64,000 nucleotides of DNA from positions 66,281-130,280 of the forward strand of contig DPXQ01000087.1 in NCBI GenBank assembly GCA_003527225.1, in the 5' to 3' direction. Under the pieces are notes generated by a model. That model did not search any database. It was not told the origin of the DNA and saw only the letters and a program-made list of their open reading frames with translations. The stretch comes from Rhizobium sp. GTDB lineage: Bacteria > Pseudomonadota > Alphaproteobacteria > Rhizobiales > Rhizobiaceae. This document shows, one piece after another, positions 1 to 64,000 of this stretch; the stretch's first letter is position 1, and every line of letters starts with the position of its first letter. The translations under genes were made by a program, and so were the position numbers.

Positions 1-1
1 C

Positions 2-52
2 ACCAATTTCGTCGATGAGCGGACGATATCCGCTTGCGATTTTCTGGGGTAA
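2..52 (+). CDS. possible 3' end of an upstream gene (partial)
   Basis: An open frame runs from the window edge to a TAA and would end with residues ISACDFLG. The stop lies 4 bases before the next ATG, the spacing expected of an operon. Fewer than 17 codons are visible and no family can be recognised, so this could equally be non-coding leader. Confidence 0.3.
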   Translation, partial: TNFVDERTISACDFLG

Positions 53-56
53 GCCA

Positions 57-251
57 ATGACCGCCGACGTCGTCAACCTCCGCCAGTTCAAGAAGGCAAA
101 GGCCAGAACCGAACGGGAAAGGGATGCGGAACAGAACCGCGTTTCCTTCGGGCGAACCAAGGCGGAAAAGAACCTGACGCGGGCGCTGCACGACAAGGCG
201 CAAAAGACCCTCGACCAGGGCAGGATCGAAAAACCCGCTTCCGAGGAATAG
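57..251 (+). CDS. DUF4169 family protein
   Basis: A small, very basic and glutamate-rich protein of 64 residues. It begins MTADVVNLRQFKKAKART and continues with SFGRTKAEK, the typical pattern of DUF4169 proteins, which are short conserved proteins found mainly in Rhizobiales. No signal peptide or membrane segment is present; it is predicted to be a soluble helix. I chose the ATG at 57 rather than the in-frame ATG at 15 because a GGGGTAA Shine-Dalgarno-like stretch lies 5 bases before it and family members start with this NLRQFKK region. The function is unknown. A ribbon-helix-helix gene follows 103 bp downstream on the same strand. Confidence 0.8.
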   Translation: MTADVVNLRQFKKAKARTERERDAEQNRVSFGRTKAEKNLTRALHDKAQKTLDQGRIEKPASEE

Positions 252-354
252 GCTTGGAGCGCCGTGCAGGTCCAGAAAAGCGATTGAAGCTCAATACCTT
301 GCCGGCTTTTGCGGAATCGACCCCTCAAACAGATGAATCATTTTCGGAGCAGCC

Positions 355-606
355 ATGATCCGCAAGCGCTCTGCAACCTTGCGCGGCCATCGTACTAGTT
401 TCTCGCTGGAAGATGCCTTCTGGGACGAGTTGAAGGCAATCGCCGCGGCGCGCGCTCTTCCCCTCGCCGCGCTGGTGGCCGAAATCGACGCCAATCGTGA
501 CCCGACCGGCAACTTGACCTCGGCGCTCAGACTCTACGTGCTCGATTGGCTGAAAGGCAGAATTTCGTCCTCCCGGACACCACCCGACCCATCTGCAATA
601 ACCTGA
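355..606 (+). CDS. ribbon-helix-helix domain protein
   Basis: An 83-residue protein whose first 70 residues match the alphaproteobacterial ribbon-helix-helix family (RHH_4 type). It has a basic strand region (MIRKRSATLRGHRTSFSLE), a helix starting with FWDELKAIAAAR, and a second helix with LTSALRLYVLDWL. Such proteins are small dimeric DNA binders, but the target of this one cannot be read from the sequence. It lies just downstream of the DUF4169 gene on the same strand and converges with the secreted protein gene, the two stops being 21 bp apart. The last 12 residues are proline- and serine-rich and look unstructured. Confidence 0.8.
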   Translation: MIRKRSATLRGHRTSFSLEDAFWDELKAIAAARALPLAALVAEIDANRDPTGNLTSALRLYVLDWLKGRISSSRTPPDPSAIT

Positions 607-627
607 GCAAGCCGATCGGTCTCGGAC

Positions 628-2310
628 TCATGGCGTCTTCGCACAGCGGCTCAGCCGGGCCGGAGCCACACCGGCCCGCGCGCCGCCAAGGGAAAAGACC
701 CACAAGTCGTCGCCGTCGCGCTCAAAAATGTGGTTGTCGAGCCAATAGTCTCCTTCACCGGCACACAACGCATCGGTGGCAATCGCATTATGCAGAACGC
801 TGGCGTTTTCGATATTGCAGATGTGTTCGTAGCCACGGAAATCGGCGATGCCCTTGGCGCGCTCCATTCGGAAGACCGTCGGTCCCATGGAGCATCCGTT
901 TTCCGTGTCATCACTGGGGGCTCCGAAACCGGCTTCCGCCTTGGCAAGCTCCTCCATGAATGCGCTGGCGGCATCGCTCAGGCGGGATTCGGTCTCGTAC
1001 CCCCAATCCCTCAGGCGGAAAGTGACCGCATCCTGGAAATCCTTGAAATCTCCCCTGCCCTTGCAGGCATCCATACCCCCGCATTCCAGGAAACTGTCTT
1101 CCATCTTGGCATTGATTTCATCGAAAACCATGAACTCGAAGGCGCTCCGGTAGAGCCCAAGCAAAGCGGCATTGCCGAGCGCGCCGGCGCATGCTCCAGA
1201 CCCTTGCTCCTCGGAGCAAAGCGTCATCGTACGGATCAGGGCGCGCTCGACGACTGGACGGAAGGCAGCATCCTTGGTCACGTCCGCGACCTCTCCGTCG
1301 CGCAGGGCGAGAATCTGGACCGGCGGGACGGAGTCCGCGTAGGAGGAGAAAGCGTACAGGAAGCGCTGATCGGACAACTCGAACTCGAAAGTCCCATCCC
1401 CCTCGAGATCCTCCGGCTTGACGCTCGCACCATCGAACATTCCCAGCTCGATGACCTTGATGCCGTTGTCCGTCGCGACAGCGATCCGTGCCTCCGTGCA
1501 ACAATGCGCGCCGCCCGTGAACGACGTGAAGACGACGGCCGGATCGGACCAGTCGAGCTTGTAGACCCCGATCCCGCCAAATCCGCGTCCCTCCGGAGAG
1601 GTCTCCAGCTTGATGGTTGTCTCGCCCTTGCCGTCCTTCTCGGCTCTGAGCAAGGCGGTCCCCGTTCCGTCGGGATTGTCCTGCCCGGTCAAGCTCAGCG
1701 TCCAGCCTTCTACGGAATAGGATTTGCCAAAATCTTCGGCACTCCAGGAAACGAGTTCGTCGCTGTTGATCGTTTCCGCCTCCGCCGGTTCGGGGACCTC
1801 CGACTTGAACTCGCCGCGCTCAAGCGCCTGCGCGCACTCCAGGAGCTGCTTGATCGTGTCGTTCGAGCCCGCAAGCGAAAACGGTCCGTAGTTGACATTC
1901 TCGACGCTGAGACTGAGGCGGGACGCCCCGCGAAGGGCCGTCAGGAATGCCTCGTTGGGATTGACCAGATAAAGCCCGCCGGAGCCGTCGGCCACGTCCG
2001 CCCGCATTGTGCCGTTCCATGGCCGGCTGTTCGTCCGTATGTCGACCTTGTAGTCCTTCTCGTCCGTCAGCCATGAAAGCTTGGTGCTGGCGATCAGAAC
2101 CACGACTTCGCTGCTACTGGGCCGTACGAAGAACAGACCTCCATCCGTTCCCTTGGGCGCGGCGATGCAATTGTTTTCCTGACGGTCATACTGGATCGTC
2201 CAGCCGCGATTCTCGGCAAAGGCCACGTATCGTTCCTCGGCCCGGACGCCTCGCGCCAGTTGAAGCGATATCAGCAGCGAGACTGCAACGAGCAAACTGA
2301 AGACGCGCAT
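628..2310 (-). CDS. secreted protein of unknown function
   Basis: The 560-residue product begins with a clear Sec signal peptide (MRVFSLLVAVSLLISLQLA, then a probable cleavage after RGVRA), so it is likely periplasmic. The ATG at 2310 is preferred over an upstream in-frame start because GGGGGA lies just before it and the signal peptide then sits at the N terminus. The middle (about residues 265-285) carries GGAHCCTEARI; GGAHCC motifs recur in secreted proteins of uncertain function. The C-terminal third has several paired cysteines that could form disulphides, and its segment DACKGRGDFKDFQ followed by FRLRDWGYE resembles lysozyme-inhibitor-like secreted domains, though I cannot assign it firmly. 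It lies downstream of the AsmA gene on the same strand, separated by about 130 bp. Confidence 0.65.
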   Translation of the reverse strand: MRVFSLLVAVSLLISLQLARGVRAEERYVAFAENRGWTIQYDRQENNCIAAPKGTDGGLFFVRPSSSEVVVLIASTKLSWLTDEKDYKVDIRTNSRPWNGTMRADVADGSGGLYLVNPNEAFLTALRGASRLSLSVENVNYGPFSLAGSNDTIKQLLECAQALERGEFKSEVPEPAEAETINSDELVSWSAEDFGKSYSVEGWTLSLTGQDNPDGTGTALLRAEKDGKGETTIKLETSPEGRGFGGIGVYKLDWSDPAVVFTSFTGGAHCCTEARIAVATDNGIKVIELGMFDGASVKPEDLEGDGTFEFELSDQRFLYAFSSYADSVPPVQILALRDGEVADVTKDAAFRPVVERALIRTMTLCSEEQGSGACAGALGNAALLGLYRSAFEFMVFDEINAKMEDSFLECGGMDACKGRGDFKDFQDAVTFRLRDWGYETESRLSDAASAFMEELAKAEAGFGAPSDDTENGCSMGPTVFRMERAKGIADFRGYEHICNIENASVLHNAIATDALCAGEGDYWLDNHIFERDGDDLWVFSLGGARAGVAPARLSRCAKTP

Positions 2311-2439
2311 ATCGTATCCCCCGGTCGGACTCGCGCTGGATGCCATCGCGCCGGCCACCTCTGATCATCAGGCTTCCCCAATCCCGTCAGGCGACAGGAT
2401 GGGTATTCTGCCGCATCGGACAAATCCGCCAATCATAGT

Positions 2440-5400
2440 CTAGTTCACACCCGGCAATTCCTCAAAGAGCAGTTTCACGGGTGGCGTGGCCGGTTCGGGT
2501 CCGCTGGCCGGTGGCGGGACGCTCGCGTCGGGCGCAGGCGGCACCTTGGCTGCATCCTCCTCGGCCTTCCTGCGCGCTGCTTCCTCTTCGGCAGCCTTTT
2601 GTGATGCTAGCGCCTCGGCCCGTTGCCGGGCCTCTTCTTCCAGACGCGCCCTTTCGGCGACTTCAGCCTTCTCGCGCTCCGACGCGCGGAACTTGTAGAG
2701 CGCCACCTCGCGCCGAAGCCGCTGCTTTTCCAGCACATTCGACTGCAATGTCTCTACTCGGCGGCGCTCCCGCTCAAACGCCCTGACCGAAAGATAATTG
2801 GTGAGATCGGTCACATCGAAGCTGCGCTCCAGTGTCGGAAGCTCGCCGGAAACGAGGATGCGGAAATCCGGGTCAGCGCCCGCCAGACTCTCGTCGCCCG
2901 GCTTGGGCGCGATCGCCACCGCGCCTTGCGCCAGGCCCGTCTCCAGATCGATCCTGAGATCGCCGCTGAGTTTCGCCAGCCCGTTCTCCGCCCTGACATT
3001 CTGCGCCCGCACCACGCCCTCGCTGATATTGAAGGGAACGGTGATGCCCGCAAGCTCGGCGTCCTCATTGTCGATCAGGTCTTCGACGAGCGGCCTGACC
3101 TTGTCTGGCGTGATCTCCCCATCGATAAGGTCGGCAGCAGCAAGCAGCGGTGGCAACAATGAGAGGTTGAGCCGCGATACCGCAAGTTTCCCGATCCGCA
3201 TCTCCCCAGATCCATTTGCCGCGGACAGAAGCTCGGCGACGCTCTTGCCGCTCGCCTCGGAAACCAGCGTCAGGTCGAAGCTCCCGCTGGCGGGAGGCTT
3301 GCCGCCTGCCCCCTCCTGATCGTTGAAAAGAGAAGCCATTTCCGCGCCGGCCAGCGTCATCCGGCCTTGCGCGAAACCAGTTCCTTCGGCATTCGCGAGC
3401 GTCATCCGACCGGAAAGCCTGCCTCCGAGCCAGTCCCCACCGATATCTTCGAGCGCGACGCCTCCGGCGCCTGCGTTGAGATGGGTGGAAAAATCGGAGA
3501 CCTTGCCGAAGACGCCCGGCCAGAAGGTCTTCGTCTTGACGTCGAGTTCGAGGTCGGGGCCGATGCGCGGCTTCGACAGTGGGCCGGAAGACAGCGCGCC
3601 GGTCAAAGGATCGCTGACCGGGCCGAATACCGTCTCGGCCAGCCAGGCGAGGTCCAGGGTGTCCGCCTGGACTTGCCCTTCCGCTCTGAGCGCTGCCCCT
3701 TGCCAGTCGAGCGTCAGATCGCCGAGGATCGCATTCCCGGCGAATACGCCCTCCAGTTCGCTGACGGTCGCACGCCGGTCTGCAATCATGACCTCCGCGG
3801 AGGCAATCACCGGCAGACCCGCGCCCGGTTGAGGAAGGCCTACGCCATTCATCATCAGATAGGGTTCGAGGTCATCGCTATCGATCGAAACCGTGCCGGT
3901 GCCCTGAAGGAATGTGTCTGCGGCGAGTTCGATCTTCCCCTTGGCCGTCAGCACGGTCTGCCCGGCCGTCAGTGTCAGCATGGCATCGGCGGGCGTATTG
4001 CCCTCGCCCTTCAGCTTGAGAGCCAGCAATCCGCCACTGTCAGCCCCAATGGGCAATGGATTGAGACCCGCCTGTCCGATGAGGATCTGGGCATTGGGAT
4101 TTTCAAGCGTCGCATCGAGCGACATCGCGCCCGTGTTGGGGCGACCCGGCATGGCCCCCCGCTCATATTTGGCCGTTACACGGCTGTCGTTGGCCGTGCC
4201 GCCAAAATTGACGCTCAATCCACCGCCTTGCGTACCACCAAAGGAAATGTGGCCGGTGAGGTTCGTATGCGCGTACCAGCCGGCATTTCGCACCAGGGCA
4301 TCGAGCGCCGGATGTTGAGGCAAATGGGTTTTCAAAATGGTAAGAAACGGACCCGGCTCTTCGGCGGCAAATGTGAAATCCCCAGTCCCGGTCGCAGCGA
4401 GAAGGGTCCCCTCGGCCTTGCCTGACGCCCGGATGACAGCCCCGGACAGATCGCCGATATTCAGCTTTTCCAGCGACACGCTCTTCCCATCGACCGTGAA
4501 AACCGTGTCCAGATCGCGCGCGGCGATATCGAAGGCGGTGAACTTGCCGACTTTCAGCCGCGCCGCCATCCGTTGAGCAAACAGACTGGTTCCTGCCTCC
4601 TCGCCCGTAACGAGCGTCGCCAATGCCCGAAACGCATTGAGATCGATTTCATTACCCGTCAGGTCGACGGATAGATTCGGGGCGGCATTGGCAAACGACT
4701 GCCGCTCCACCCGCCCGTTGAGGGTCGCCGGCCCTATAGAAAGCTCGAGCCTTTCAAAGCGCTGGATTTCCGGGGTCAGGTTGACGAGTGCCGAAAACCC
4801 CGCCGTTTTCATCTGTCGGATCGCTGGATCGACGGCTCCCGTAATCCACGAGGCAAGCCCGGAAGGTTGGGTCGAGGCCACGAGCAGGTCGCCGCTGAAC
4901 GATGGTTCGCCGACCAGAACAAGATTTCCGCTCGCCTCGACCTGGGTGCGCCCCGGCAGGATGGCCACGGCCTTATCCACGGTCCAGCCGGTCCCCGCCG
5001 GACGCAGGTCCAGCCTGATATCACGCAGTACCGTATCGCCGGCGACGATTGCCGGCAGTGACAGGTTCGCTCGGCCCGGTACGTTTGGGATCGGTATCTG
5101 TCCAGCCATGGACATCAGCAGATCGAGACGCTGGCGGATCGAGCTGGCGGCGCTGCGGCCGGTCTTGCCCATCGCCCCCTCATTGCCGATACGGCTCACG
5201 TCGATCTGCTGGCCTTCTGCCGTCAAGAGGAACTCCGGCTTGGCCCCCGTATCGAGCGTGGCCTCTCCGGTAACGGCATAGGGATTGCCCGCATCCCCGA
5301 GCTCGAGACGGTAAGAGGCAACGCGCACGCGCTCGTTGGTGAGCTCGAATTCGCCCTTGACACGCGGCGCCGAAACCTTGGCGGCGCCATCCTTCTTGTC

Positions 5401-6150
5401 CTTGTCGGCGATGCGCCAGAAAGCCTGGAAATTACCCTTGTAACTCGGCTTGCCCGCCGTCAGCGCCAGGTCCCCGTCAAGCTCGATGTCGAAGGGCCGC
5501 GTGTCGGGACTGAGCCGCGCCCTTAGCGGGACGGCCCCCGTCACGGGGTCGGGCTGCAGGCTGGAAAGGTGAAAACCTCCGGCCTCGCCGTCAACGACCG
5601 CGGTGCCATCGACAGACCATGGCCCCGCAAGCGAACGCGCCGACATCTCGGCGTCTAGTCTCGTCACCTTGCGGGTCCGCCCGGACTGCTCGTCGATGAA
5701 TTCGATCTCGCCCCCGCTCACATGAACGTTTTCCAGAACCACGGTGCGCGCCGGAATGTCCGCGTTGCTGCCGCGCAGCCAATCGAGCGTGCCGTCGGCA
5801 AGGAGCCTTATCCGCGCTTTCGGTTCTTCGACGCGCATGTCGAAGATACGCGCCTCCCCGGAAAGGAAGGGGGCAAGTTCGGCGTCCATGGAGAACCGCG
5901 CCACGCTGACCAGCGGCGCGCCGTTACTGTCGGTGCCGACGGTGACATCGTGAAGCGTGACAGACGGAAACGGCAGGATTCGCGCCTCCACGTCGCCGTG
6001 GACGGTAACCTTCTTGCCCAGAATGCGGCTGGCCTGATCTTCGAAATCCTTGCGGAAATCAGTCCAGTCGACGAACAGCGGTCCAAGCAGCGCCGCAAAA
6101 AGCGCCACGACCAGCAGACCGCCGAAAAAAACCAGTAAGCGTCCGAGCAC
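2440..6150 (-). CDS. AsmA family envelope protein
   Basis: A 1236-residue protein with one N-terminal membrane anchor (LLVFFGGLLVVALFAALLG) followed by the AsmA start pattern (DWTDFRKDFEDQASRILG, then KVTVHGDVEARILPFPS). The long middle part is beta-rich and repetitive, as in AsmA/TamB-type proteins, which bridge the inner and outer membranes and are linked to phospholipid transport and outer-membrane assembly. An AsmA-like C-terminal domain lies around residues 850-1100. The last 150 residues are charged, with a predicted coiled coil rich in Arg, Glu and Ala (about 1120-1200) and a Pro/Ala tail, which is unusual for the family. The start codon is GTG at 6150, preceded by AAAGGGAG. The general role is well supported; the lipid handled is unknown. 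Confidence 0.85.
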   Translation of the reverse strand: MLGRLLVFFGGLLVVALFAALLGPLFVDWTDFRKDFEDQASRILGKKVTVHGDVEARILPFPSVTLHDVTVGTDSNGAPLVSVARFSMDAELAPFLSGEARIFDMRVEEPKARIRLLADGTLDWLRGSNADIPARTVVLENVHVSGGEIEFIDEQSGRTRKVTRLDAEMSARSLAGPWSVDGTAVVDGEAGGFHLSSLQPDPVTGAVPLRARLSPDTRPFDIELDGDLALTAGKPSYKGNFQAFWRIADKDKKDGAAKVSAPRVKGEFELTNERVRVASYRLELGDAGNPYAVTGEATLDTGAKPEFLLTAEGQQIDVSRIGNEGAMGKTGRSAASSIRQRLDLLMSMAGQIPIPNVPGRANLSLPAIVAGDTVLRDIRLDLRPAGTGWTVDKAVAILPGRTQVEASGNLVLVGEPSFSGDLLVASTQPSGLASWITGAVDPAIRQMKTAGFSALVNLTPEIQRFERLELSIGPATLNGRVERQSFANAAPNLSVDLTGNEIDLNAFRALATLVTGEEAGTSLFAQRMAARLKVGKFTAFDIAARDLDTVFTVDGKSVSLEKLNIGDLSGAVIRASGKAEGTLLAATGTGDFTFAAEEPGPFLTILKTHLPQHPALDALVRNAGWYAHTNLTGHISFGGTQGGGLSVNFGGTANDSRVTAKYERGAMPGRPNTGAMSLDATLENPNAQILIGQAGLNPLPIGADSGGLLALKLKGEGNTPADAMLTLTAGQTVLTAKGKIELAADTFLQGTGTVSIDSDDLEPYLMMNGVGLPQPGAGLPVIASAEVMIADRRATVSELEGVFAGNAILGDLTLDWQGAALRAEGQVQADTLDLAWLAETVFGPVSDPLTGALSSGPLSKPRIGPDLELDVKTKTFWPGVFGKVSDFSTHLNAGAGGVALEDIGGDWLGGRLSGRMTLANAEGTGFAQGRMTLAGAEMASLFNDQEGAGGKPPASGSFDLTLVSEASGKSVAELLSAANGSGEMRIGKLAVSRLNLSLLPPLLAAADLIDGEITPDKVRPLVEDLIDNEDAELAGITVPFNISEGVVRAQNVRAENGLAKLSGDLRIDLETGLAQGAVAIAPKPGDESLAGADPDFRILVSGELPTLERSFDVTDLTNYLSVRAFERERRRVETLQSNVLEKQRLRREVALYKFRASEREKAEVAERARLEEEARQRAEALASQKAAEEEAARRKAEEDAAKVPPAPDASVPPPASGPEPATPPVKLLFEELPGVN

Positions 6151-6225
6151 GACCCGCCGACTCCCTTTACTCTTGGCGCAAGACTAACGCTATTCGCCGC
6201 CGGGACAAGTCGCAAAGAACAGCCG

Positions 6226-7635
6226 TCAGAGCCGGAAAATCTTGCCAGGATTAAAGATATTGTCCGGGTCGAGGCTCTTCTTGATCTCGCGCATGATCGG
6301 GAGCGCGGATCCAAGTTCCTGCTCCAGATAGGACATCTTGCCCTGACCGACACCATGCTCGCCCGTGCAGGTGCCCTCCATCGCGAGCGCCCGCGCGTTG
6401 AGCCGCGCCATGAAGGCTTCCGACTTGGCAAGATCCGCGGGATTCTTGTCATCGAACAGCATCAGCACGTGGAAATTGCCATCACCCGCATGGCCGACGA
6501 TCGGCGCCAGAAGGCCGGTCTCGCGAATATCGGCCTGGGTCTCGGCGACGCAGTCCGCCAACCGCGATATCGGCACGCAGACGTCGGTCGAGAGGCCGTT
6601 GAGTTCCGGCGCCAGCGCGCGGCCCGCCCAATAGGCGTTGTGCCTTGCCTTCCACAATTGCGTCCGCTCATCGGCGTTAGCCGTATAGCGAAATTCATCG
6701 GCGCCGAATTCCGCGGCGATCTCCTTGAACTGCTCGGCCTGCAGAGCCACAGTCTCTTCGGTGCCGTGGAACTCGAGGAATAGCGTCGGCTTTTCCGGGT
6801 AGGAGAGCTTCGAATAGGCATTGACCGCCTTCATCTGCATCTCGTCGAGAAGCTCGATACGCGCAACGGGAATGCCCATCTGGATGGTCATGATGACGGC
6901 ATCGCAGGCAGCCTTGAGGCTCGGGAAAGCGCAGACCCCGCCGCCGATTTTGGCCGGAATGCCCTGCAGCTTGAGCGTGATCGAGGTAATGATCCCCAGT
7001 GTGCCCTCGGACCCGATATAGAGCCGCGTGAGGTCGTAGCCGGCGGATGATTTCCGCGCCCGCCGCGCCGTGCGGATTTCCTCGCCGCTCGCGGTCACGA
7101 CGGTCAGCGCGAGCACATTGTCCTTCATCGTCCCATAGCGCACCGCATTGGTGCCGGAGGCGCGCGTCGAGGCCATGCCGCCGATCGAGGCATTGGCGCC
7201 GGGATCGATCGGAAAGAAAAGGCCGGTATCGCGAAGATAGGTGTTCAGTTCCTCGCGCGTGATACCGGGCTCGACGGTGCAGTCCAGGTCCTCGGCATTG
7301 ACCTCCAGAACCTTGTTCATCCGGGTGAAATCGACGGAGATCCCGCCGGACGGAGCATTGATATGCCCCTCAAGCGACGAGCCGGTCCCGAACGGAATCA
7401 TCGGCACCTTGTGGGCGGCACAGGTTTTGACGACCGTCTTCACGTCTTCCGTCGTTTCGACGAAGACGACGCCATCGGGCAGCTGCGCGGGAAGATATGA
7501 CGTCGTATGCGTATGTTGCTCGCGGAACGATTGGCCCGTCTGGAAGCACTCGCCGAAACTCTGCTTGAGGATGCCGAGAACGGCGGCGATCCCTTCTTCG
7601 TTACGCGGTCCTGCGACGACATCCTTCAGCGCCAT
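6226..7635 (-). CDS. FAD-binding D-2-hydroxyacid (D-lactate type) dehydrogenase
   Basis: The 469-residue protein belongs to the GlcD/Dld family of FAD-linked oxidases, which oxidise D-lactate or related 2-hydroxyacids and pass electrons to the respiratory chain. The FAD (PCMH-type) domain contains PFGTGSSLEGH and later DPGANASIGGMASTRASG. The C-terminal FAD-oxidase domain carries GHAGDGNFH with its metal- or substrate-binding histidines, and ends with GEHGVGQGK and FNPGKIFRL. No signal peptide is seen. The ATG at 7635 is chosen because AGGGGAG lies before it and family members start near here. Length and motifs are closest to the mitochondrial-type D-lactate dehydrogenase; glycolate or 2-hydroxyglutarate substrates cannot be excluded. 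It is divergent from the hydrolase at 7806. Confidence 0.85.
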   Translation of the reverse strand: MALKDVVAGPRNEEGIAAVLGILKQSFGECFQTGQSFREQHTHTTSYLPAQLPDGVVFVETTEDVKTVVKTCAAHKVPMIPFGTGSSLEGHINAPSGGISVDFTRMNKVLEVNAEDLDCTVEPGITREELNTYLRDTGLFFPIDPGANASIGGMASTRASGTNAVRYGTMKDNVLALTVVTASGEEIRTARRARKSSAGYDLTRLYIGSEGTLGIITSITLKLQGIPAKIGGGVCAFPSLKAACDAVIMTIQMGIPVARIELLDEMQMKAVNAYSKLSYPEKPTLFLEFHGTEETVALQAEQFKEIAAEFGADEFRYTANADERTQLWKARHNAYWAGRALAPELNGLSTDVCVPISRLADCVAETQADIRETGLLAPIVGHAGDGNFHVLMLFDDKNPADLAKSEAFMARLNARALAMEGTCTGEHGVGQGKMSYLEQELGSALPIMREIKKSLDPDNIFNPGKIFRL

Positions 7636-7805
7636 GCGATCAATCTCCCCTTTTTGGCCCGTCTCGACGAGAAGCATGCTTATCGAAACTTCGTGGTTGG
7701 TATGGTCCAACTCAAAGCCGCTTGTCCAGTGTCCTTCCGTCCGGAATTCACAGGACGCGGAACAAACACATTGCCGTGTGCAACCTCCATCAGTTAGATG
7801 ACGCC

Positions 7806-8771
7806 ATGGCAAAATTCCTGAAATACCTCGCAGCGGCCCTCTTCGCTATCGGCGCTATTACCAGTTACGTCTGGTGGAACTACGATGCCGTTGTCGCCAT
7901 GATCCTGCGCCCCCAGACGGCAAGTGCTGACGGTATCACGGAAGAAAGCTTCGCCCTCGTCACGCCAGACGGCCACCATTTCGCGCTTGGTGATTTGCCG
8001 ACCGCGCTCGAGAGCTTTCCGGCCGCCGACAGGCAGACACGCCCCCTCGTCCTCTTCGTCCACGGATTCGGACCCGATCCAGATGGCGAATTCGGCCTCT
8101 ATACCATGGGCGAGCTTGGCAAAGGGGCGAATGCCGATGTCATCATGTTCAGATGGCCGTCCTGGATATCAATGACCGAGTTCCCGGTATTGAACGCTTC
8201 CGCCGCGAGCGAACGGCTGATCGGCCTCCTGCGGCAAGTGGAAGAGCTTCGCGGCCCCAGCAATGCGCTTGAGAAGCGCCCGGTGATGGTCGTCGGGCAC
8301 TCCATGGCCGGCGAGGTGTTCCGCCACATCGGTGAAGCCGAGCCCGCCCTGCCCGCAGGCCTCATTACCCGCATTCTCTTCGCGGTCCCGGAAACGGCGC
8401 TGCCCGGTCATCGGCTGTGGATGGAAAGGCTGAGTTTTGCTGACGAAATATTCGTCTTCGTCAACGAGGACGACCCGGCGCTGCAGGTGACAACCACAAT
8501 GTATAATACGGCGCGGCTCGGGCGCACGCTCATCAATCTCGACGGCTCGGCCGAGCCGTTGGCGAAAAATGCCGACTATATCCTCCTCGATCCCGAGAGC
8601 TGGCGCCACTATTTCTTCGTTTCGGGCCAGCGCAGCGAGGCGATCGATCAAATCTTCAGCGACGTACTCAGAAACGGGAAAACCGCGCTCTCAAACCACT
8701 ATCTGCGTCGGGAGCCGGCCGAAAATGTCTTCGTCGTTGTCGGACCGGGTGCAGAAACGCCGGGAAGCTGA
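7806..8771 (+). CDS. membrane-anchored alpha/beta hydrolase (DUF900-like)
   Basis: A 321-residue protein with an N-terminal hydrophobic segment (about residues 6-35) that likely anchors it in the inner membrane. The rest is an alpha/beta hydrolase. VLFVHGFGPDPDG supplies the oxyanion region and GHSMAGEV the nucleophile elbow with its serine. The layout, including the FRWPSW segment after the first strands, matches DUF900-type esterases. The substrate is unknown. Start: the ATG at 7806 puts the membrane segment at the N terminus; the longer in-frame start at 7722 would add a low-complexity leader over the divergent promoter region. The gene converges with the RND permease, 21 bp away. Confidence 0.75.
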   Translation: MAKFLKYLAAALFAIGAITSYVWWNYDAVVAMILRPQTASADGITEESFALVTPDGHHFALGDLPTALESFPAADRQTRPLVLFVHGFGPDPDGEFGLYTMGELGKGANADVIMFRWPSWISMTEFPVLNASAASERLIGLLRQVEELRGPSNALEKRPVMVVGHSMAGEVFRHIGEAEPALPAGLITRILFAVPETALPGHRLWMERLSFADEIFVFVNEDDPALQVTTTMYNTARLGRTLINLDGSAEPLAKNADYILLDPESWRHYFFVSGQRSEAIDQIFSDVLRNGKTALSNHYLRREPAENVFVVVGPGAETPGS

Positions 8772-8792
8772 CCACTTCTCGAAACGCTTGCG

Positions 8793-11700
8793 TCACCCGC
8801 CGGCTTCGGCCGCGGCTGCAATCGCCATTTCCCGTTGCAGCCGTTTTTCCTCATCCGCATGCGGCTTGGAAAACCGTGCGAGCGCCAGATACGCGACAGG
8901 CGTGACATAAAGCGTGACGATCGTCGCCAGACCCAGACCGCCGACCATGACCCATCCGAGCGCTATGCGCGCCTCCGCCCCCGCGCCGCTCGCCAGTACC
9001 AGCGGCACGCCGCCGAGCACAGTTGAGATCATCGTCATCAGGACCGGCCGAAGCCTGAGATTGGCGGCATTTTCAATCGCCTCTCGCACAGACTGGCCAC
9101 GGTCACGCAGCTGATTGGCGAATTCGACAATCAGGATACCGTTCTTCGCCATAACCCCGACCAGCAGCACCAGCCCGATCTGGCTGTAAACGTTGAGCGT
9201 CGAACCTGTCAAAAGCAGCGCGAAAATCGCGCAGGCAAGACCAAGCGGAACGGTCGCCATGATGATGAGCGAGGAGAGCACGCTTTCGAACTGCGCGGCC
9301 AGAACGAGGAAGATGATGACGATGGCAAAGCCGAAGGTCGCCCCCATGCCACCGGAATTCTCGCTGAGCGTCGCCGCTTCCGCAAGCGGCATGATCCTGG
9401 CGCCCGCGGGAAGCAACGGCTCGGCAAGCACGGTCGCCTCGTCGAGCGCCTCCCCCAGAGAAAGGCCCGGCGTCAGGCCGGCGCTGAGAGAAACGGAGGC
9501 GAGCTGCTGTTCCCGATTGAGCGAGGGTGCAACCGCCCGCTCCTTGAGCGTCGCGATGACCGACATCGGCACGGTCTTGCCGTCGCCGGTCCTCAGGAAG
9601 ATGTTTTCGAGGTCCGTCGGATCGTCGATCGGTCGCGTGGTTGAAGCGAGCTTGACCGGATAAGCCTCGCCATCGACATAGACGTCGCCGATCGACCGGC
9701 CGTCGAGCAGCGATTGCAGCGCCTGCGACAGGCCGGTGATATTGATGCCGAGATCAGCCGCCCTTTCCCGGTCGATGGCAACCGAAAGCTGGGACTGGCT
9801 GATGTCATTTGTCAGGCGGGGACTATCGAACCGGCCGCTGTCTTCCATCGCCGCCACGAGCCGGACCGCCGCTGCTGTCAGAGCGTCATAATTGGCGCCG
9901 ACCAGTGCAACCTGCAATCCACTACCCCCGCCGCGTATCCTCAGGCTGTTCGGCTGCATGGCGAAAGCCCGCACGGCAGGCACCCGGGCGGCAGCCGCAT
10001 TGACGTCGGCCGCAATTTCATCCTGGCTTCGGCTGCGCTCGTCCCATGGCGCGAGCGTCAGCACCATGAAACCACTGTTCTTGTTGCTGCCGAAACCGGA
10101 GATCGAGAAAATGTTGGAAACTTCGCCGCTTGTGCGCAGAGGCTCCAGATTTTCCTCAACCCGAAGCATTTGGTCCTGGGTGAATTCGAGGCTGACGCCC
10201 TGCGGCGCGGTCACCCGAAGCAGCAGCACGGAGCGGTCCTCGCGCGGCGTGAGCTCGCTCGTGATCAACCCGAAGGCGCCGAGCGCGGCAAGGGAAAACA
10301 GTCCGGCCACCGCAAACACCACGAGCGGCGCCGAAAGGCAGGCATGCAGCGTCTTGCGATAGAAGCGGGAAAAGTGGTTGCCGACCTGGCCCAGCAGATC
10401 CGGCTTCTCATCCTCGGAATGCGCTTTCAGCATCCGCGAGGCCAGCATCGGGCAAAGCGTCAACGCCACGATCGAGGACAGCATGACCGAAAAGGCGAGC
10501 ACGAAGCCGAATTCACGAAAGAGCCCGCCGACCTGACCCGGCAGGAAGGACAGCGGCACGAAAACCGCCGCCAGCGTCGCCGTCGTCGCCACCACCGCGA
10601 AAAATACTTCCCGCGTACCGAGTACGGCGGCCGCGCGCGGGCCGAGCCCCTGGCCACGGCGGCGCACGATGTTTTCCAGAACCACGATGGCGTCATCCAC
10701 CACCATGCCTGTCGCCAGCACGACGGCCAGAAGGGTGAGGATATTGATCGAGAACCCGGCAAGGTAGATCGCGGCGACCGTCCCGATCAACGAGACCGGC
10801 ATGGTTACGGCCGGAATGATCGTGGCTCGCCAGTCGCGCAGGAACAGAAAGATGATCGCCACGACAATCACCGCCGCCAGGACCAGCGAGCGCACGACCT
10901 CCTCGATGGAGCCGCGAATGAAGACGGCATCGTCGCTGGTAATCCTGATCTGCGTTCCTTCAGGCAGGTTTTCGCTGAGGCGTGCGACCGCCGCCGCGAC
11001 GCCGGCGGAAATGCTGAGCGTATTCGACTGCGCCTGCCGGATGATCCCGAGCCCGATGCCTGAACGCCCGTTCGAACGCAGGCTAGAACTGCCGGTATCT
11101 GCCCCGAGCGTGACGGTCGCCACATCCGCAAGCCGCACCCTGTCCTGCACGATCAGGTTGGCGAAGTCCTCCGGCGTTCTCAGGTCCGCCGTCGCCCGGA
11201 CGACGATATCCTGCGTTGAACTCGTCAGCGAGCCTGCCGGAACGTCGAAGGCAAGGTTGGACAGCGCCGTCGTCAACGAAGCGATTGTGAGCCCCCTGCT
11301 CGCAAGCGCCGCCTGGTCGACGTCGATGCGGAAGATCTTCTCCTGGTCGCCATAGATATCGATATCCGCGACACCCTCCACCGCGGCGAGACGGTCGGCG
11401 ATCTCGTTGTCGACCAGGAGTGTCAGGTCCTCGAGGCTCAGCCTGTCCGACGTGACGGCGAGCCGCATGATCGGGCTGGAATCGGAATCCGCCTTGACGA
11501 TACGAGGCTCATCCGCGTCATCCGGCAACTGGTTCGTCACCCGGCCGATCGCATCGCGCACATCGGTTGAGGCAACATTGAGGTCGGTGCTGCCGGAAAA
11601 CTCCATCGTCACGCGGCTCGAACCGAACTGGGAGGAAGACGACATCGATTTGAGGCCCGAGACCCGCGCCACGGCGCCCTCGATGACGGTCGTCACTTCC

Positions 11701-11915
11701 TGGTCGATCGTCTCCGGCGAAGCACCGGAAAAGGTCGTGCGAACCGTGATGACGGGCCGATCGACATCGGGCAGCTCGCGGACTTCGACGCCGTAGAGGG
11801 CGGCAAGGCCCGCGACAACGATCAGCGCGTTGAAGACGAGGGCGAGAATTGGGCGACGGACGAAAAGCGCCGTGAGGCCCGCTTTGACCGGCTGGTCCTG
11901 CTTCGCCTCCGTCAT
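8793..11915 (-). CDS. RND efflux permease (AcrB/MdtB-like)
   Basis: This 1040-residue protein has the full length and layout of hydrophobe/amphiphile RND pumps: an N-terminal membrane helix, a large periplasmic loop, a central group of helices, a second periplasmic loop and a C-terminal group of helices. Helix 4 carries GMVVDDAIVVLENI near residue 405, with the paired aspartates of the proton relay. It uses the proton gradient to expel compounds through an adaptor and an outer-membrane channel. Its start overlaps the adaptor stop by 4 bases (ATGA), so the two are translationally coupled. No outer-membrane factor and no regulator gene is adjacent; a TolC-like channel elsewhere is presumably used. 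The substrate cannot be read from the sequence. Confidence 0.93.
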   Translation of the reverse strand: MTEAKQDQPVKAGLTALFVRRPILALVFNALIVVAGLAALYGVEVRELPDVDRPVITVRTTFSGASPETIDQEVTTVIEGAVARVSGLKSMSSSSQFGSSRVTMEFSGSTDLNVASTDVRDAIGRVTNQLPDDADEPRIVKADSDSSPIMRLAVTSDRLSLEDLTLLVDNEIADRLAAVEGVADIDIYGDQEKIFRIDVDQAALASRGLTIASLTTALSNLAFDVPAGSLTSSTQDIVVRATADLRTPEDFANLIVQDRVRLADVATVTLGADTGSSSLRSNGRSGIGLGIIRQAQSNTLSISAGVAAAVARLSENLPEGTQIRITSDDAVFIRGSIEEVVRSLVLAAVIVVAIIFLFLRDWRATIIPAVTMPVSLIGTVAAIYLAGFSINILTLLAVVLATGMVVDDAIVVLENIVRRRGQGLGPRAAAVLGTREVFFAVVATTATLAAVFVPLSFLPGQVGGLFREFGFVLAFSVMLSSIVALTLCPMLASRMLKAHSEDEKPDLLGQVGNHFSRFYRKTLHACLSAPLVVFAVAGLFSLAALGAFGLITSELTPREDRSVLLLRVTAPQGVSLEFTQDQMLRVEENLEPLRTSGEVSNIFSISGFGSNKNSGFMVLTLAPWDERSRSQDEIAADVNAAAARVPAVRAFAMQPNSLRIRGGGSGLQVALVGANYDALTAAAVRLVAAMEDSGRFDSPRLTNDISQSQLSVAIDRERAADLGINITGLSQALQSLLDGRSIGDVYVDGEAYPVKLASTTRPIDDPTDLENIFLRTGDGKTVPMSVIATLKERAVAPSLNREQQLASVSLSAGLTPGLSLGEALDEATVLAEPLLPAGARIMPLAEAATLSENSGGMGATFGFAIVIIFLVLAAQFESVLSSLIIMATVPLGLACAIFALLLTGSTLNVYSQIGLVLLVGVMAKNGILIVEFANQLRDRGQSVREAIENAANLRLRPVLMTMISTVLGGVPLVLASGAGAEARIALGWVMVGGLGLATIVTLYVTPVAYLALARFSKPHADEEKRLQREMAIAAAAEAGG

Positions 11916-13093
11916 TGGCTTGCCACCGGCGTTCCGGCCTCCTTGCCCGAAGTTCGGACGGCTCCGCCTTCGCGCACCCGCTGCACCCCTTCGGTGATCA
12001 CGAGATCGCCAGCCTTGAGATCCGCCTCGACGAGCACGGCATCGGGATTTCGCTGGACGATGCGAAGCCGAACCTTTTCCGCCTTGTCTTCGACGATCCG
12101 CCAGACATAGGCGCCGTCGCTATCCCACTGCACGGCGAGTGGATCGACCGATGGGAAGGCCTCCCCCGCGAAAGTCATGGTGACCGTGAACGACATGCCG
12201 GCCCTGAGATCGTCATTCTCGTTGGCGATCTTCGCGCGGATATGCAGCGTACGGCTCGCCTCGTCGATCCGGTTGTCGACCGCCTCGACGCTGCCCCTGT
12301 AGAGACCCGCGGGACGTGCGACCGCGGTCGCCTCCACGGGCTGGCCGACCTTGATGATCGGGGCAAATCGCTCCGGCACCCAGAAATCGACAAGGATTTC
12401 GGAACGGTCGTCAAGCGTCACAATTGTCGTGGTGGTGGTGACATTGTCGCCGGCATTGACCGTGATGATACCGGCCACACCGTCTATCGGGGCTATGATC
12501 TCGCGCCGCTTGAGATTGAGCTCGGCGGTATTCAGGGCCAGTTTCGCCGTCTCGACTGCGATGTCGGCCTCGAAAGCATCGATCCGCGATATCGTCGATT
12601 TCAGGTTGCTGTAGAGCTGAGCCTTCTCCGTCGCGCTCTTCAACGCAACCTGCGCCTGATCGCGAGCGATCACCTGTTCTACGTTCTCGAGCCTCGCGAT
12701 GACCTGGCCCTTGGTCACTTCCTGCCCCGAGATGATCGCAATTTCCGAAAGCGTGCCCGCCACTTGCGGCATCACCGTCACCGACTGGAAGGCGTCGCCG
12801 CTACCGATCGCCGAAAGCCGGTCGTTCACTGTGCCGATGGTGACCGGCTGCGCCACGACCAGCGGCGCACTTCCTCCTCCTCGCCGATTGGCAGGCACGG
12901 CTCCCGGTTTCGTGGCCGGCGTGCCGGAAGTCTCGCCCACGGGCTTCTCGGACTGCGCAATCATTGCCAGAAAGCGCTCAGGCACGCCGATCCCGCGCAA
13001 GACTCCCTCCGCGCCAGGCACGAACCAGATCCAGATGACCAGACCGGCCGCAAGCGCGAGGAGACTGAGGATCAGTTGCTTCCAGAATGCCAT
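11912..13093 (-). CDS. RND efflux periplasmic adaptor (HlyD/MFP family)
   Basis: A 393-residue membrane fusion protein, first gene of the efflux operon. It has an N-terminal membrane anchor (LILSLLALAAGLVIWIWF), a barrel-sandwich/lipoyl half-motif near GSGDAFQSVTVMPQVAGTL, a coiled-coil hairpin (about residues 135-190), the second lipoyl half with REIIAPIDGVAGIITVNAGD, and a beta-barrel. Family members couple the RND permease to the outer-membrane channel. The residues between the anchor and the lipoyl domain (about 45-80) form a Gly/Pro/Arg-rich linker. The 276-bp region before the gene is shared with the divergent uvrD-like helicase and would hold the promoter; I see no clear TetR-type operator there. 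Confidence 0.92.
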   Translation of the reverse strand: MAFWKQLILSLLALAAGLVIWIWFVPGAEGVLRGIGVPERFLAMIAQSEKPVGETSGTPATKPGAVPANRRGGGSAPLVVAQPVTIGTVNDRLSAIGSGDAFQSVTVMPQVAGTLSEIAIISGQEVTKGQVIARLENVEQVIARDQAQVALKSATEKAQLYSNLKSTISRIDAFEADIAVETAKLALNTAELNLKRREIIAPIDGVAGIITVNAGDNVTTTTTIVTLDDRSEILVDFWVPERFAPIIKVGQPVEATAVARPAGLYRGSVEAVDNRIDEASRTLHIRAKIANENDDLRAGMSFTVTMTFAGEAFPSVDPLAVQWDSDGAYVWRIVEDKAEKVRLRIVQRNPDAVLVEADLKAGDLVITEGVQRVREGGAVRTSGKEAGTPVASQ

Positions 13094-13308
13094 TGAAAAC
13101 TCCGGCTTGCCCTGCCGGACGCCGGCGGTTTGTTGCGGCGGTCAGGTGCGTCCAATTTCTGTCGGTATCTTGGGGCAATATTTCCGCATGGTCCGCAAAC
13201 GGCAAGCCTCATCGGCCAACATTACGAAATTGTCATCCAGCGCGCCATCAACGGCCAAGCGGACACAGTCCGCCGATCCGGCGAAATTACTTGCGGAAGA
13301 GCGGGTTG

Positions 13309-13351
13309 TCGGAATGAAACCAGAACATCTTTTCTGGCCTTTCCATTCCGA
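13309..13351 (+). repeat. two-tier hairpin in the helicase leader
   Basis: An outer 8-bp inverted repeat (TCGGAATG at 13309-13316, CATTCCGA at 13344-13351) encloses a 6-bp one (CCAGAA at 13320-13325, TTCTGG at 13332-13337). It ends about 18 bp before the helicase start codon. No T-run follows, so it is not a typical terminator. It could be an mRNA leader structure or a protein operator. Confidence 0.5.
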
Positions 13352-13369
13352 ATCACTACATTGAGCCCC

Positions 13370-15826
13370 ATGAGTAACGGTTTCGACGACATTCCCTTCT
13401 TCGATGAAGAGCCCGCCCCGCGCAAGCCCGCAGGCGGCCCTTCCTCCGGCGGCCTCGGCATTGCCGCCCGCGCCATGGCGGCGCGCGATTCCGCCCGCGT
13501 GCCCGATTATCTCGCCGGCCTCAATCCGGAACAGCGCGAGGCCGTGGAGACGCTGGACGGCCCCGTACTCGTGCTCGCGGGTGCCGGCACCGGCAAGACC
13601 CGCGTGCTGACCACCCGTATCGCCCATATTCTCGCGACCGGTCGCGCCTACCCCTCGCAGATTCTCGCCGTCACTTTCACGAACAAGGCCGCGCGCGAGA
13701 TGAAGGAACGCATCGGCTTGCTGGTCGGCGGCGCCGTCGAGGGAATGCCGTGGCTTGGTACCTTCCACTCGATCGGTGTGAAGATCTTGCGCCGTCATGC
13801 CGAAATGGTCGGTCTCAGGTCCGATTTTACCATCCTCGACACCGATGATGTGGTCCGGCTGATCAAGCAGCTGCTCCAGGCCGACGGCATAGACGACAAG
13901 CGCTGGCCCGCGAAGCAGTTCGCCCAGATGATCGATGGCTGGAAGAACAAGGGTCTCGATCCGGCCCAGATCCCGGAAGGCGACGCCCGCGCATTTGCCA
14001 ACGGCCGCGGCCGCGAACTCTACGCCGCTTACCAGAACCGCCTGAAGACGCTGAACGCCTGCGACTTCGGCGACCTCCTGCTACATCCGATCCGCATGTT
14101 CCGGGCGAACCCGGACATCCTCCGCGACTATCACCAGAAATTCAAATATATCCTCGTCGACGAGTATCAGGACACCAACACGGCGCAATACATGTGGCTC
14201 CGGCTTCTGGCCCAGAGGCCACCGGGCGTGCCGCAGAATGTCTGCTGTGTCGGCGACGACGATCAGTCGATCTACGGCTGGCGCGGTGCGGAGGTCGACA
14301 ACATCCTGCGCTTCGAGAAAGACTTTCCCGGCGCCAAGGTGATCAAGCTGGAGCGGAACTACCGCTCGACCGAACACATTCTAGGTGCCGCCGGCCACCT
14401 CATCGCCCATAACGAAGGCCGCCTCGGCAAGACGCTCTTCACCGACCGCACGGAGCCGGACGACGAAAAGGTCGTCGTCCATGCCGCCTGGGACTCGGAA
14501 GAGGAAGCCCGCGCTGTCGGCGAGGAAATCGAACAACTGCAACGCCAGGGCCACAAGCTGAACGACATGGCGATCCTGGTGCGCGCCTCCTTCCAGATGC
14601 GAGAGTTTGAAGACCGTTTCGTCACGCTCGGCCTCAACTACCGTGTCATCGGCGGCCCGCGTTTCTACGAGCGGCTCGAAATCCGCGATGCAATGGCTTA
14701 CATCCGCCTCGTCTGCCAGCCGGCCGACGACCTCGCCTTCGAGCGCATCGTCAACACCCCGAAACGGGGCCTCGGCGACACGACGATCCGAACCCTGCAC
14801 GACTATGCCCGCGCCCGCGACGTGCCGATGCTCGCCGCCGCCGTCGACCTGATTGAGACCGACGAGGTCAAACCCAAGGCCCGCAAGGCGCTGTTCGACG
14901 TGATTCAACACTTCAGGCGGTGGTCGGAACTTCTTGAAACCACACCGCATATCGAGCTTGCCGAGCAGATACTCGAAGAGTCCGGCTACACCGACATGTG
15001 GAAGAATGACAAGTCGGCCGAAGCGCCGGGCCGGCTAGAAAACCTCAAGGAGCTTGTGCGTTCCATGGAGACCTTCGAGTCGATGCGCGGCTTCCTCGAA
15101 CATGTCTCGCTGGTCATGGATGTCGAGCAGAATGCCGACATGGACGCTGTGTCGATCATGACGCTGCATTCGGCGAAGGGTCTGGAATTCGAGACCGTCT
15201 TCCTGCCAGGCTGGGAAGAAGGCCTGTTTCCGCACCAGCGCGCGCTCGACGAGGGCGGGCGCTCAGGACTGGAAGAGGAACGCCGTCTCGCCTATGTCGG
15301 CCTGACGCGGGCGAAACGCCGCTGCCACATCTGGTTCGTCTCCAACCGCCGCATCCATGGCCTCTGGCAATCGACCATGCCGTCGCGCTTCCTCGACGAA
15401 CTGCCGGTCACCCATGTCGAAGTGGCAGAATCCGAGCAGTCCTATGGCGGCTACGGTCGCGGCGGTTACGGCCAGTCGCGCTTCGACAAGGCCGAACCCT
15501 TTTCCAACACCTATTCCACCCCCGGATGGAAACGGGCGCAAGCCAACAAGACCGACGCCACCCGCGACAACTGGGGCAGCCGCTCGGGCCATGCGGTCGA
15601 GCGCATCGGTTACGGCGAGTCAGGCCCACGCGCCAAGACCATCGAGGGAGAACTGGTTGCGAAATCGACCACCACGGAACCCTCGAAATTCTCGCTCGGC
15701 GACCGGGTCTTCCACATCAAGTTCGGCAACGGCAACATTGCGGCAATCGAGGGCAACAAGCTGACGATCGACTTCGACCGGGCGGGCCAGAAGCGCGTCC
15801 TGGACGGGTTTGTCGAGAGGGTGTGA
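13370..15826 (+). CDS. uvrD: UvrD/PcrA/Rep-type ATP-dependent DNA helicase
   Basis: An 818-residue superfamily 1A helicase that unwinds DNA 3' to 5' in repair and replication restart. Walker A GAGTGKTR lies near residues 71-78, with a TxGx-type motif (AVTFTNKAAREMKER) after it. Walker B/motif II is DEYQDTN near residue 263, motif III is GDDDQSIYGWRGA, and motif VI is YVGLTRAKRRC. The C-terminal tail has a Gly/Tyr-rich linker and ends in a small Tudor-like domain (FSLGDRVFHIKFGNG), as in PcrA/UvrD proteins that contact RNA polymerase. The ATG at 13370 fits the family start; the longer frame upstream is leader. Rhizobia often carry two UvrD-like proteins, so I cannot tell which paralogue this is. 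Confidence 0.92.
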   Translation: MSNGFDDIPFFDEEPAPRKPAGGPSSGGLGIAARAMAARDSARVPDYLAGLNPEQREAVETLDGPVLVLAGAGTGKTRVLTTRIAHILATGRAYPSQILAVTFTNKAAREMKERIGLLVGGAVEGMPWLGTFHSIGVKILRRHAEMVGLRSDFTILDTDDVVRLIKQLLQADGIDDKRWPAKQFAQMIDGWKNKGLDPAQIPEGDARAFANGRGRELYAAYQNRLKTLNACDFGDLLLHPIRMFRANPDILRDYHQKFKYILVDEYQDTNTAQYMWLRLLAQRPPGVPQNVCCVGDDDQSIYGWRGAEVDNILRFEKDFPGAKVIKLERNYRSTEHILGAAGHLIAHNEGRLGKTLFTDRTEPDDEKVVVHAAWDSEEEARAVGEEIEQLQRQGHKLNDMAILVRASFQMREFEDRFVTLGLNYRVIGGPRFYERLEIRDAMAYIRLVCQPADDLAFERIVNTPKRGLGDTTIRTLHDYARARDVPMLAAAVDLIETDEVKPKARKALFDVIQHFRRWSELLETTPHIELAEQILEESGYTDMWKNDKSAEAPGRLENLKELVRSMETFESMRGFLEHVSLVMDVEQNADMDAVSIMTLHSAKGLEFETVFLPGWEEGLFPHQRALDEGGRSGLEEERRLAYVGLTRAKRRCHIWFVSNRRIHGLWQSTMPSRFLDELPVTHVEVAESEQSYGGYGRGGYGQSRFDKAEPFSNTYSTPGWKRAQANKTDATRDNWGSRSGHAVERIGYGESGPRAKTIEGELVAKSTTTEPSKFSLGDRVFHIKFGNGNIAAIEGNKLTIDFDRAGQKRVLDGFVERV

Positions 15827-15863
15827 CTGATCTCTTCCATGAGGGGGAGATCTGGGGCGAGCC

Positions 15864-16145
15864 CTACCCGCGCGCCTCTTCCATCTGATGCATCGCCATC
15901 AGTTCGACCTGCACCAGATCCTGAAAATCGAGGATCTGTCGGCGCATGTCCGGCTCCGGGCAGCCACGTTGCAGAAGTTCAGCGCCAAGCGCACGGCATG
16001 TCGTCCGCCAATAGGTCAGCGCCTCGTCACCGTGGCGTTCGCCGAGCTCGCCGGCGCATTTCCGGATCAGATCGCGGCGGCCCGTGAGCGGAAAGAAGGC
16101 GACCTTCGGCGCAGTTGCCGGGGTCTCGGTCTTGAAAACTGTCAT
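15864..16145 (-). CDS. small conserved protein, DUF6074-like
   Basis: A 93-residue protein with the pattern AFFPLTGRRDLIRKCAGEL, then YWRTTCRALGAELLQRG and IRRQ-like DMRRQILDFQDLVQVEL. This resembles DUF6074, a small helical family of Rhizobiales without known function. There is no signal peptide. The ATG at 16145 has AGGATGG a few bases upstream and is preferred to the earlier ATGs at 16172 and 16169. It converges with the helicase gene, with 37 bp between the stops. Confidence 0.6.
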   Translation of the reverse strand: MTVFKTETPATAPKVAFFPLTGRRDLIRKCAGELGERHGDEALTYWRTTCRALGAELLQRGCPEPDMRRQILDFQDLVQVELMAMHQMEEARG

Positions 16146-16247
16146 GCATACCATCCTGACGTGATGCATCATGTCTAGAATGGTCGTGGTTAATGTTCGG
16201 TTGCCTTGCCCGGAATCTGTGCGTCTTCCGCGCTTTCACCGCGTCCT

Positions 16248-17300
16248 TCAGCCGGCCAGCTGGTCGAGATAAGCCTCGCTGTCGTTGACCTGGAACTCCA
16301 CCCACATCAGCAGATGATCGCTCATCTGGTAGCTGCGCCAGTCGCGAAAACTGCGGCCGGGCTTCTCCTGCCTCTCGGCGGCATAGTCGGCCTCCTGGTC
16401 TTCGCGATAGACATGCTCGTAGAAATCGAAGACGCCAGCCCGCCCGGTCGGCTTCATGCTGCGCAGTTCCTTGTAGTAGGCGATCTGGTCGTAGTGCTTG
16501 TCCTTCGCCACATTGGAGCCGGGAATCGACTGCAGGGCGTCCGGCACGCGGAACCCCGCCGCCGTCAGCGCTTCCATGGTCACGTCCTTGCGGTTGAAGA
16601 TGTTGAAGTCCCCGAGCAGCAGCAGATTGTCCCGCTTCGGCACGGCGTCCGGGGCATAGACATTGGCGCTGGAAAAATCGCCGGAATTCTTAGCGATCGT
16701 TTTGGCGAGCGCGGTGATCTCGGCAAGCCGGCGTTCGTCGACGGGAACGCCCTTGCCATAATAGATGTGCACCGTCACCAGCGTGAAATAGGCCCAACCG
16801 GCGCGAAATCCGGCGATATAGGGAGAACGGGCGAGCTGGAGTTCCCGGTCGGCGAGTGCTATCACCTCATCCAGCACGAGTTCGGCGGCAAGGCCGGTGA
16901 AATCGACCTTGCGCCGATCGTAGAGGAAGGCCATGCGCTCGGAATTACCGGCGCGCCCGAGCGTCACGTCGGTGACGAGAAAATCCCACCAGGACCCGAG
17001 CATCCGTTTCAATTGCTGGAGCGGATAGAGGCTCTTGCGAACCTCCTGAAGGGCGACGATGTCGAAGCGGTCAATGATCTCCGCGATATAGTGATAGGCC
17101 TCCTCGTTGCGATAGGCATATTTGCCGGAATCGAACTCGCGGAGGTTCCAGGAGGCGAGAAGCAGCGTGTCATTGGCGGATTTGGGTGGAATGGCGCCCC
17201 CATCGGCGTTCATTCCCGCCTGCAGAGCCCTGAGCCCGCGCACGATCCGCTTTCGCTTCACCGGATCGTGGATTCGCTTGAGGTCGGTATAGTTCGGCAT
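16248..17300 (-). CDS. endonuclease/exonuclease/phosphatase (EEP) family protein
   Basis: A 350-residue protein of the metal-dependent EEP fold (DNase I/exonuclease III superfamily). Visible landmarks are ASWNLREF (the Asn of the first metal motif), DIVALQEV with the catalytic Glu, LLGDFNIFN with the Asp/Asn pair, and SDHLLMWVEF with the final Asp-His. No signal peptide is seen, so it is probably cytoplasmic. Whether it cuts DNA, RNA or a phosphoester cannot be decided. A second, unrelated EEP protein lies at 37.9 kb. It is divergent from pncA. Confidence 0.8.
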   Translation of the reverse strand: MPNYTDLKRIHDPVKRKRIVRGLRALQAGMNADGGAIPPKSANDTLLLASWNLREFDSGKYAYRNEEAYHYIAEIIDRFDIVALQEVRKSLYPLQQLKRMLGSWWDFLVTDVTLGRAGNSERMAFLYDRRKVDFTGLAAELVLDEVIALADRELQLARSPYIAGFRAGWAYFTLVTVHIYYGKGVPVDERRLAEITALAKTIAKNSGDFSSANVYAPDAVPKRDNLLLLGDFNIFNRKDVTMEALTAAGFRVPDALQSIPGSNVAKDKHYDQIAYYKELRSMKPTGRAGVFDFYEHVYREDQEADYAAERQEKPGRSFRDWRSYQMSDHLLMWVEFQVNDSEAYLDQLAG

Positions 17301-17483
17301 TGGCCTTCCCTCCCCTTCGTTCGCCTGCCCTGGGGCAGATCAGACGCGCATGAATTCAATGATACACGCATAGGAAGCAAAAGACAGGGAAGAATGACGG
17401 TGAACGCGCATGATCCGCTTTCTGCCTTGATCCGCGCGGCCGCCCTTGCCATCCTTCCCCAACCTGGGAACACGAGAATTGTC

Positions 17484-18110
17484 ATGACCCGAGCTTTGCT
17501 ACTGATCGACATCCAGAACGGTTTCTGCCCCGGCGGCAACCTGCCCGTGGCCGGAGGCGACGAGGTCGTTCCCGTTGCCAATGAACTGATGGCGAGCGGC
17601 GCGTACGATCTTGTTGTCGCCTCGCAGGACTGGCATCCGGCCAATCACGGCAGCTTTGCCTCACAGCACCCGGGCAAGCAGCCCTTCGAGATGGGCGAGC
17701 TTTCGGGAAAGCCGCAGATGATGTGGCCTGATCACTGCGTCCAGGGCACGAATGATGCGGAATTCCACCCCGATCTGAATCTCGACGGTATCGACTATGT
17801 CCAGAGGAAGGGTCAGAACGTCAACGTCGATAGCTATTCCGCCTTCCGGGACAATGACCGCGCCGCGCTGACCGGCCTTGCCGATCACCTGGCCGAAAAG
17901 GGCGTCACCGAGCTCGACCTCTGCGGCCTCGCCACCGACTACTGCGTGAAATTCTCCGCATTGGACGCCGTCGAAATGCTCCCGGGTGTCAAGGTCCGCT
18001 TCATCGAGGATGCGAGCCGCGGCATCGATCCCAAAGGCGTCGCCGCTGCTATTACCGAAATGAAGGCAAAGGGCGTGGCAATTGTCCGGAGCGCGGACAT
18101 CCTCCGATAG
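17484..18110 (+). CDS. pncA: nicotinamidase
   Basis: A 208-residue cysteine hydrolase that converts nicotinamide to nicotinate in NAD salvage. LLIDIQNGF holds the catalytic Asp and CGLATDYCVKFSALDA the nucleophilic Cys (near residue 153). SQDWHPANHGSF supplies the metal-binding His and Asp residues, and PDHCVQGT is also typical. The ATG at 17484 gives the usual family start (MTRALLLIDIQ). An in-frame ATG at 17394, with AGGGAAGA just before it, would add 30 residues and cannot be excluded. It lies directly upstream of panC on the same strand; both pathways make cofactor precursors. Confidence 0.92.
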   Translation: MTRALLLIDIQNGFCPGGNLPVAGGDEVVPVANELMASGAYDLVVASQDWHPANHGSFASQHPGKQPFEMGELSGKPQMMWPDHCVQGTNDAEFHPDLNLDGIDYVQRKGQNVNVDSYSAFRDNDRAALTGLADHLAEKGVTELDLCGLATDYCVKFSALDAVEMLPGVKVRFIEDASRGIDPKGVAAAITEMKAKGVAIVRSADILR

Positions 18111-18144
18111 TGCAAGCAATGCTCCCGATTTCATCAATTGCCTT

Positions 18145-18189
18145 TTTTGCACGCAGGCGCTAGTGAGCCTTCGCAAGTGCAAAAGGAGG
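18145..18189 (+). promoter_or_regulatory. possible stem in the panC leader reaching the ribosome binding site
   Basis: TTTTGCAC (18145-18152) can pair with GTGCAAAA (18177-18184), with inner AGGC/GCCT (18155-18158 and 18167-18170). The 3' arm ends on the first base of the strong AGGAGG Shine-Dalgarno (18184-18189) of panC. The stem may limit panC translation. There is no experimental support and no T-run to make it a terminator. Confidence 0.35.
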
Positions 18190-18196
18190 AGCCGGC

Positions 18197-19069
18197 ATGG
18201 AGACGGTCAGGACCATCGAGGACTTGCGCCAGCGTCTAGCGCCCCTTCGCCGCGCGGGGAAGACGATCGGCTTCGTTCCCACCATGGGCTATCTTCACGC
18301 CGGTCATATGGAACTCGTCGCCAATGCACGCGCGGAAAATGACGTGACGGTCGTCTCGATCTTCGTCAATCCGCTGCAGTTCGGGGCGAACGAAGACCTG
18401 GCGAAATATCCGCGCGATCTCGAGCGCGACAGCGCCCTGCTCGAAGCGGCCGGCGTCGACTTTCTCTTCGCCCCCGGCGTCACCGACATGTATCCGCACC
18501 CGATGCAGACCGTGGTCGACGTGCCGAAACTCGGCTCGGAACTGGAAGGCGCCGCCCGCCCCGGCCATTTCGCAGGGGTCGCCACCGTTGTCACCAAGCT
18601 CTTCAACATCGTCCAGCCGGACGCCGCCTATTTTGGCGAGAAAGACTACCAGCAGGTGACGATCATTCGCCAATTGGTCGAGGATCTCGCCCAGCCGGTG
18701 CGGGTCGTGCCCGTGAAGACGGTACGCGAGGCCGACGGCCTTGCCTGCTCGTCCCGCAACGTCTACCTGTCGCCCGAACAGCGCGCAGCGGCGGTGATCG
18801 TGCCGAAGGCGCTCGACGAGGCAGCCAAGCTGATCCGTTCCGGCATGCGCGACACCGCCCGGCTCGAAGCCCAGATCGCCGAATTCATCCGCGCCGAGCC
18901 ACTGGCCGAACCGGAGGTCGTGGCGTTGCGCGATCCGCTGACGCTGGCCGAGATCAGCACGGTCGCCGGTCCGGTCCTGCTGCTGCTCTTCGTACGTATC
19001 GGCCAGACCAGACTACTCGACAACCGGGTGATCGACATCGCATCCGAAAACGGCATGGAGGCCGCCTGA
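18197..19069 (+). CDS. panC: pantoate--beta-alanine ligase
   Basis: The 290-residue enzyme joins pantoate and beta-alanine with ATP in the last step of pantothenate (coenzyme A precursor) synthesis. The HIGH-type nucleotide motif appears as [14 protein letters not shown] near residues 30-44. [18 protein letters not shown] and [14 protein letters not shown] are family signatures, and SSRNVYLSP is the KMSKS-like region. The length is typical. An AGGAGG ribosome binding site lies 7 bases before the ATG. The stop is one base before the panB start, so the two form an operon. Confidence 0.97.
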
Positions 19070-19070
19070 C

Positions 19071-19898
19071 ATGAGCACCCCGCCCCGCCAGAAGCGGCTG
19101 ACCCCGAACGACATCACGGCGCTCAAGAGCCAGCGCCCCGTCGTCTCGCTGACCGCCTATACGACGCCGATGGCGCGCCTGTTCGACCCGCATTGCGATC
19201 TGCTGCTGGTCGGCGACAGCCTCGGTATGGTGCTCTACGGCTTGGAGACGACGGTCGGCGTCACAGTCGAGATGATGATCGCCCATGGCCAGGCCGTTAT
19301 GCGGGGCGTCAGCCGCGCCTGCGTCATCGTTGACCTGCCCTTCGGCTCCTACCAGGAATCGAAGGAACAGGCCTTCCGCACCGCAGCCCGCATCATGAAG
19401 GAAACCGGCTGCGACGGCGTCAAGCTCGAGGGTGGCGAGGAAATGGCGGAAACCGTGGCGTTTCTGGTGTCCCGCGGCGTGCCCGTTTTCGGCCATGTCG
19501 GGCTGATGCCGCAGCAGGTCAACACCTCAGGCGGCTATCGCTCCAAGGGCCATAGCGAAAAGGAAGCCGACAAGATTCGCCGCGATGCCCGCGCCATCGA
19601 CGAGGCCGGCGCCTTTGCCCTCGTCATCGAGGGAACGGTCGAACCGCTCGCCCGCGAGATCACCGGCACTGTCTCCGCCGCGACCATCGGCATCGGCGCT
19701 TCGCCCGCCTGCGACGGCCAGGTGCTGGTCTCCGACGACATGCTGGGCCTGTTCAACGACTTCAAGCCGCGCTTCGTCAAGCACTATGCCGAGCTGGCCG
19801 AGATCATTTCCAAGGCTGCTGAAGACTATGCCACGGAAGTCCGCGCTCGCAGCTTCCCCGGCCCGGAACACACCTTCCAGGTCCGGCCAAAAAAATGA
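19071..19898 (+). CDS. panB: 3-methyl-2-oxobutanoate hydroxymethyltransferase
   Basis: A 275-residue TIM-barrel enzyme that adds a hydroxymethyl group from methylene-tetrahydrofolate to ketoisovalerate, giving ketopantoate, the first committed step to pantothenate. [29 protein letters not shown] (metal-binding Asp), [11 protein letters not shown] and GHVGLMPQ are all recognisable. It follows panC with one base between the two. The order panC-panB is common in rhizobia. It converges on the DUF2164 gene with 18 bp between stops. Confidence 0.97.
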
Positions 19899-19916
19899 CT
19901 TGCCCATCGGGACAAT

Positions 19917-20165
19917 TCAGGCCTCGACCGGCTGCTCCAGTTGGTAGATCGCGTCGTTGATCGCATCGATCTGGCCGACGATCACCGATTGCGCGTCGTG
20001 GAGCCCGCGATTGTAGAAACGATTGCCGATTGCCTTGGCGAAGAATTCCAGCATGCCTTCCGCTTCGAAGCGACCGACTTCGATCTCGAACTCGTTCAGA
20101 ACGTATTCCTTTATCCGCTCGACGAGCGCCGCCTGATCCTTGATCGACAAGTCGAGTTTCGGCAT
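19917..20165 (-). CDS. DUF2164 family protein
   Basis: An 82-residue protein with the DUF2164 pattern: residues on an N-terminal strand (LDLSIKDQAALVERIKEY), EFEIEVGRFEAEGMLEFF in the middle, then IGNRFYNRGLHDAQSVI. The family is small, soluble and of unknown function. The ATG at 20165 follows a GGAGGCGC stretch, a good ribosome binding site. It is a single gene, convergent with panB and divergent from azlC. Confidence 0.8.
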   Translation of the reverse strand: MPKLDLSIKDQAALVERIKEYVLNEFEIEVGRFEAEGMLEFFAKAIGNRFYNRGLHDAQSVIVGQIDAINDAIYQLEQPVEA

Positions 20166-20311
20166 AGCGCCTCCTTGTAGGTGAAATCATTGGTCGGAAA
20201 CAACGGCACGCTAGGATGACCGGTAAGGTGAATCAATCGATCCATCAGCCAAATTCAATTGTCGCGCAGCCACCTGCCGTCTATCTCCTGTCCTGAAAGG
20301 ACATCCGATCC

Positions 20312-21028
20312 ATGAATTCCGACTTTACAGATGGCCTGCGCGGCAGCGTGCCGATCCTGGTTTCCACGATTCCGTTCGCCGCACTGTTCGGCGCTGTCGC
20401 CGTCGGCAACGGCCAGACGGTGGCCGAAGCGACCCTGATGAGCGCCATCATCTTTGCCGGCGCCAGCCAGCTCGTTGGTATCGAGCTCTTCGGCCACAAC
20501 GTGCCGATCTGGGTTATCGTGCTCTCGATCTTCGCGGTCAATTTCCGGCATATTCTCTACTCAGCCGCGATCGCCCCTTTCATCCGGCATTTTTCCGGCT
20601 TTCAGAAGGCCCTATCGCTCTTCCTTCTCACCGATCCGCAGTTCGCCGAAACCCTGACCCGGGGCGAGACCGGCAGGAGAGTTGCTTTCGCCTGGTATGT
20701 CGGTTTTGCCAGCACGATCTATGTCGGCTGGGTGGCAACGACCGCTGTTGGCGCGTTCTTCGGCAGCATGATCGGCGACCCGGCCGCCATCGGCATCGAC
20801 GTGCTGTTGCCGATCTATTTCATGGGTCTCGTGCTCGGCTTTCGCCGGCGGGCAAATTTCCTGCCCGTGGTGGCCGTCAGTGCCATCGTCGCTGTCGTCG
20901 CCCATCGAACGGTCGGCTCGCCATGGCATGTCAGCATCGGTGCACTCGCCGGCGTGGCGCTTGCCGCGCTTCTGCCCCCGAAAGCGCCGGCAATCAGCGA
21001 ACCCGCACTTGGGGAGGCGGGAGAATGA
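20312..21028 (+). CDS. azlC: AzlC-family branched-chain amino acid exporter, large subunit
   Basis: A 238-residue membrane protein with about seven hydrophobic segments. The first region (FTDGLRGSVPILVSTIPFA) and the helix IIFAGASQLVGIELFG are characteristic of AzlC, which with a small partner exports branched-chain amino acids or their analogues. GAAGEATVDQ-like catalytic motifs are not expected for this family. The ATGA overlap with the next gene shows translational coupling. The exact substrate is inferred from the family only. Confidence 0.9.
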   Translation: MNSDFTDGLRGSVPILVSTIPFAALFGAVAVGNGQTVAEATLMSAIIFAGASQLVGIELFGHNVPIWVIVLSIFAVNFRHILYSAAIAPFIRHFSGFQKALSLFLLTDPQFAETLTRGETGRRVAFAWYVGFASTIYVGWVATTAVGAFFGSMIGDPAAIGIDVLLPIYFMGLVLGFRRRANFLPVVAVSAIVAVVAHRTVGSPWHVSIGALAGVALAALLPPKAPAISEPALGEAGE

Positions 21029-21336
21029 CGGAACTTTTCACACCCTACATGGTCATGCTGATCTTTGCCGGAGCCGTCGCGACCTACCTGACGCGGATCG
21101 GCGGCTATCTGTTGATTGCCCGGCTCAAGTCCGTGCCGCCACGACTCGATGCCGCGTTGAACGCGGTCCCCGCTGCCGTGCTGACGACGCTCGTCGCCCC
21201 CGCCTTCTTTTCCGGCGGGAACGACGTCAAGGTAGCGATGGCTGTCGCCCTTCTTGTCGGCATCCGGTTCTCGGCAATCCCACTGCTGATTTCCGGCTGG
21301 GTCGCAGTGATGGCGATGCGCTACCTTATCGGCTGA
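21025..21336 (+). CDS. azlD: AzlD-family exporter small subunit
   Basis: A 103-residue protein with three or four membrane segments, partner of AzlC. YLTRIGGYLL near residue 20 and ALNAVPAAVLTTLVAP in the middle are the usual AzlD motifs. The ATG at 21025 overlaps the azlC stop by 4 bases (ATGA). Its own end overlaps the convergent aminopeptidase gene by 11 bp, so the transcripts are antisense to each other at their 3' ends. Confidence 0.9.
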   Translation: MTELFTPYMVMLIFAGAVATYLTRIGGYLLIARLKSVPPRLDAALNAVPAAVLTTLVAPAFFSGGNDVKVAMAVALLVGIRFSAIPLLISGWVAVMAMRYLIG

Positions 21337-23161
21337 GCGGTTCGGTCACCCGCTCCAGCCAGGCGCGGGTCGCCTCGTCGTGGACGAGCGGCATCAATTC
21401 CTCGCGCGTGCGGGCATGATAGTCGTCCAGCCATTGCAGTTCCTCGGGCGTCAACAGGTCGGTCACGACGAGATACTTGTCGATCGGAACATATGTCAGC
21501 GTCCCGAAGCTGAGCATCGGCATATCCCCGCCCTCGATAGGTTCCGCCTCGCGCACATAGACGAGGTTTTCAATGCGGATACCGAACGAGCCCGGGCGGT
21601 AATAGCCCGGCTCGTTTGAAAGGATCATTCCGGGAAGTAGCTCCTGCGTCGAAAGACGCGCAATGCGCTGCGGGCCTTCGTGCACGGAAAGGTACGAGCC
21701 AACCCCGTGTCCGGTCCCATGGGCGAAGTCCGCACCCGCCTTCCAGAGCGCTATGCGAGCAAGCGGATCGAGATCGCAGCCCCGCGTTCCCTTGGGAAAC
21801 CGTGCGGTGCTGATCGCAATCATTCCCTTGAGAACAAGAGTGAAAAAGCGCTTTTGTTCCTCGGATACAGGGCCGATCGCGATCGTGCGCGTGATATCCG
21901 TCGTTCCATTGACGTATTGCGCACCTGAATCGATCAGGAACAATTCACCTGAACGGATTGGTCGGTCGGTTTCGGTCGTCACGCGGTAATGCATGATCGC
22001 CGCATGCTCACCGGTGCCGGAAATGGTGTCGAAGGAAATGTCCTTCAACGGGTTCTGCATTCGCTCTCCAACGCGCCGACGAGCGTCCTCGAGCGCCCTG
22101 GCCGCCCCGATTTCGGTAACTGTGCCCGGATGCTGCTGATCGAGCCAGGAGAGGAATTCCACGACTGCGACCCCGTCTTGAACATGCGCCGCGGCCGAGC
22201 CGTTGAGCTCGACCGTATTCTTGGTCGCACGTGCAATCTTCGCCGGATCGCTGCCCTCGACCACGGTGCCGCCATGCGTGCGAACGAGCTCGACAAGAGC
22301 AAAGGGCGTGAGGTCAGGATCGACCAGGATACCGCCACCGCGTGCGGCAAGTGCCTCGAGCCGGCCCGTAAGATCAGCGGGATCGACCTGTTCGGCGAGT
22401 TGACCGAGATAGGCTTCCGCTTCGATACCAGTCTTGCGCTTGTCGAGGAAAATCTCCGCCTTTCCGTCAGCATGAAGGATGGCGCGCGCGAGAGGATGCG
22501 GCGTATGCGGTACGTCGCTTCCCCGGATATTGAAGATCCAGGCAACCGAGGAAGGATCCGTTATCAGCGCGGCAGCCAGTTCACGGTCACGGAGATCCTG
22601 AGCAATTTTTGCGATCTTGTCTTTGGCCAGAACACCGGCATAGGCCTCCGTCTGGATGGAAACAGCGCCGAGCGGCTCCGCCGGGCGAGCCGACCACAGC
22701 GCATCAAGCGGGTTCTGCGCCAGCATCACCAGCGCACCACCCTTTTCGGCGAGCGCCTTTTCCAATCGCCGCACTTCCGCGCCGGTATGAAGCCACGGAT
22801 CGATGCCGAGGCGGAAACCCTTGTGGGCATGGCCCGAAATCCATATGTGGGGCGGCTCTCCGACGAGATCGCCACCGGTAAAGACGGCCGGGTCCACCTG
22901 TTCGGCAAGTTGCGTCACATAGCGGCCATCCACGAAGACGATCGCCTGTCCCCTCATCACAAGTGCCTGTCCCGCCGACCCGGTAAAACCCGTCAGCCAC
23001 GAAAGCCGCTCTGCGCAAGCCGGGACATATTCGCCCTGATACTCGTCAGCCCGCGGAACAAGGAAGCCGTCGATGCCGAGATCGGCAAAACGCGCCCGAA
23101 GCGCTTCGACCCGTTCACGGCCAAACTGGGGAGTGGATGTGACATCGAATGACTGAAACAT
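21326..23161 (-). CDS. pepP: aminopeptidase P (Xaa-Pro aminopeptidase)
   Basis: A 611-residue, three-domain M24 metallopeptidase that removes an N-terminal residue preceding proline. Two creatinase-like domains come first, then the pita-bread catalytic domain. The metal ligands are visible in LIDSGAQYVNGTTDITRT (two Asp, near residue 410), GTGHGVGSYLSVHEGP (His, near 483), SNEPGYYRPG (Glu, near 514) and a second Glu close to GIRIENLVY. The length fits the long eukaryote-like APP1 type rather than the 440-residue E. coli PepP. No signal peptide is present, so it acts in the cytoplasm. It is a single gene, divergent from the small gene at 23450. Confidence 0.92.
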   Translation of the reverse strand: MFQSFDVTSTPQFGRERVEALRARFADLGIDGFLVPRADEYQGEYVPACAERLSWLTGFTGSAGQALVMRGQAIVFVDGRYVTQLAEQVDPAVFTGGDLVGEPPHIWISGHAHKGFRLGIDPWLHTGAEVRRLEKALAEKGGALVMLAQNPLDALWSARPAEPLGAVSIQTEAYAGVLAKDKIAKIAQDLRDRELAAALITDPSSVAWIFNIRGSDVPHTPHPLARAILHADGKAEIFLDKRKTGIEAEAYLGQLAEQVDPADLTGRLEALAARGGGILVDPDLTPFALVELVRTHGGTVVEGSDPAKIARATKNTVELNGSAAAHVQDGVAVVEFLSWLDQQHPGTVTEIGAARALEDARRRVGERMQNPLKDISFDTISGTGEHAAIMHYRVTTETDRPIRSGELFLIDSGAQYVNGTTDITRTIAIGPVSEEQKRFFTLVLKGMIAISTARFPKGTRGCDLDPLARIALWKAGADFAHGTGHGVGSYLSVHEGPQRIARLSTQELLPGMILSNEPGYYRPGSFGIRIENLVYVREAEPIEGGDMPMLSFGTLTYVPIDKYLVVTDLLTPEELQWLDDYHARTREELMPLVHDEATRAWLERVTEPLSR

Positions 23162-23449
23162 GGCGGACTCGCTGTGAGTGAAAATACCATCGCCTTATAG
23201 CAAGGCTACCTTCGGGTGCACCATGGTATCTATGTTTCCCCACACACCAACGGCAGCGCACACCCGGCGTTGGCTGACCTGCCTCCTTTTTAGTCAGATG
23301 GCGTCGAAATTCGCCTGTTCAATAACAGAGCAATGCGATGAACGCATAACACCCATGATGGAAAGCCATCTGCTGAAAGCGCGCAGGAGTCTCTATATTC
23401 AGATTCATCGAACGGGCGACGAACCGCCCGGAACGAAAGGAATATGAAA

Positions 23450-23623
23450 ATGGCAAACTCCTTCTTCCGCAACGCGTACCACCGCGTGATCGAAGCGCGC
23501 GAGCGTCAGGCCAGCCGTTATGTCAACAACGCGCTTCTGTCGCTCGACGACGAAACGCTGAAGTCCATGGGCACCAGCCGCGAAGAAATCCGCCGCAAGG
23601 GCGCAAACAGCTTCGCACTGTGA
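23450..23623 (+). CDS. small DUF1127-like protein
   Basis: A 57-residue basic protein starting MANSFFRNAYHRVIEARE and containing LLSLDDETLKSMGTSREEI. The part with an LD..L...G.sR.EI pattern resembles the DUF1127/YjiS family of tiny arginine-rich proteins. Family members in alphaproteobacteria (for example CcaF1 of Rhodobacter) bind RNA and are co-transcribed with small RNAs. The start is the second of two close ATGs: AGGAA at 23438-23442 is 7 bases from 23450 but only 1 from 23444. A candidate small RNA and a strong terminator follow within 145 bp. The gene is clearly plausible; the family assignment is tentative. Confidence 0.65.
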   Translation: MANSFFRNAYHRVIEARERQASRYVNNALLSLDDETLKSMGTSREEIRRKGANSFAL

Positions 23624-23631
23624 GCTTCTGG

Positions 23632-23766
23632 GCCGTGGTGGAGACCCCTACTCCCTTATCTACACGGCTTTAGGCAATGAAATACGCATGAGTGTTCTCC
23701 TCCCAAGGCTCACGCGATCGATCAGGTGAACTGATCGGCAAGGCGGCATCCTCGATGCCGCCTTTT
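23632..23766 (+). ncRNA. candidate anti-Shine-Dalgarno small RNA (cuckoo/alpha-r14-like)
   Basis: Downstream of the DUF1127-like stop come, in order: a GCCGTG/CACGGC stem (23632-23637 with 23663-23668), an unpaired TCTCCTCCC stretch (23696-23704), a perfect 7-bp hairpin (CGATCAG, loop, CTGATCG, 23719-23737), and a strong terminator hairpin with a T-run (23742-23766). A UC-rich anti-ribosome-binding motif before Rho-independent termination is typical of the CCUCCUCCC-type small RNAs of alphaproteobacteria. No separate promoter is evident, so it may be processed from the mRNA of the small gene upstream. The 5' end is uncertain. Confidence 0.5.
23742..23766 (+). terminator. Rho-independent terminator
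   Basis: GGCGGCAT (23742-23749) pairs with ATGCCGCC (23755-23762) around a 5-base loop and is followed directly by TTTT. It ends the transcript of the small gene and candidate small RNA. Confidence 0.85.
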
Positions 23767-23867
23767 GCATTTCCGTAAGCATGTGAGACTTGCATTTAAT
23801 GCAATGCTGCATCGCAATAACGGGTCATCTTCATTGGACGCCGACATCCGGTCAGCAGGCTCACCCT

Positions 23868-24746
23868 TCAGCCACGGCGAAGATGGATCGTTACCCAGCC
23901 GTTGCGCCAGATGGTCCGGACATGTTTCAGCCCGGCTGCGTTGTAGGCGGCGATCACCTTCCAGCGCTGTGCGGCGAGAATTCCCGAAAGGATCACCGAG
24001 CCGCCGCCCGCAAGGTTGGCAACAAGCTGCGGCGCCATTTTCATCAGTGGCCGCGCGAGGATATTGGCGACGATTAGATCGAAGGGTCCATATTCGCGAA
24101 AGGCGGTCGAGTGGAAGCCCCGCGCGACGCGAAAGTCGATGCCCTGGATGATACCGTTCCGACGCGCGTTTTCGCGCGCCACCTTGACCGCGATCGGATC
24201 GATGTCGGTCGCCAGCACCGGCACAGGAAGAAGCTTGCGGATGGCAATGGCGAGCACACCGCTCCCCGTTCCAAGATCGAGCGCATTGGCGACCGGTCGC
24301 GCGCGCGTCACCTCGGCGATCATCTCCAGACAGCCGGCCGTTGTGCCGTGATGCCCCGTGCCGAAGGCCTGTCCTGCGTCGATCTCGATCGCGACGTCAT
24401 TGACGTGCACCTTGTCGCGATCATGGGAGCCATGCACCAGGAAACGTCCGGCCCGAACCGGCTTCAACCCTTCGAGAGACTTGGCGATCCAGTCGATATC
24501 CGGGATAACCTCCCTCTCGATCACTATGCCGGCGAAACTCTCATCGAGCATAGCGCGCAGCCGTTCGTGGATCGCCTCCTCGTCTTCGGCCATGAGATAG
24601 ATCGAGGCCTCCCAGACATCGTTCTTTTCGTCGACCTCGGTCGTGGCGATCGCGAAGTCCTCTTCGCCGAAAACGACGGTCATCAGATCGAGGATCTCGG
24701 CGGCCTGCTTTTCGCTGGTCGTCACGTAAAGGCGGATTTCACTCAC
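23868..24746 (-). CDS. prmA: ribosomal protein L11 methyltransferase
   Basis: A 292-residue SAM-dependent methyltransferase that trimethylates ribosomal protein L11. The N-terminal part (SEIRLYVTTSEKQAAEILDL) matches alphaproteobacterial PrmA. The catalytic domain has FGTGHHGTTAGCLE, LDLGTGSGVLAIA (SAM-binding) and LIVANILARPL, the PrmA form of motif IV. I start it at the GTG at 24746: AGGAAAG lies 7 bases upstream, inside what would otherwise be coding sequence from the ATG at 24779. It lies downstream of the SCO1 gene on the same strand, 124 bp away. Confidence 0.95.
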   Translation of the reverse strand: MSEIRLYVTTSEKQAAEILDLMTVVFGEEDFAIATTEVDEKNDVWEASIYLMAEDEEAIHERLRAMLDESFAGIVIEREVIPDIDWIAKSLEGLKPVRAGRFLVHGSHDRDKVHVNDVAIEIDAGQAFGTGHHGTTAGCLEMIAEVTRARPVANALDLGTGSGVLAIAIRKLLPVPVLATDIDPIAVKVARENARRNGIIQGIDFRVARGFHSTAFREYGPFDLIVANILARPLMKMAPQLVANLAGGGSVILSGILAAQRWKVIAAYNAAGLKHVRTIWRNGWVTIHLRRG

Positions 24747-24870
24747 GGTCGCTCTTTCCTGCTGAAAAAGGCGGGGCAAGAGGCCGGCGGCGCCCTACCC
24801 TGCGGTCAAGCCTCCGGTACAACGCCGGGCGGCATCTGGCAACACGCGGCGGCGACGTGCGGGTGGACAA

Positions 24871-25470
24871 TCACCCCTTCATCAGGTTTTCGAGCTTCTT
24901 AACGGCGACATCCGGGTTCTCCCCGTAGGAAATCGTGCCTTTGAACCGGCCCTCGGCGTCGAGAAGAAAGACTGAAGCCGTGTGGTCCATGGTGTAGTCC
25001 CCGTCGGGATTCTTTTCGTCGAGCGGGATCTTCTTGGCGTAGATACGGAAGCCCTTGATCACGTCGGCGACCTTATCCGGCGGTCCGGCAATGCCGATCA
25101 CGCGCTTGGTGACGTTCGAGATATAGGCGCCCAGGAGGTCGGGCGTATCGCGCTCCGGGTCGACGGTGACGAAAAAGGCATGAAGGCGCGTCCCCTCCGG
25201 ATCAACCTTCTCCAGCCAGCCGTTCAATTCGAACAGCGTGGTCGGGCAGACTTCCGGGCAATGGGTGAAGCCGAAGAACAGGGCCGTCGGCTTGCCGCGA
25301 AAGGCCTGTTCGGTGATCGGCTGGCCGTTCTGGTCGATCAGTTCGAAGGGTACACCGAAAGGCGCCTCGGCGATCTTGTCGCTCGATTGGGTAACCTGAA
25401 ACGTCAGCCAAGCCAGAAGCCCGGCAAAAACGAGAACTCCGGCCCAGAGAAAAATGCGCAGCGTCTTCAT
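24871..25470 (-). CDS. SCO1/SenC family copper protein
   Basis: A 199-residue thioredoxin-like protein anchored by one N-terminal helix (RIFLWAGVLVFAGLLAWL) and facing the periplasm. HCPEVCPTTL carries the CxxxC copper site and YTMDHTASVFLLD the third ligand His. SCO proteins deliver copper to, or reduce, the CuA site of cytochrome c oxidase. The ATG at 25470 puts the membrane helix at the N terminus; the ATG at 25491 would add 7 residues. No oxidase genes lie nearby. Confidence 0.9.
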   Translation of the reverse strand: MKTLRIFLWAGVLVFAGLLAWLTFQVTQSSDKIAEAPFGVPFELIDQNGQPITEQAFRGKPTALFFGFTHCPEVCPTTLFELNGWLEKVDPEGTRLHAFFVTVDPERDTPDLLGAYISNVTKRVIGIAGPPDKVADVIKGFRIYAKKIPLDEKNPDGDYTMDHTASVFLLDAEGRFKGTISYGENPDVAVKKLENLMKG

Positions 25471-25684
25471 ATCGGTCTGTCCTGTCCACACTCGCGCATC
25501 GCAACGCGAGCACCCGGTTCAGCGGGATACGATGCCGCTGATACAACCCGTGAGCTCCGAGTGCAAATCAATAGCCGGTCATCTCGCCAAAGCGCGCGGA
25601 TTTGTCTCGCCCGGATTCACGATCTTGACGGTCATCGCCCCCCCCCAACAAGGGCGGCTCGCGGCCATGGGTGACAGCTCTTCG

Positions 25685-25843
25685 TTAAAGGCAGGAGGAA
25701 AGGCCGCTCTCGGAAAGAGTGAGCACGATTGTCGATTCGTACTTCAACCAGCCCGCGAAGGCTGCCCCGATCGCGACGGCGCAAAAGCCCGCAACTGCGA
25801 AGAAAAACAGGATTCGTGAGGGTCTGGCGGCCAATTGTTCCAT
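25685..25843 (-). CDS. small single-span membrane protein
   Basis: A 52-residue product with a basic start (MEQLAARPSR), one membrane helix (ILFFFAVAGFCAVAIGAAFAG) and a short tail. Short proteins of this shape occur in rhizobia, but I cannot name a family. The weak ribosome binding site and the in-frame upstream extension to 25930 leave the start uncertain. It is followed on the same strand by a 214-bp region containing a run of nine C (25638-25646) before the SCO1 gene. Confidence 0.5.
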   Translation of the reverse strand: MEQLAARPSRILFFFAVAGFCAVAIGAAFAGWLKYESTIVLTLSESGLSSCL

Positions 25844-25985
25844 CCAGCATTCATAACGCTTTGCCTTCCATCGGAAAAGCAGGAAATTTCTCGCCTTTCT
25901 GCGAAATACTTGATGAAAATCAGGGATCAATCTGCGACTTTGGTCGAAGATTATTCTTCGCGGCCAGATGTCTTGGGAGGGACGA

Positions 25986-26774
25986 ATGAAGGAGCAGATG
26001 ATTCAGGCGATGGCGCCGCAAAAGGTGCGAATCAATCCGGTCGGCATGGGCGACGTGAAGGCGGCCCTTGCCGAGGGGTGGAAGGACTTCACCCGCTATC
26101 CGTTGTTCGGACTCTTTTTCGGAGGCATCTACGCCTTAGGCGGGTTATTCATCGTCATCATGCTCGCCTATTACCATCTGCCGTGGATGATCATACCGAT
26201 TGCCATCGGCTTCCCCCTGATCGGACCCTTTGTTGCCGTCGGGCTCTACGAGATCAGCCGCAGGCACGAAGCAGGCGAGCCAGTGACGTGGCGCGGCGTG
26301 CTTGCCGAGGTCTTTCGCCAGCGCGAGCGCCAGCTCTCATGGATGGCGTTTGCCGTCCTTTTCATATTCTGGATCTGGATCTATCAGGTGAGGCTCCTCC
26401 TCGCCCTCTTTCTCGGCTTCAAGATCCCGGCCTCGCTCGCGGCATTCATGACTGTCGTGACGACGACGCCGGAGGGCATCCTCTTCCTGGCAGTCGGCAC
26501 GATCGTCGGCGCGGTTCTCGCAACCGTTCTCTTCACACTGACCGTGATCTCGATGCCGCTGCTTCTCGAGCGCGACATCGACTTCGTCACCGCGATGATT
26601 ACAAGCGTGCGAACTGTGGTGGAAAGCCCGGCCGCAATGCTCTGCTTCGGGTTCATCGTCGCTGCCGCTGCCATCCTGGCCATGATCCCCGCCTTCGCTG
26701 GCTTGCTCGTGGTCCTGCCGGTGCTTGGCCATGCGACATGGCATCTCTATCGCCGGGCCATTGCCGCCGCCTGA
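25986..26774 (+). CDS. DUF2189 family membrane protein
   Basis: A 262-residue integral membrane protein with about six hydrophobic segments in three pairs. The region AALAEGWKDFTRYPLFGL at about residues 20-37 and YEISRRHEAGEPVTW before the second membrane pair are the DUF2189 signatures. The family is common in Alpha- and Betaproteobacteria and its function is unknown. The ATG at 25986 has GGGAGGG 4 bases upstream. It is a single gene. Confidence 0.85.
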   Translation: MKEQMIQAMAPQKVRINPVGMGDVKAALAEGWKDFTRYPLFGLFFGGIYALGGLFIVIMLAYYHLPWMIIPIAIGFPLIGPFVAVGLYEISRRHEAGEPVTWRGVLAEVFRQRERQLSWMAFAVLFIFWIWIYQVRLLLALFLGFKIPASLAAFMTVVTTTPEGILFLAVGTIVGAVLATVLFTLTVISMPLLLERDIDFVTAMITSVRTVVESPAAMLCFGFIVAAAAILAMIPAFAGLLVVLPVLGHATWHLYRRAIAAA

Positions 26775-27107
26775 GCGCACCGCCTCCCGGACGAAGCGAT
26801 CGACGAGTCAGCGGACGGACGACCTTGCGCGTCGCGGCGATTTCTCCAGTATTAGCGGATGTTTAACAAATATTTGCGATTGTCGCCTGGCGAAGATGAT
26901 CCTGAAAAGATCGTTTGGACATCACGTCCGCCGGGACGCCCGATCTGCACCCTCGGCCCTCCGCATTGACAACGGCATCACCGACGCTGCGCGTCGGCTC
27001 CTGGGTGCGCTTTCAGCGAGCGCACCGGCGCAGCATCTTTCGCCATAGCCGACGACGTCAGGTCCGACCGACCGGCGACGGCCGAACAAACTGGGAAGAG
27101 TTCAAAC
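26775..27107 (+). other. 333-bp intergenic region before cheW
   Basis: No convincing gene is seen. It holds a short AT-rich segment (TTTAACAAATATTTGCG near 26861-26877) and a TTGACA near 26968 without a good -10 partner. A GGGAAGAG ribosome binding site for cheW lies at its end. Confidence 0.4.
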
Positions 27108-27572
27108 ATGTCAAACGCAATCAAGCAGTCAGGCGCATATCTGGAAATCGTATCCTTCCATCTCGGCGATCAGGAATTCTGCATCGATATCATGGCGATC
27201 CGCGAGATCCGCGGCTGGGCCCCCGTGACCCCGATGCCCCACACGCCGCCTTACGTGCTTGGCCTCATCAACCTGCGCGGCGCCGTTATTCCGGTAATAG
27301 ACATGGCTTGCCGTCTCGGCATGAACATGACCGAGCCCTCCGAGCGCTCGGCGATCATCGTCACCGATATCGCCGGCAAACTCGTCGGCCTTCTTGTGGA
27401 GCAGGTCTCGGATATGATGACCATTCGCGGCGAGGATCTGCAGCCAGCTCCTGAAATCATTCCGGAAGCCCAGCGCGCCTTCTGCCGCGGCATCGTGGCG
27501 CTTGAGAAAACCATGGTGTGCTTCCTCAATCTCGATACCGTCATCGCCGACGAGCTGGCGCAGGCGGCCTGA
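27108..27572 (+). CDS. cheW: chemotaxis coupling protein CheW
   Basis: A 154-residue CheW-domain protein. EIVSFHLGDQEFCIDIMAI, IREIRGWAPVTPMPHTPPYV and LGLINLRGAVIPVIDM are textbook CheW segments, followed by IIVTDIAGKLVGLLVEQVSD. CheW links chemoreceptors to the kinase CheA. No receptor, cheA or other che gene lies near, so this is a stand-alone copy, which is common in rhizobia with several chemosensory systems. It starts at the ATG after GGGAAGAG. Confidence 0.93.
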   Translation: MSNAIKQSGAYLEIVSFHLGDQEFCIDIMAIREIRGWAPVTPMPHTPPYVLGLINLRGAVIPVIDMACRLGMNMTEPSERSAIIVTDIAGKLVGLLVEQVSDMMTIRGEDLQPAPEIIPEAQRAFCRGIVALEKTMVCFLNLDTVIADELAQAA

Positions 27573-27979
27573 GTTCAGAAAGACGACTCTCTCCACAGAT
27601 CTGGTAGATCCGGCATCGTCGGGATATGCCAGACTGTTCGCGAGAGCAGGTCGTTTGTCGTCAACGGCCTCACCAAAGCTTCGAAGAAAATTCCGATCGC
27701 GGAAAAGATTACGCCCTGGAAACAGATGCTTCCAGGGCGTAGCTTTGTGAGTTGGCGACCGACAGGATGCCGGTTTGCCGGATATTGCTGGCAAGACATG
27801 CACAGAAAGACAGTACGGCGATGGGGTTTATCTCCGACCGTCTACGACATGTCAGCAGCATTCTGCCTCAAGTTTTGCCCGATCTAAAGCGCTAAAATAG
27901 GCAAAAACGACCGTTTGGCCCAATCACTGGACCTTTTTTGGGTCTACCGGCATTCGACGGCGTAGCGCCGGCGTGACCG
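27573..27979. other. 407-bp region between cheW and creA with a strong hairpin
   Basis: This convergent region has no supported gene. A perfect 12-bp inverted repeat lies at 27710-27741: TACGCCCTGGAA, 8-base loop, TTCCAGGGCGTA. On the minus strand it is followed by ATCTTTTCC, so it could end creA transcription; the plus side has only GCTTTGTG. It lies 138 bp after cheW and 239 bp after creA, far for either terminator. Confidence 0.5.
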
Positions 27980-28477
27980 TCACTTCGGCTTTCCGTTGCT
28001 CCAGGTAACCGGCTGCCCGAAGAGCGGCACTGTCGAAATCGCCATCTTGGCGGAACCGTCGACGACCTGACGCGAATGTACAAGATAGATTAGCGTATCG
28101 TTCGCCTTGTCGTAGATCCGGTTTACGACAAGTTTCTTCCAGATCAGCGACATGCCTTCGCGAAACACTTCCTCACCCTCCCGCGACAGATCGATGTCGC
28201 CGATCTCGATCGGTCCAGTCTGCCGGCAGGCGATCGAATTGTTCGAAGGGTCCTCGAACCAGTTACCCTTGGAGAGCCGGTCGATGATAGAGCGGTCGAA
28301 ATAGGTGACATGACAAGTCACGCCCTTGATCTGCGGATCGGTCACCGCTTCGACCAGAATGTCGTTGCCGACCCAATCCACGCCGACCTTGCCGACGACT
28401 TCGGCGGAAGCCGGGCCGGACATGAACGTGAGCACGACTGCGACTGCAGTTGATAGCGCATGGAACTTGAGGGACAT
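27980..28477 (-). CDS. creA: CreA family periplasmic protein
   Basis: A 165-residue protein with a signal peptide (FHALSTAVAVVLTFMSGPASA) and the CreA body: VGKVGVDWVGNDILVEA, DPQIKGVTCHVTYFDRS, ACRQTGPIEIG and WKKLVVNRIYDKANDTLIYL. Two cysteines are conserved. The family is widespread in Proteobacteria, probably periplasmic, and has no known function. The ATG at 28477 has GGAG 6 bases before it. The 3'-5' exonuclease gene lies upstream on the same strand, 52 bp away. Confidence 0.88.
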   Translation of the reverse strand: MSLKFHALSTAVAVVLTFMSGPASAEVVGKVGVDWVGNDILVEAVTDPQIKGVTCHVTYFDRSIIDRLSKGNWFEDPSNNSIACRQTGPIEIGDIDLSREGEEVFREGMSLIWKKLVVNRIYDKANDTLIYLVHSRQVVDGSAKMAISTVPLFGQPVTWSNGKPK

Positions 28478-28529
28478 GGCAATCTCCAAACGGGGTTTTC
28501 GATTTTAAAGATAAGCCCGCGACCGACAG

Positions 28530-29162
28530 TTACAAGACCGTCGGTCCTTGGCGTCGGCGCACCGAGCAGGGCTCGTAGCCGCCGCGAAAGAGCCGTCCCG
28601 GCTTCATGCCTATCTTCGCGGCAATATCCGCCACCCGCCCGACGCCGGACTGGCGCGCCATGGCGAGGGAGGCTTCCGCGCAGATCCTGGCGTCCTCGGC
28701 CGCATTGTGGTGCATGAACCTGAGCCCGAGATGGTCCGCCAGGATGTTCAGTTTGTGCGAAGACAGGTCCGGCCAGAGCTTTTGCGCCATCTTGACGCTG
28801 CAGAAATAGTCGAATTCCGGATAAGGCTGGCGATAGGCATCCAGTGCCGAGCGCCAGACACTGAAATCGAAGGCGGCGTTGTGGGCGATCATCGACGCGC
28901 CGGCAAAATCATCGGCGAACTCGTCCATCACCTCGGGAAATTCGGGCGCGTCCTCGACATGCTCTGGCCGAATGCCGTGAATGGCGATGTTAAAGGACGA
29001 AAAACGCATGCTTTTCGGGCGGATCAGCCGTTCCTCGACCCGCACGACTTCGCCATTGTCGATCCAGGCAAGCCCGACCGAACAAGCACTGCCTCGCTCC
29101 TCATTGGCGGTTTCGAAATCGATGGCAATGGTCTTGCCCGAAGGCTGCAATGTGGACGACAT
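28530..29162 (-). CDS. 3'-5' exonuclease of the DnaQ (DEDDh) family
   Basis: A 210-residue protein related to the proofreading epsilon subunit of DNA polymerase III and to RNase T. The metal-binding residues lie in TIAIDFETAN (Asp, Glu), IAHNAAFDFSVW (Asp) and MHHNAAEDARICAEA (His, Asp). Between them, PYPEFDYFCSVKMAQKLWP and HKLNILADHLGL match the shorter DnaQ-like proteins common in rhizobia. Its role (repair or RNA trimming) is not clear. The ATG at 29162 is chosen as the last sensible start before the exonuclease motif. It is divergent from the hydrolase gene, 51 bp apart. Confidence 0.82.
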   Translation of the reverse strand: MSSTLQPSGKTIAIDFETANEERGSACSVGLAWIDNGEVVRVEERLIRPKSMRFSSFNIAIHGIRPEHVEDAPEFPEVMDEFADDFAGASMIAHNAAFDFSVWRSALDAYRQPYPEFDYFCSVKMAQKLWPDLSSHKLNILADHLGLRFMHHNAAEDARICAEASLAMARQSGVGRVADIAAKIGMKPGRLFRGGYEPCSVRRRQGPTVL

Positions 29163-29213
29163 GAACCCGGAATAGGCTGCAAGAGAGATTCGGGCAACAA
29201 GACGGACGCGAAA

Positions 29214-29888
29214 TTGCCGGAGATCGCCGGATTCTACTGCGAGATCGACAATCCGCACGCAAGCGGCGTGCCCCTCCTGCTGTTGCATGGCAGCGGCCAG
29301 GACGAAAACGCCTGGAGCGGCATCGCGCAGGGCATCGCCCCCGATTCGCCACTGATCCGCCTGCGCGGCAATTTCGTCTGGGAAGGCAAATACGCCTTCT
29401 TCCGCCGAAAGCCGGACCGTGGCCTCGACCAGGTCGATCTCGCCCGTTCAGTTGGCGAACTCGCATTCCTCATCGAACAATTGACCGGCATGTTGGGGCA
29501 GCGGAAGCCTGTTCTGGCTGGCTATTCCAACGGCGCGATCGCCTGTGCGGCGCTGGCGCGCGACGCCGGGCATCTGACGCGGGGGGCCATCTTGATGCGC
29601 GCCCTGTCCCCCGAGCAGGACGTCCCGTTTCCATCAATGGCCGGATATCCGGTGCTGATCCTGTCGGGCGCCACCGACAGCCGCCGTGCCCCGCAGGATG
29701 GCGAGACGCTTGCCCGGCAGTTTCGCGGGGCGGGCGCCGAGGTAACGCACCACCTTCTGCCCTGCGGCCACGGCTGGGATGAGAACGGGCGCGATGTTGC
29801 CATTTCGCGACAATGGTTGCTGGACATCATGTCGAAGCCATGCCCATCCTTGACAAGGGGAACTGCGACCAACACGATCTCACCATGA
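29214..29888 (+). CDS. alpha/beta hydrolase (phospholipase/carboxylesterase-like)
   Basis: A 224-residue hydrolase with LLLLHGSGQDENAW (oxyanion), LAGYSNGAIACAALA (nucleophile Ser), VLILSGATDSRRAP (Asp) and LLPCGHGWDE (His), a complete triad. It resembles the YpfH/carboxylesterase group. The start is not certain: no in-frame ATG exists between the upstream gene and the first motif, and the best candidate is TTG at 29214 with GACGGA about 7 bases before it. Codon use in the body is normal. Confidence 0.75.
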   Translation: MPEIAGFYCEIDNPHASGVPLLLLHGSGQDENAWSGIAQGIAPDSPLIRLRGNFVWEGKYAFFRRKPDRGLDQVDLARSVGELAFLIEQLTGMLGQRKPVLAGYSNGAIACAALARDAGHLTRGAILMRALSPEQDVPFPSMAGYPVLILSGATDSRRAPQDGETLARQFRGAGAEVTHHLLPCGHGWDENGRDVAISRQWLLDIMSKPCPSLTRGTATNTISP

Positions 29889-29987
29889 TCGCAATTGCTT
29901 CGACCTTGCATATGACCGTCACGACCATCGTCCTTCCAGGGGACGCTGGAATGCGATCGCGTCAATAACAGCACGATCATCATTCAG

Positions 29988-30015
29988 CGAACCCTACCGA
30001 GGCGAGTAGGGTTCG
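29988..30015. repeat. 10-bp perfect inverted repeat
   Basis: CGAACCCTAC (29988-29997) and GTAGGGTTCG (30006-30015) enclose an 8-base loop. No T-run follows on either strand. It lies 37 bp before the acetyltransferase start and about 100 bp after the hydrolase stop, and could be a leader hairpin, an operator or a processed 3' end. Confidence 0.5.
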
Positions 30016-30052
30016 AGAAGCCCGCTCTCCCGGCAAACTTACGGAGAGCATA

Positions 30053-30595
30053 ATGTCTGAAATACCACCGATAGATCCTGTCGACCCGGTCGCGGCCTGG
30101 CCTTCTGGTCTGGTCATTCGCGCCCGCACCTCCGCGGATGCGGAAGGGATAGCCGCCATGCAACACATGCCCGGATTCCGCGCCGGTACTCTGCGCCTGC
30201 CCTATCCCAAAACCGAGGATGTGCAAAAATTCATCGAGACAGAGGCGCCGGGCAGCGTTTCGCTGGTGGCGCTCATGGACGGCATCATCGTCGGCGACAT
30301 CGGCCTCAACCGCTTTGCCGGTCGTCGGGCCCATGCGGCCGGCATCGGCATGGGTGTGGATGACGACTATCACAGACGCGGCATCGGGCGAGCAATGCTC
30401 GGTGAGATCGTCGCCATTGCCGACTTCTGGCTGAACATCGCACGGCTGGAACTGACGGTCTTCGTCGACAATGTTGGCGCAATCGCCCTCTACGAAAGCT
30501 TCGGTTTCGAGCGCGAGGGCATGCACCGCGGCTTCGCCTTCAGGGACGGCCGGTATGTCGATGCGCTTGCGATGGCGCGGTTTCGGCCCGAGTGA
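30053..30595 (+). CDS. GNAT family N-acetyltransferase
   Basis: A 180-residue protein of the RimJ/RimL-like GNAT group. The acetyl-CoA-binding stretch is GVDDDYHRRGIGRAMLGEI, followed by LELTVFVDNVGAIALYESFG and FEREGMHRGFAFRDGRYVD, the typical C-terminal motifs. The substrate may be a small molecule or a protein N terminus. The first 20 residues are Pro-rich. A CGGAGAG ribosome binding site lies before the ATG. Confidence 0.88.
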   Translation: MSEIPPIDPVDPVAAWPSGLVIRARTSADAEGIAAMQHMPGFRAGTLRLPYPKTEDVQKFIETEAPGSVSLVALMDGIIVGDIGLNRFAGRRAHAAGIGMGVDDDYHRRGIGRAMLGEIVAIADFWLNIARLELTVFVDNVGAIALYESFGFEREGMHRGFAFRDGRYVDALAMARFRPE

Positions 30596-30804
30596 CCGGC
30601 AACCGGACCTTCCGGACCGCCTTTTCGGGCCGTCGAGTGGCTTTTCTCGCCCTGCGGCCCGATTCTGCTCTATACTTTGTCGTGATTGCAAAGTACGTAC
30701 GCCGCATGAATGACCCGCCATGTGTGGGAAGCAGCGTATCTATGCCGCCCGATCGCATCATCGGTTAAGGATGCGACAGACCCGAATTTCGAAAGACAGA
30801 TCCT

Positions 30805-32772
30805 ATGACAGAATTGAACGGCATCGTTCCGGCGATTGCTGAGGCCTTGCATAAGCGCGGCTACCTTGAGCTGACCCCCGTGCAACAGGCCATGATCGAC
30901 CCCGATCTGGAAGGCCGCGACGCGCTGGTCTCGGCCCAGACCGGCTCCGGCAAGACGGTCGCCTTTGGCCTGGCGCTCGCCCCGACATTGCTCGGCACCG
31001 AGAACCGCTTCGGCCGCGCCGGCGCGCCGCTGGCGCTCGCCATCGCGCCGACCCGCGAGCTGGCCATGCAGGTCATGCGCGAGCTGGCATGGCTCTATGA
31101 GAAGACAGGTGCGGTGATCGCATCCTGCGTCGGCGGCATGGATGTCCGCAACGAGCGCCGGGCGCTGGAGCGTGGCGCCCATATCGTCGTCGGCACGCCG
31201 GGCCGTCTTCGCGACCATATCACCCGCCGCGCGCTGGATCTGTCGGGACTGCGCGCCGTGGTGCTCGATGAGGCCGACGAAATGCTCGACCTCGGCTTCC
31301 GCGAGGATCTCGAATTCATCCTGGAAGCCTCGCCGGACGATCGCCGCACCCTGATGTTCTCGGCCACCGTGCCGAAATCGATCGCCAGCCTCGCCAAGAG
31401 CTATCAGCGCGACGCCCGCCGCATCGAGACGGTTTCGGAGCAGAAGCAGCATGTCGATATCGATTATCGGGCCCTTGTGGCTGCCCCTTCCGACCGGGAA
31501 AACGCGATCATCAACGTGCTGCGCTATTATGATGCGCGCAACGCCATCGTCTTCTGTTCGACGCGCGCCGCCGTCAACCACCTGACGGCCCGTTTCAACA
31601 ATCGCGGCTTCTCGGTCGTTGCCCTTTCCGGCGAACTGAGCCAGAACGAGCGCACCCACGCTCTGCAGGCCATGCGCGACGGCCGCGCCCGCGTCTGCAT
31701 CGCAACTGACGTTGCCGCCCGAGGGATCGACCTTCCTGGCCTCGAACTGGTGATCCATGCCGATCTGCCGACCAATCCCGACACGCTACTGCACAGGAGT
31801 GGCCGGACGGGCCGTGCGGGCCGCAAGGGTGTCAGCGCGCTGATCGTGCCCGCCAGTGGCCGCCGCCGCGCCGAGCGCCTGCTGCAAAACGCCAATATTG
31901 CCGCCACATGGGCAAAACCGCCGTCCGCCGACGAAATCCTGCGCCGCGATGATGAACGCGTGCTTGCCGATCCGGTATTCGCCGAACCAGTCACCGATGA
32001 AGAACGTCCGTTCCTCACCGAACTTCTCGAGAAGCATGGCGCCGAACAGGTCGCCGCCGCCTTCGTGCGGCTCTATCGCGCCGGTCGGTCCGCGCCGGAA
32101 GACCTGATCGACGTCGCACTCACGCCGGAACGCAAGCGGCGCGAAGGCGAGGACTTTCCTCCGTCGCCGAGCCGTGGCCGCGATTCCGATTTCGGCCAGG
32201 GCGTCTGGTTCTCGCTGTCGGTCGGCCGCAAGCAGAATGCCGAGCCGCGCTGGCTGATCCCCATGCTCTGCCGCCACGGCAAGATGACCAAGAACGAGAT
32301 TGGCGCGATCAAGATGCAGCCGGAGGAGACCTTCGTCGAGATTGCGGCGGGTCACGCCGACGCATTTCTGGCGGCCATCGGCCCGAATGGAACGATGGAG
32401 CGCGGCGTCACGGTCAAGCGCCTCGACGGAACCCCGGACCTGAGCGGCGGCGGCCAGAGGGATAAGTCCTTCAAGGACAAGAAGCCGTTTGGCGACAAGA
32501 AGGCCCATGGTGGCAAGAAGGCCTATGGCGACAAGAAGCCTTTCACCGACAAGAAACCCTACGAGAAGAAGCCCTATGCCGGCAAGCGCGCCGACGACGA
32601 TATGGTCAAGGCCGACCGCGAGGTCTGGGGCGATCCCAAGCCCGTCAGCGACAAGCCTGCATGGACCAAGAAGCCCGGCAAGGCCGACTGGGCAGGCAAG
32701 CCGAAAGGCAAGTTCGGCGGTGCCGCGACCGGCAGCCCGAAGAACGGCAAGCCAGGAAAACCGAAAGGCTGA
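30805..32772 (+). CDS. DEAD-box RNA helicase with DbpA-type RNA-binding domain
   Basis: A 655-residue ATP-dependent RNA helicase. The Q motif (LTPVQQAMI), Walker A AQTGSGKT (44-51), PTRELAMQV, DEAD (155-158), SAT, TDVAARGIDLPGLE and HRSGRTGRAG are all intact. A DbpA-like RRM domain follows near residues 470-545 (FSLSVGRKQNAEPRWLIPML). The last 110 residues are a Lys/Pro/Gly-rich tail of repeated DKKPF/DKKAY-type units, predicted to be disordered and to bind RNA. The likely roles are ribosome assembly and RNA turnover, as for DeaD, DbpA and CsdA. The precise paralogue is unclear, so no symbol is given. Confidence 0.92.
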   Translation: MTELNGIVPAIAEALHKRGYLELTPVQQAMIDPDLEGRDALVSAQTGSGKTVAFGLALAPTLLGTENRFGRAGAPLALAIAPTRELAMQVMRELAWLYEKTGAVIASCVGGMDVRNERRALERGAHIVVGTPGRLRDHITRRALDLSGLRAVVLDEADEMLDLGFREDLEFILEASPDDRRTLMFSATVPKSIASLAKSYQRDARRIETVSEQKQHVDIDYRALVAAPSDRENAIINVLRYYDARNAIVFCSTRAAVNHLTARFNNRGFSVVALSGELSQNERTHALQAMRDGRARVCIATDVAARGIDLPGLELVIHADLPTNPDTLLHRSGRTGRAGRKGVSALIVPASGRRRAERLLQNANIAATWAKPPSADEILRRDDERVLADPVFAEPVTDEERPFLTELLEKHGAEQVAAAFVRLYRAGRSAPEDLIDVALTPERKRREGEDFPPSPSRGRDSDFGQGVWFSLSVGRKQNAEPRWLIPMLCRHGKMTKNEIGAIKMQPEETFVEIAAGHADAFLAAIGPNGTMERGVTVKRLDGTPDLSGGGQRDKSFKDKKPFGDKKAHGGKKAYGDKKPFTDKKPYEKKPYAGKRADDDMVKADREVWGDPKPVSDKPAWTKKPGKADWAGKPKGKFGGAATGSPKNGKPGKPKG

Positions 32773-32989
32773 GGGCGTCCCGCCCATCCAGTAGGTCGCC
32801 TCCTCTCTTCTTGTTGCAGTGCTCGTTCGCCGTTGGGTGGGCACTGCACGCTCCGCCGACCCGTTTACCTTTGCTTCAGCATCGGAACAGAGAGCGTCCG
32901 TCGGACACCGTCCTTGAAGACGACGTTAAGGAATGGCGGGCTAGATCCCTCCGGACACCTCCCGATACCGAAGACCTTCGTTCACGCGA

Positions 32990-33832
<843 letters not shown>

Positions 33833-33877
33833 GGTCGTCGGGAGCAGGCGGCGGCGTCATGCCCCCCACCGCAGCCC

Positions 33878-35539
33878 TCACTCCGCAGCCGGGGCCACCT
33901 CCCGCATGTCCCTTTCCAACATCTCGCCATGCTTCTTCTTCGCCAAGAGTTCGCGAGCCTTGGCATATTCCGGATCGTTCCAGAACATCAGGCACCCGTT
34001 GCAGCCGCGCCCGCAGCAGCCCTCCGCGCCCTTGCGCGAGGTCTTCGAGCGCTTGTCCATCACGTCTTCGGAAATCGCTTCCTGCAACTTCTTGACGCCG
34101 TTGTGGTAGGCGCCCTCGTAAACCGTCTGGCCGAGCTCGATCTTCTGCGCCACCTTGTCGACACGCAGGCGCTGCCATTCCTCCTCGGTGAGCGGCGCCT
34201 CCTTGCGGATAATGGTGAAGGGCGGAAACTTGGCGATCAGATCCTCTACCTTCTCCCGGTCGAAGGCGGAGAACGGAATGAAGATCGGCCGTTGCGGCCC
34301 GGCATTGACGGCTTGCAGCGTCACGTTCGGCGCGTCGGCATGACGGTAGTCGTAGAGCCGCAGGAACACGGTCTCGTCCGTCGCCTTCGGCGGGATCAGT
34401 TCCAGCACGTCGCCCGCTTCCAGCTTGTTCTTCACTGAGACGACGAAGCCATCCTCGCGGACCTCCTGGATGATGCCGGCAAACTCCCAGGTACCGAAGG
34501 TCTTGGTGTTCTCGTAGTTGTGCGCATAGTTCTGCAGACGGCCCTCGTGGAAGGCGATGGTGAAGCCGCGGCTGCCGACGGTCTCCAGCTCGCGCATATA
34601 GGGTTCCGGCGACCAGTTTTCCGGATCGGCATAGTAGTCGTCGATCGCCCGGCGATAGGTACGCGCCACTGTCGCCACGTAGTAGGGCGACTTGTTGCGG
34701 CCCTCGACCTTCAGGCTGTCGACGCCGAGCTTCAGATAGTCGTCGAGTTTCGGCATCAGGCACATATCCTTGGAATTCAGGATATAGGAGCCGCGCGAAT
34801 CCTCCTCGATCGGCATCAGCTCGCCCGGGCGCGCCCCCTCCTCCAGCACGAATTCGAAGAGACCCTCGTTGTGCTCGTTGATCTCCAGTTCCTTGATCGT
34901 GCCGTCGCGGAGCCTCAGGTGCACCTTGTACTGCCAGCGGCAGGAATTGGCGCAATTGCCCTGGTTCGCGCCGCGCTCGGCCATGAAATTGGAGAGCAGA
35001 CAGCGCCCGGAATAGGTCATGCACATGGCGCCGTGGACGAAGGTTTCGAGCCGCACGTCCGGACATTTCTCGCGGATTTCGGTGAGTTCGGAGAACGTCA
35101 CCTCTCGGGCGAGCACCACGAGCTCCGCGCCCTGCTCCTTCCACGCATCGACCGTCAGCCACGAACAGACATTGGCCTGCGTCGAGACATGCAGCTTCAG
35201 TTCCGGCGCGTGCTTGCGCAGGTAATGGAAGACGCCGGGATCGGCGACGATGACACCATCCGGCTGGACCTCCTTCAAGGTCGCGACGTAGTCGACGACC
35301 TTCGGCACGTCCTTGTTGTGAGTGAAGAGGTTCAGCGTCAGGTAGACCCGCACGCCATGCTCATGGGCGAAGCGGATGCCCTCCTTCACGTCCTCCAGCG
35401 AAAGCTGCGACTTGGTCCTGAGCGACATGTCGGGCGTGCCCATGTAGACGGCGTCCGCTCCGTAGAGCACGGCCACCTTCAACCGCTCGAGCGAGCCGGC
35501 GGGCATCAGGAGTTCGGAACGTCTGGCCTTTGCTGTCAT
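33878..35539 (-). CDS. U32 peptidase-family protein
   Basis: A 553-residue U32 protein. The start SELLMPAGSLERLKVAVLYG and the block FVHGAMCMTYSGRCLLSNFM are U32 signatures, with CANSCRWQY shortly after. Although named peptidases, characterised members (TrhP, RlhA, UbiU/V) act in tRNA or rRNA hydroxylation or ubiquinone hydroxylation and often carry iron-sulphur clusters. Here the C-terminal end adds a compact cysteine patch, CCGRGCNGCL near residue 511, that could bind a metal or cluster. The ATG at 35539 follows a region with a GC-rich hairpin. The exact substrate is unknown; RlhA- or TrhP-like function is the best guess. Confidence 0.85.
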   Translation of the reverse strand: MTAKARRSELLMPAGSLERLKVAVLYGADAVYMGTPDMSLRTKSQLSLEDVKEGIRFAHEHGVRVYLTLNLFTHNKDVPKVVDYVATLKEVQPDGVIVADPGVFHYLRKHAPELKLHVSTQANVCSWLTVDAWKEQGAELVVLAREVTFSELTEIREKCPDVRLETFVHGAMCMTYSGRCLLSNFMAERGANQGNCANSCRWQYKVHLRLRDGTIKELEINEHNEGLFEFVLEEGARPGELMPIEEDSRGSYILNSKDMCLMPKLDDYLKLGVDSLKVEGRNKSPYYVATVARTYRRAIDDYYADPENWSPEPYMRELETVGSRGFTIAFHEGRLQNYAHNYENTKTFGTWEFAGIIQEVREDGFVVSVKNKLEAGDVLELIPPKATDETVFLRLYDYRHADAPNVTLQAVNAGPQRPIFIPFSAFDREKVEDLIAKFPPFTIIRKEAPLTEEEWQRLRVDKVAQKIELGQTVYEGAYHNGVKKLQEAISEDVMDKRSKTSRKGAEGCCGRGCNGCLMFWNDPEYAKARELLAKKKHGEMLERDMREVAPAAE

Positions 35540-35560
35540 CAGATGGATCAACCTTCTTGC

Positions 35561-35577
35561 GCGCGCCTGCGGCGCGC
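35561..35577. repeat. short GC-rich hairpin between ligA and the U32 gene
   Basis: GCGCGCC (35561-35567), loop TGC, GGCGCGC (35571-35577). It lies between the ligA stop and the U32 start, on the leader side of the U32 mRNA. No T-run is present, so a terminator role is weakly supported. Confidence 0.3.
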
Positions 35578-35653
35578 AATCTGGCACGCCTATACACCAC
35601 AAGCGACGATGGGGCCAGCCAGACGCGATCTGTACGCAGACAGGGCGCGGGCC

Positions 35654-37843
<2,190 letters not shown>

Positions 37844-37887
37844 TTAGCCGAATTCTCCAGAATGAAAAGACGGCAAGAGGAAAACCC

Positions 37888-38733
37888 TCAGCCAAGGATG
37901 TCGGGCGAAAGATCGATCCTCGCCGTAATCGGCAAATGATCGGATGCCTCCCGCGCCAGCAGCGAATCGTGAACGGCAATACCGGCGATCAGTCCCGCCC
38001 TATTGGCCATGATCCGGTCGAGCGACAGCACGGGCAGCCGCGCCGGATAGCTCGGCAAGGGCGGCGGGAGGGGGCCAAAGACCTTTTCGAGCCGCACCAG
38101 CGACGAGCCGTGACCGAGCCGCCATTCGTTGAAATCCCCCATCAGCACGGTCGGTCTCTCCTCGCGCCCGCCCATGATATCGACGATGACATCCGCCTGT
38201 TGGCGCCGAGCCCAGCGCAACAATCCGAGATGCGCCGCGATCACACGGAAGCCCAGTCCCTGTTCAAGGTCGATCTCGGCCACCACGGCGCCGCGCGGCT
38301 CCAGTCCCGGCAAGGCGACCTGATGGATATCGCGGACGATCCCCTGTTTGAAGAGCAGAACATTGCCACGCCAGCCATGGGACTTCGGCTTGTGCAGGAC
38401 CGGTATGTGCATGAGCCCGGTTTCGAGCCTGAGGCGCGGCAGGTCGAGGAGGCCTGATCTCTCCCCGAACCGCTCATCGGCCTCCTGAAGTGCGATCACG
38501 TCCGGATCGATCTCACGGATCACCTCGATGATACGATCAGGATCGAACCTGCCGTCAGTACCGACACATTTGTGGACATTGTAGGAGGCCACCACCATGC
38601 TCGCCTCGCAACGCAGGTGCGAGGCATGCTCGGACGGGCGATCGTGCCGATTCTTGATCGAGGCGTACATCGTCCGGGCGATGTTGCCGGTCTTCTTCTT
38701 CATGGTGTGGCCGTCTTTTCCCAATGCAAACAT
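37888..38733 (-). CDS. EEP family hydrolase paired with cardiolipin synthase
   Basis: A 281-residue endonuclease/exonuclease/phosphatase protein. VVASYNVHKCVG holds the metal-binding Asn, VIALQEADERF the Glu, VLMGDFNEWR the Asp/Asn pair and EASDHLPITARI the catalytic Asp-His. The start ATG at 38733 has GAGGAA 4 bases before it and is only 7 bp from the stop of the upstream cls gene, so they form an operon. In E. coli, ybhP (an EEP protein) is likewise linked to clsB, which suggests a related lipid phosphoester or phosphodiester substrate. It does not resemble the EEP protein at 16.2 kb beyond the fold. Confidence 0.8.
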   Translation of the reverse strand: MFALGKDGHTMKKKTGNIARTMYASIKNRHDRPSEHASHLRCEASMVVASYNVHKCVGTDGRFDPDRIIEVIREIDPDVIALQEADERFGERSGLLDLPRLRLETGLMHIPVLHKPKSHGWRGNVLLFKQGIVRDIHQVALPGLEPRGAVVAEIDLEQGLGFRVIAAHLGLLRWARRQQADVIVDIMGGREERPTVLMGDFNEWRLGHGSSLVRLEKVFGPLPPPLPSYPARLPVLSLDRIMANRAGLIAGIAVHDSLLAREASDHLPITARIDLSPDILG

Positions 38734-38740
38734 CGTTTCC

Positions 38741-40189
38741 TCAAAGATAGGGCGATCCGAGCCAAAGGACACGGTCGAAGAACCGTAAAATGAACGGCCG
38801 GCTGCGCAGTTCTTCCAGCCGGACTTCCTCGGCGCCGTCGAGCGCGTCGGCGATGCGTGCATCGACCCGTTGAGCAAATTCACGGTCGTAGACTTCGATG
38901 TCCACCTCGAAGTTAAGTCTCAGCGATCGCGAATCAAGATTGGACGAACCGACAAATGCCCATTGGCCATCGACGGTCATCAGCTTCGAATGGTCGAAGG
39001 GACCCTTCGCCCGCAAGATGCGACAGCCGTCCTTCAGGATCTGGTCGAACTGCGCCGTCATGGCACGGCTGACGATCGCCAGATTGTTCTGCGAGGGAAC
39101 GATGATGTCGACCGCGACACCACGCCTTGCGGCGGTCGCAAGCGCGCCGACAAAGACGTTATCGGGAAGAAAATAGGGCGACATGATCCGGATCGAGCGC
39201 TCCGCGACCGAAAATGCCCCCATGATGATCTTGTGATTGGTTTCGATGTTGGTATCGGGGCCCGAGACGACGGTGCGGACGAATGACGGTCCCCCTTGGA
39301 CCGCTCCCTCGACCGAGATCTCCCAGGTGTCATCTTTCAGGACCTCCCCTGTCTCGAAATACCAGTCCTCTGCGGCAACGGCGAAAATGTCGGCGACGGC
39401 CGGTCCTGCGATGCGGAAATGGGTGTCGCGGGCGCCGTCCTTTCCGGTGAAACCCAGACGGATATTCATTCCACCCATAAAGGCGATGGCGCCATCAACG
39501 ACGATGATCTTCCGGTGAGTGCGGAGATTGGCGTATGGAAGCCGCAGACCCAGGATAACCTTGCCGTTGAAAGCGGCAACAGAAACGCCCCCGTCCCTCA
39601 GATAGCCGAGTATGCTCGGGGCGCTGTAACGAGCACCGACCGCATCGACCAGAACCCGGACCGCCACCCCCCGCTTGTGAGCCGCGATCAGGCTATCGGC
39701 GATACGCAGGCCGGCAGGGTCGCGGTCGAATATGTAGGTTTCCAGAATAATGCTGCGCCGGGCGCCATCGATCGCCGCAGCCATGGCGTCATAGGCTTCG
39801 TCGCCCGATGCAAGCAGTCCGAGCGTATTGCCCGAAGAAAGCATATGCCCGGTGACACGATCACCCAGCATCTTCATCGCCGCCATGCGCCGACCGAATT
39901 GGCGTTCGATCTCCTCCCCCGGCACCTCGAATTGGGAAAGCACCCGCCAGAGCGCCTCCTGCCGAAATGCGCGCCGCGAAAGAATCGAGGCACGGCGTAT
40001 CCGATTTATCCCAGCCACTGCATAGATGAGCGCACCGACAATCGGCGACAGGATGATGACACTCACCCAGCCGATTGCGGAACGGACTTCCTGCTTCGTC
40101 ATTGCTGCATGAACGGCCGCGACCGTGCCCATCGCAATCGAGAGCACGGCGAGGATTTGCGGCCAGTAGGTTTGCAGCGCTTCGAACAT
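38741..40189 (-). CDS. cls: cardiolipin synthase (phospholipase D type)
   Basis: A 482-residue membrane enzyme that makes cardiolipin from two phosphatidylglycerols (or a related transfer). The first 60 residues form membrane helices, as in ClsA. The two HKD catalytic motifs are HRKIIVVDGAIAFMGG (near 229) and HSKLMTVDGQWAFVGSSN (near 399). The nominal first codon at 40192 is TTG and is followed by ATG at 40189, which I take as the start. It is the first gene of a pair with the EEP gene. Confidence 0.93.
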   Translation of the reverse strand: MFEALQTYWPQILAVLSIAMGTVAAVHAAMTKQEVRSAIGWVSVIILSPIVGALIYAVAGINRIRRASILSRRAFRQEALWRVLSQFEVPGEEIERQFGRRMAAMKMLGDRVTGHMLSSGNTLGLLASGDEAYDAMAAAIDGARRSIILETYIFDRDPAGLRIADSLIAAHKRGVAVRVLVDAVGARYSAPSILGYLRDGGVSVAAFNGKVILGLRLPYANLRTHRKIIVVDGAIAFMGGMNIRLGFTGKDGARDTHFRIAGPAVADIFAVAAEDWYFETGEVLKDDTWEISVEGAVQGGPSFVRTVVSGPDTNIETNHKIIMGAFSVAERSIRIMSPYFLPDNVFVGALATAARRGVAVDIIVPSQNNLAIVSRAMTAQFDQILKDGCRILRAKGPFDHSKLMTVDGQWAFVGSSNLDSRSLRLNFEVDIEVYDREFAQRVDARIADALDGAEEVRLEELRSRPFILRFFDRVLWLGSPYL

Positions 40190-40257
40190 CAATCACCGAG
40201 GGAAACAGGTTTGCATGCCGAATGCAATCGGGACATCGCCGCAGGCATCTGCCGCAA

Positions 40258-41931
40258 TCAGTTTTCGCCCGAAAGCAGTTTTGCCGCAGCCGCCCGCGCT
40301 TCCTCGGTGATCGAGGCACCAGCCAGCATGCGGGCGATTTCTTCCTTGCGGTGTTCCGGTTCCATGGTGGCAACCTTCGTCGCGATCTTGTCGCCGTTGT
40401 CACTCGACGGCCCCTTGGAGATCAACAGATGGGTCGCGGCGCGCGCGGCGACCTGCGGCGCATGGGTCACGGAGAGAACCTGTACGCGATCGGAAAGCCG
40501 TTTCAAGCGCTGGCCGATCGCATCCGCGACTGCGCCGCCGACACCCGTGTCGATCTCATCAAAGACCAGAGTCGGCGCAGAACCCCGATCGGCGAGCGCC
40601 ACCTTGAGCGCCAGCAGGAAACGCGAAAGCTCCCCGCCGGAAGCCACCTTCATGATCGGCCCTGGTCGGGTGCCCGGATTCGTCTGGACATGGAATTCGA
40701 TCGTATCGATACCCTCGGACGTTGCTGCGGAAGGATCGGTGATTACCTCGACCATGAAGCGGGCGCGTTCGAGCTTCAATGCCGGAAGCTCCGCCATGAC
40801 GGCCTCGGACAGGGTCAAAGCCGCGTTCTGGCGCTTGTCCGAAAGCGACATGGCAAGATGGTCGTAGTGAGCCCGAGCCTCGATGACCGACGCTTCCATA
40901 TGGCCGAGCCTTTCCTCGCCGGCATCGAGCTCGGCAAGATCCGCTATCATCTTCTCGGCGAGTGCCGGAAGCCCTGTGACCGGTACGGAATATTTCCGCC
41001 CCGCAGCCCTTAGCGCGAAAAGCCGTTCCTCGACGCGTTCGAGTTCATGGGGGTCGAATTCCGTTCGCCGGAGCGCCGCCTCGACCTCCATCTGGGCATT
41101 GGAAAGATTGTCCAGAGCCGCATCGAGCAATTGGACCGTATCCTCGAGCAGGCCTGGCGCCTCATGGCTCTTGCGCTCGAGCCTGCGCACCAGCGAAGCA
41201 ATCAGCGGAACCGGCGAGCTGTTTCCATTCAGGAACTCCGAGGCCTCGGCGATGTCGCCGGCAATCCGCTCGGACTTCTGCATCTGCGCCCGCCTCTCGG
41301 CAAGCTCTTCCTCCTCGCCGTCCTGCGGCGAAAGCGTTTCCAGCTCTTCGACGGATGCGCGCAGATAATCCGCTTCGCGCGCCGCCGCCTCGACGCGGGC
41401 CCTATGCGTCTTCAGCACCCGCTCCGCATCCTTCCAGCGGCGATAGGCATCGCCAACCAGGTCAGCCTCCCCGCCAAGCCCTGCAAAGGCATCGAGCAGC
41501 ATGCGGTGCGCGTCGGTATCGACCAGTGCCCGGTCGTCATGTTGTCCGTGGATCTCGACAAGAAGCTGGCCCGCCTGTCGCATCAGCTGCACGCTGACCG
41601 GCTGGTCGTTGATGAAAGCTCGCGTACGTCCATCGGCGGATTGGACGCGCCGGAAGATCAAGTCGCCGTCGTCATCGACACTGTTCTCGCGCAGCAGTTC
41701 GCGGACCGGGTGCACGTTCGCAACGTCGAAGACGGCGGTCACCTGGCCCTTGTCTTCGCCGTGGCGAACAAGCGAGCCGTCGCCACGGCCTCCCAGCGCC
41801 AGCGAGAGGCTGTCGAGCAGGATGGATTTTCCGGCGCCTGTCTCGCCGGTCAGCACTGACAGCCCTGCCTCAAAGGCAAGATCAAGCCGCTCGATCAATA
41901 CGATATCGCGGATCGATAGCTGGACCAGCAT
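40258..41931 (-). CDS. recN: DNA repair protein RecN
   Basis: A 557-residue SMC-like ATPase that acts early in double-strand break repair. Walker A GETGAGKS lies near residues 29-36 and Walker B is LVFDEIDTGVGG. The middle 300 residues form a split coiled coil, as in RecN. It lies downstream of bamD with 34 bp between, so they may share a transcript. I looked for a LexA box of the alphaproteobacterial type (GTTC-N7-GTTC) before it and see none. Confidence 0.96.
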   Translation of the reverse strand: MLVQLSIRDIVLIERLDLAFEAGLSVLTGETGAGKSILLDSLSLALGGRGDGSLVRHGEDKGQVTAVFDVANVHPVRELLRENSVDDDGDLIFRRVQSADGRTRAFINDQPVSVQLMRQAGQLLVEIHGQHDDRALVDTDAHRMLLDAFAGLGGEADLVGDAYRRWKDAERVLKTHRARVEAAAREADYLRASVEELETLSPQDGEEEELAERRAQMQKSERIAGDIAEASEFLNGNSSPVPLIASLVRRLERKSHEAPGLLEDTVQLLDAALDNLSNAQMEVEAALRRTEFDPHELERVEERLFALRAAGRKYSVPVTGLPALAEKMIADLAELDAGEERLGHMEASVIEARAHYDHLAMSLSDKRQNAALTLSEAVMAELPALKLERARFMVEVITDPSAATSEGIDTIEFHVQTNPGTRPGPIMKVASGGELSRFLLALKVALADRGSAPTLVFDEIDTGVGGAVADAIGQRLKRLSDRVQVLSVTHAPQVAARAATHLLISKGPSSDNGDKIATKVATMEPEHRKEEIARMLAGASITEEARAAAAKLLSGEN

Positions 41932-41965
41932 GGGCTCTCAAATCTCACGTGGCTGGAGCTGTGGA

Positions 41966-42814
41966 TCAGCTCCCGATCAGGATCTTCTTGCCGGCCCTGG
42001 CGATCCAGGAGCCTGCATTTTCGCGCGGCTCAAGGCCGCCGGTCTGCAGGAGCTTGTAGGAGTCCGAATACCACTGGCTGTCAGGATAGTTATGTCCCAG
42101 GACCGCGGCGGCCGTCTGCGCCTCCTGAACAACGCCGAGTGCGAAATAGGCCTCAACGAGGCGGGCAAGCGCTTCCTCGACCTGGTTGGTCGTCGGATAC
42201 TTTTCGACCACGACGCGGAAACGCGAAATGGCGGCGAGATATTCCTTGCGCTCGAGGTAGTAGCGGCCGACCTGCATTTCCTTGCCTGCGAGTTGGTCGC
42301 GTGCAAAGCGGAGCTTGACCTGTGCATCTTCGACGTACTCGGAGTCCGGATAATTATCCACGACCGCCTGCATGGCCTCGATGGTCTGGAGCGAGCTCTT
42401 CTGGTCCTGCGTCACGTTGACGATCTGCTTCCAGTACGAAAGGCCGATAAGGTACTGCACATAGGCCGAATCGTCCGAGCGCGGATAGAGGTTGAGATAG
42501 CGCTTGCCCGTCGTGGTGGCCTCGGTGTAGCGCGCCAGGCGATACTTCACGAAGGTGCTCATGACGAGCGCCTTACGCGACCATTCCGAGAACGGGTGCT
42601 GGGCATCGACGGCATCGAACTTGCGGCCGGCTTCGGCCATATTGCCTGCCTTGATGTTGGCAAGCCCCTGATTGTACAGCACTTCGGGCGGATCTGTCTC
42701 AGCAGCGAGCTTGGTGATATCGATATCGGGATCGGACTGGCATGCCGCGAGCATGGAACCGGTCACCGTCATCATCAAACATACACTGGCAATACGCGCT
42801 GCGTTCTTTACCAT
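41966..42814 (-). CDS. bamD: outer membrane assembly lipoprotein BamD
   Basis: A 282-residue lipoprotein of the BAM complex, which inserts outer-membrane proteins. The signal peptide ends in the lipobox MLAAC with the lipidated Cys at residue 25. Tetratricopeptide-like repeats follow ([20 protein letters not shown] and the [10 protein letters not shown] type), the expected BamD architecture. The start at 42814 has AGGATCGG before it; the ATGs at 42835 and 42922 give longer leaders that weaken the signal peptide. bamD is followed by recN and preceded by lpxC. Confidence 0.94.
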
Positions 42815-43075
42815 TACCGATCCTAAATGACTCATTCGACAGATCCCAATTGCAGCGCCGCCTGAAAACCGTCGCTTCCGAATGGCGTTTCTAGCCATAA
42901 AAGCAGGGCGAGAGCAACGCAATGATGGTGATTTAACGCAAATTTGTGGCAGGCCAAAAGTAATTCCGCGGAAAAGTTGCCCATGTGCAGCGGCCAGAGC
43001 AGTAATTATCCTGCATTTCGACGTCTGCGTAGTCGCGATTCCGGAGCGCTGGCCTGCAATGACCGTGCCTAAACG

Positions 43076-43103
43076 ACAAAAACCGCCCAGTCAGGGCGGT
43101 TTT
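43076..43103 (-). terminator. Rho-independent terminator after lpxC
   Basis: AAAACCGCCC (43079-43088) pairs with GGGCGGTTTT (43094-43103) around AGTCA. On the minus strand the hairpin is followed by T-rich sequence (TTTTTGTCG). It lies 19 bases after the lpxC stop and is symmetrical enough to work both ways. The rest of 42815-43121 is the leader of bamD, with no other feature seen. Confidence 0.85.
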
Positions 43104-43121
43104 CAGAGAGCGAGGAAGTAT

Positions 43122-44075
43122 TCACGCCGACCAGGGCGCGAATTCAGGAACATTTACCGCCACGAATTCCCTTGCCCGGACCTGCTGGCTGCGTGCCGGT
43201 GCCTCGACCACTTCATAGGCATCACGGTTTCCGAGCAGCGCCTTGAGCGCATTGGCGTTGAGCTTGTGTCCGCCACGATAGGAGCGGTAGCAGCCGATGA
43301 ACTGGGCACCGGCCAGAGCAAGGTCGCCGACCGCGTCCAGCGTCTTGTGGCGGACGAACTCATCAGCGTAGCGAAGCCCTTCCATGTTGATGACGGTATT
43401 GTCGTCCGAAATCACCACGGAATTTTCCAGCGACGAGCCGAGCGCGAAACCGGCTGCCCAAAGGCGCTCGACATCACGCATGAAACCGAATGTGCGCGCC
43501 CGCGACAGTTCCGTACGGAAGGTAGAGGCGGTCAGGTCGCCCTCCCAGCCCTGCCGGCCGATCAGCGGGCAATCGAAATCGATCTCCACCTCGAATCGCG
43601 TACCGTCGTGCGGACGGAATTCCGCCCAGGAGGCGCCCGATTCGATCCGGACGGGTTTGGTGACCCGGATATAGCGCCGCTTGACGCCGAGATTCTTGAT
43701 GCCGACCTGATCAATGAGTTCGATGAACGGAGCCGAACTGCCGTCCATGATCGGCATTTCCGCTCCATCGACCTCGACCACGAGATTGTCGAGACCAAGC
43801 GCATAAATGGCTGCCATGACGTGTTCGACCGTCGCGATCGAACTCGCTGGCGAAAGGCCCAGCACCGTGCAAAGATCCGTGTTCCCGACCTGGGCAGAGA
43901 CTGCCTTGAGCTCGGTGACATTGCCGTCGCCATGCAGACGGTTGAATACTACCCCCGTGCCGGCTTCGGCCGGAAGGAAACTGATCGTCACCGGAGTACC
44001 GGAGTGCACCCCGATGCCCGTCAGACTGACCGGCGCTGCGATTGTGGTCTGAAAACCCAGCAATCCGATTGCCAT
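43122..44075 (-). CDS. lpxC: UDP-3-O-acyl-N-acetylglucosamine deacetylase
   Basis: A 317-residue zinc enzyme, the committed step of lipid A synthesis. The zinc ligands lie in ATVEHVMAAIYALG (His, near 84) and HKTLDAVGDLALAGAQFIG (His and Asp, near 242-246). The start ATG at 44075 gives the normal protein (MAIGLLGFQTTIAAP) and has AAGG 9 bases before it. In this cluster lpxC follows ftsZ, as in E. coli and in rhizobia, but two strong terminators bracket it, so it is probably its own transcript. Confidence 0.96.
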   Translation of the reverse strand: MAIGLLGFQTTIAAPVSLTGIGVHSGTPVTISFLPAEAGTGVVFNRLHGDGNVTELKAVSAQVGNTDLCTVLGLSPASSIATVEHVMAAIYALGLDNLVVEVDGAEMPIMDGSSAPFIELIDQVGIKNLGVKRRYIRVTKPVRIESGASWAEFRPHDGTRFEVEIDFDCPLIGRQGWEGDLTASTFRTELSRARTFGFMRDVERLWAAGFALGSSLENSVVISDDNTVINMEGLRYADEFVRHKTLDAVGDLALAGAQFIGCYRSYRGGHKLNANALKALLGNRDAYEVVEAPARSQQVRAREFVAVNVPEFAPWSA

Positions 44076-44292
44076 ATAACAATGCCTTCTATCATGCAGA
44101 TCCCGAGCCATTCACCATTTCGGAAAAGAGGCTCGTTCCCGCTCATGCTATCAAAGGGAAAGAAGGCGCAACCTTGCGCCGATTCCGACCCTGTCCCGAT
44201 CTCATACATATGGACAGCCGCCTCATATTCCAAATCACTGTTTCTTTCGCTTTGTAACGAAGACAGGTGATTGAAAACAAACAGTAATATAG

Positions 44293-44306
44293 GCTGCGGC
44301 CGCAGC
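44293..44306. repeat. 14-bp palindrome flanked by ATAT tracts
   Basis: GCTGCGGCCGCAGC is a perfect palindrome between ATAT-rich flanks, in the region upstream of lpxC and just after the ftsZ terminator. On the minus strand CTATAT follows it, a plausible alphaproteobacterial -10 element. It could be an operator or a second hairpin of the terminator region. Confidence 0.35.
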
Positions 44307-44318
44307 ATATATAACAAA

Positions 44319-44344
44319 GCGCCCGGGTCTTTCGACCCGGGCGC
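44319..44344 (-). terminator. Rho-independent terminator after ftsZ
   Basis: GCGCCCGGGTC (44319-44329) pairs with GACCCGGGCGC (44334-44344) around TTTC. This perfect 11-bp GC stem is followed on the minus strand by TTTGTTAT. It lies 22 bases after the ftsZ stop and ends the dcw transcript. Confidence 0.88.
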
Positions 44345-44366
44345 CCGAACATAGATATGCGTCAGA

Positions 44367-46103
44367 TCAGTTCGACTGCCGGCGCAGGAAAGCCGGGATC
44401 TCGAGCTGATCATCCTCATGGGACACTCGCGACTGTGGAACGGCGCGGCCCTGATCGTCAAGCTGGCCGCGGCGCGGCGCATAGAGGCTGGCTTCCGGCG
44501 ACAGGGCACGGCGCTGCTGGGAGGCCGCGGCCGGTGCCGGTGCGGTCATGTCGGCATTCACCGGCTCCTCGTCCTGATGGCGGCCGAGAGAGTTGGTAAT
44601 GCGCTTCAGGAGCCCCATCGGTCCACGCTCGTCCTGTGCGGCCGGCGCAGCAGCATGGGCGCGGTGATCCAGCTCGGCGCGAACAACCGGCGGGAAGTCC
44701 TCGACCTTAGGCATGCGAACCGGCTCGACGACCTGGCGAACCGGCTGGACATCAGGCTCGCTGCGAACCGGAGCCGGCTGTACCGGAGCGACCGGGCGGC
44801 TCATGACCGGAGCCGGAGCAGCAACTGGCTCTGCCGGCGCACGGTTCACGGGCTGCGGCTCAGCCGGAGCCATGGAGGTGAAGAGCTTGCTCTGCGGACG
44901 GAACTCCGGCTCGGCCGGCTGCTGAACGCTGGCCGTCTGGCGCGTCATTGCGATTTCGAGTTCGCGTTCCATCTCCGCTTCGGCGGAACGGATGGTTTCT
45001 GCGACCGAATCGACCTTTGGTGCCTGCGTCATGGCAGGCTGATATGCGGCCGGTGCCGGAGCAACGGCCGCGGAAGGACGGACAAGTGTCTTTGCGACCG
45101 GTGCTGCTTCGTAAGCCTTGCCGGCAGCCATGTTGGCTGCGCGATCGATCCCCGTAGCAACCACGGAGACGCGGATCAGGCCCTCGAGCGCTTCGTCGAA
45201 GGTCGCGCCAAGGATGATATTGGCATCCGGATCCACTTCCTCGCGGATGCGGGTCGCGGCTTCGTCGACTTCGAAGAGGGTGAGATCGCGACCGCCCGTG
45301 ATCGAGATCAGCAGGCCTTGCGCACCCTTCATCGAGGTTTCGTCCAGGAGCGGGTTGGCGATTGCCGCTTCTGCCGCCTGCATTGCACGGCCCGGTCCCG
45401 AAGCCTCGCCCGTACCCATCATTGCACGACCCATCTCCCGCATGACCGAACGAACGTCGGCGAAGTCGAGATTGATCAGGCCTTCCTTGACCATCAGGTC
45501 GGTGATGCAGGCAACACCGGAGTAGAGAACCTGGTCGGCCATGGCAAAGGCGTCGGCGAAAGTGGTCTTGTCGTTAGCGATACGGAAGAGATTCTGGTTC
45601 GGGATGACGATCAGGGTATCGACCGACTTCTGCAGTTCCTCGATTCCCGATTCGGCGAGGCGCATGCGGCGCTGGCCTTCGAAATGGAACGGCTTCGTGA
45701 CCACACCAACCGTGAGGATACCCTTGTTGCGGGCAGCCTGAGCTACGACCGGAGCCGCACCCGTGCCGGTGCCGCCGCCCATGCCGGCAGTGACAAAGCA
45801 CATATGGGTACCGTTCAGGTGATCGATGATTTCATCGATGCATTCTTCCGCAGCAGCACGACCGACTTCCGGCTGCGATCCGGCGCCGAGGCCTTCCGTA
45901 ACACTAGCGCCGAGCTGGATGATGCGGTCAGCCTTGGTCATGGTCAGCGCCTGGGCATCAGTGTTGGCGACGACGAAATCGACGCCCTGAAGACCCGCCG
46001 TGATCATGTTATTCACGGCGTTACCACCGCCGCCACCGACCCCGAAGACGGTAATCCGAGGCTTCAGCTCGGTAATATCTGGCTTTTGCAGCTGTATGGT
46101 CAT
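44367..46103 (-). CDS. ftsZ: cell division protein FtsZ
   Basis: A 578-residue tubulin homologue that forms the division ring. [14 protein letters not shown] (T1), the GTP-binding [10 protein letters not shown] (109-118) and [11 protein letters not shown] (T7, catalytic Asp) are intact. A long variable linker rich in Pro, Ala and Val (about 330-555) follows, as in rhizobial FtsZ1, ending in the conserved peptide [10 protein letters not shown] that binds FtsA and partners. The ATG at 46103 gives the usual start ([10 protein letters not shown]). The last gene of the dcw cluster; a strong terminator follows. The 97-bp gap to ftsA may hold a local promoter. Confidence 0.98.
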
Positions 46104-46201
46104 TTTACCCGTTCCTTCTTTCTCTGGCCGCATCGCCACGCCGGCCTGGTCATTTCAACTCTTCTCGCCCGTTCTTTGGCCACCACGGCCCGGGCAGAAA
46201 C

Positions 46202-47533
46202 TCAAAAACTTTCTTTCAGCCATTGCCCGACACGGGCGATCCGGCTGTTTCCGCTGCTGAAGGGCGAGAACAATCCGCCCTGCCCGGCATGCGTTTCCTG
46301 ATCCGCGACCTGCGGATAGATCATCAGGCCAACCGCGGTCGAAAAGGCTGGTCCCTTGGCAGCCGCCGGCAGTCCGGCAACACCCATCGGACGTCCGATC
46401 CGCACGTTGCGCGCCAGAATCCGCCGAGCTGCTTCCGGCAGTCCCGTAAGCTGACTCGCACCTCCTGTCAGCACCACCCGCTTGCCCACGACCGGACTGA
46501 AACCGGACTGCTGGATTCGGTCGCGCAACAATTCCAGTGTTTCCTCGATCCGGGCGCGGATAATGCGCGTTACCAGTGCGCGCGGCACCTGAGTCGGTTG
46601 ATCGCGGTCGTCCTCGCCGATCGGCGGGACAGAGATCACGTCGCGCTCATCGGCGCTGTTGGCGAGTGCCGAGCCGTGTACGACCTTGAGGCGCTCCGCG
46701 TCTTCAATCCGCGTCGAAAGTCCCCGCGCCAGATCGGTCGTGACGTGATGGCCACCGAGAGCGATTGCATCCGTATGGATGAGTTTTCCTTCCGCGAAGA
46801 CCGAAATCGTGGTCATCCCGCCGCCCATGTCGATCGCCGCGCAGCCGAGTTCAACCTCGTCGTCGACGAGAGCCGCAAGGCCGCTCGCATAAGGAGTCGC
46901 GACGACGCCCTCGACGGACAGATGCGCACGGTTGATACAGAGTTCCAGATTCCGCAGAGCCGGGCGCTCAGCGGTTACCACATGCATATCGACGCCGAGT
47001 ACATCCCCATACATGCCGAGCGGATCGCGCACGCCGCGCTCGCCGTCCAGCGAGAACCCGGTAGGCAGGGAATGCAGAACCACGCGGTCGAGTTTCTGCG
47101 ACTGCTGACCGGCAGCGACAAGCACTTTCCTCAGGTCGCTAGATTCGACTTCCTGTCCACCGAGATCGATCGTGGCGGTATAGACATCGCTTGCGATCCG
47201 GCCGGCAGAAACATTGACGATCAGGCTCTCCACCGTCAGGCCGGCCATGCGTTCGGCGGCATCTACAGCCAACCGGATGACATTCTCGACGGCATCGAGA
47301 TCGGCGATTACACCAGACTTCACTCCGCGCGACCGCTGATGCCCGATACCGATGATCTCGACACTGTGGGTGCGCCCGGGCAGAACCGAGCTCTCCTTGC
47401 GCGGCGTGAGACGGCCGATCATGCAGACAACCTTAGTCGAGCCGATATCAAGCACCGAAACGACGTGAGACCGCTTGGAAGAAAGCGGCTTCAGACGCGG
47501 TAGACCGAAATGGGCGCCCCCGAAAACACTCAT
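46202..47533 (-). CDS. ftsA: cell division protein FtsA
   Basis: A 443-residue actin-like ATPase that tethers FtsZ to the membrane. SVLDIGSTKVVCMIG (phosphate 1), a 1C domain near residues 95-175 (GLTVESLIVNVSAGRI), IDMGGGMTTISVF (phosphate 2) and VVLTGGASQLTGL (adenosine) are visible. The C terminus ends in an amphipathic, basic helix (RVGQWLKESF) suited to membrane binding. ftsA overlaps the ftsQ stop by 4 bases (ATGA). The N-terminal extension of about 25 residues before the actin core is normal in rhizobia. Confidence 0.97.
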   Translation of the reverse strand: MSVFGGAHFGLPRLKPLSSKRSHVVSVLDIGSTKVVCMIGRLTPRKESSVLPGRTHSVEIIGIGHQRSRGVKSGVIADLDAVENVIRLAVDAAERMAGLTVESLIVNVSAGRIASDVYTATIDLGGQEVESSDLRKVLVAAGQQSQKLDRVVLHSLPTGFSLDGERGVRDPLGMYGDVLGVDMHVVTAERPALRNLELCINRAHLSVEGVVATPYASGLAALVDDEVELGCAAIDMGGGMTTISVFAEGKLIHTDAIALGGHHVTTDLARGLSTRIEDAERLKVVHGSALANSADERDVISVPPIGEDDRDQPTQVPRALVTRIIRARIEETLELLRDRIQQSGFSPVVGKRVVLTGGASQLTGLPEAARRILARNVRIGRPMGVAGLPAAAKGPAFSTAVGLMIYPQVADQETHAGQGGLFSPFSSGNSRIARVGQWLKESF

Positions 47534-48456
47534 ATACTCTGCCCCGCCTTCTTGAGTGCCTTGTCCCGCTGCTCGAGTGCGACCTGGCGGCGCGCCTGCG
47601 CTTCGGGCGTCAGCTGGATAGCTGTCCGGTCAGGCAGACGCAGATCGATGGCTGCGATATCGCGCGCCAGCACCTGCTGCTCCGCCTGGAGGCGGGACAG
47701 GAGCGCAAGAGCGGCGTCAAGCCCCTCTTCAGGAAGCTTGACGACGATCCCGCTATCGAGATGGATATCCCAGCGGCGGCTCGCGACCCGCACATACGCC
47801 TTGACCCGCGACGCTATCTCCGGCCACCGGGCAAATTCGGACTCCACGGACGCAGCCGCAACCTCCGCATCGCGGCCGACAAAGAGCGGCAACACCGAGA
47901 ACTTGTTGTCGCGCAGCGGTCCAATGACACTGCCGTTCCGCTCGATCAGGGACAACTCCGAACCATGTTGCCAGATACCGTATGCCTTGCGCTCATGCAG
48001 GACCACTTCAACGGTATTCGGATAGATCTTGCGTACTTCGGCCGATTCGACCCAGGGAAGACCGGAGAGCGACCGTCGTGATGCGTCGATATCGAGCGCC
48101 AGCAACGACGTCGTGCCGTCCAGCCCGAGAAGCTGAAGAATATCGATCTCCGAGGTCTGCTCGTTGCCAACAACCCTCACATCCTCGACCGCAAATCCAG
48201 CGATGGACGTAAGCGACTGCACGACTGCGGGCCCATGACCACCGACCTCAATACCGTAGACCGAGACGAAAGAGCAGAAACCGGCGAATGAAACCGTGCC
48301 AAGATGCCGGGGAATGGATATCCGGCCAGAGCAGAGACCGACAACAAACCGCGCAACCCTGCGCATCGGACGCGGCAAGACCACCGCCTCGCCGGAAGAC
48401 GAAGCAGCAGCACGCCCAGCCTGGGTATCCAGCCTATTGCCGCTCAGCGCAAACAC
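47530..48456 (-). CDS. ftsQ: cell division protein FtsQ
   Basis: A 308-residue bitopic membrane protein of the divisome, with a cytoplasmic basic part, one membrane helix ([20 protein letters not shown]), a POTRA domain ([20 protein letters not shown], then [10 protein letters not shown]) and the FtsQ/DivIB beta domain. The GTG at 48456 is chosen as start: GGTGGAGGATGC lies just upstream and rhizobial FtsQ starts with (V/M)FALS. The ATG at 48477 would add 7 residues and overlap ddl more. The start overlaps the ddl end by 13 bp. Confidence 0.93.
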
Positions 48457-49370
48457 GACGCATCCTCCACCATCCAACGGACGAACTCACCAAAACCATA
48501 GCCAGCATATGCAGCCATTTCGGGCACCAGCGAGGTCGAGGTCATGCCGGGCTGCGTGTTGATTTCCAGCCAGACAAGCTCGCCATCCTCGGAAAAACGA
48601 TCGTCGTAACGGAAGTCAGACCGGCTGACGCCACGGCACCCGACCGCCTGATGCGCCTTGAGTGCCAATTGTTGTATTTTTTGGTAAATTTTCGGTGAAA
48701 TTTCCGCCGGCAAAACGTGTTTAGATCCGCCAGCAACATATTTGGAATCATAGTCGTAGAAACTGTGACCCAGGGGCACGATTTCGGTGACGCCGAGCGC
48801 CGTGCCGCCCATGACACCGCAGGTCAGCTCACGCCCGGCGACGTAGTGCTCGACCATGACCTGATCACCATAGCGCCACTCGGACGAGGACAGCACCTGC
48901 GGCGGATGCGACTGATCTTCCTTGACGATCACGACCCCGAAACTCGACCCCTCGCGCACCGGCTTGACCACATAGGGGGGCGCAATCGGATGCTCGGAAC
49001 CGATATCGAAGCGCATCATGATCCTGGCTTCAGCAACCGGCACGCCAGCGCCGGCAACCACGATCTTCGCCTGCCCCTTGTCCATGGCAAGGGCAGAGGC
49101 AAGGACGCCGGAATGGGTATAGGGAATCTGCAGGTATTCCAGGATACCTTGGATGGTGCCGTCCTCGCCGAAGGGTCCATGGAGCGCGTTGAAGGCAACG
49201 TCCGGCTTCAGTTCCGCCAGCACCTGGCCGACGTCACGGCCGACATCGACCTTGGTGACCCGATAGCCTTCCCCTTCCAGGGCTTCGGCACAGGCATTCC
49301 CCGAGGACAAGCTGACGGGTCGCTCCGAAGAAAACCCGCCCATCAGGACGGCAACATGCTTGCCACTCAT
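48444..49370 (-). CDS. ddl: D-alanine--D-alanine ligase
   Basis: A 308-residue ATP-grasp enzyme that joins two D-alanines for peptidoglycan precursors. [51 protein letters not shown] and [15 protein letters not shown] are diagnostic (DdlB type). It is the first gene of the second dcw transcription block, after a 396-bp gap from murB, and overlaps ftsQ by 13 bp. A CtrA-like element lies about 100 bp upstream. Confidence 0.96.
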
Positions 49371-49766
49371 TTACGCCCCCGGAATTAGTCAAGCCGAAAA
49401 CACTATCTGGACGGTCCGTCGCACCTCCGAAGGGCGAAGCATTACCGTTGCCTTAGTAAAACGGCATTAAGGTTAATGAAGTGTTTACTTTGGTTAACCG
49501 ACTGCAGAAATGCACCAGTTTCTTTCGAACACAACGGTCTGAGAAATGGAAACAAGCCATTGATAAAAATAGATTATTTCACACCGCATGCTCAGTCGCC
49601 GCGGGAATGGCCCAACCGCCCTCAGGTCTGCCCCGGCGGTCGGCGGCACACCACAGCGCTCCGCTGCGGGCAATTATTGCTGCGGGAATTGATTCTGCTC
49701 GACCCGAACGGGATCCGCACGACGACTGTCGCCAGTGCCGCTCGCCCTTTTCTCACCGGCGTAAGC
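49371..49766. other. 396-bp gap between murB and ddl
   Basis: No convincing gene is seen; the 102-codon plus-strand frame (49481-49789) lacks a family and a ribosome binding site. The region holds a TTAA-rich element (49467-49487), and a direct repeat GCTGCGGG (49663-49670 and 49679-49686) enclosing the palindrome GCAATTATTGC (49670-49680). A promoter for ddl-ftsQAZ is likely here. Confidence 0.5.
49467..49487 (+). promoter_or_regulatory. CtrA-like element upstream of ddl
   Basis: TTAAGGTTAATGAAGTGTTTA contains TTAA-N7-TTTA (49473-49476 and 49484-49487), 7 of 8 positions of the CtrA consensus TTAA-N7-TTAA. It closely matches the element before mraZ (63786-63806) and has the same orientation relative to the gene. 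It lies 97-117 bp upstream of ddl. Confidence 0.5.
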
Positions 49767-50741
49767 TCACTCCTCGGTCACGCCCATGAAGGGCCTGATC
49801 TCCCGCCCGGGCATGAAGATGCCGAGTCGCTTGATCTCCCATTCGAGCTTGATGCCGGAATGCTCGAATACACGCTGGCGCACGGTCTCCCCGAGATACT
49901 CAAGGTCATATCCGGACGCATGGCCGACATTGATCATGAAATTGCAGTGCAGCGACGACATCTGCGCACCGCCAATCATCAGGCCGCGGCAGCCGGCCTG
50001 GTCGATCAGTTCCCAGGCCGAATGGCCTGCCGGGTTCTTGAAGGTCGAGCCGCCAGTCTTTTCCTTGACGGGCTGAACCGTCTCGCGGTGATGGCGGACC
50101 GCGTCCATGTCGGCACGGATCTTGGCCTTGTCCTCGGGATAGCCTTCGAAAAGCGCGCTGGTGAAGATCAGGTCGTCGGGAGCCGCGGAATGCCGGTAGG
50201 TATAGCCCATGTCAGCTTTCGACAGGATGTGAACATTGCCCCGACGGTCGACGGCCTCGACTTCGACCAGCCGTTCAGCCGTATCGCCGCCATTGGCGCC
50301 GGCGTTCATCCGAAGAGCACCGCCGATACTGCCGGGAATGCCGTAGTAGAAATGGAACCCGCCGATATTGTTGTCCATCGCCATGGCGGCGATGTGCTTG
50401 TCGGGGCAGATCGCGCCGGCGCGGATGCGGTTATCTCCGGCAAGGTCCACCTGACCGAAGCCCTTGGCCGAAAGCCGGAGAACGACGCCCGGAATGCCGC
50501 CGTCGCGCACCAGAAGGTTGGAGCCGACACCGACGACGGTCAACGGCACATCTTCTGGCAGGAGCTTGAGGAAGGCCACCAGATCGTCCCTGTCATGCGG
50601 CTGGAACATCAGCTCCGCAAGGCCGCCTGCTTGGAACCACGTCACGCGGTCCATCGGCGCATCAGGCGTCAACCGGCCCCTAAGGTCCTTGACGCCATCG
50701 CCCAGCGCGGCCAGCAGCTTTTCTCCATCCACCTGTTTCAT
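49767..50741 (-). CDS. murB: UDP-N-acetylenolpyruvoylglucosamine reductase
   Basis: A 324-residue FAD enzyme that reduces the enolpyruvyl group to give UDP-MurNAc. [13 protein letters not shown] and [20 protein letters not shown] bind [21 protein letters not shown] and [18 protein letters not shown] (catalytic Ser region) are typical of type I MurB. It follows murC with no base between (murC stop, then ATG). It ends the first dcw block. Confidence 0.96.
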
Positions 50742-52154
50742 TCAAGACTTTCCCGAAAGAGCTTCCAGTTCCTTGGGCAGCGCCGCCGCCCATTGCGTTA
50801 TATTGCCGGCACCCAAGAGAATCACGAAATCACCCGGCTGCGCAATGCCTGCGATCAGCAGGGCGAGACCCTCCGGCGCCGGCAGGTAGCGGGCGTCGCG
50901 GTGCCCACCAGCGCGGATGCGCTCGACCAGGGCCTCGGCATTGGCGCCTTCGATCGGATCCTCCCCCGCGGCGTAGACTGGAGCCAGAATGATGCTGTCC
51001 GCATCGTTGAAGCAGTTGGCGAAATCCTCGAACAGGCTCGACAGGCGCGTATAGCGATGCGGCTGGTGCACCGCGATGATGCGGCCGCTGCACGCTTCTC
51101 GGGCCGCTTTCAGCACGGCCTTGATCTCGACCGGATGGTGTCCGTAGTCGTCGAACACCTGTACGCCGTTCCAGGTACCGGTCAGCGTGAAGCGTCGCTT
51201 TACGCCCCCGAACGACGACAATCCCTTGCGGATAGCGTCCTCCGGGATGTCGAGCCGGTTGGCGACTGCAATCGCCGCACAGGCATTCGCGATGTTGTGG
51301 CGGCCGGGCATCGGCAGCCTGAGATCCTTGAAGTTGAAGACGCGACCTGTCCTGCGCCGGCGAATCTCGACGTCGAAGATCGAGTGCGTGCCCTCGAGCC
51401 GGACGTTCGAATAGCGCACGTCTGCCTGCGGGTTCTCACCATAGGTAATGACCTTGCGGTCCTCGATCTTACCGACCAGCGCCTGTACTTCCGGATGGTC
51501 GAGACACATGACGCCGAACCCATAGAAAGGCACATTCTCGACGAACTGCGCAAAAGCCGCCCGCACGGCGTCGAAGGTGCCATAGTGGTCGAGGTGTTCC
51601 GGGTCGATATTGGTGACGACGGCGATCTCGGCCGGAAGCTTGAGAAAGGTACCGTCGGATTCGTCGGCCTCGACCACCATCCATTCACCCTCGCCCATGC
51701 GCGCATTGGTGCCATAGGCATTGATGATGCCACCGTTGATGACCGTCGGATCGAGCCCGCCAGCATCCAGAAGCGCCGCCACCATCGACGTGGTGGTCGT
51801 CTTGCCATGTGTGCCGCCAATAGCGATCGCATTACGGAAGCGCATCAGCTCGGCCAGCATCTCGGCGCGCCGGACGATCGGCAGAAGTCTTTCGCGCGCT
51901 GCCACCAGTTCGGGATTGGTCTTCTTGATGGCGGTCGAGACGACCACGACTTCGGCGTCTCCGAGATTTTCCGCCTTGTGGCCGACAAAGACCTCGATAC
52001 CCTTCTCTCGCAGGCGCTGCACATTGGCATTGTCCGCCTGGTCGGATCCCTGGACCCGATGACCGAGGTTGTGGAGGACCTCCGCGATCCCGCTCATTCC
52101 TATTCCACCGATACCGATGAAATGGACCAGCCCGATCGTTGTCGGCATTTTCAT
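50742..52154 (-). CDS. murC: UDP-N-acetylmuramate--L-alanine ligase
   Basis: A 470-residue Mur ligase that adds L-Ala to UDP-MurNAc. [17 protein letters not shown] is the MurC N-terminal Rossmann motif, [14 protein letters not shown] the ATP loop (near 116), and [14 protein letters not shown] the third domain signature. Its start overlaps the murG stop by 4 bases (ATGA); an alternative ATG lies two codons later. Normal length. Confidence 0.97.
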
Positions 52155-53272
52155 GGTTTGGCTCCCTTCACGTCCGCTGCGCTCTTGCCCGCGGCAATAG
52201 CCTCAACGAGATCGGCAAGCAAGCTCGATGCATCGGGCATGCCCGATCGCTTCGCCGCCGCCGCCATGTCCTCGAGGCGTTCAGGCTCCTGTATCGCGTC
52301 CTCGATGAGCTTTGCCAATCGCTCGGCGGAAAGCTCCGCCTGCACGATGACCTTCGCACCGCCATTGTCCGCGAGCGTCGCCGCATTCGCGGCCTGATCG
52401 TGATCGAGCGCATAGGGATAAGGCACCAGGATCGAGGGCCGGCCAATGACGGAAAGCTCCGAGACCGTCGAAGCGCCGGACCGGCAGATCACCAGGTGAG
52501 CCGCCGCGATCCTGGCCGCCATATCGGTGAAGAAGGGCGAAACCTCGGCCGAAATGCCTAGCTTCTTGTAACAGGCGACGACGCGCTCCACGTCTTCCGG
52601 CCGTGCCTGCTGGGTAATGGCCAGCCGACGCCTCAGCGTTTGGTCGAGCAGACTTATGGCGTTGGGCACCGCGGAGGAAAAGAACTGCGCGCCCTGACTG
52701 CCGCCGAATACGACCAGACGGAAGGGCTGCCCATCGCGCGATGGCACATACGGTATGGAGGATGCAGCAATCACCGCCGGTCGCACCGGATTGCCGGTGA
52801 CCACAGTCTTGTCCGCATAGGCGCCGCCGTCAGGCAGGAAGCCCCCGGCAATGGCCCGCACGCGTTTCGCCAGCGCCCTGTTGGCCCGCCCCATCACCGC
52901 ATTCTGCTCGTGGATAGCGGTCGGCACCCCGAGATGAGTCGCGGCAAGAACCGGTGGAACGGTCGGATATCCGCCGAAGCCGATGACGGCTAGCGGCTTC
53001 AGGTCACCGATCAGCCGACGGGCGGCACGATAACCCCGCCACAGGGTCCATAGCGCACGAACCGCTTCGACCGGGTTCTTCGAACCGATGGTCGCCGAGG
53101 GCACAGTGTGGATCATATCGGCCGGGAACATGCCGGCATAGCGTTCGGCGCGGCTGTCGGTCACGAGATGAACCGTATAGCCGCGATCCATGAGTGTGTG
53201 GCAGAGCGCTTCGGCCGGAAAGAGATGCCCGCCGGTCCCACCGGCGGTGAGGAGAATGAGACCTTTTGCCAT
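52151..53272 (-). CDS. murG: UDP-GlcNAc:lipid I N-acetylglucosamine transferase
   Basis: A 373-residue GT28 glycosyltransferase that turns lipid I into lipid II at the inner membrane. [18 protein letters not shown] and [15 protein letters not shown] are the two glycine-rich loops, and [13 protein letters not shown] plus [13 protein letters not shown] form the UDP-GlcNAc site. It is 6 bp after ftsW and overlaps murC by 4 bp. Confidence 0.97.
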
Positions 53273-53278
53273 GGATGA

Positions 53279-54433
53279 CTACTCCGCCGGAACGCCATGG
53301 GCGGAACGGAACAAGCTGCGTTCCTGGGCGCGCTTTTCCGGCCGACGCCGCGTCAGCGCGAGAATGAAACCAGCCGTCACGCAGATCGCAATCATCGACG
53401 ACCCGCCATAGGATATCAGCGGCAGGGTCATGCCCTTGGCGGGCAGCAGCTCGAGGTTCACGCCGATGTTGATCATCGACTGGACGCCGATCTGTAGCAC
53501 CAGGCCGGCGACGGCAAAGCGGTTGAAGTCATCGCGCTCCTTGAACGCGTGGCTGAGACCGCGCAGCACCAGGAAGGCAAAGATCGAGACGAGAACGATG
53601 CAGAAGATGATGCCGAATTCCTCGGCAGCCACCGAAAAGATGAAGTCGGTATGGCTGTCCGGGATGATCCGCTTGACGATGCCCTCGCCCGGACCCTGAC
53701 CGAACCAGTCGCCGCGTATGATTGCTTCTCGTGCGGTATCCGTCTGGAAGGTGTCGCCCTCCCCTGTCAGGAACCGGTCTATGCGGCCCGCGACGTGTGG
53801 CAAGGTCAGATAGGCGCCCACGAGCCCCGCCGATCCGAGACCGCCAAGCACGGTGATCCACAGCCACGGCATGCCGGCCATGAAGAACATGCCGCCCCAC
53901 ACGACCGAGGTCAGGATCGTTTGACCGAGATCCGGTTGAGCGACGAGGAGCGCAGCAACGATTGCGAAGAGAAGGATGGCAAACAGATTGCCCGGAATGT
54001 CGGGCTGGCGCGCATGTTCCGCGAAGAGCCAGGCACAGATCACCACAAAAGCAGGCTTCATGAATTCCGAGGGCTGGATCGAGATGCTCGCGATTGTCAC
54101 CCAGCGCCGGGCGCCCTTGACCTCAATCCCGAAGAAGAGGGCCAGAACCATCATCAACAGCGAAAGCCCGAGAATAACCATTGCGGTGCGGCGCACCTGG
54201 CGCGGAGAGAGAAAGGAAAGACCGATCATCACTCCGAGAGCGGGCAACATGAAGACCGCATGGCGCTTGACGAAGTGGAAGCTGTCGAGCCCGAGCCGCT
54301 CGGCGACTGCTGGCGAGGCCGCGAAGGACAGCATGAAGCCGATCCCCATCAGGAGCACGAAAGTCACCAGAAAAAGGCGGTCTATGGTCCAGAACCAGTC
54401 TGCGACGGGACCCCGTTCCACGCGGCTTACCAT
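53279..54433 (-). CDS. ftsW: peptidoglycan glycosyltransferase FtsW
   Basis: A 384-residue SEDS protein with about ten membrane helices that polymerises glycan strands at the septum with FtsI. QPDLGQTILTSVVWGGMFF, HTDFIFSVAAEEFG (catalytic-site region) and MTLPLISYGGSSMIAIC are the conserved SEDS loops. It lies one base after murD. FtsW rather than RodA is supported by its place in the dcw cluster. Confidence 0.96.
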   Translation of the reverse strand: MVSRVERGPVADWFWTIDRLFLVTFVLLMGIGFMLSFAASPAVAERLGLDSFHFVKRHAVFMLPALGVMIGLSFLSPRQVRRTAMVILGLSLLMMVLALFFGIEVKGARRWVTIASISIQPSEFMKPAFVVICAWLFAEHARQPDIPGNLFAILLFAIVAALLVAQPDLGQTILTSVVWGGMFFMAGMPWLWITVLGGLGSAGLVGAYLTLPHVAGRIDRFLTGEGDTFQTDTAREAIIRGDWFGQGPGEGIVKRIIPDSHTDFIFSVAAEEFGIIFCIVLVSIFAFLVLRGLSHAFKERDDFNRFAVAGLVLQIGVQSMINIGVNLELLPAKGMTLPLISYGGSSMIAICVTAGFILALTRRRPEKRAQERSLFRSAHGVPAE

Positions 54434-54434
54434 G

Positions 54435-55844
54435 TCAGTTGCCTCCTGTTGGCACGTCGATCAGCATATCGATGCCGTCAAGTGCGGCGACATGACCGAC
54501 AAAGGCATCGCCGCGAACCTCAAAGTTCTTGTACTGGTCGAAGCTTGCGCAAGCCGGTGATAGCATGACAGCAACGGCATTTTCTTCCGCCGCCGCATCC
54601 GCCGCCGCATGGGCGACCGCCTGCTCCAGCGTTCCGGAAATCTCGTAAGGCACCGCGTCGCCCAGCGTCACCGCGAAGGCGGATGCCGCCTCGCCGATCA
54701 GATAGGCCTTGACCACGTGAGGAAAGAGCGGAGCGAGGCTCGCTATGCCCCCTTCCTTCGGCAACCCGCCGGCAATCCAGTAGATTCGCTCGTAGCTGGA
54801 AAGTGCCGGCGCCGCCGCTTCAGCGTTGGTTGCCTTGGAATCATTGACGAAGACGACATTGCCGCGACGCCCGACCGGCTGCATGCGATGCTTGAGCCCC
54901 GCAAAGGACTTGAGGCCGGCGCGGACCTCGTCCGGCGAAACGCCGACGGCGAGACAGGCGGCAATGGCAGCCGCCGCGTTCTGCGCATTGTGGCTGCCGC
55001 GCAGCGTCTGGATCCCGTTGAGATCGGCAGCGACCGAAGTAGCCCCGCCATGGGCCTCGATGATCCGGTGCGCCTGGGCATAAAAGCCGTCCGCAAGCGG
55101 CTGACGCTTCGAAATACGCACGACCTTGGTGCCCGCGCGCTCGACGCGATCGGCAATCAGTTCACAATAGCTGTCGTCGACCCCGACAACCGCAATGTCG
55201 CTGCCTGCCACCAGCCGTTCCTTGACGTCCGCATAGTGCTGGATCGTTCCGTGGCGATCGAGGTGGTCAGGCGTGATATTAAGGAGAATGCCCACAGTCG
55301 GATTGAGCGTTGGCGCCAGGTCGATCTGGTAGGAGGAACATTCAACGACGAAATACCGTCCGCCCTTCGGCGCGTCGAGTGTGAGCACCGCCCGTCCGAT
55401 ATTTCCGCCGAGTTGGGTATCGCGGCCGCTTGCGGAAAGGATATGGGCGATGAGCGCTGTTGTCGTGGACTTGCCGTTTGTCCCGGTAATGGCAATGAAC
55501 GGGCAATGGGGCACGTGCGCCCGCCGTTCACGCACGAAGAGCTCGACATCGCCGATGATCTCGACGCCGGCCGCACGTGCCAGTCCGACCGCCCAATGCG
55601 GCTTCGGATGGGTAAGCGGGACCCCGGGCGCCAGCACGAAAGCGGCAAGGCTGTTCCAGTCGATGCCATGAAGGTCCTCGGTCCGGATCCCCTCGTCCTG
55701 AGCCTTGCCCACGCTGTCGGGATTATCGTCCCACGCAATCACATCGGCACCACCGGCAATCAGCGCCTGAGCTGTCGCCAGCCCCGATCCTCCGAGACCG
55801 AAAAGTGCGACCTTCTTACCCTTGAACGTGGTGACCGGTATCAT
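54435..55844 (-). CDS. murD: UDP-MurNAc-L-alanine--D-glutamate ligase
   Basis: A 469-residue Mur ligase adding D-Glu. [17 protein letters not shown] is the N-terminal substrate domain, [17 protein letters not shown] the ATP loop (near 121), and [17 protein letters not shown] the MurD C-terminal signature. It starts 7 bp after mraY. Normal length and no missing motif. Confidence 0.97.
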
Positions 55845-55851
55845 TGTCCCC

Positions 55852-56952
55852 TCACCTGAGCTTCAAGGTTGAAAGGCCGAGCATCGCAAGGCCGACGGCA
55901 ATGATCCAGAAGCGGATCACGACCTGGCTTTCGGTCCATCCCAGCTTCTCGAAATGATGATGGATCGGCGCCATAAGGAAAACACGCCGGCCGGTCATCT
56001 TGAAATAGCCGACCTGGATGATGACCGACAGGGTCTCCATGACAAACAGGCCGCCGATGATGGCCATGACGATTTCGTGCTTGGTCGCGACGGCCACGGT
56101 ACCGATCAGGCCACCGAGCGCAAGGGACCCGGTATCGCCCATGAAGATCGCCGCCGGGGGGGCATTGAACCACAGGAAGCCCAGTCCGGCGCCGATGACT
56201 GCCCCGAGAACGACTGCAAGCTCGCCGGTGCCAGGTACGAAGTTGATCTGCAGGTAGTTTGAAAACACTGCGTTGCCGGTGAGATAGGCAATCACGCCGA
56301 AAGAGGCGGCCGCGATCATCACCGGCACGATCGCAAGTCCGTCGAGGCCATCGGTCAGGTTTACGGCATTGCCTGCCGACACGATGACGAAGCCGCCGAA
56401 GAGCACGAAGAATATCCCGAGATCGATCAGGAAATCCTTGAGGAAGGGAAACGCGACCGACGAGCCGAAGGTCGAGCCCTGCGGACCCGAGGTGAGCGCC
56501 GTGTTCATCATGAAGTAGACGGCGATGCCGGCGATGATGAATTCGATGCCGAGCCGCGCCTTGCCCGAGAAACCCTTCTCGGTCTGCTTCGTCACCTTCA
56601 GGTAGTCGTCATAAAAACCGATGGCCCCGAAGCCGAGCGTGACGAGCAGCGTCGAGACGACATAGACGCTCGACAGATCGGCCCACAGTAGCGACGATAC
56701 GACGATACCGGCCAGAATCATCAGGCCGCCCATGGTGGGTGTGCCGGCCTTCTTGAAATGGGTCTGGGGGCCATCGGCCCGGATCGGTTGTCCCCGGCCC
56801 TGACGCACCCGGAGCGACGAAATCATCGCTGGTCCGAACAGGAAGACGATCAACGCGGAGGTGAACAATGCGGCACCGGTGCGGAACGTGATGTACCGAA
56901 ACAGATTGAAAAATTGAAAGTAGTCCGCCAGTTCCACAAGCCAGATCAGCAT
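55852..56952 (-). CDS. mraY: phospho-N-acetylmuramoyl-pentapeptide transferase
   Basis: A 366-residue, ten-helix enzyme that links the Mur pentapeptide to undecaprenyl phosphate (lipid I). [11 protein letters not shown] (catalytic Asp pair), [16 protein letters not shown] and [13 protein letters not shown] are the MraY motifs. The first possible codon at 56967 is TTG; the ATG at 56952, with AAAGGG before it, gives the 366-residue length usual in rhizobia. It follows murF by 24 bp. Confidence 0.97.
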
Positions 56953-56976
56953 GAGAGCCCTTTCCAAAAGCCCAGA

Positions 56977-58410
56977 TTAGTTACGGCGCCCGGTGTCGGG
57001 GAATGCCGGATACTTGTCAAGCAAAGCCGAAACGATCTTGCCGAAGCCGAGCCCGAGCGACGATTTGACCATCACCACGTCGCCCTCACGGACCGAAGTG
57101 GCAACGAAATCAGCAAGCTCCGCCGTGGTTTCGCGGTATTCGACATGAACGCTCTCGGGCAGGGAATCGCGAAGCGCCGCCATTTCCGGACCGGCGAGCC
57201 AGACATGTTCGATACCGGCCGCAAGCAGCGGCCCGGCCATCTCGGCATGAACCTTCTGCGAAAAATTCCCCATCTCCAGCATGTCGCCGAGAACGGCGAT
57301 GCGCCGGCCCTCGGCCCCGGGATGCGACGCCGCCAGAACGGCGATCGCCGCCCGCATCGATGCGGGATTGGCATTATAGCTTTCATCGATAAGCGTGAAG
57401 CTGCCTGTAGCGGCCGACAGCAGGTGGCGTTCCCCGCGCCCCTTGACCGCGGAGAGAAGGCGGAACGCTTCCGCCGCCCGGTCAACGTCGGCGCGCAACA
57501 CCGATACTACTCCCAGAACTGCCATGGCGTTTTCGGCCAGGTGACGCCCGGGCGCGCCGATGACGATTTCTCGCGTTTCACCGCCGAAGGATGCCCAGAT
57601 CGTCGAGCTCTCGGCCGCTCCGTCATATTCGGCCAGCCGGAACTCGGCCTTGGCATGCTGGCCGAAGCTGTGGATATTCTCCACGCCGGCGGCCTGCGCG
57701 GCCTTCTCCAGGAAATCATATTGGCCGTTGTCGCGGTTCAGAATGACATGGCCACCGGGCTCGACGCCTTCGAAGATCTCCGCCTTGGCGGCCGCGATCT
57801 CCTTCAGATTGCGGAAATTGCCGAGATGCGCCGGGGCAATCGTCGTTATAACGGCCACATGCGGACGCACGAGTTTCACAAGCGGCCGGATTTCGCCCGG
57901 ATGATTCATGCCGATTTCGAACACGCCGAAATCGGTGTCGGACGGCATGCGAGCGAGCGTCAGCGGCACACCCCAATGATTGTTGAAGGAGGCCACGGCC
58001 GCATGCACCTTGCCCGACGGCTCCAGCGCGCGGCGCAACATTTCCTTGGTAGTCGTCTTGCCGACCGATCCGGTAACGGCGACAATCCGCGCGGACGTTC
58101 GTTCGCGCGCCGCCACGGCGAGCTTTTCCAGGGCAGCCAGAACGTCGTCGACGACGATCATCGGCACGGTCAGCCGGCCAAGCGCGGGTAGCTTCGCCTC
58201 GCTGACGACGAGGAGAGACGCGCCATTGGCGACGGCCAGGCTGGCGAAGTCGTGCCCGTCGACCCGGTCACCCTTGATGGCGAAGAAGGCTTCGCCCGGC
58301 CCGATGGTCCGGCTGTCGATGGATATGCCGGTGATGCCCTCGGGCAGGGTGCCCAACGGGCGGCCCGCCATTGCGGTGATCATCTCCTGCGTCGTCCAAA
58401 GAAAAGTCAA
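56977..58410 (-). CDS. murF: UDP-MurNAc-tripeptide--D-Ala-D-Ala ligase
   Basis: A 477-residue Mur ligase that adds the D-Ala-D-Ala dipeptide made by Ddl. [34 protein letters not shown] ATP loop (near 116), [13 protein letters not shown] and [17 protein letters not shown] are diagnostic. The start codon is TTG at 58410: GGAGGAG lies 8 bases upstream and the codon overlaps the murE stop (TTGA), while the next ATG (58383) has its AGGAG too close. Confidence 0.96.
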
Positions 58411-59867
58411 TGTTCAAGCTCCTCCAATGCCTTGCGCAATTCGGCATGATCCGAGAACGGCAGGGTGACATCCCCGACCGTCTGTCCTTCCTCATGCCCC
58501 TTCCCGGCGACGATCAATGTATCGCCGGACGAAAGCATGGCGACCGCATGGCGAATGGCGCCGGCGCGTTCGCCGATTTCGGTCGCCGATGGTGCCGCGG
58601 CCATGATCTCGGCGCGGATCTCGGCTGGAACCTCCGAACGCGGATTGTCGTCCGTGACAATGACCACATCTGCCAGCCGGCTGGCAATTTCGCCCATGAT
58701 CGGACGCTTGCCCCGGTCCCGGTCGCCGCCGCAACCAAAGACGACGATCACGCGGCCGGTGGTGAACGGCCTGACCGAGGCGAGCACATTTTCAAGCGCA
58801 TCCGGCTTGTGGGCGTAATCGACATAGGCGAGCGCCCCGTTCTTGGTATGCCCGACGAGTTCCAGCCGCCCGGATGCGCCTTCGAGCTTCTCAAGGGCCT
58901 TCATCGCGACTGCGACGGGAACGCCGGTCGAGATAGCGAGCCCTGCGGACACCAGGGCATTGGCGACCTGAAAGTCACCGGCAAGCGGGATATGGACTTC
59001 ATAGATCTCGTCGCCGGCATGAACCTCGGCAACTTGTTTGTGGCGAAAATGCTCGACCCGCTTCAGCGCCAGGAAGTCACCCTGACGACCGACCGTGCGC
59101 ACATCATGGCCGGCGGCGCGCGCGACACGGATCGCCTCCGCCGACCAGGGATCGTCGGCGAAGATCACGGCGGGCGAACCCTTCGGCAGCAGGGTATCGA
59201 AGAGCCGCATCTTGGCCGACATGTATTCCTCGACCGTCGCATGGTAGTCCATGTGGTCGCGGCCAAGATTGGTGAAGGCGGCGGCAGAAAGCCTGACCCC
59301 GTCGAGCCGGCACTGGTCGAGACCGTGGCTCGACGCTTCCATCGCGGCATGGGTCACACCCTCCGCCGCGAGCTCCGCCAGAAGCTTGTGCAGCGCCACC
59401 GGATCCGGGGTCGTCAGCGAGCCATATTCGTTGCGAGAAGGGGAGACGACACCGGTCGTGCCGATTTGCGCGGCGGCAAGCCCCGCGTGTGTCCAGATCT
59501 GCCGTGTGAAGGAGGCGACCGAAGTCTTTCCGGCAGTCCCCGTGACCGCGACCATGGTAGCGGGTTGCGCGGCATAGAAGCGTGCAGCGGCAATGGCGAT
59601 AAAGCGCCTCGGATTGGAAACCGGAATAACCGGCACCACCGCATCGATGCGATGACCGGCAATGATTGCGGATGCGCCCCGTGCAACCGCGTCCGCGACA
59701 TAGGCTGCGCCATCGGCCTTTGTACCTACCAGCGCCACGAACAACATGCCGGGGCCAATCTTGCGGCTGTCGGAGGAAAGACCCGTTATCTCGAGATCGC
59801 CGGCCCTGCCGCCAAGCTCTTCTTTCAGGGTCCCAAATTCACCGTCGGCCAGATCTCGCAGTTGCAT
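58407..59867 (-). CDS. murE: UDP-MurNAc-tripeptide synthetase, meso-diaminopimelate adding
   Basis: A 486-residue Mur ligase. [16 protein letters not shown] is the ATP loop (near 111). VTDDNPRSE near residue 407 holds the DNPR motif of enzymes that add meso-diaminopimelate rather than lysine, consistent with Gram-negative peptidoglycan. The ATG at 59867 is preferred: AAGGAA is 9 bases away, while the ATG at 59876 overlaps that site. The stop overlaps murF by 4 bp; ftsI ends 63 bp upstream. Confidence 0.97.
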
Positions 59868-59930
59868 GTATTCCATTTCCTTGCAGAACAGGCGATCCAA
59901 TTGCGAATCGCGGCATAATTCGAGCATTTT

Positions 59931-61679
59931 CTAATAGGAGACGAGCAACGCGGAGCCGTCTTCCCCGAATTTGGGTTCTACACCGAGAATTGCGGCGCTT
60001 CTGCGAATGATATCCGCCACCATCGGAGCAGCGGAGGTCCCGGCGAGCGCGGCACCGTTACCCTTCTCCGTCTTCGGCTCATCGATGACCGTCAACACCA
60101 CATATCGCGGGTTGTCGATCGGGAACGCGGCCAGGAAGGCATTGAAGTTCTTGTCGCCGACATAGCGGCCGTTGACGACCTTGTCCGCAGTCCCGGTCTT
60201 GCCGCCGACATTGAAGCCCTCGACACGCGCCCTCCTGCCGGACCCCTTGATGCCGTTCACTTCGAACAGGTAGCGCATGTCGTCGCTGGTCGAAGGCTGA
60301 AGGACCTGCTGGGCTACCTTGTCGGCCTCCGCCTGCGTGCGGGGCAGGAAGGTGGGTTCAATCAGCTTGCCGCCGTTGACGAGTGCGACGCCGGCAACCG
60401 CCGTCTGCAGCGGCGTCGTCGAAACACCGTGACCGAACGAGATGGTGATCGAGTTGATCTTCTTCCATTCTCGTGGCTGGCTGGGTGTCGCCACTTCCGG
60501 CAATTCGGTCTGCATGCGCGTGGTCAGGCCGATGCGCGCAAGAAACTCCTTGTGCCCCTCGATCCCGATCGTGTCGGCGATCTTCGCCGTACCGATGTTC
60601 GAGGAATACTGGAAGATTTCCGGCACACTCAGAATCCGGTTCTTGCCGTGGAAATCCTTGATGGTGAAGCCACCGATCCGGATTGGGTAACGGGCGTCGA
60701 AGGTGTCGGAGAGCCTCACCTTGCCCGAATCGAGCCCCATGGCGATCGTGAAGGACTTGAAGGTCGAGCCCATCTCGAACGTACCGTTCGACATGCGATT
60801 GAGCCAGCCTTCCTGCGCACTCGCCGCTGGATTGTTCGGATCGAAATCGGGTACGGAAACCATGGCAAGCACTTCGCCGGTATGGACGTCGATCACGACA
60901 GCGCCGGCACCCAGCGCCTGAAACTTCTGCATGGCGCCGACCACCACGTCGCGCACGATGTTTTGCACCCGCAGATCGATCGACAGACGAACCGGCTCGA
61001 GCGGCGTGTCGGTGGTCATGCCAAGTGCGGCGAGGTCGGCCATGCCCTGGCTGTCGATGTAACGCTCCATCCCGGCCATGCCACGGTTGTCGATATTGAC
61101 ATAACCGACGATGTGCGAGGCTGTCGGACCGCCGGGATAGAAACGGCGCTTCTCCGGCCTGAATCCGATCCCGGGAACGCCGAGCGCCAGGATCTGGCTC
61201 TGCTGCTTCGGCGTCAACTGACGCCTGAGCCACTGGAACCGCGAGTTGGAGGAGAGTTTCTTGTAGGTGCCCTTGATGTCGAGATCAGTCAGCACCGTCG
61301 ACAGCTTCTCGACCGCTTCGTCAGGATCGACGATTTTGTTCGGCTCGGCAAAGAGCGAGACCGTCCGGATGTCGGTCGCCAACACCTCGCCGTTGCGGTC
61401 CAGGATATCAGGCCGGGATGCCATCAGGCGGTCGGCAGGCATGATGCTCGATACCGTCTCGGGCAAGGCATATCCGTATTGAACGAGCCGGCCGCCGATC
61501 ACGCCATAGGCCGCGATGAAGCCGACGATCATCAGACCGACGCGCTTCCTGGCCAGCTCGGCCTTCCGCTTGCCCGTACCCTTGAAGGTGACGCTGTTGA
61601 GCTCGCCGCCGCCCTTCCGACCGCCGGTTGCGAAATGTGCCTGGCTCTTCAGGAACATGATGCGAGAAAGAAATGACAT
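59931..61679 (-). CDS. ftsI: septal peptidoglycan transpeptidase FtsI (PBP3)
   Basis: A 582-residue class B penicillin-binding protein that crosslinks septal peptidoglycan. One N-terminal membrane helix (VGLMIVGFIAAYGVIGGRLV), the dimerisation domain, then the transpeptidase with GSTFKSF (nucleophile Ser, near 304), YSSNIG and GGKTGTAD (near 494). The 45-residue basic, Gly-rich cytoplasmic tail before the helix is typical of rhizobial FtsI. Its start overlaps the ftsL stop by one base (TGATG). Confidence 0.97.
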   Translation of the reverse strand: MSFLSRIMFLKSQAHFATGGRKGGGELNSVTFKGTGKRKAELARKRVGLMIVGFIAAYGVIGGRLVQYGYALPETVSSIMPADRLMASRPDILDRNGEVLATDIRTVSLFAEPNKIVDPDEAVEKLSTVLTDLDIKGTYKKLSSNSRFQWLRRQLTPKQQSQILALGVPGIGFRPEKRRFYPGGPTASHIVGYVNIDNRGMAGMERYIDSQGMADLAALGMTTDTPLEPVRLSIDLRVQNIVRDVVVGAMQKFQALGAGAVVIDVHTGEVLAMVSVPDFDPNNPAASAQEGWLNRMSNGTFEMGSTFKSFTIAMGLDSGKVRLSDTFDARYPIRIGGFTIKDFHGKNRILSVPEIFQYSSNIGTAKIADTIGIEGHKEFLARIGLTTRMQTELPEVATPSQPREWKKINSITISFGHGVSTTPLQTAVAGVALVNGGKLIEPTFLPRTQAEADKVAQQVLQPSTSDDMRYLFEVNGIKGSGRRARVEGFNVGGKTGTADKVVNGRYVGDKNFNAFLAAFPIDNPRYVVLTVIDEPKTEKGNGAALAGTSAAPMVADIIRRSAAILGVEPKFGEDGSALLVSY

Positions 61680-62044
61680 CAGCGTTTCACCGATCCTGTT
61701 GCCATGGTGTCCGTTGCCTGTCCCGCGCCGTCCGCCACTTCCGGCTGAGGGAGCTGATCCTTGAACATTGGAAGTTCGACGGGGCGGGCAAGCTGCTCGG
61801 GCCCGGTCGGCTCAAGCTTGAGCTCGTCGCCATAGACCTTGATCAGCCGTTCGAGGCGGTTCGGCTGCGTGAGCAGGGCCCAGTCCGCCTTCAAAAGGTC
61901 GATCGTGTCCTTTTCGAGCTTGATTTCCGCCTCGAGCCGGCGAACCTCCTGAAGCTTGTCATCGGCGTGGTGCTTGATCTGATAGGTGACAGTCGCCGCT
62001 GCCACCATCGAGCCAATCATCAGGAGATCAAAGGTCTTGAGCAT
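61679..62044 (-). CDS. ftsL: cell division protein FtsL
   Basis: A 121-residue bitopic protein with a membrane helix at the N terminus (FDLLMIGSMVAAATVTYQI), a coiled coil (KLQEVRRLEAEIKLEKDTI) and a short C-terminal tail. Sequence is weakly conserved in this family, and the call rests on size, topology and place between rsmH and ftsI. FtsL joins FtsB and FtsQ in the divisome. Confidence 0.9.
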   Translation of the reverse strand: MLKTFDLLMIGSMVAAATVTYQIKHHADDKLQEVRRLEAEIKLEKDTIDLLKADWALLTQPNRLERLIKVYGDELKLEPTGPEQLARPVELPMFKDQLPQPEVADGAGQATDTMATGSVKR

Positions 62045-62047
62045 GTC

Positions 62048-63073
62048 CTATCCTCCGATCCGGTCCAGCGTGGCGAGATCGGGCAGCTCGAAAATGGAAA
62101 TATCGGCGCGCTCGGCGGGAGCCGCCGTGCGCAAACCTGCCCGCAGCTTGGCCGAGCGCGCCCGCGAATTGATCTCCGCTTCAGCCTCGCTTGCGGCAAT
62201 CATCGCCTTCCCGATCGGCTCGAAGGTTGCCAGCCTTTCCTGCGCCATCGGCATATGGCGCGACCCCGAAGCCTTGCCCGACCGCTCCGAGAAGAACTTC
62301 TTCACAATCCGGTCCTCCAGCGAATGGAATGTGACGACGACCAGCCGCCCCCCGGGCTTCAGCGCGCGCTCGGCGGCAAAAAGCGCCTGTGCGAGCTCGC
62401 CGAGCTCATCATTGACGAAAATTCTGAGCGCCTGAAACACCCGGGTCGCCGGATGGATCTTGTCCTTGGCCTTGCGCGGCGTCACGACCTCGATCAGCCC
62501 GGCAAGATCGCGCGTCGTGCGGAAAGGTTCGCTCGTGCGCCGTTTTTCGATGGCCCGGGCGATACGGCCGGCCTGCTTTTCCTCTCCCAGGAATCCGAAG
62601 ATACGAATGAGATCGGTGACCTTTGCGCGGTTGACGACATCGGCGGCCGACACCCCCTCACCCGACATGCGCATATCGAGGGGCCCATTCCTCTGAAACG
62701 AGAAACCGCGCTCCGCTTCGTCGATCTGCATCGAGGAAACACCGATATCGAGCACGACGCCGTCGAGCCCGCCTGGCGGCGCATACTGATCAAGTTTCGA
62801 AAACTGTGAATGGACGAGCGTCAGGCGCTCCGGATAGGCGGACGCAATGGACTGGCCGGCGGCAATCGCCGTCGGATCGCGATCCAGCGCGACGACATCG
62901 GCGCCAGCCTCAAGAATGGCCGACGTATAACCGCCAGCACCGAAGGTGCCATCGAGGATGACCTTGCCTGGTGCAGGCGCAAGCGCCGTCAGCACCTCGG
63001 AAAGCAGAACCGGAACGTGACGAACCGGTCCGCCACCGGCATCAGAAGAACCTCCGCCAAGATTCGCCACCAT
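62048..63073 (-). CDS. rsmH: 16S rRNA (cytosine(1402)-N(4))-methyltransferase
   Basis: A 341-residue methyltransferase (formerly MraW) that modifies C1402 of 16S r[30 protein letters not shown] (SAM site), [20 protein letters not shown] and [16 protein letters not shown] are the family motifs. The ATG at 63073 has GGGGGA before it; the upstream 200 codons in the same frame are the antisense of nothing and belong to mraZ's other frame. 14 bp separate it from mraZ. Confidence 0.97.
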
Positions 63074-63087
63074 TCCGTTCCCCCGTC

Positions 63088-63528
63088 CTATTGAGACTGC
63101 AGCCCTCGTAGCCTGCGAGCCTCCCTTGCCGCCGCCTGCGCCGCCAAAAACGCCTGCGGCTGCCAAAGCTGAAAATGATCCGCCCGCCCGACGAACGTGA
63201 CTTCCGAAACGATTCCGGTGAACTCGCGGATGAAATCCGTCACCATCAACCGCCCTTCGGCATCGAGCTTCATAAACACCCCGCCGCCATGCACAAGCAG
63301 AGACATCTCGTTCGCCAGCGGCGAAAACGGATCCTCGGCGGAAATCTGCCGTTCGTAACGCTCCAGCAGATCGGGACCGCCGACATTGATGGCCGGAAAC
63401 ACGAAATCCTGAAAACAGTAAAGATCCTGGATATCGCGCTGCGCAAGGACAGATCTGAACGCCGCCGGAACGGAAACCCGCCCCTTCGCATCGATTCGAT
63501 TTGTCGCATTGGACAGGAAGCGGTTCAT
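63088..63528 (-). CDS. mraZ: transcriptional regulator MraZ
   Basis: A 146-residue protein with two SpoVT/AbrB-like domains ([18 protein letters not shown] and [17 protein letters not shown]). MraZ proteins form ring-shaped oligomers and repress the dcw operon by binding TGGG-type direct repeats near the promoter. Four such repeats lie 176-211 bp upstream. It is the first gene of the cluster. Confidence 0.96.
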
Positions 63529-63703
63529 GACAGCTTACCACCGCCCCTTCTGGCCGGAGGCAAAACACGCGCCTCCCAAAACTCAAGAACACCCGCACCA
63601 CATCGACCGCCAGGGGTGCCACAAACTGCCCGCCCGCCCGCTCGGACGCCCCCCCTTCGACTTCGAATTTCCGGGCCTCGATCGGCCCACTGATGGTACC
63701 TGT

Positions 63704-63739
63704 ATGGGATAACATGGGACTACATGGGCGTCAATGGGA
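63704..63739 (-). promoter_or_regulatory. MraZ operator: four TGGG repeats at 10-bp spacing
   Basis: TGGG occurs at 63705, 63715, 63725 and 63735 on the plus strand, each preceded by A (ATGGG). The exact 10-bp period places them on one face of the helix, as needed for an oligomeric MraZ. The known E. coli operator has three TGGGN repeats with 5-bp spacers. On the mraZ-coding strand these read CCCAT; the orientation should be compared with other species. Confidence 0.75.
63706..63734 (-). promoter_or_regulatory. candidate dcw promoter within the MraZ operator
   Basis: On the minus strand TTGACG (63734-63729), a 17-base spacer and TATCCC (63711-63706) form a reasonable -35/-10 pair. The TGGG repeats cover both hexamers, which would explain autorepression. 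The predicted start near 63699 leaves a 5' leader of about 170 bases. A second TTGACG at 63771-63766 lacks a good -10. Confidence 0.5.
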
Positions 63740-63785
63740 TAGGGCTAATTCCGCCTCCGAGGGAGCGTCAAATATTGATAAGCGG

Positions 63786-63806
63786 TTAAGCTTAATGAAA
63801 GGTTAG
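63786..63806 (+). promoter_or_regulatory. CtrA-like element upstream of mraZ
   Basis: TTAAGCTTAATGAAAGGTTAG contains TTAA-N7-TTAG (63792-63795 and 63803-63806), 7 of 8 positions of the CtrA consensus, and a TTAAGCTTAA palindrome. It aligns with the element before ddl with 16 of 21 identical bases. It lies 52-72 bp upstream of the candidate -35. Confidence 0.5.
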
Positions 63807-63933
63807 AGATCGGCCGTAATCGGCCCTCTGCCGCGTTTATTAGCAGGACAAGTTTTCTCAATGATTCCCGATAGCTGAGCCTGGAGGCGGAATCACCTCT
63901 TCAAGCAGCCACCAACAAAGAAAGGGAGAAATT

Positions 63934-64000
63934 GCCAGTTGGCCTGTAAGCCGGGTTCTGTATGGCTCCGGCGAACCGGAACGTGGCAGCCATTCATCTG
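63934..64000 (-). ncRNA. rnpB: RNase P RNA, 3' part (partial)
   Basis: Read on the minus strand the segment has the conserved 3' core of bacterial type A RNase P RNA: CAGATGAATGGCTGCC, then ACAGAACCCGGCTTACAG and GGCCAACTGGC of the closing P1 helix. RNase P trims the 5' ends of tRNA precursors. The rest of the gene lies beyond the window edge, upstream of mraZ in transcription order. The exact 3' end (about 63934) is estimated from the P1 arm. Confidence 0.9.

What the first reader, a model, noticed from the sequence alone, without database searches (positions are those of the whole stretch)
23450..23766. DUF1127-like small gene followed by an anti-Shine-Dalgarno small RNA candidate
A 57-residue DUF1127-like gene is followed, within 145 bp, by a stem, an unpaired TCTCCTCCC stretch, a 7-bp hairpin and a strong terminator. 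In Rhodobacter the DUF1127 protein CcaF1 is co-transcribed with the CcsR small RNAs, which carry CCUCCUCCC motifs (cuckoo RNAs), and the rhizobial alpha-r14 RNAs carry the same kind of motif. This locus could be a rhizobial version of that protein-RNA pair. The motifs are seen directly; the family link and function are inference.
Basis: partly seen in the sequence, partly recalled or inferred. Interest (0 to 1): 0.7.

Follow-up and report, generated by a model that had tools for sequence, protein, structure and literature searches.

The report
Small protein gene with anti-ribosome-site RNA
In this rhizobial relative, a tiny-protein gene is followed by a conserved RNA hairpin whose loop could mask ribosome-binding sites on other messages; in some related bacteria the promoter and the RNA remain although the protein is gone.

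Summary
In detail: a 57-codon gene (23450-23623), hairpin 1, hairpin 2 with CTCCTCCC (23697-23704) in its loop, a 6-bp hairpin, a terminator. CTCCTCCC alone is at chance level here; conservation makes it real. 56 of 80 relatives have the motif in a hairpin loop after the gene, 2.9 in shuffles, and stems covary, also in 27 sequences outside the model. The protein misses Pfam DUF1127 but profiles support remote kinship. The RNA scores 25.4 bits against Rfam ar14's 58.8: same design, not a member. Upstream, 66 of 66 Rhizobiaceae-type loci have a LysR-type box, 0.65 expected. It has the core of the published LsrB site of nfeR1 but lacks the TG of the VtlR/LsrB consensus, so the activator is open. 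18 of 30 loci fetched with the RNA model lack the protein; a PrmA tree fits one RNA gain, two RNA losses and several protein losses. So this is a cuckoo-like protein-plus-RNA locus with separable halves. Transcript, activator and targets are untested.

The parts
23334..23347 (+). TGCR-N6-GCAT box (TGCGATGAACGCAT), candidate site of a LysR-type activator
   Evidence: core of the published nfeR1 LsrB site TGCA-N6-GCAT (PMC10746234, passages), but without the TG of GCAT-N3-TG-N3-T
23393..23398 (+). -10 element CTATAT; the -35 (about 23370-23375) is a poor match; predicted start near 23405
   Evidence: start site inferred, not measured
23413..23430 (+). 5' leader hairpin CGGGCG...CGCCCG just before the ribosome-binding site
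   Evidence: similar inverted repeats seen by eye in many of the relatives; not counted
23450..23623 (+). 57-aa DUF1127-like small protein gene
23631..23669 (+). hairpin 1 of the RNA; loop motif reads ACTCCC here (23650-23655), CTCCTCC/TCCTCCC at this place in 41 of 80 relatives
   Evidence: not predicted by RNAalifold on the alignment
23670..23684 (+). linker, GAATACG-like in many relatives
23685..23716 (+). hairpin 2 with the anti-Shine-Dalgarno loop
23697..23704 (+). CTCCTCCC anti-Shine-Dalgarno motif
23720..23736 (+). hairpin 3, GATCAG/CTGATC
23740..23766 (+). intrinsic terminator, AAGGCGGCAT/ATGCCGCCTT plus T run; symmetric, so it may also serve the convergent prmA
23868..24779 (-). prmA (ribosomal protein L11 methyltransferase), conserved convergent neighbour
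21326..23161 (-). M24 aminopeptidase P-like gene (pepP), conserved divergent neighbour

Best explanation
One transcript, started at a promoter with a LysR-type activator box near 23405 and ended by the terminator at 23766, carries a 57-aa DUF1127-like protein and, in its 3' part, an anti-Shine-Dalgarno RNA of the cuckoo type. The RNA (roughly 23630-23766, freed by RNase cleavage or acting as part of the message) uses the CUCCUCCC loop to pair with ribosome-binding sites of other mRNAs and lower their translation, as shown for NfeR1 and AbcR. The RNA was added once to an older protein gene and does not need the protein: the coding part was later lost several times while box and RNA stayed. Shown: gene, conserved hairpins and box, synteny, separate presence of the two halves. 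Inferred: transcription as one unit, activator (LsrB/VtlR or another LysR-type regulator), processing, targets, role of the protein, order of gains and losses.
For: Hairpin with aSD loop in 56 of 80 loci vs 2.9 in shuffles; 45 two-sided changes vs 11.8 shuffled, and 49 vs 10.9 in 27 sequences outside the model; R1 over 50 bits in 57 of 80 loci, 32 of them used to build it. TGC-N7-GCA box in 66 of 66 Rhizobiaceae-type loci, 0.65 expected; 1 of 14 loci of the outer clade. A similar TATAT...CATCGAA start region is seen at several ar14 and small-DUF1127 promoters. prmA found in 107 of 111 and pepP in 108 of 111 loci. 18 of 30 fetched RNA loci lack the protein; their box-to-RNA distance is 162-225 nt in the 15 of 18 where one search's pattern found the box, against 324-344 nt in 10 of the 12 loci with protein (one 399, one not found), a difference near the coding length.
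Against: No expression data. The box lacks the TG of the VtlR/LsrB consensus GCAT-N3-TG-N3-T: 0 of 67 boxes have it forward and 2 reversed, while 12 of 21 ar14 boxes and 7 of 7 DUF1127 boxes do; CAC stands there instead in 52 of 67. TGCR-N6-GCAT also occurs 16 times in the window, 7.6 expected. The -35 is poor. The window's first loop motif is decayed. The number of pair types is not above shuffles (90 of 500 as high), and RNAalifold found only hairpin 2's lower stem and the terminator. 6 loci keep the protein and lost the RNA. RNA-only and protein-only loci come from different queries; tree support is SH-aLRT only, many forks open.
Confidence: 0.66

Rival explanations
1. CcaF1-type obligate pair: the protein binds and matures its own RNA, so the two are one unit.
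For: Same layout as ccaF1-CcsR, where CcaF1 and RNase E are reported to mature the RNAs (PMC10253847, PMC8625941 passages); remote DUF1127 kinship; 8 of 57 residues Arg.
Against: 18 of 30 fetched RNA loci have no matching protein and 6 loci of the RNA-bearing clade keep the protein only. Other DUF1127 proteins could act in trans, so the reading is weakened, not excluded.
Confidence: 0.2
2. The hairpins act only in cis: an mRNA-stabilising or translation-controlling 3' region of the small gene, no trans-acting RNA.
For: RNA and gene appear to share promoter and terminator in the window; aSD motifs could in principle pair with the own ribosome-binding site.
Against: The RNA is kept, mostly with the box, where the gene is gone. 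The own ribosome-binding site (AAAGGA-like, by eye) is a poor partner for CUCCUCCC.
Confidence: 0.08
3. Ordinary small mRNA with a terminator; the C-rich loop is incidental.
For: CTCCTCCC alone is at chance level in the window; the window's first motif is decayed.
Against: 56 of 80 vs 2.9; covariation in sequences outside the model; protein-less loci keep the RNA.
Confidence: 0.04
4. The RNA is made from its own promoter inside or after the gene rather than by processing of the mRNA.
For: The GAATACG-like linker has no assigned role; protein-less loci show an RNA gene with a promoter box of its own.
Against: In protein-bearing loci the conserved box and -10 lie before the gene; I did not search systematically for a second promoter.
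Confidence: 0.12

Closest known systems
ccaF1-CcsR1-4 of Rhodobacter sphaeroides (CIN1 locus)
   Same: small DUF1127-type gene followed by small RNAs and a terminator on one transcript (PMC10253847, PMC8625941 passages); the aSD motifs of these RNAs are recalled, and PMC3927594 passages give RS0680a two stem loops each with an aSD motif
   Different: 71-aa protein carrying a DUF1127 domain, four RNAs, RpoHI/RpoHII promoter; here 57 aa outside Pfam DUF1127, one two-hairpin RNA, a LysR-type box, and the parts are separable
ar14 / NfeR1 (Rfam RF02344)
   Same: aSD motifs in hairpin loops, terminator, TGC-N7-GCA box at similar spacing and a similar start region
   Different: ar14 has three aSD hairpins and has copies in all 12 relatives' genomes searched; this RNA scores 25.4 bits (window) and at most 31.1 among 20 loci against ar14, and 30 ar14 loci score at most 21.4 bits against R1; the boxes differ in their second half
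cuckoo RNA family (2-4 hairpins each with CCUCCUCCC loop)
   Same: 34 of 80 relatives have the motif at both hairpin places; PMC3927594 passages mention a two-hairpin S. meliloti RNA, SmelC201
   Different: window keeps one intact loop; the motif is often CUCCUCC or UCCUCCC, not the full nonamer. The defining paper (PMC4615179) is not held
small DUF1127 genes under VtlR (A. tumefaciens atu1667, Brucella BAB1_0914 and kin)
   Same: tiny protein behind a TGC-N7-GCA box in 7 of 10 such genes of three relatives; some lie near ar14 copies
   Different: the short ones seen here have 47-48 aa and clear PF06568 matches, lie at other places in the genome, and have the full GCAT-N3-TG-N3-T box

Membership tests
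DUF1127 (PF06568) | match to the Pfam model over its cut-off (23.3 bits) | tested here: not met
   no match up to E 10; in the genome of L001 none of the 5 PF06568 matches lies at this gene's place, G001:C1:37607-37777
DUF1127 (PF06568) | homology at profile level | tested here: met
   hhalign probability 84.4, E 7.1e-6 over 26 columns; DUF1127 HMM scores the window protein E 1.4e-5 with no shuffle among the 27 rows shown. In the reverse search only one DUF1127 protein beat the best shuffle
DUF1127 (PF06568) | arginine-rich, about 14% on average | tested here: met
   8 of 57 = 14%; average from PMC12501420 section 32
ar14 (RF02344) | score over the gathering cut-off 58.8 | tested here: not met
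   25.4 bits; 0 of 18 relatives; only one match listed among 20 more, 31.1 bits
ar14 (RF02344) | three hairpins each with the aSD motif | tested here: not met
   two conserved hairpin places in the relatives, one intact loop in the window
cuckoo RNA | 2-4 adjacent hairpins each carrying CCUCCUCCC in the loop (recalled; PMC3927594 passages agree) | tested here: inconclusive
   motif at both hairpin places in 34 of 80 relatives; window: second loop only. The published matcher could not be run
CIN1 / CcaF1-CcsR pair | short DUF1127 gene next to CcsR-like RNA | tested here: met
   layout in the window and in 57 of 80 loci, with the DUF1127 caveat above
CIN1 / CcaF1-CcsR pair | co-transcription, RNase E processing, protein binds RNA | not testable with these tools
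   no expression or binding data
LsrB/VtlR regulon | TGCA-N6-GCAT-type core about 60-72 nt before the start site (nfeR1 site, PMC10746234) | tested here: met
   box 5' end 56-60 nt before the -10 where a -10 was recognised; 66 of 66 Rhizobiaceae-type loci loose form, 61 strict TGCR-N6-GCAT
LsrB/VtlR regulon | consensus GCAT-N3-TG-N3-T (PMC7486931, PMC8844928 passages) | tested here: not met
   0 of 67 forward, 2 of 67 reversed, window none; 12 of 21 ar14 boxes and 7 of 7 DUF1127 boxes have it
LsrB/VtlR regulon | binding and activation by LsrB/VtlR | not testable with these tools
   needs EMSA or mutant

The most novel reading that the evidence does not exclude
A natural series of mRNA-to-sRNA conversions: a LysR-box-driven small-protein gene at the prmA locus gained an anti-Shine-Dalgarno RNA in its 3' region once, and the coding part was then removed several times independently while box and RNA were kept, so that the same locus is a protein gene, a dual protein-RNA gene or a pure sRNA gene in different Rhizobiaceae.
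Probability: 0.55. Interest if true: 0.7.

Novelty: new variant of a known kind. Interest (0 to 1): 0.52.

Why it matters
It joins in one gene two things studied apart in Rhizobiaceae: LysR-type-activated regulators of the AbcR/NfeR1/small-DUF1127 kind, and protein-RNA cuckoo loci. Pfam and Rfam both miss it. Because the two halves are present separately in relatives, the open question of whether DUF1127 proteins serve the RNAs beside them becomes testable by comparing natural protein-plus-RNA and RNA-only strains.

Tried and rejected
Chance C-rich stretch: rejected by 56 of 80 vs 2.9. Known Rfam family: no gathering match in the window or in 18 relatives, and one match of 31.1 bits in 20 more loci; the c-di-GMP-I hit (E 5.2) is noise. 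Direct Pfam/NCBIfam identification of the protein: nothing up to E 10. Structure: AlphaFold gave three helices, pLDDT 73.7, pTM 0.45; Foldseek in PDB found nothing under E 4, so the fold adds nothing. S. meliloti identity of the RNA: SmelC201 is named as a two-hairpin RNA in PMC3927594, but its position was found neither in the main text of PMC2873474 nor by a paper search, so the identity is open. The cuckoo paper and the CcaF1 paper are not held; only passages of papers that cite them were read. No paper describing this prmA-side locus was seen in the listings, or by looking for prmA in PMC3927594, PMC2873474, PMC10117765 and PMC6234868, but the library is partial and the cuckoo family's own lists could already hold it.

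Dropped rows: 4 of 111 loci had no PrmA and are not in the tree. Of 86 relatives in genome contigs the best 80 were returned. Of 46 genomes with an R1 match only the 30 best became loci; the last rows of that table (E over 1e-5) may be chance. In alignments A1, A2 and A4 I used 31 of 77 homologues, 43 loci and 32 loci, each plus the window. A first PrmA extraction gave pieces under 250 residues for 12 loci and was redone. The division into Rhizobiaceae-type (66) and outer loci (14) is mine; the 14 are the outer clade, and two of them (L053, L073) are titled 'Rhizobiaceae bacterium'.

Full report
WHAT IS THERE. On the + strand between a divergent pepP-like gene (21326-23161, -) and a convergent prmA (23868-24779, -) lie, in order: a TGCGATGAACGCAT box (23334-23347), a CTATAT -10 (23393-23398), a leader hairpin (23413-23430), a 57-codon gene (23450-23623), hairpin 1 (23631-23669), hairpin 2 with CTCCTCCC in the loop (23685-23716), hairpin 3 (23720-23736) and an intrinsic terminator (23740-23766). 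The 3' part folds better than all of 200 shuffles, z -3.29.

IS IT MORE THAN CHANCE. In the window alone CTCCTCCC occurs twice, 2.9 expected. The comparative evidence decides. A protein search gave 77 homologues; those with a name are mostly 'hypothetical protein', and none has a precomputed Pfam domain. A genome scan gave 80 loci. In the 160 nt after the stop codon 56 of 80 have CTCCTCC or TCCTCCC, and 56 have it in the loop of a hairpin of at least 6 pairs; shuffles give 5.65 and 2.9 on average. The motif stands 15-45 nt after the stop codon in 41 of 80, 50-98 nt after it in 49 of 80, at both places in 34 of 80. On 44 aligned sequences 94.4% of cells of the three-helix structure pair, with 45 two-sided changes against 11.8 in shuffles; the count of pair types is not above shuffles (90 of 500 as high). 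RNAalifold by itself predicts only the lower stem of hairpin 2 and the terminator; hairpin 1 was not in the counted structure. A covariance model R1 built from 33 sequences finds the window at 69.9 bits (the window was in the model) and 57 of 80 loci over 50 bits, 25 of which were not in the model. In 27 sequences outside the model 99.7% of cells pair and 49 cells have two-sided changes against 10.9, pair types again 90 of 500; that alignment was fitted to the structure, so it leans that way.

THE PROTEIN. The ORF evolves as a protein (dN/dS 0.29). It does not match PF06568. Still, a profile of 32 family members aligns with a profile of 16 DUF1127 proteins, probability 84.4, E 7.1e-6, and the DUF1127 HMM finds the window protein at E 1.4e-5, with no shuffle among the 27 rows printed. 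The reverse search is weaker: one DUF1127 protein beat the best shuffle, three more came just below it. I read it as a divergent DUF1127 relative. It is arginine-rich (8 of 57). The model has three helices at moderate confidence. By the family profile at E 0.001 it is found in 103 of 297 genomes drawn from the order and 125 of 199 from the family; among the weakest matches many cover only about the first 25 residues and may be chance or other genes.

THE PROMOTER. TGC-N7-GCA starts 121-105 nt before the start codon in 66 of 66 Rhizobiaceae-type loci (61 as TGCR-N6-GCAT), 0.65 expected from the rest of the same loci; in 1 of 14 loci of the outer clade. Its 5' end lies 56-60 nt before the -10 where a -10 was recognised. 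The LsrB site of nfeR1 is given as TGCA-N6-GCAT at -72 to -60 (PMC10746234 passages), which fits. The VtlR/LsrB consensus is given as GCAT-N3-TG-N3-T (PMC7486931, PMC8844928 passages), which does not: 0 of 67 boxes of this locus (66 plus the window) have it forward, 2 reversed, while 12 of 21 ar14 boxes and 7 of 7 boxes of PF06568 genes have it; 52 of 67 have CAC in the TG region. So the box is of the same LysR type as that of nfeR1 but has its own second half. Around ar14, 13 of 30 loci have the strict TGCR-N6-GCAT within 150 nt, 8 of them at -66 or -67, and 8 of 30 have a DUF1127 gene nearby by a strict pattern; several ar14 and DUF1127 promoters have a TATAT...CATCGAA start region like the one here. 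LsrB/VtlR or a related LysR-type regulator as the activator is inference.

PROTEIN AND RNA ARE SEPARABLE. R1 finds the RNA in 46 of 199 family genomes. Of the 30 best, which I fetched, 18 have no ORF matching the family profile at E 0.001, 4 match weakly and 8 strongly. RNA-only loci lie at pepP/prmA as a rule (over all 111 loci prmA is found in 107 and pepP in 108). By one search's pattern 15 of 18 keep the box; there the box-to-RNA distance is 162-225 nt, against 324-344 nt in 10 of the 12 loci with protein (one 399 nt, one not found). Three of the weak ones (L173-L175) hold a diverged 57-codon ORF whose differences fall mostly at third positions. On a PrmA tree of 107 loci (67 both, 17 RNA only, 23 protein only) the RNA needs 3 changes and the protein 6; starred branches force at least 4 for the RNA-only label. 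The simplest history is: protein and box first (three protein-only loci just outside the RNA clade, L052, L056, L057, have the box in loose form), RNA gained once, RNA lost twice, protein lost several times. The tree uses SH-aLRT only, many forks are open, several rows are long, and RNA-only and protein-only rows come from different searches.

HOW IT LIKELY WORKS. Anti-Shine-Dalgarno loops of NfeR1 and AbcR1/2 are reported to silence mRNAs of transporters and of ntrBC by pairing at ribosome-binding sites (PMC10746234, PMC8844928 passages). In Rhodobacter the CcsR RNAs are processed from the ccaF1 3' region with RNase E and CcaF1 (PMC8625941, PMC10253847 passages). By analogy I expect an RNA of about 60-140 nt from the 3' part that represses messages in trans when the activator is on; the protein may act on RNA (as CcaF1) or on sensor kinases (as reported for small DUF1127 proteins, PMC12501420 abstract and section 32). 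None of this is tested for this locus.

KNOWN OR NEW. The design is known: cuckoo RNAs and the CIN1 arrangement. This locus fails the ar14 cut-off and the Pfam cut-off and is a separate lineage by covariance model (30 ar14 loci score at most 21.4 bits with R1). PMC3927594 mentions a two-hairpin RNA SmelC201 left out of that study; it could be the S. meliloti form. New here, as far as the searches show, are the prmA-side family, its box and the separate presence of its two halves.

SCORES. Interest 0.52: a solid, conserved dual locus with an instructive history, but of a known design and without expression data. Novelty: new variant of a known kind.

Noticed in passing
window 23740-23766: The terminator is symmetric; R1 matches it also on the minus strand (19.1 bits), so it may end prmA too.
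   Followed up: partly
L134, L137, L138, L141, L143, L147, L148, L150: In 8 of 30 ar14 loci of relatives a Pfam-type DUF1127 gene lies within about 1 kb, before or after the RNA: other protein-RNA neighbours.
   Followed up: partly
window 23334-23353 and relatives: The box of this locus continues with CAC (52 of 67) where ar14 and DUF1127 promoters have the TG of the VtlR/LsrB consensus: perhaps a different LysR-type regulator.
   Followed up: partly
window 23670-23684 and A2 columns 70-90: A GAATACG-like linker between the two hairpins recurs in many loci and has no assigned role (perhaps a cleavage site).
   Followed up: no
window 39911-39918: A second CTCCTCCC on the + strand; not examined.
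   Followed up: no
window 36989-37003 and others: TGCR-N6-GCAT occurs 16 times in the window, 7.6 expected; 36989-37003 matches on both strands like 23333-23347.
   Followed up: no
L173-L175: A diverged 57-codon ORF takes the place of the DUF1127-like protein and differs mostly at third codon positions.
   Followed up: partly
L047: A record titled as an Arenimonas MAG holds this Rhizobiaceae-type locus, probably a mis-binned contig.
   Followed up: no
L018, L023, L025, L028, L040, L042: Six loci inside the RNA-bearing clade keep gene and box (loose form) but have no R1 match.
   Followed up: partly
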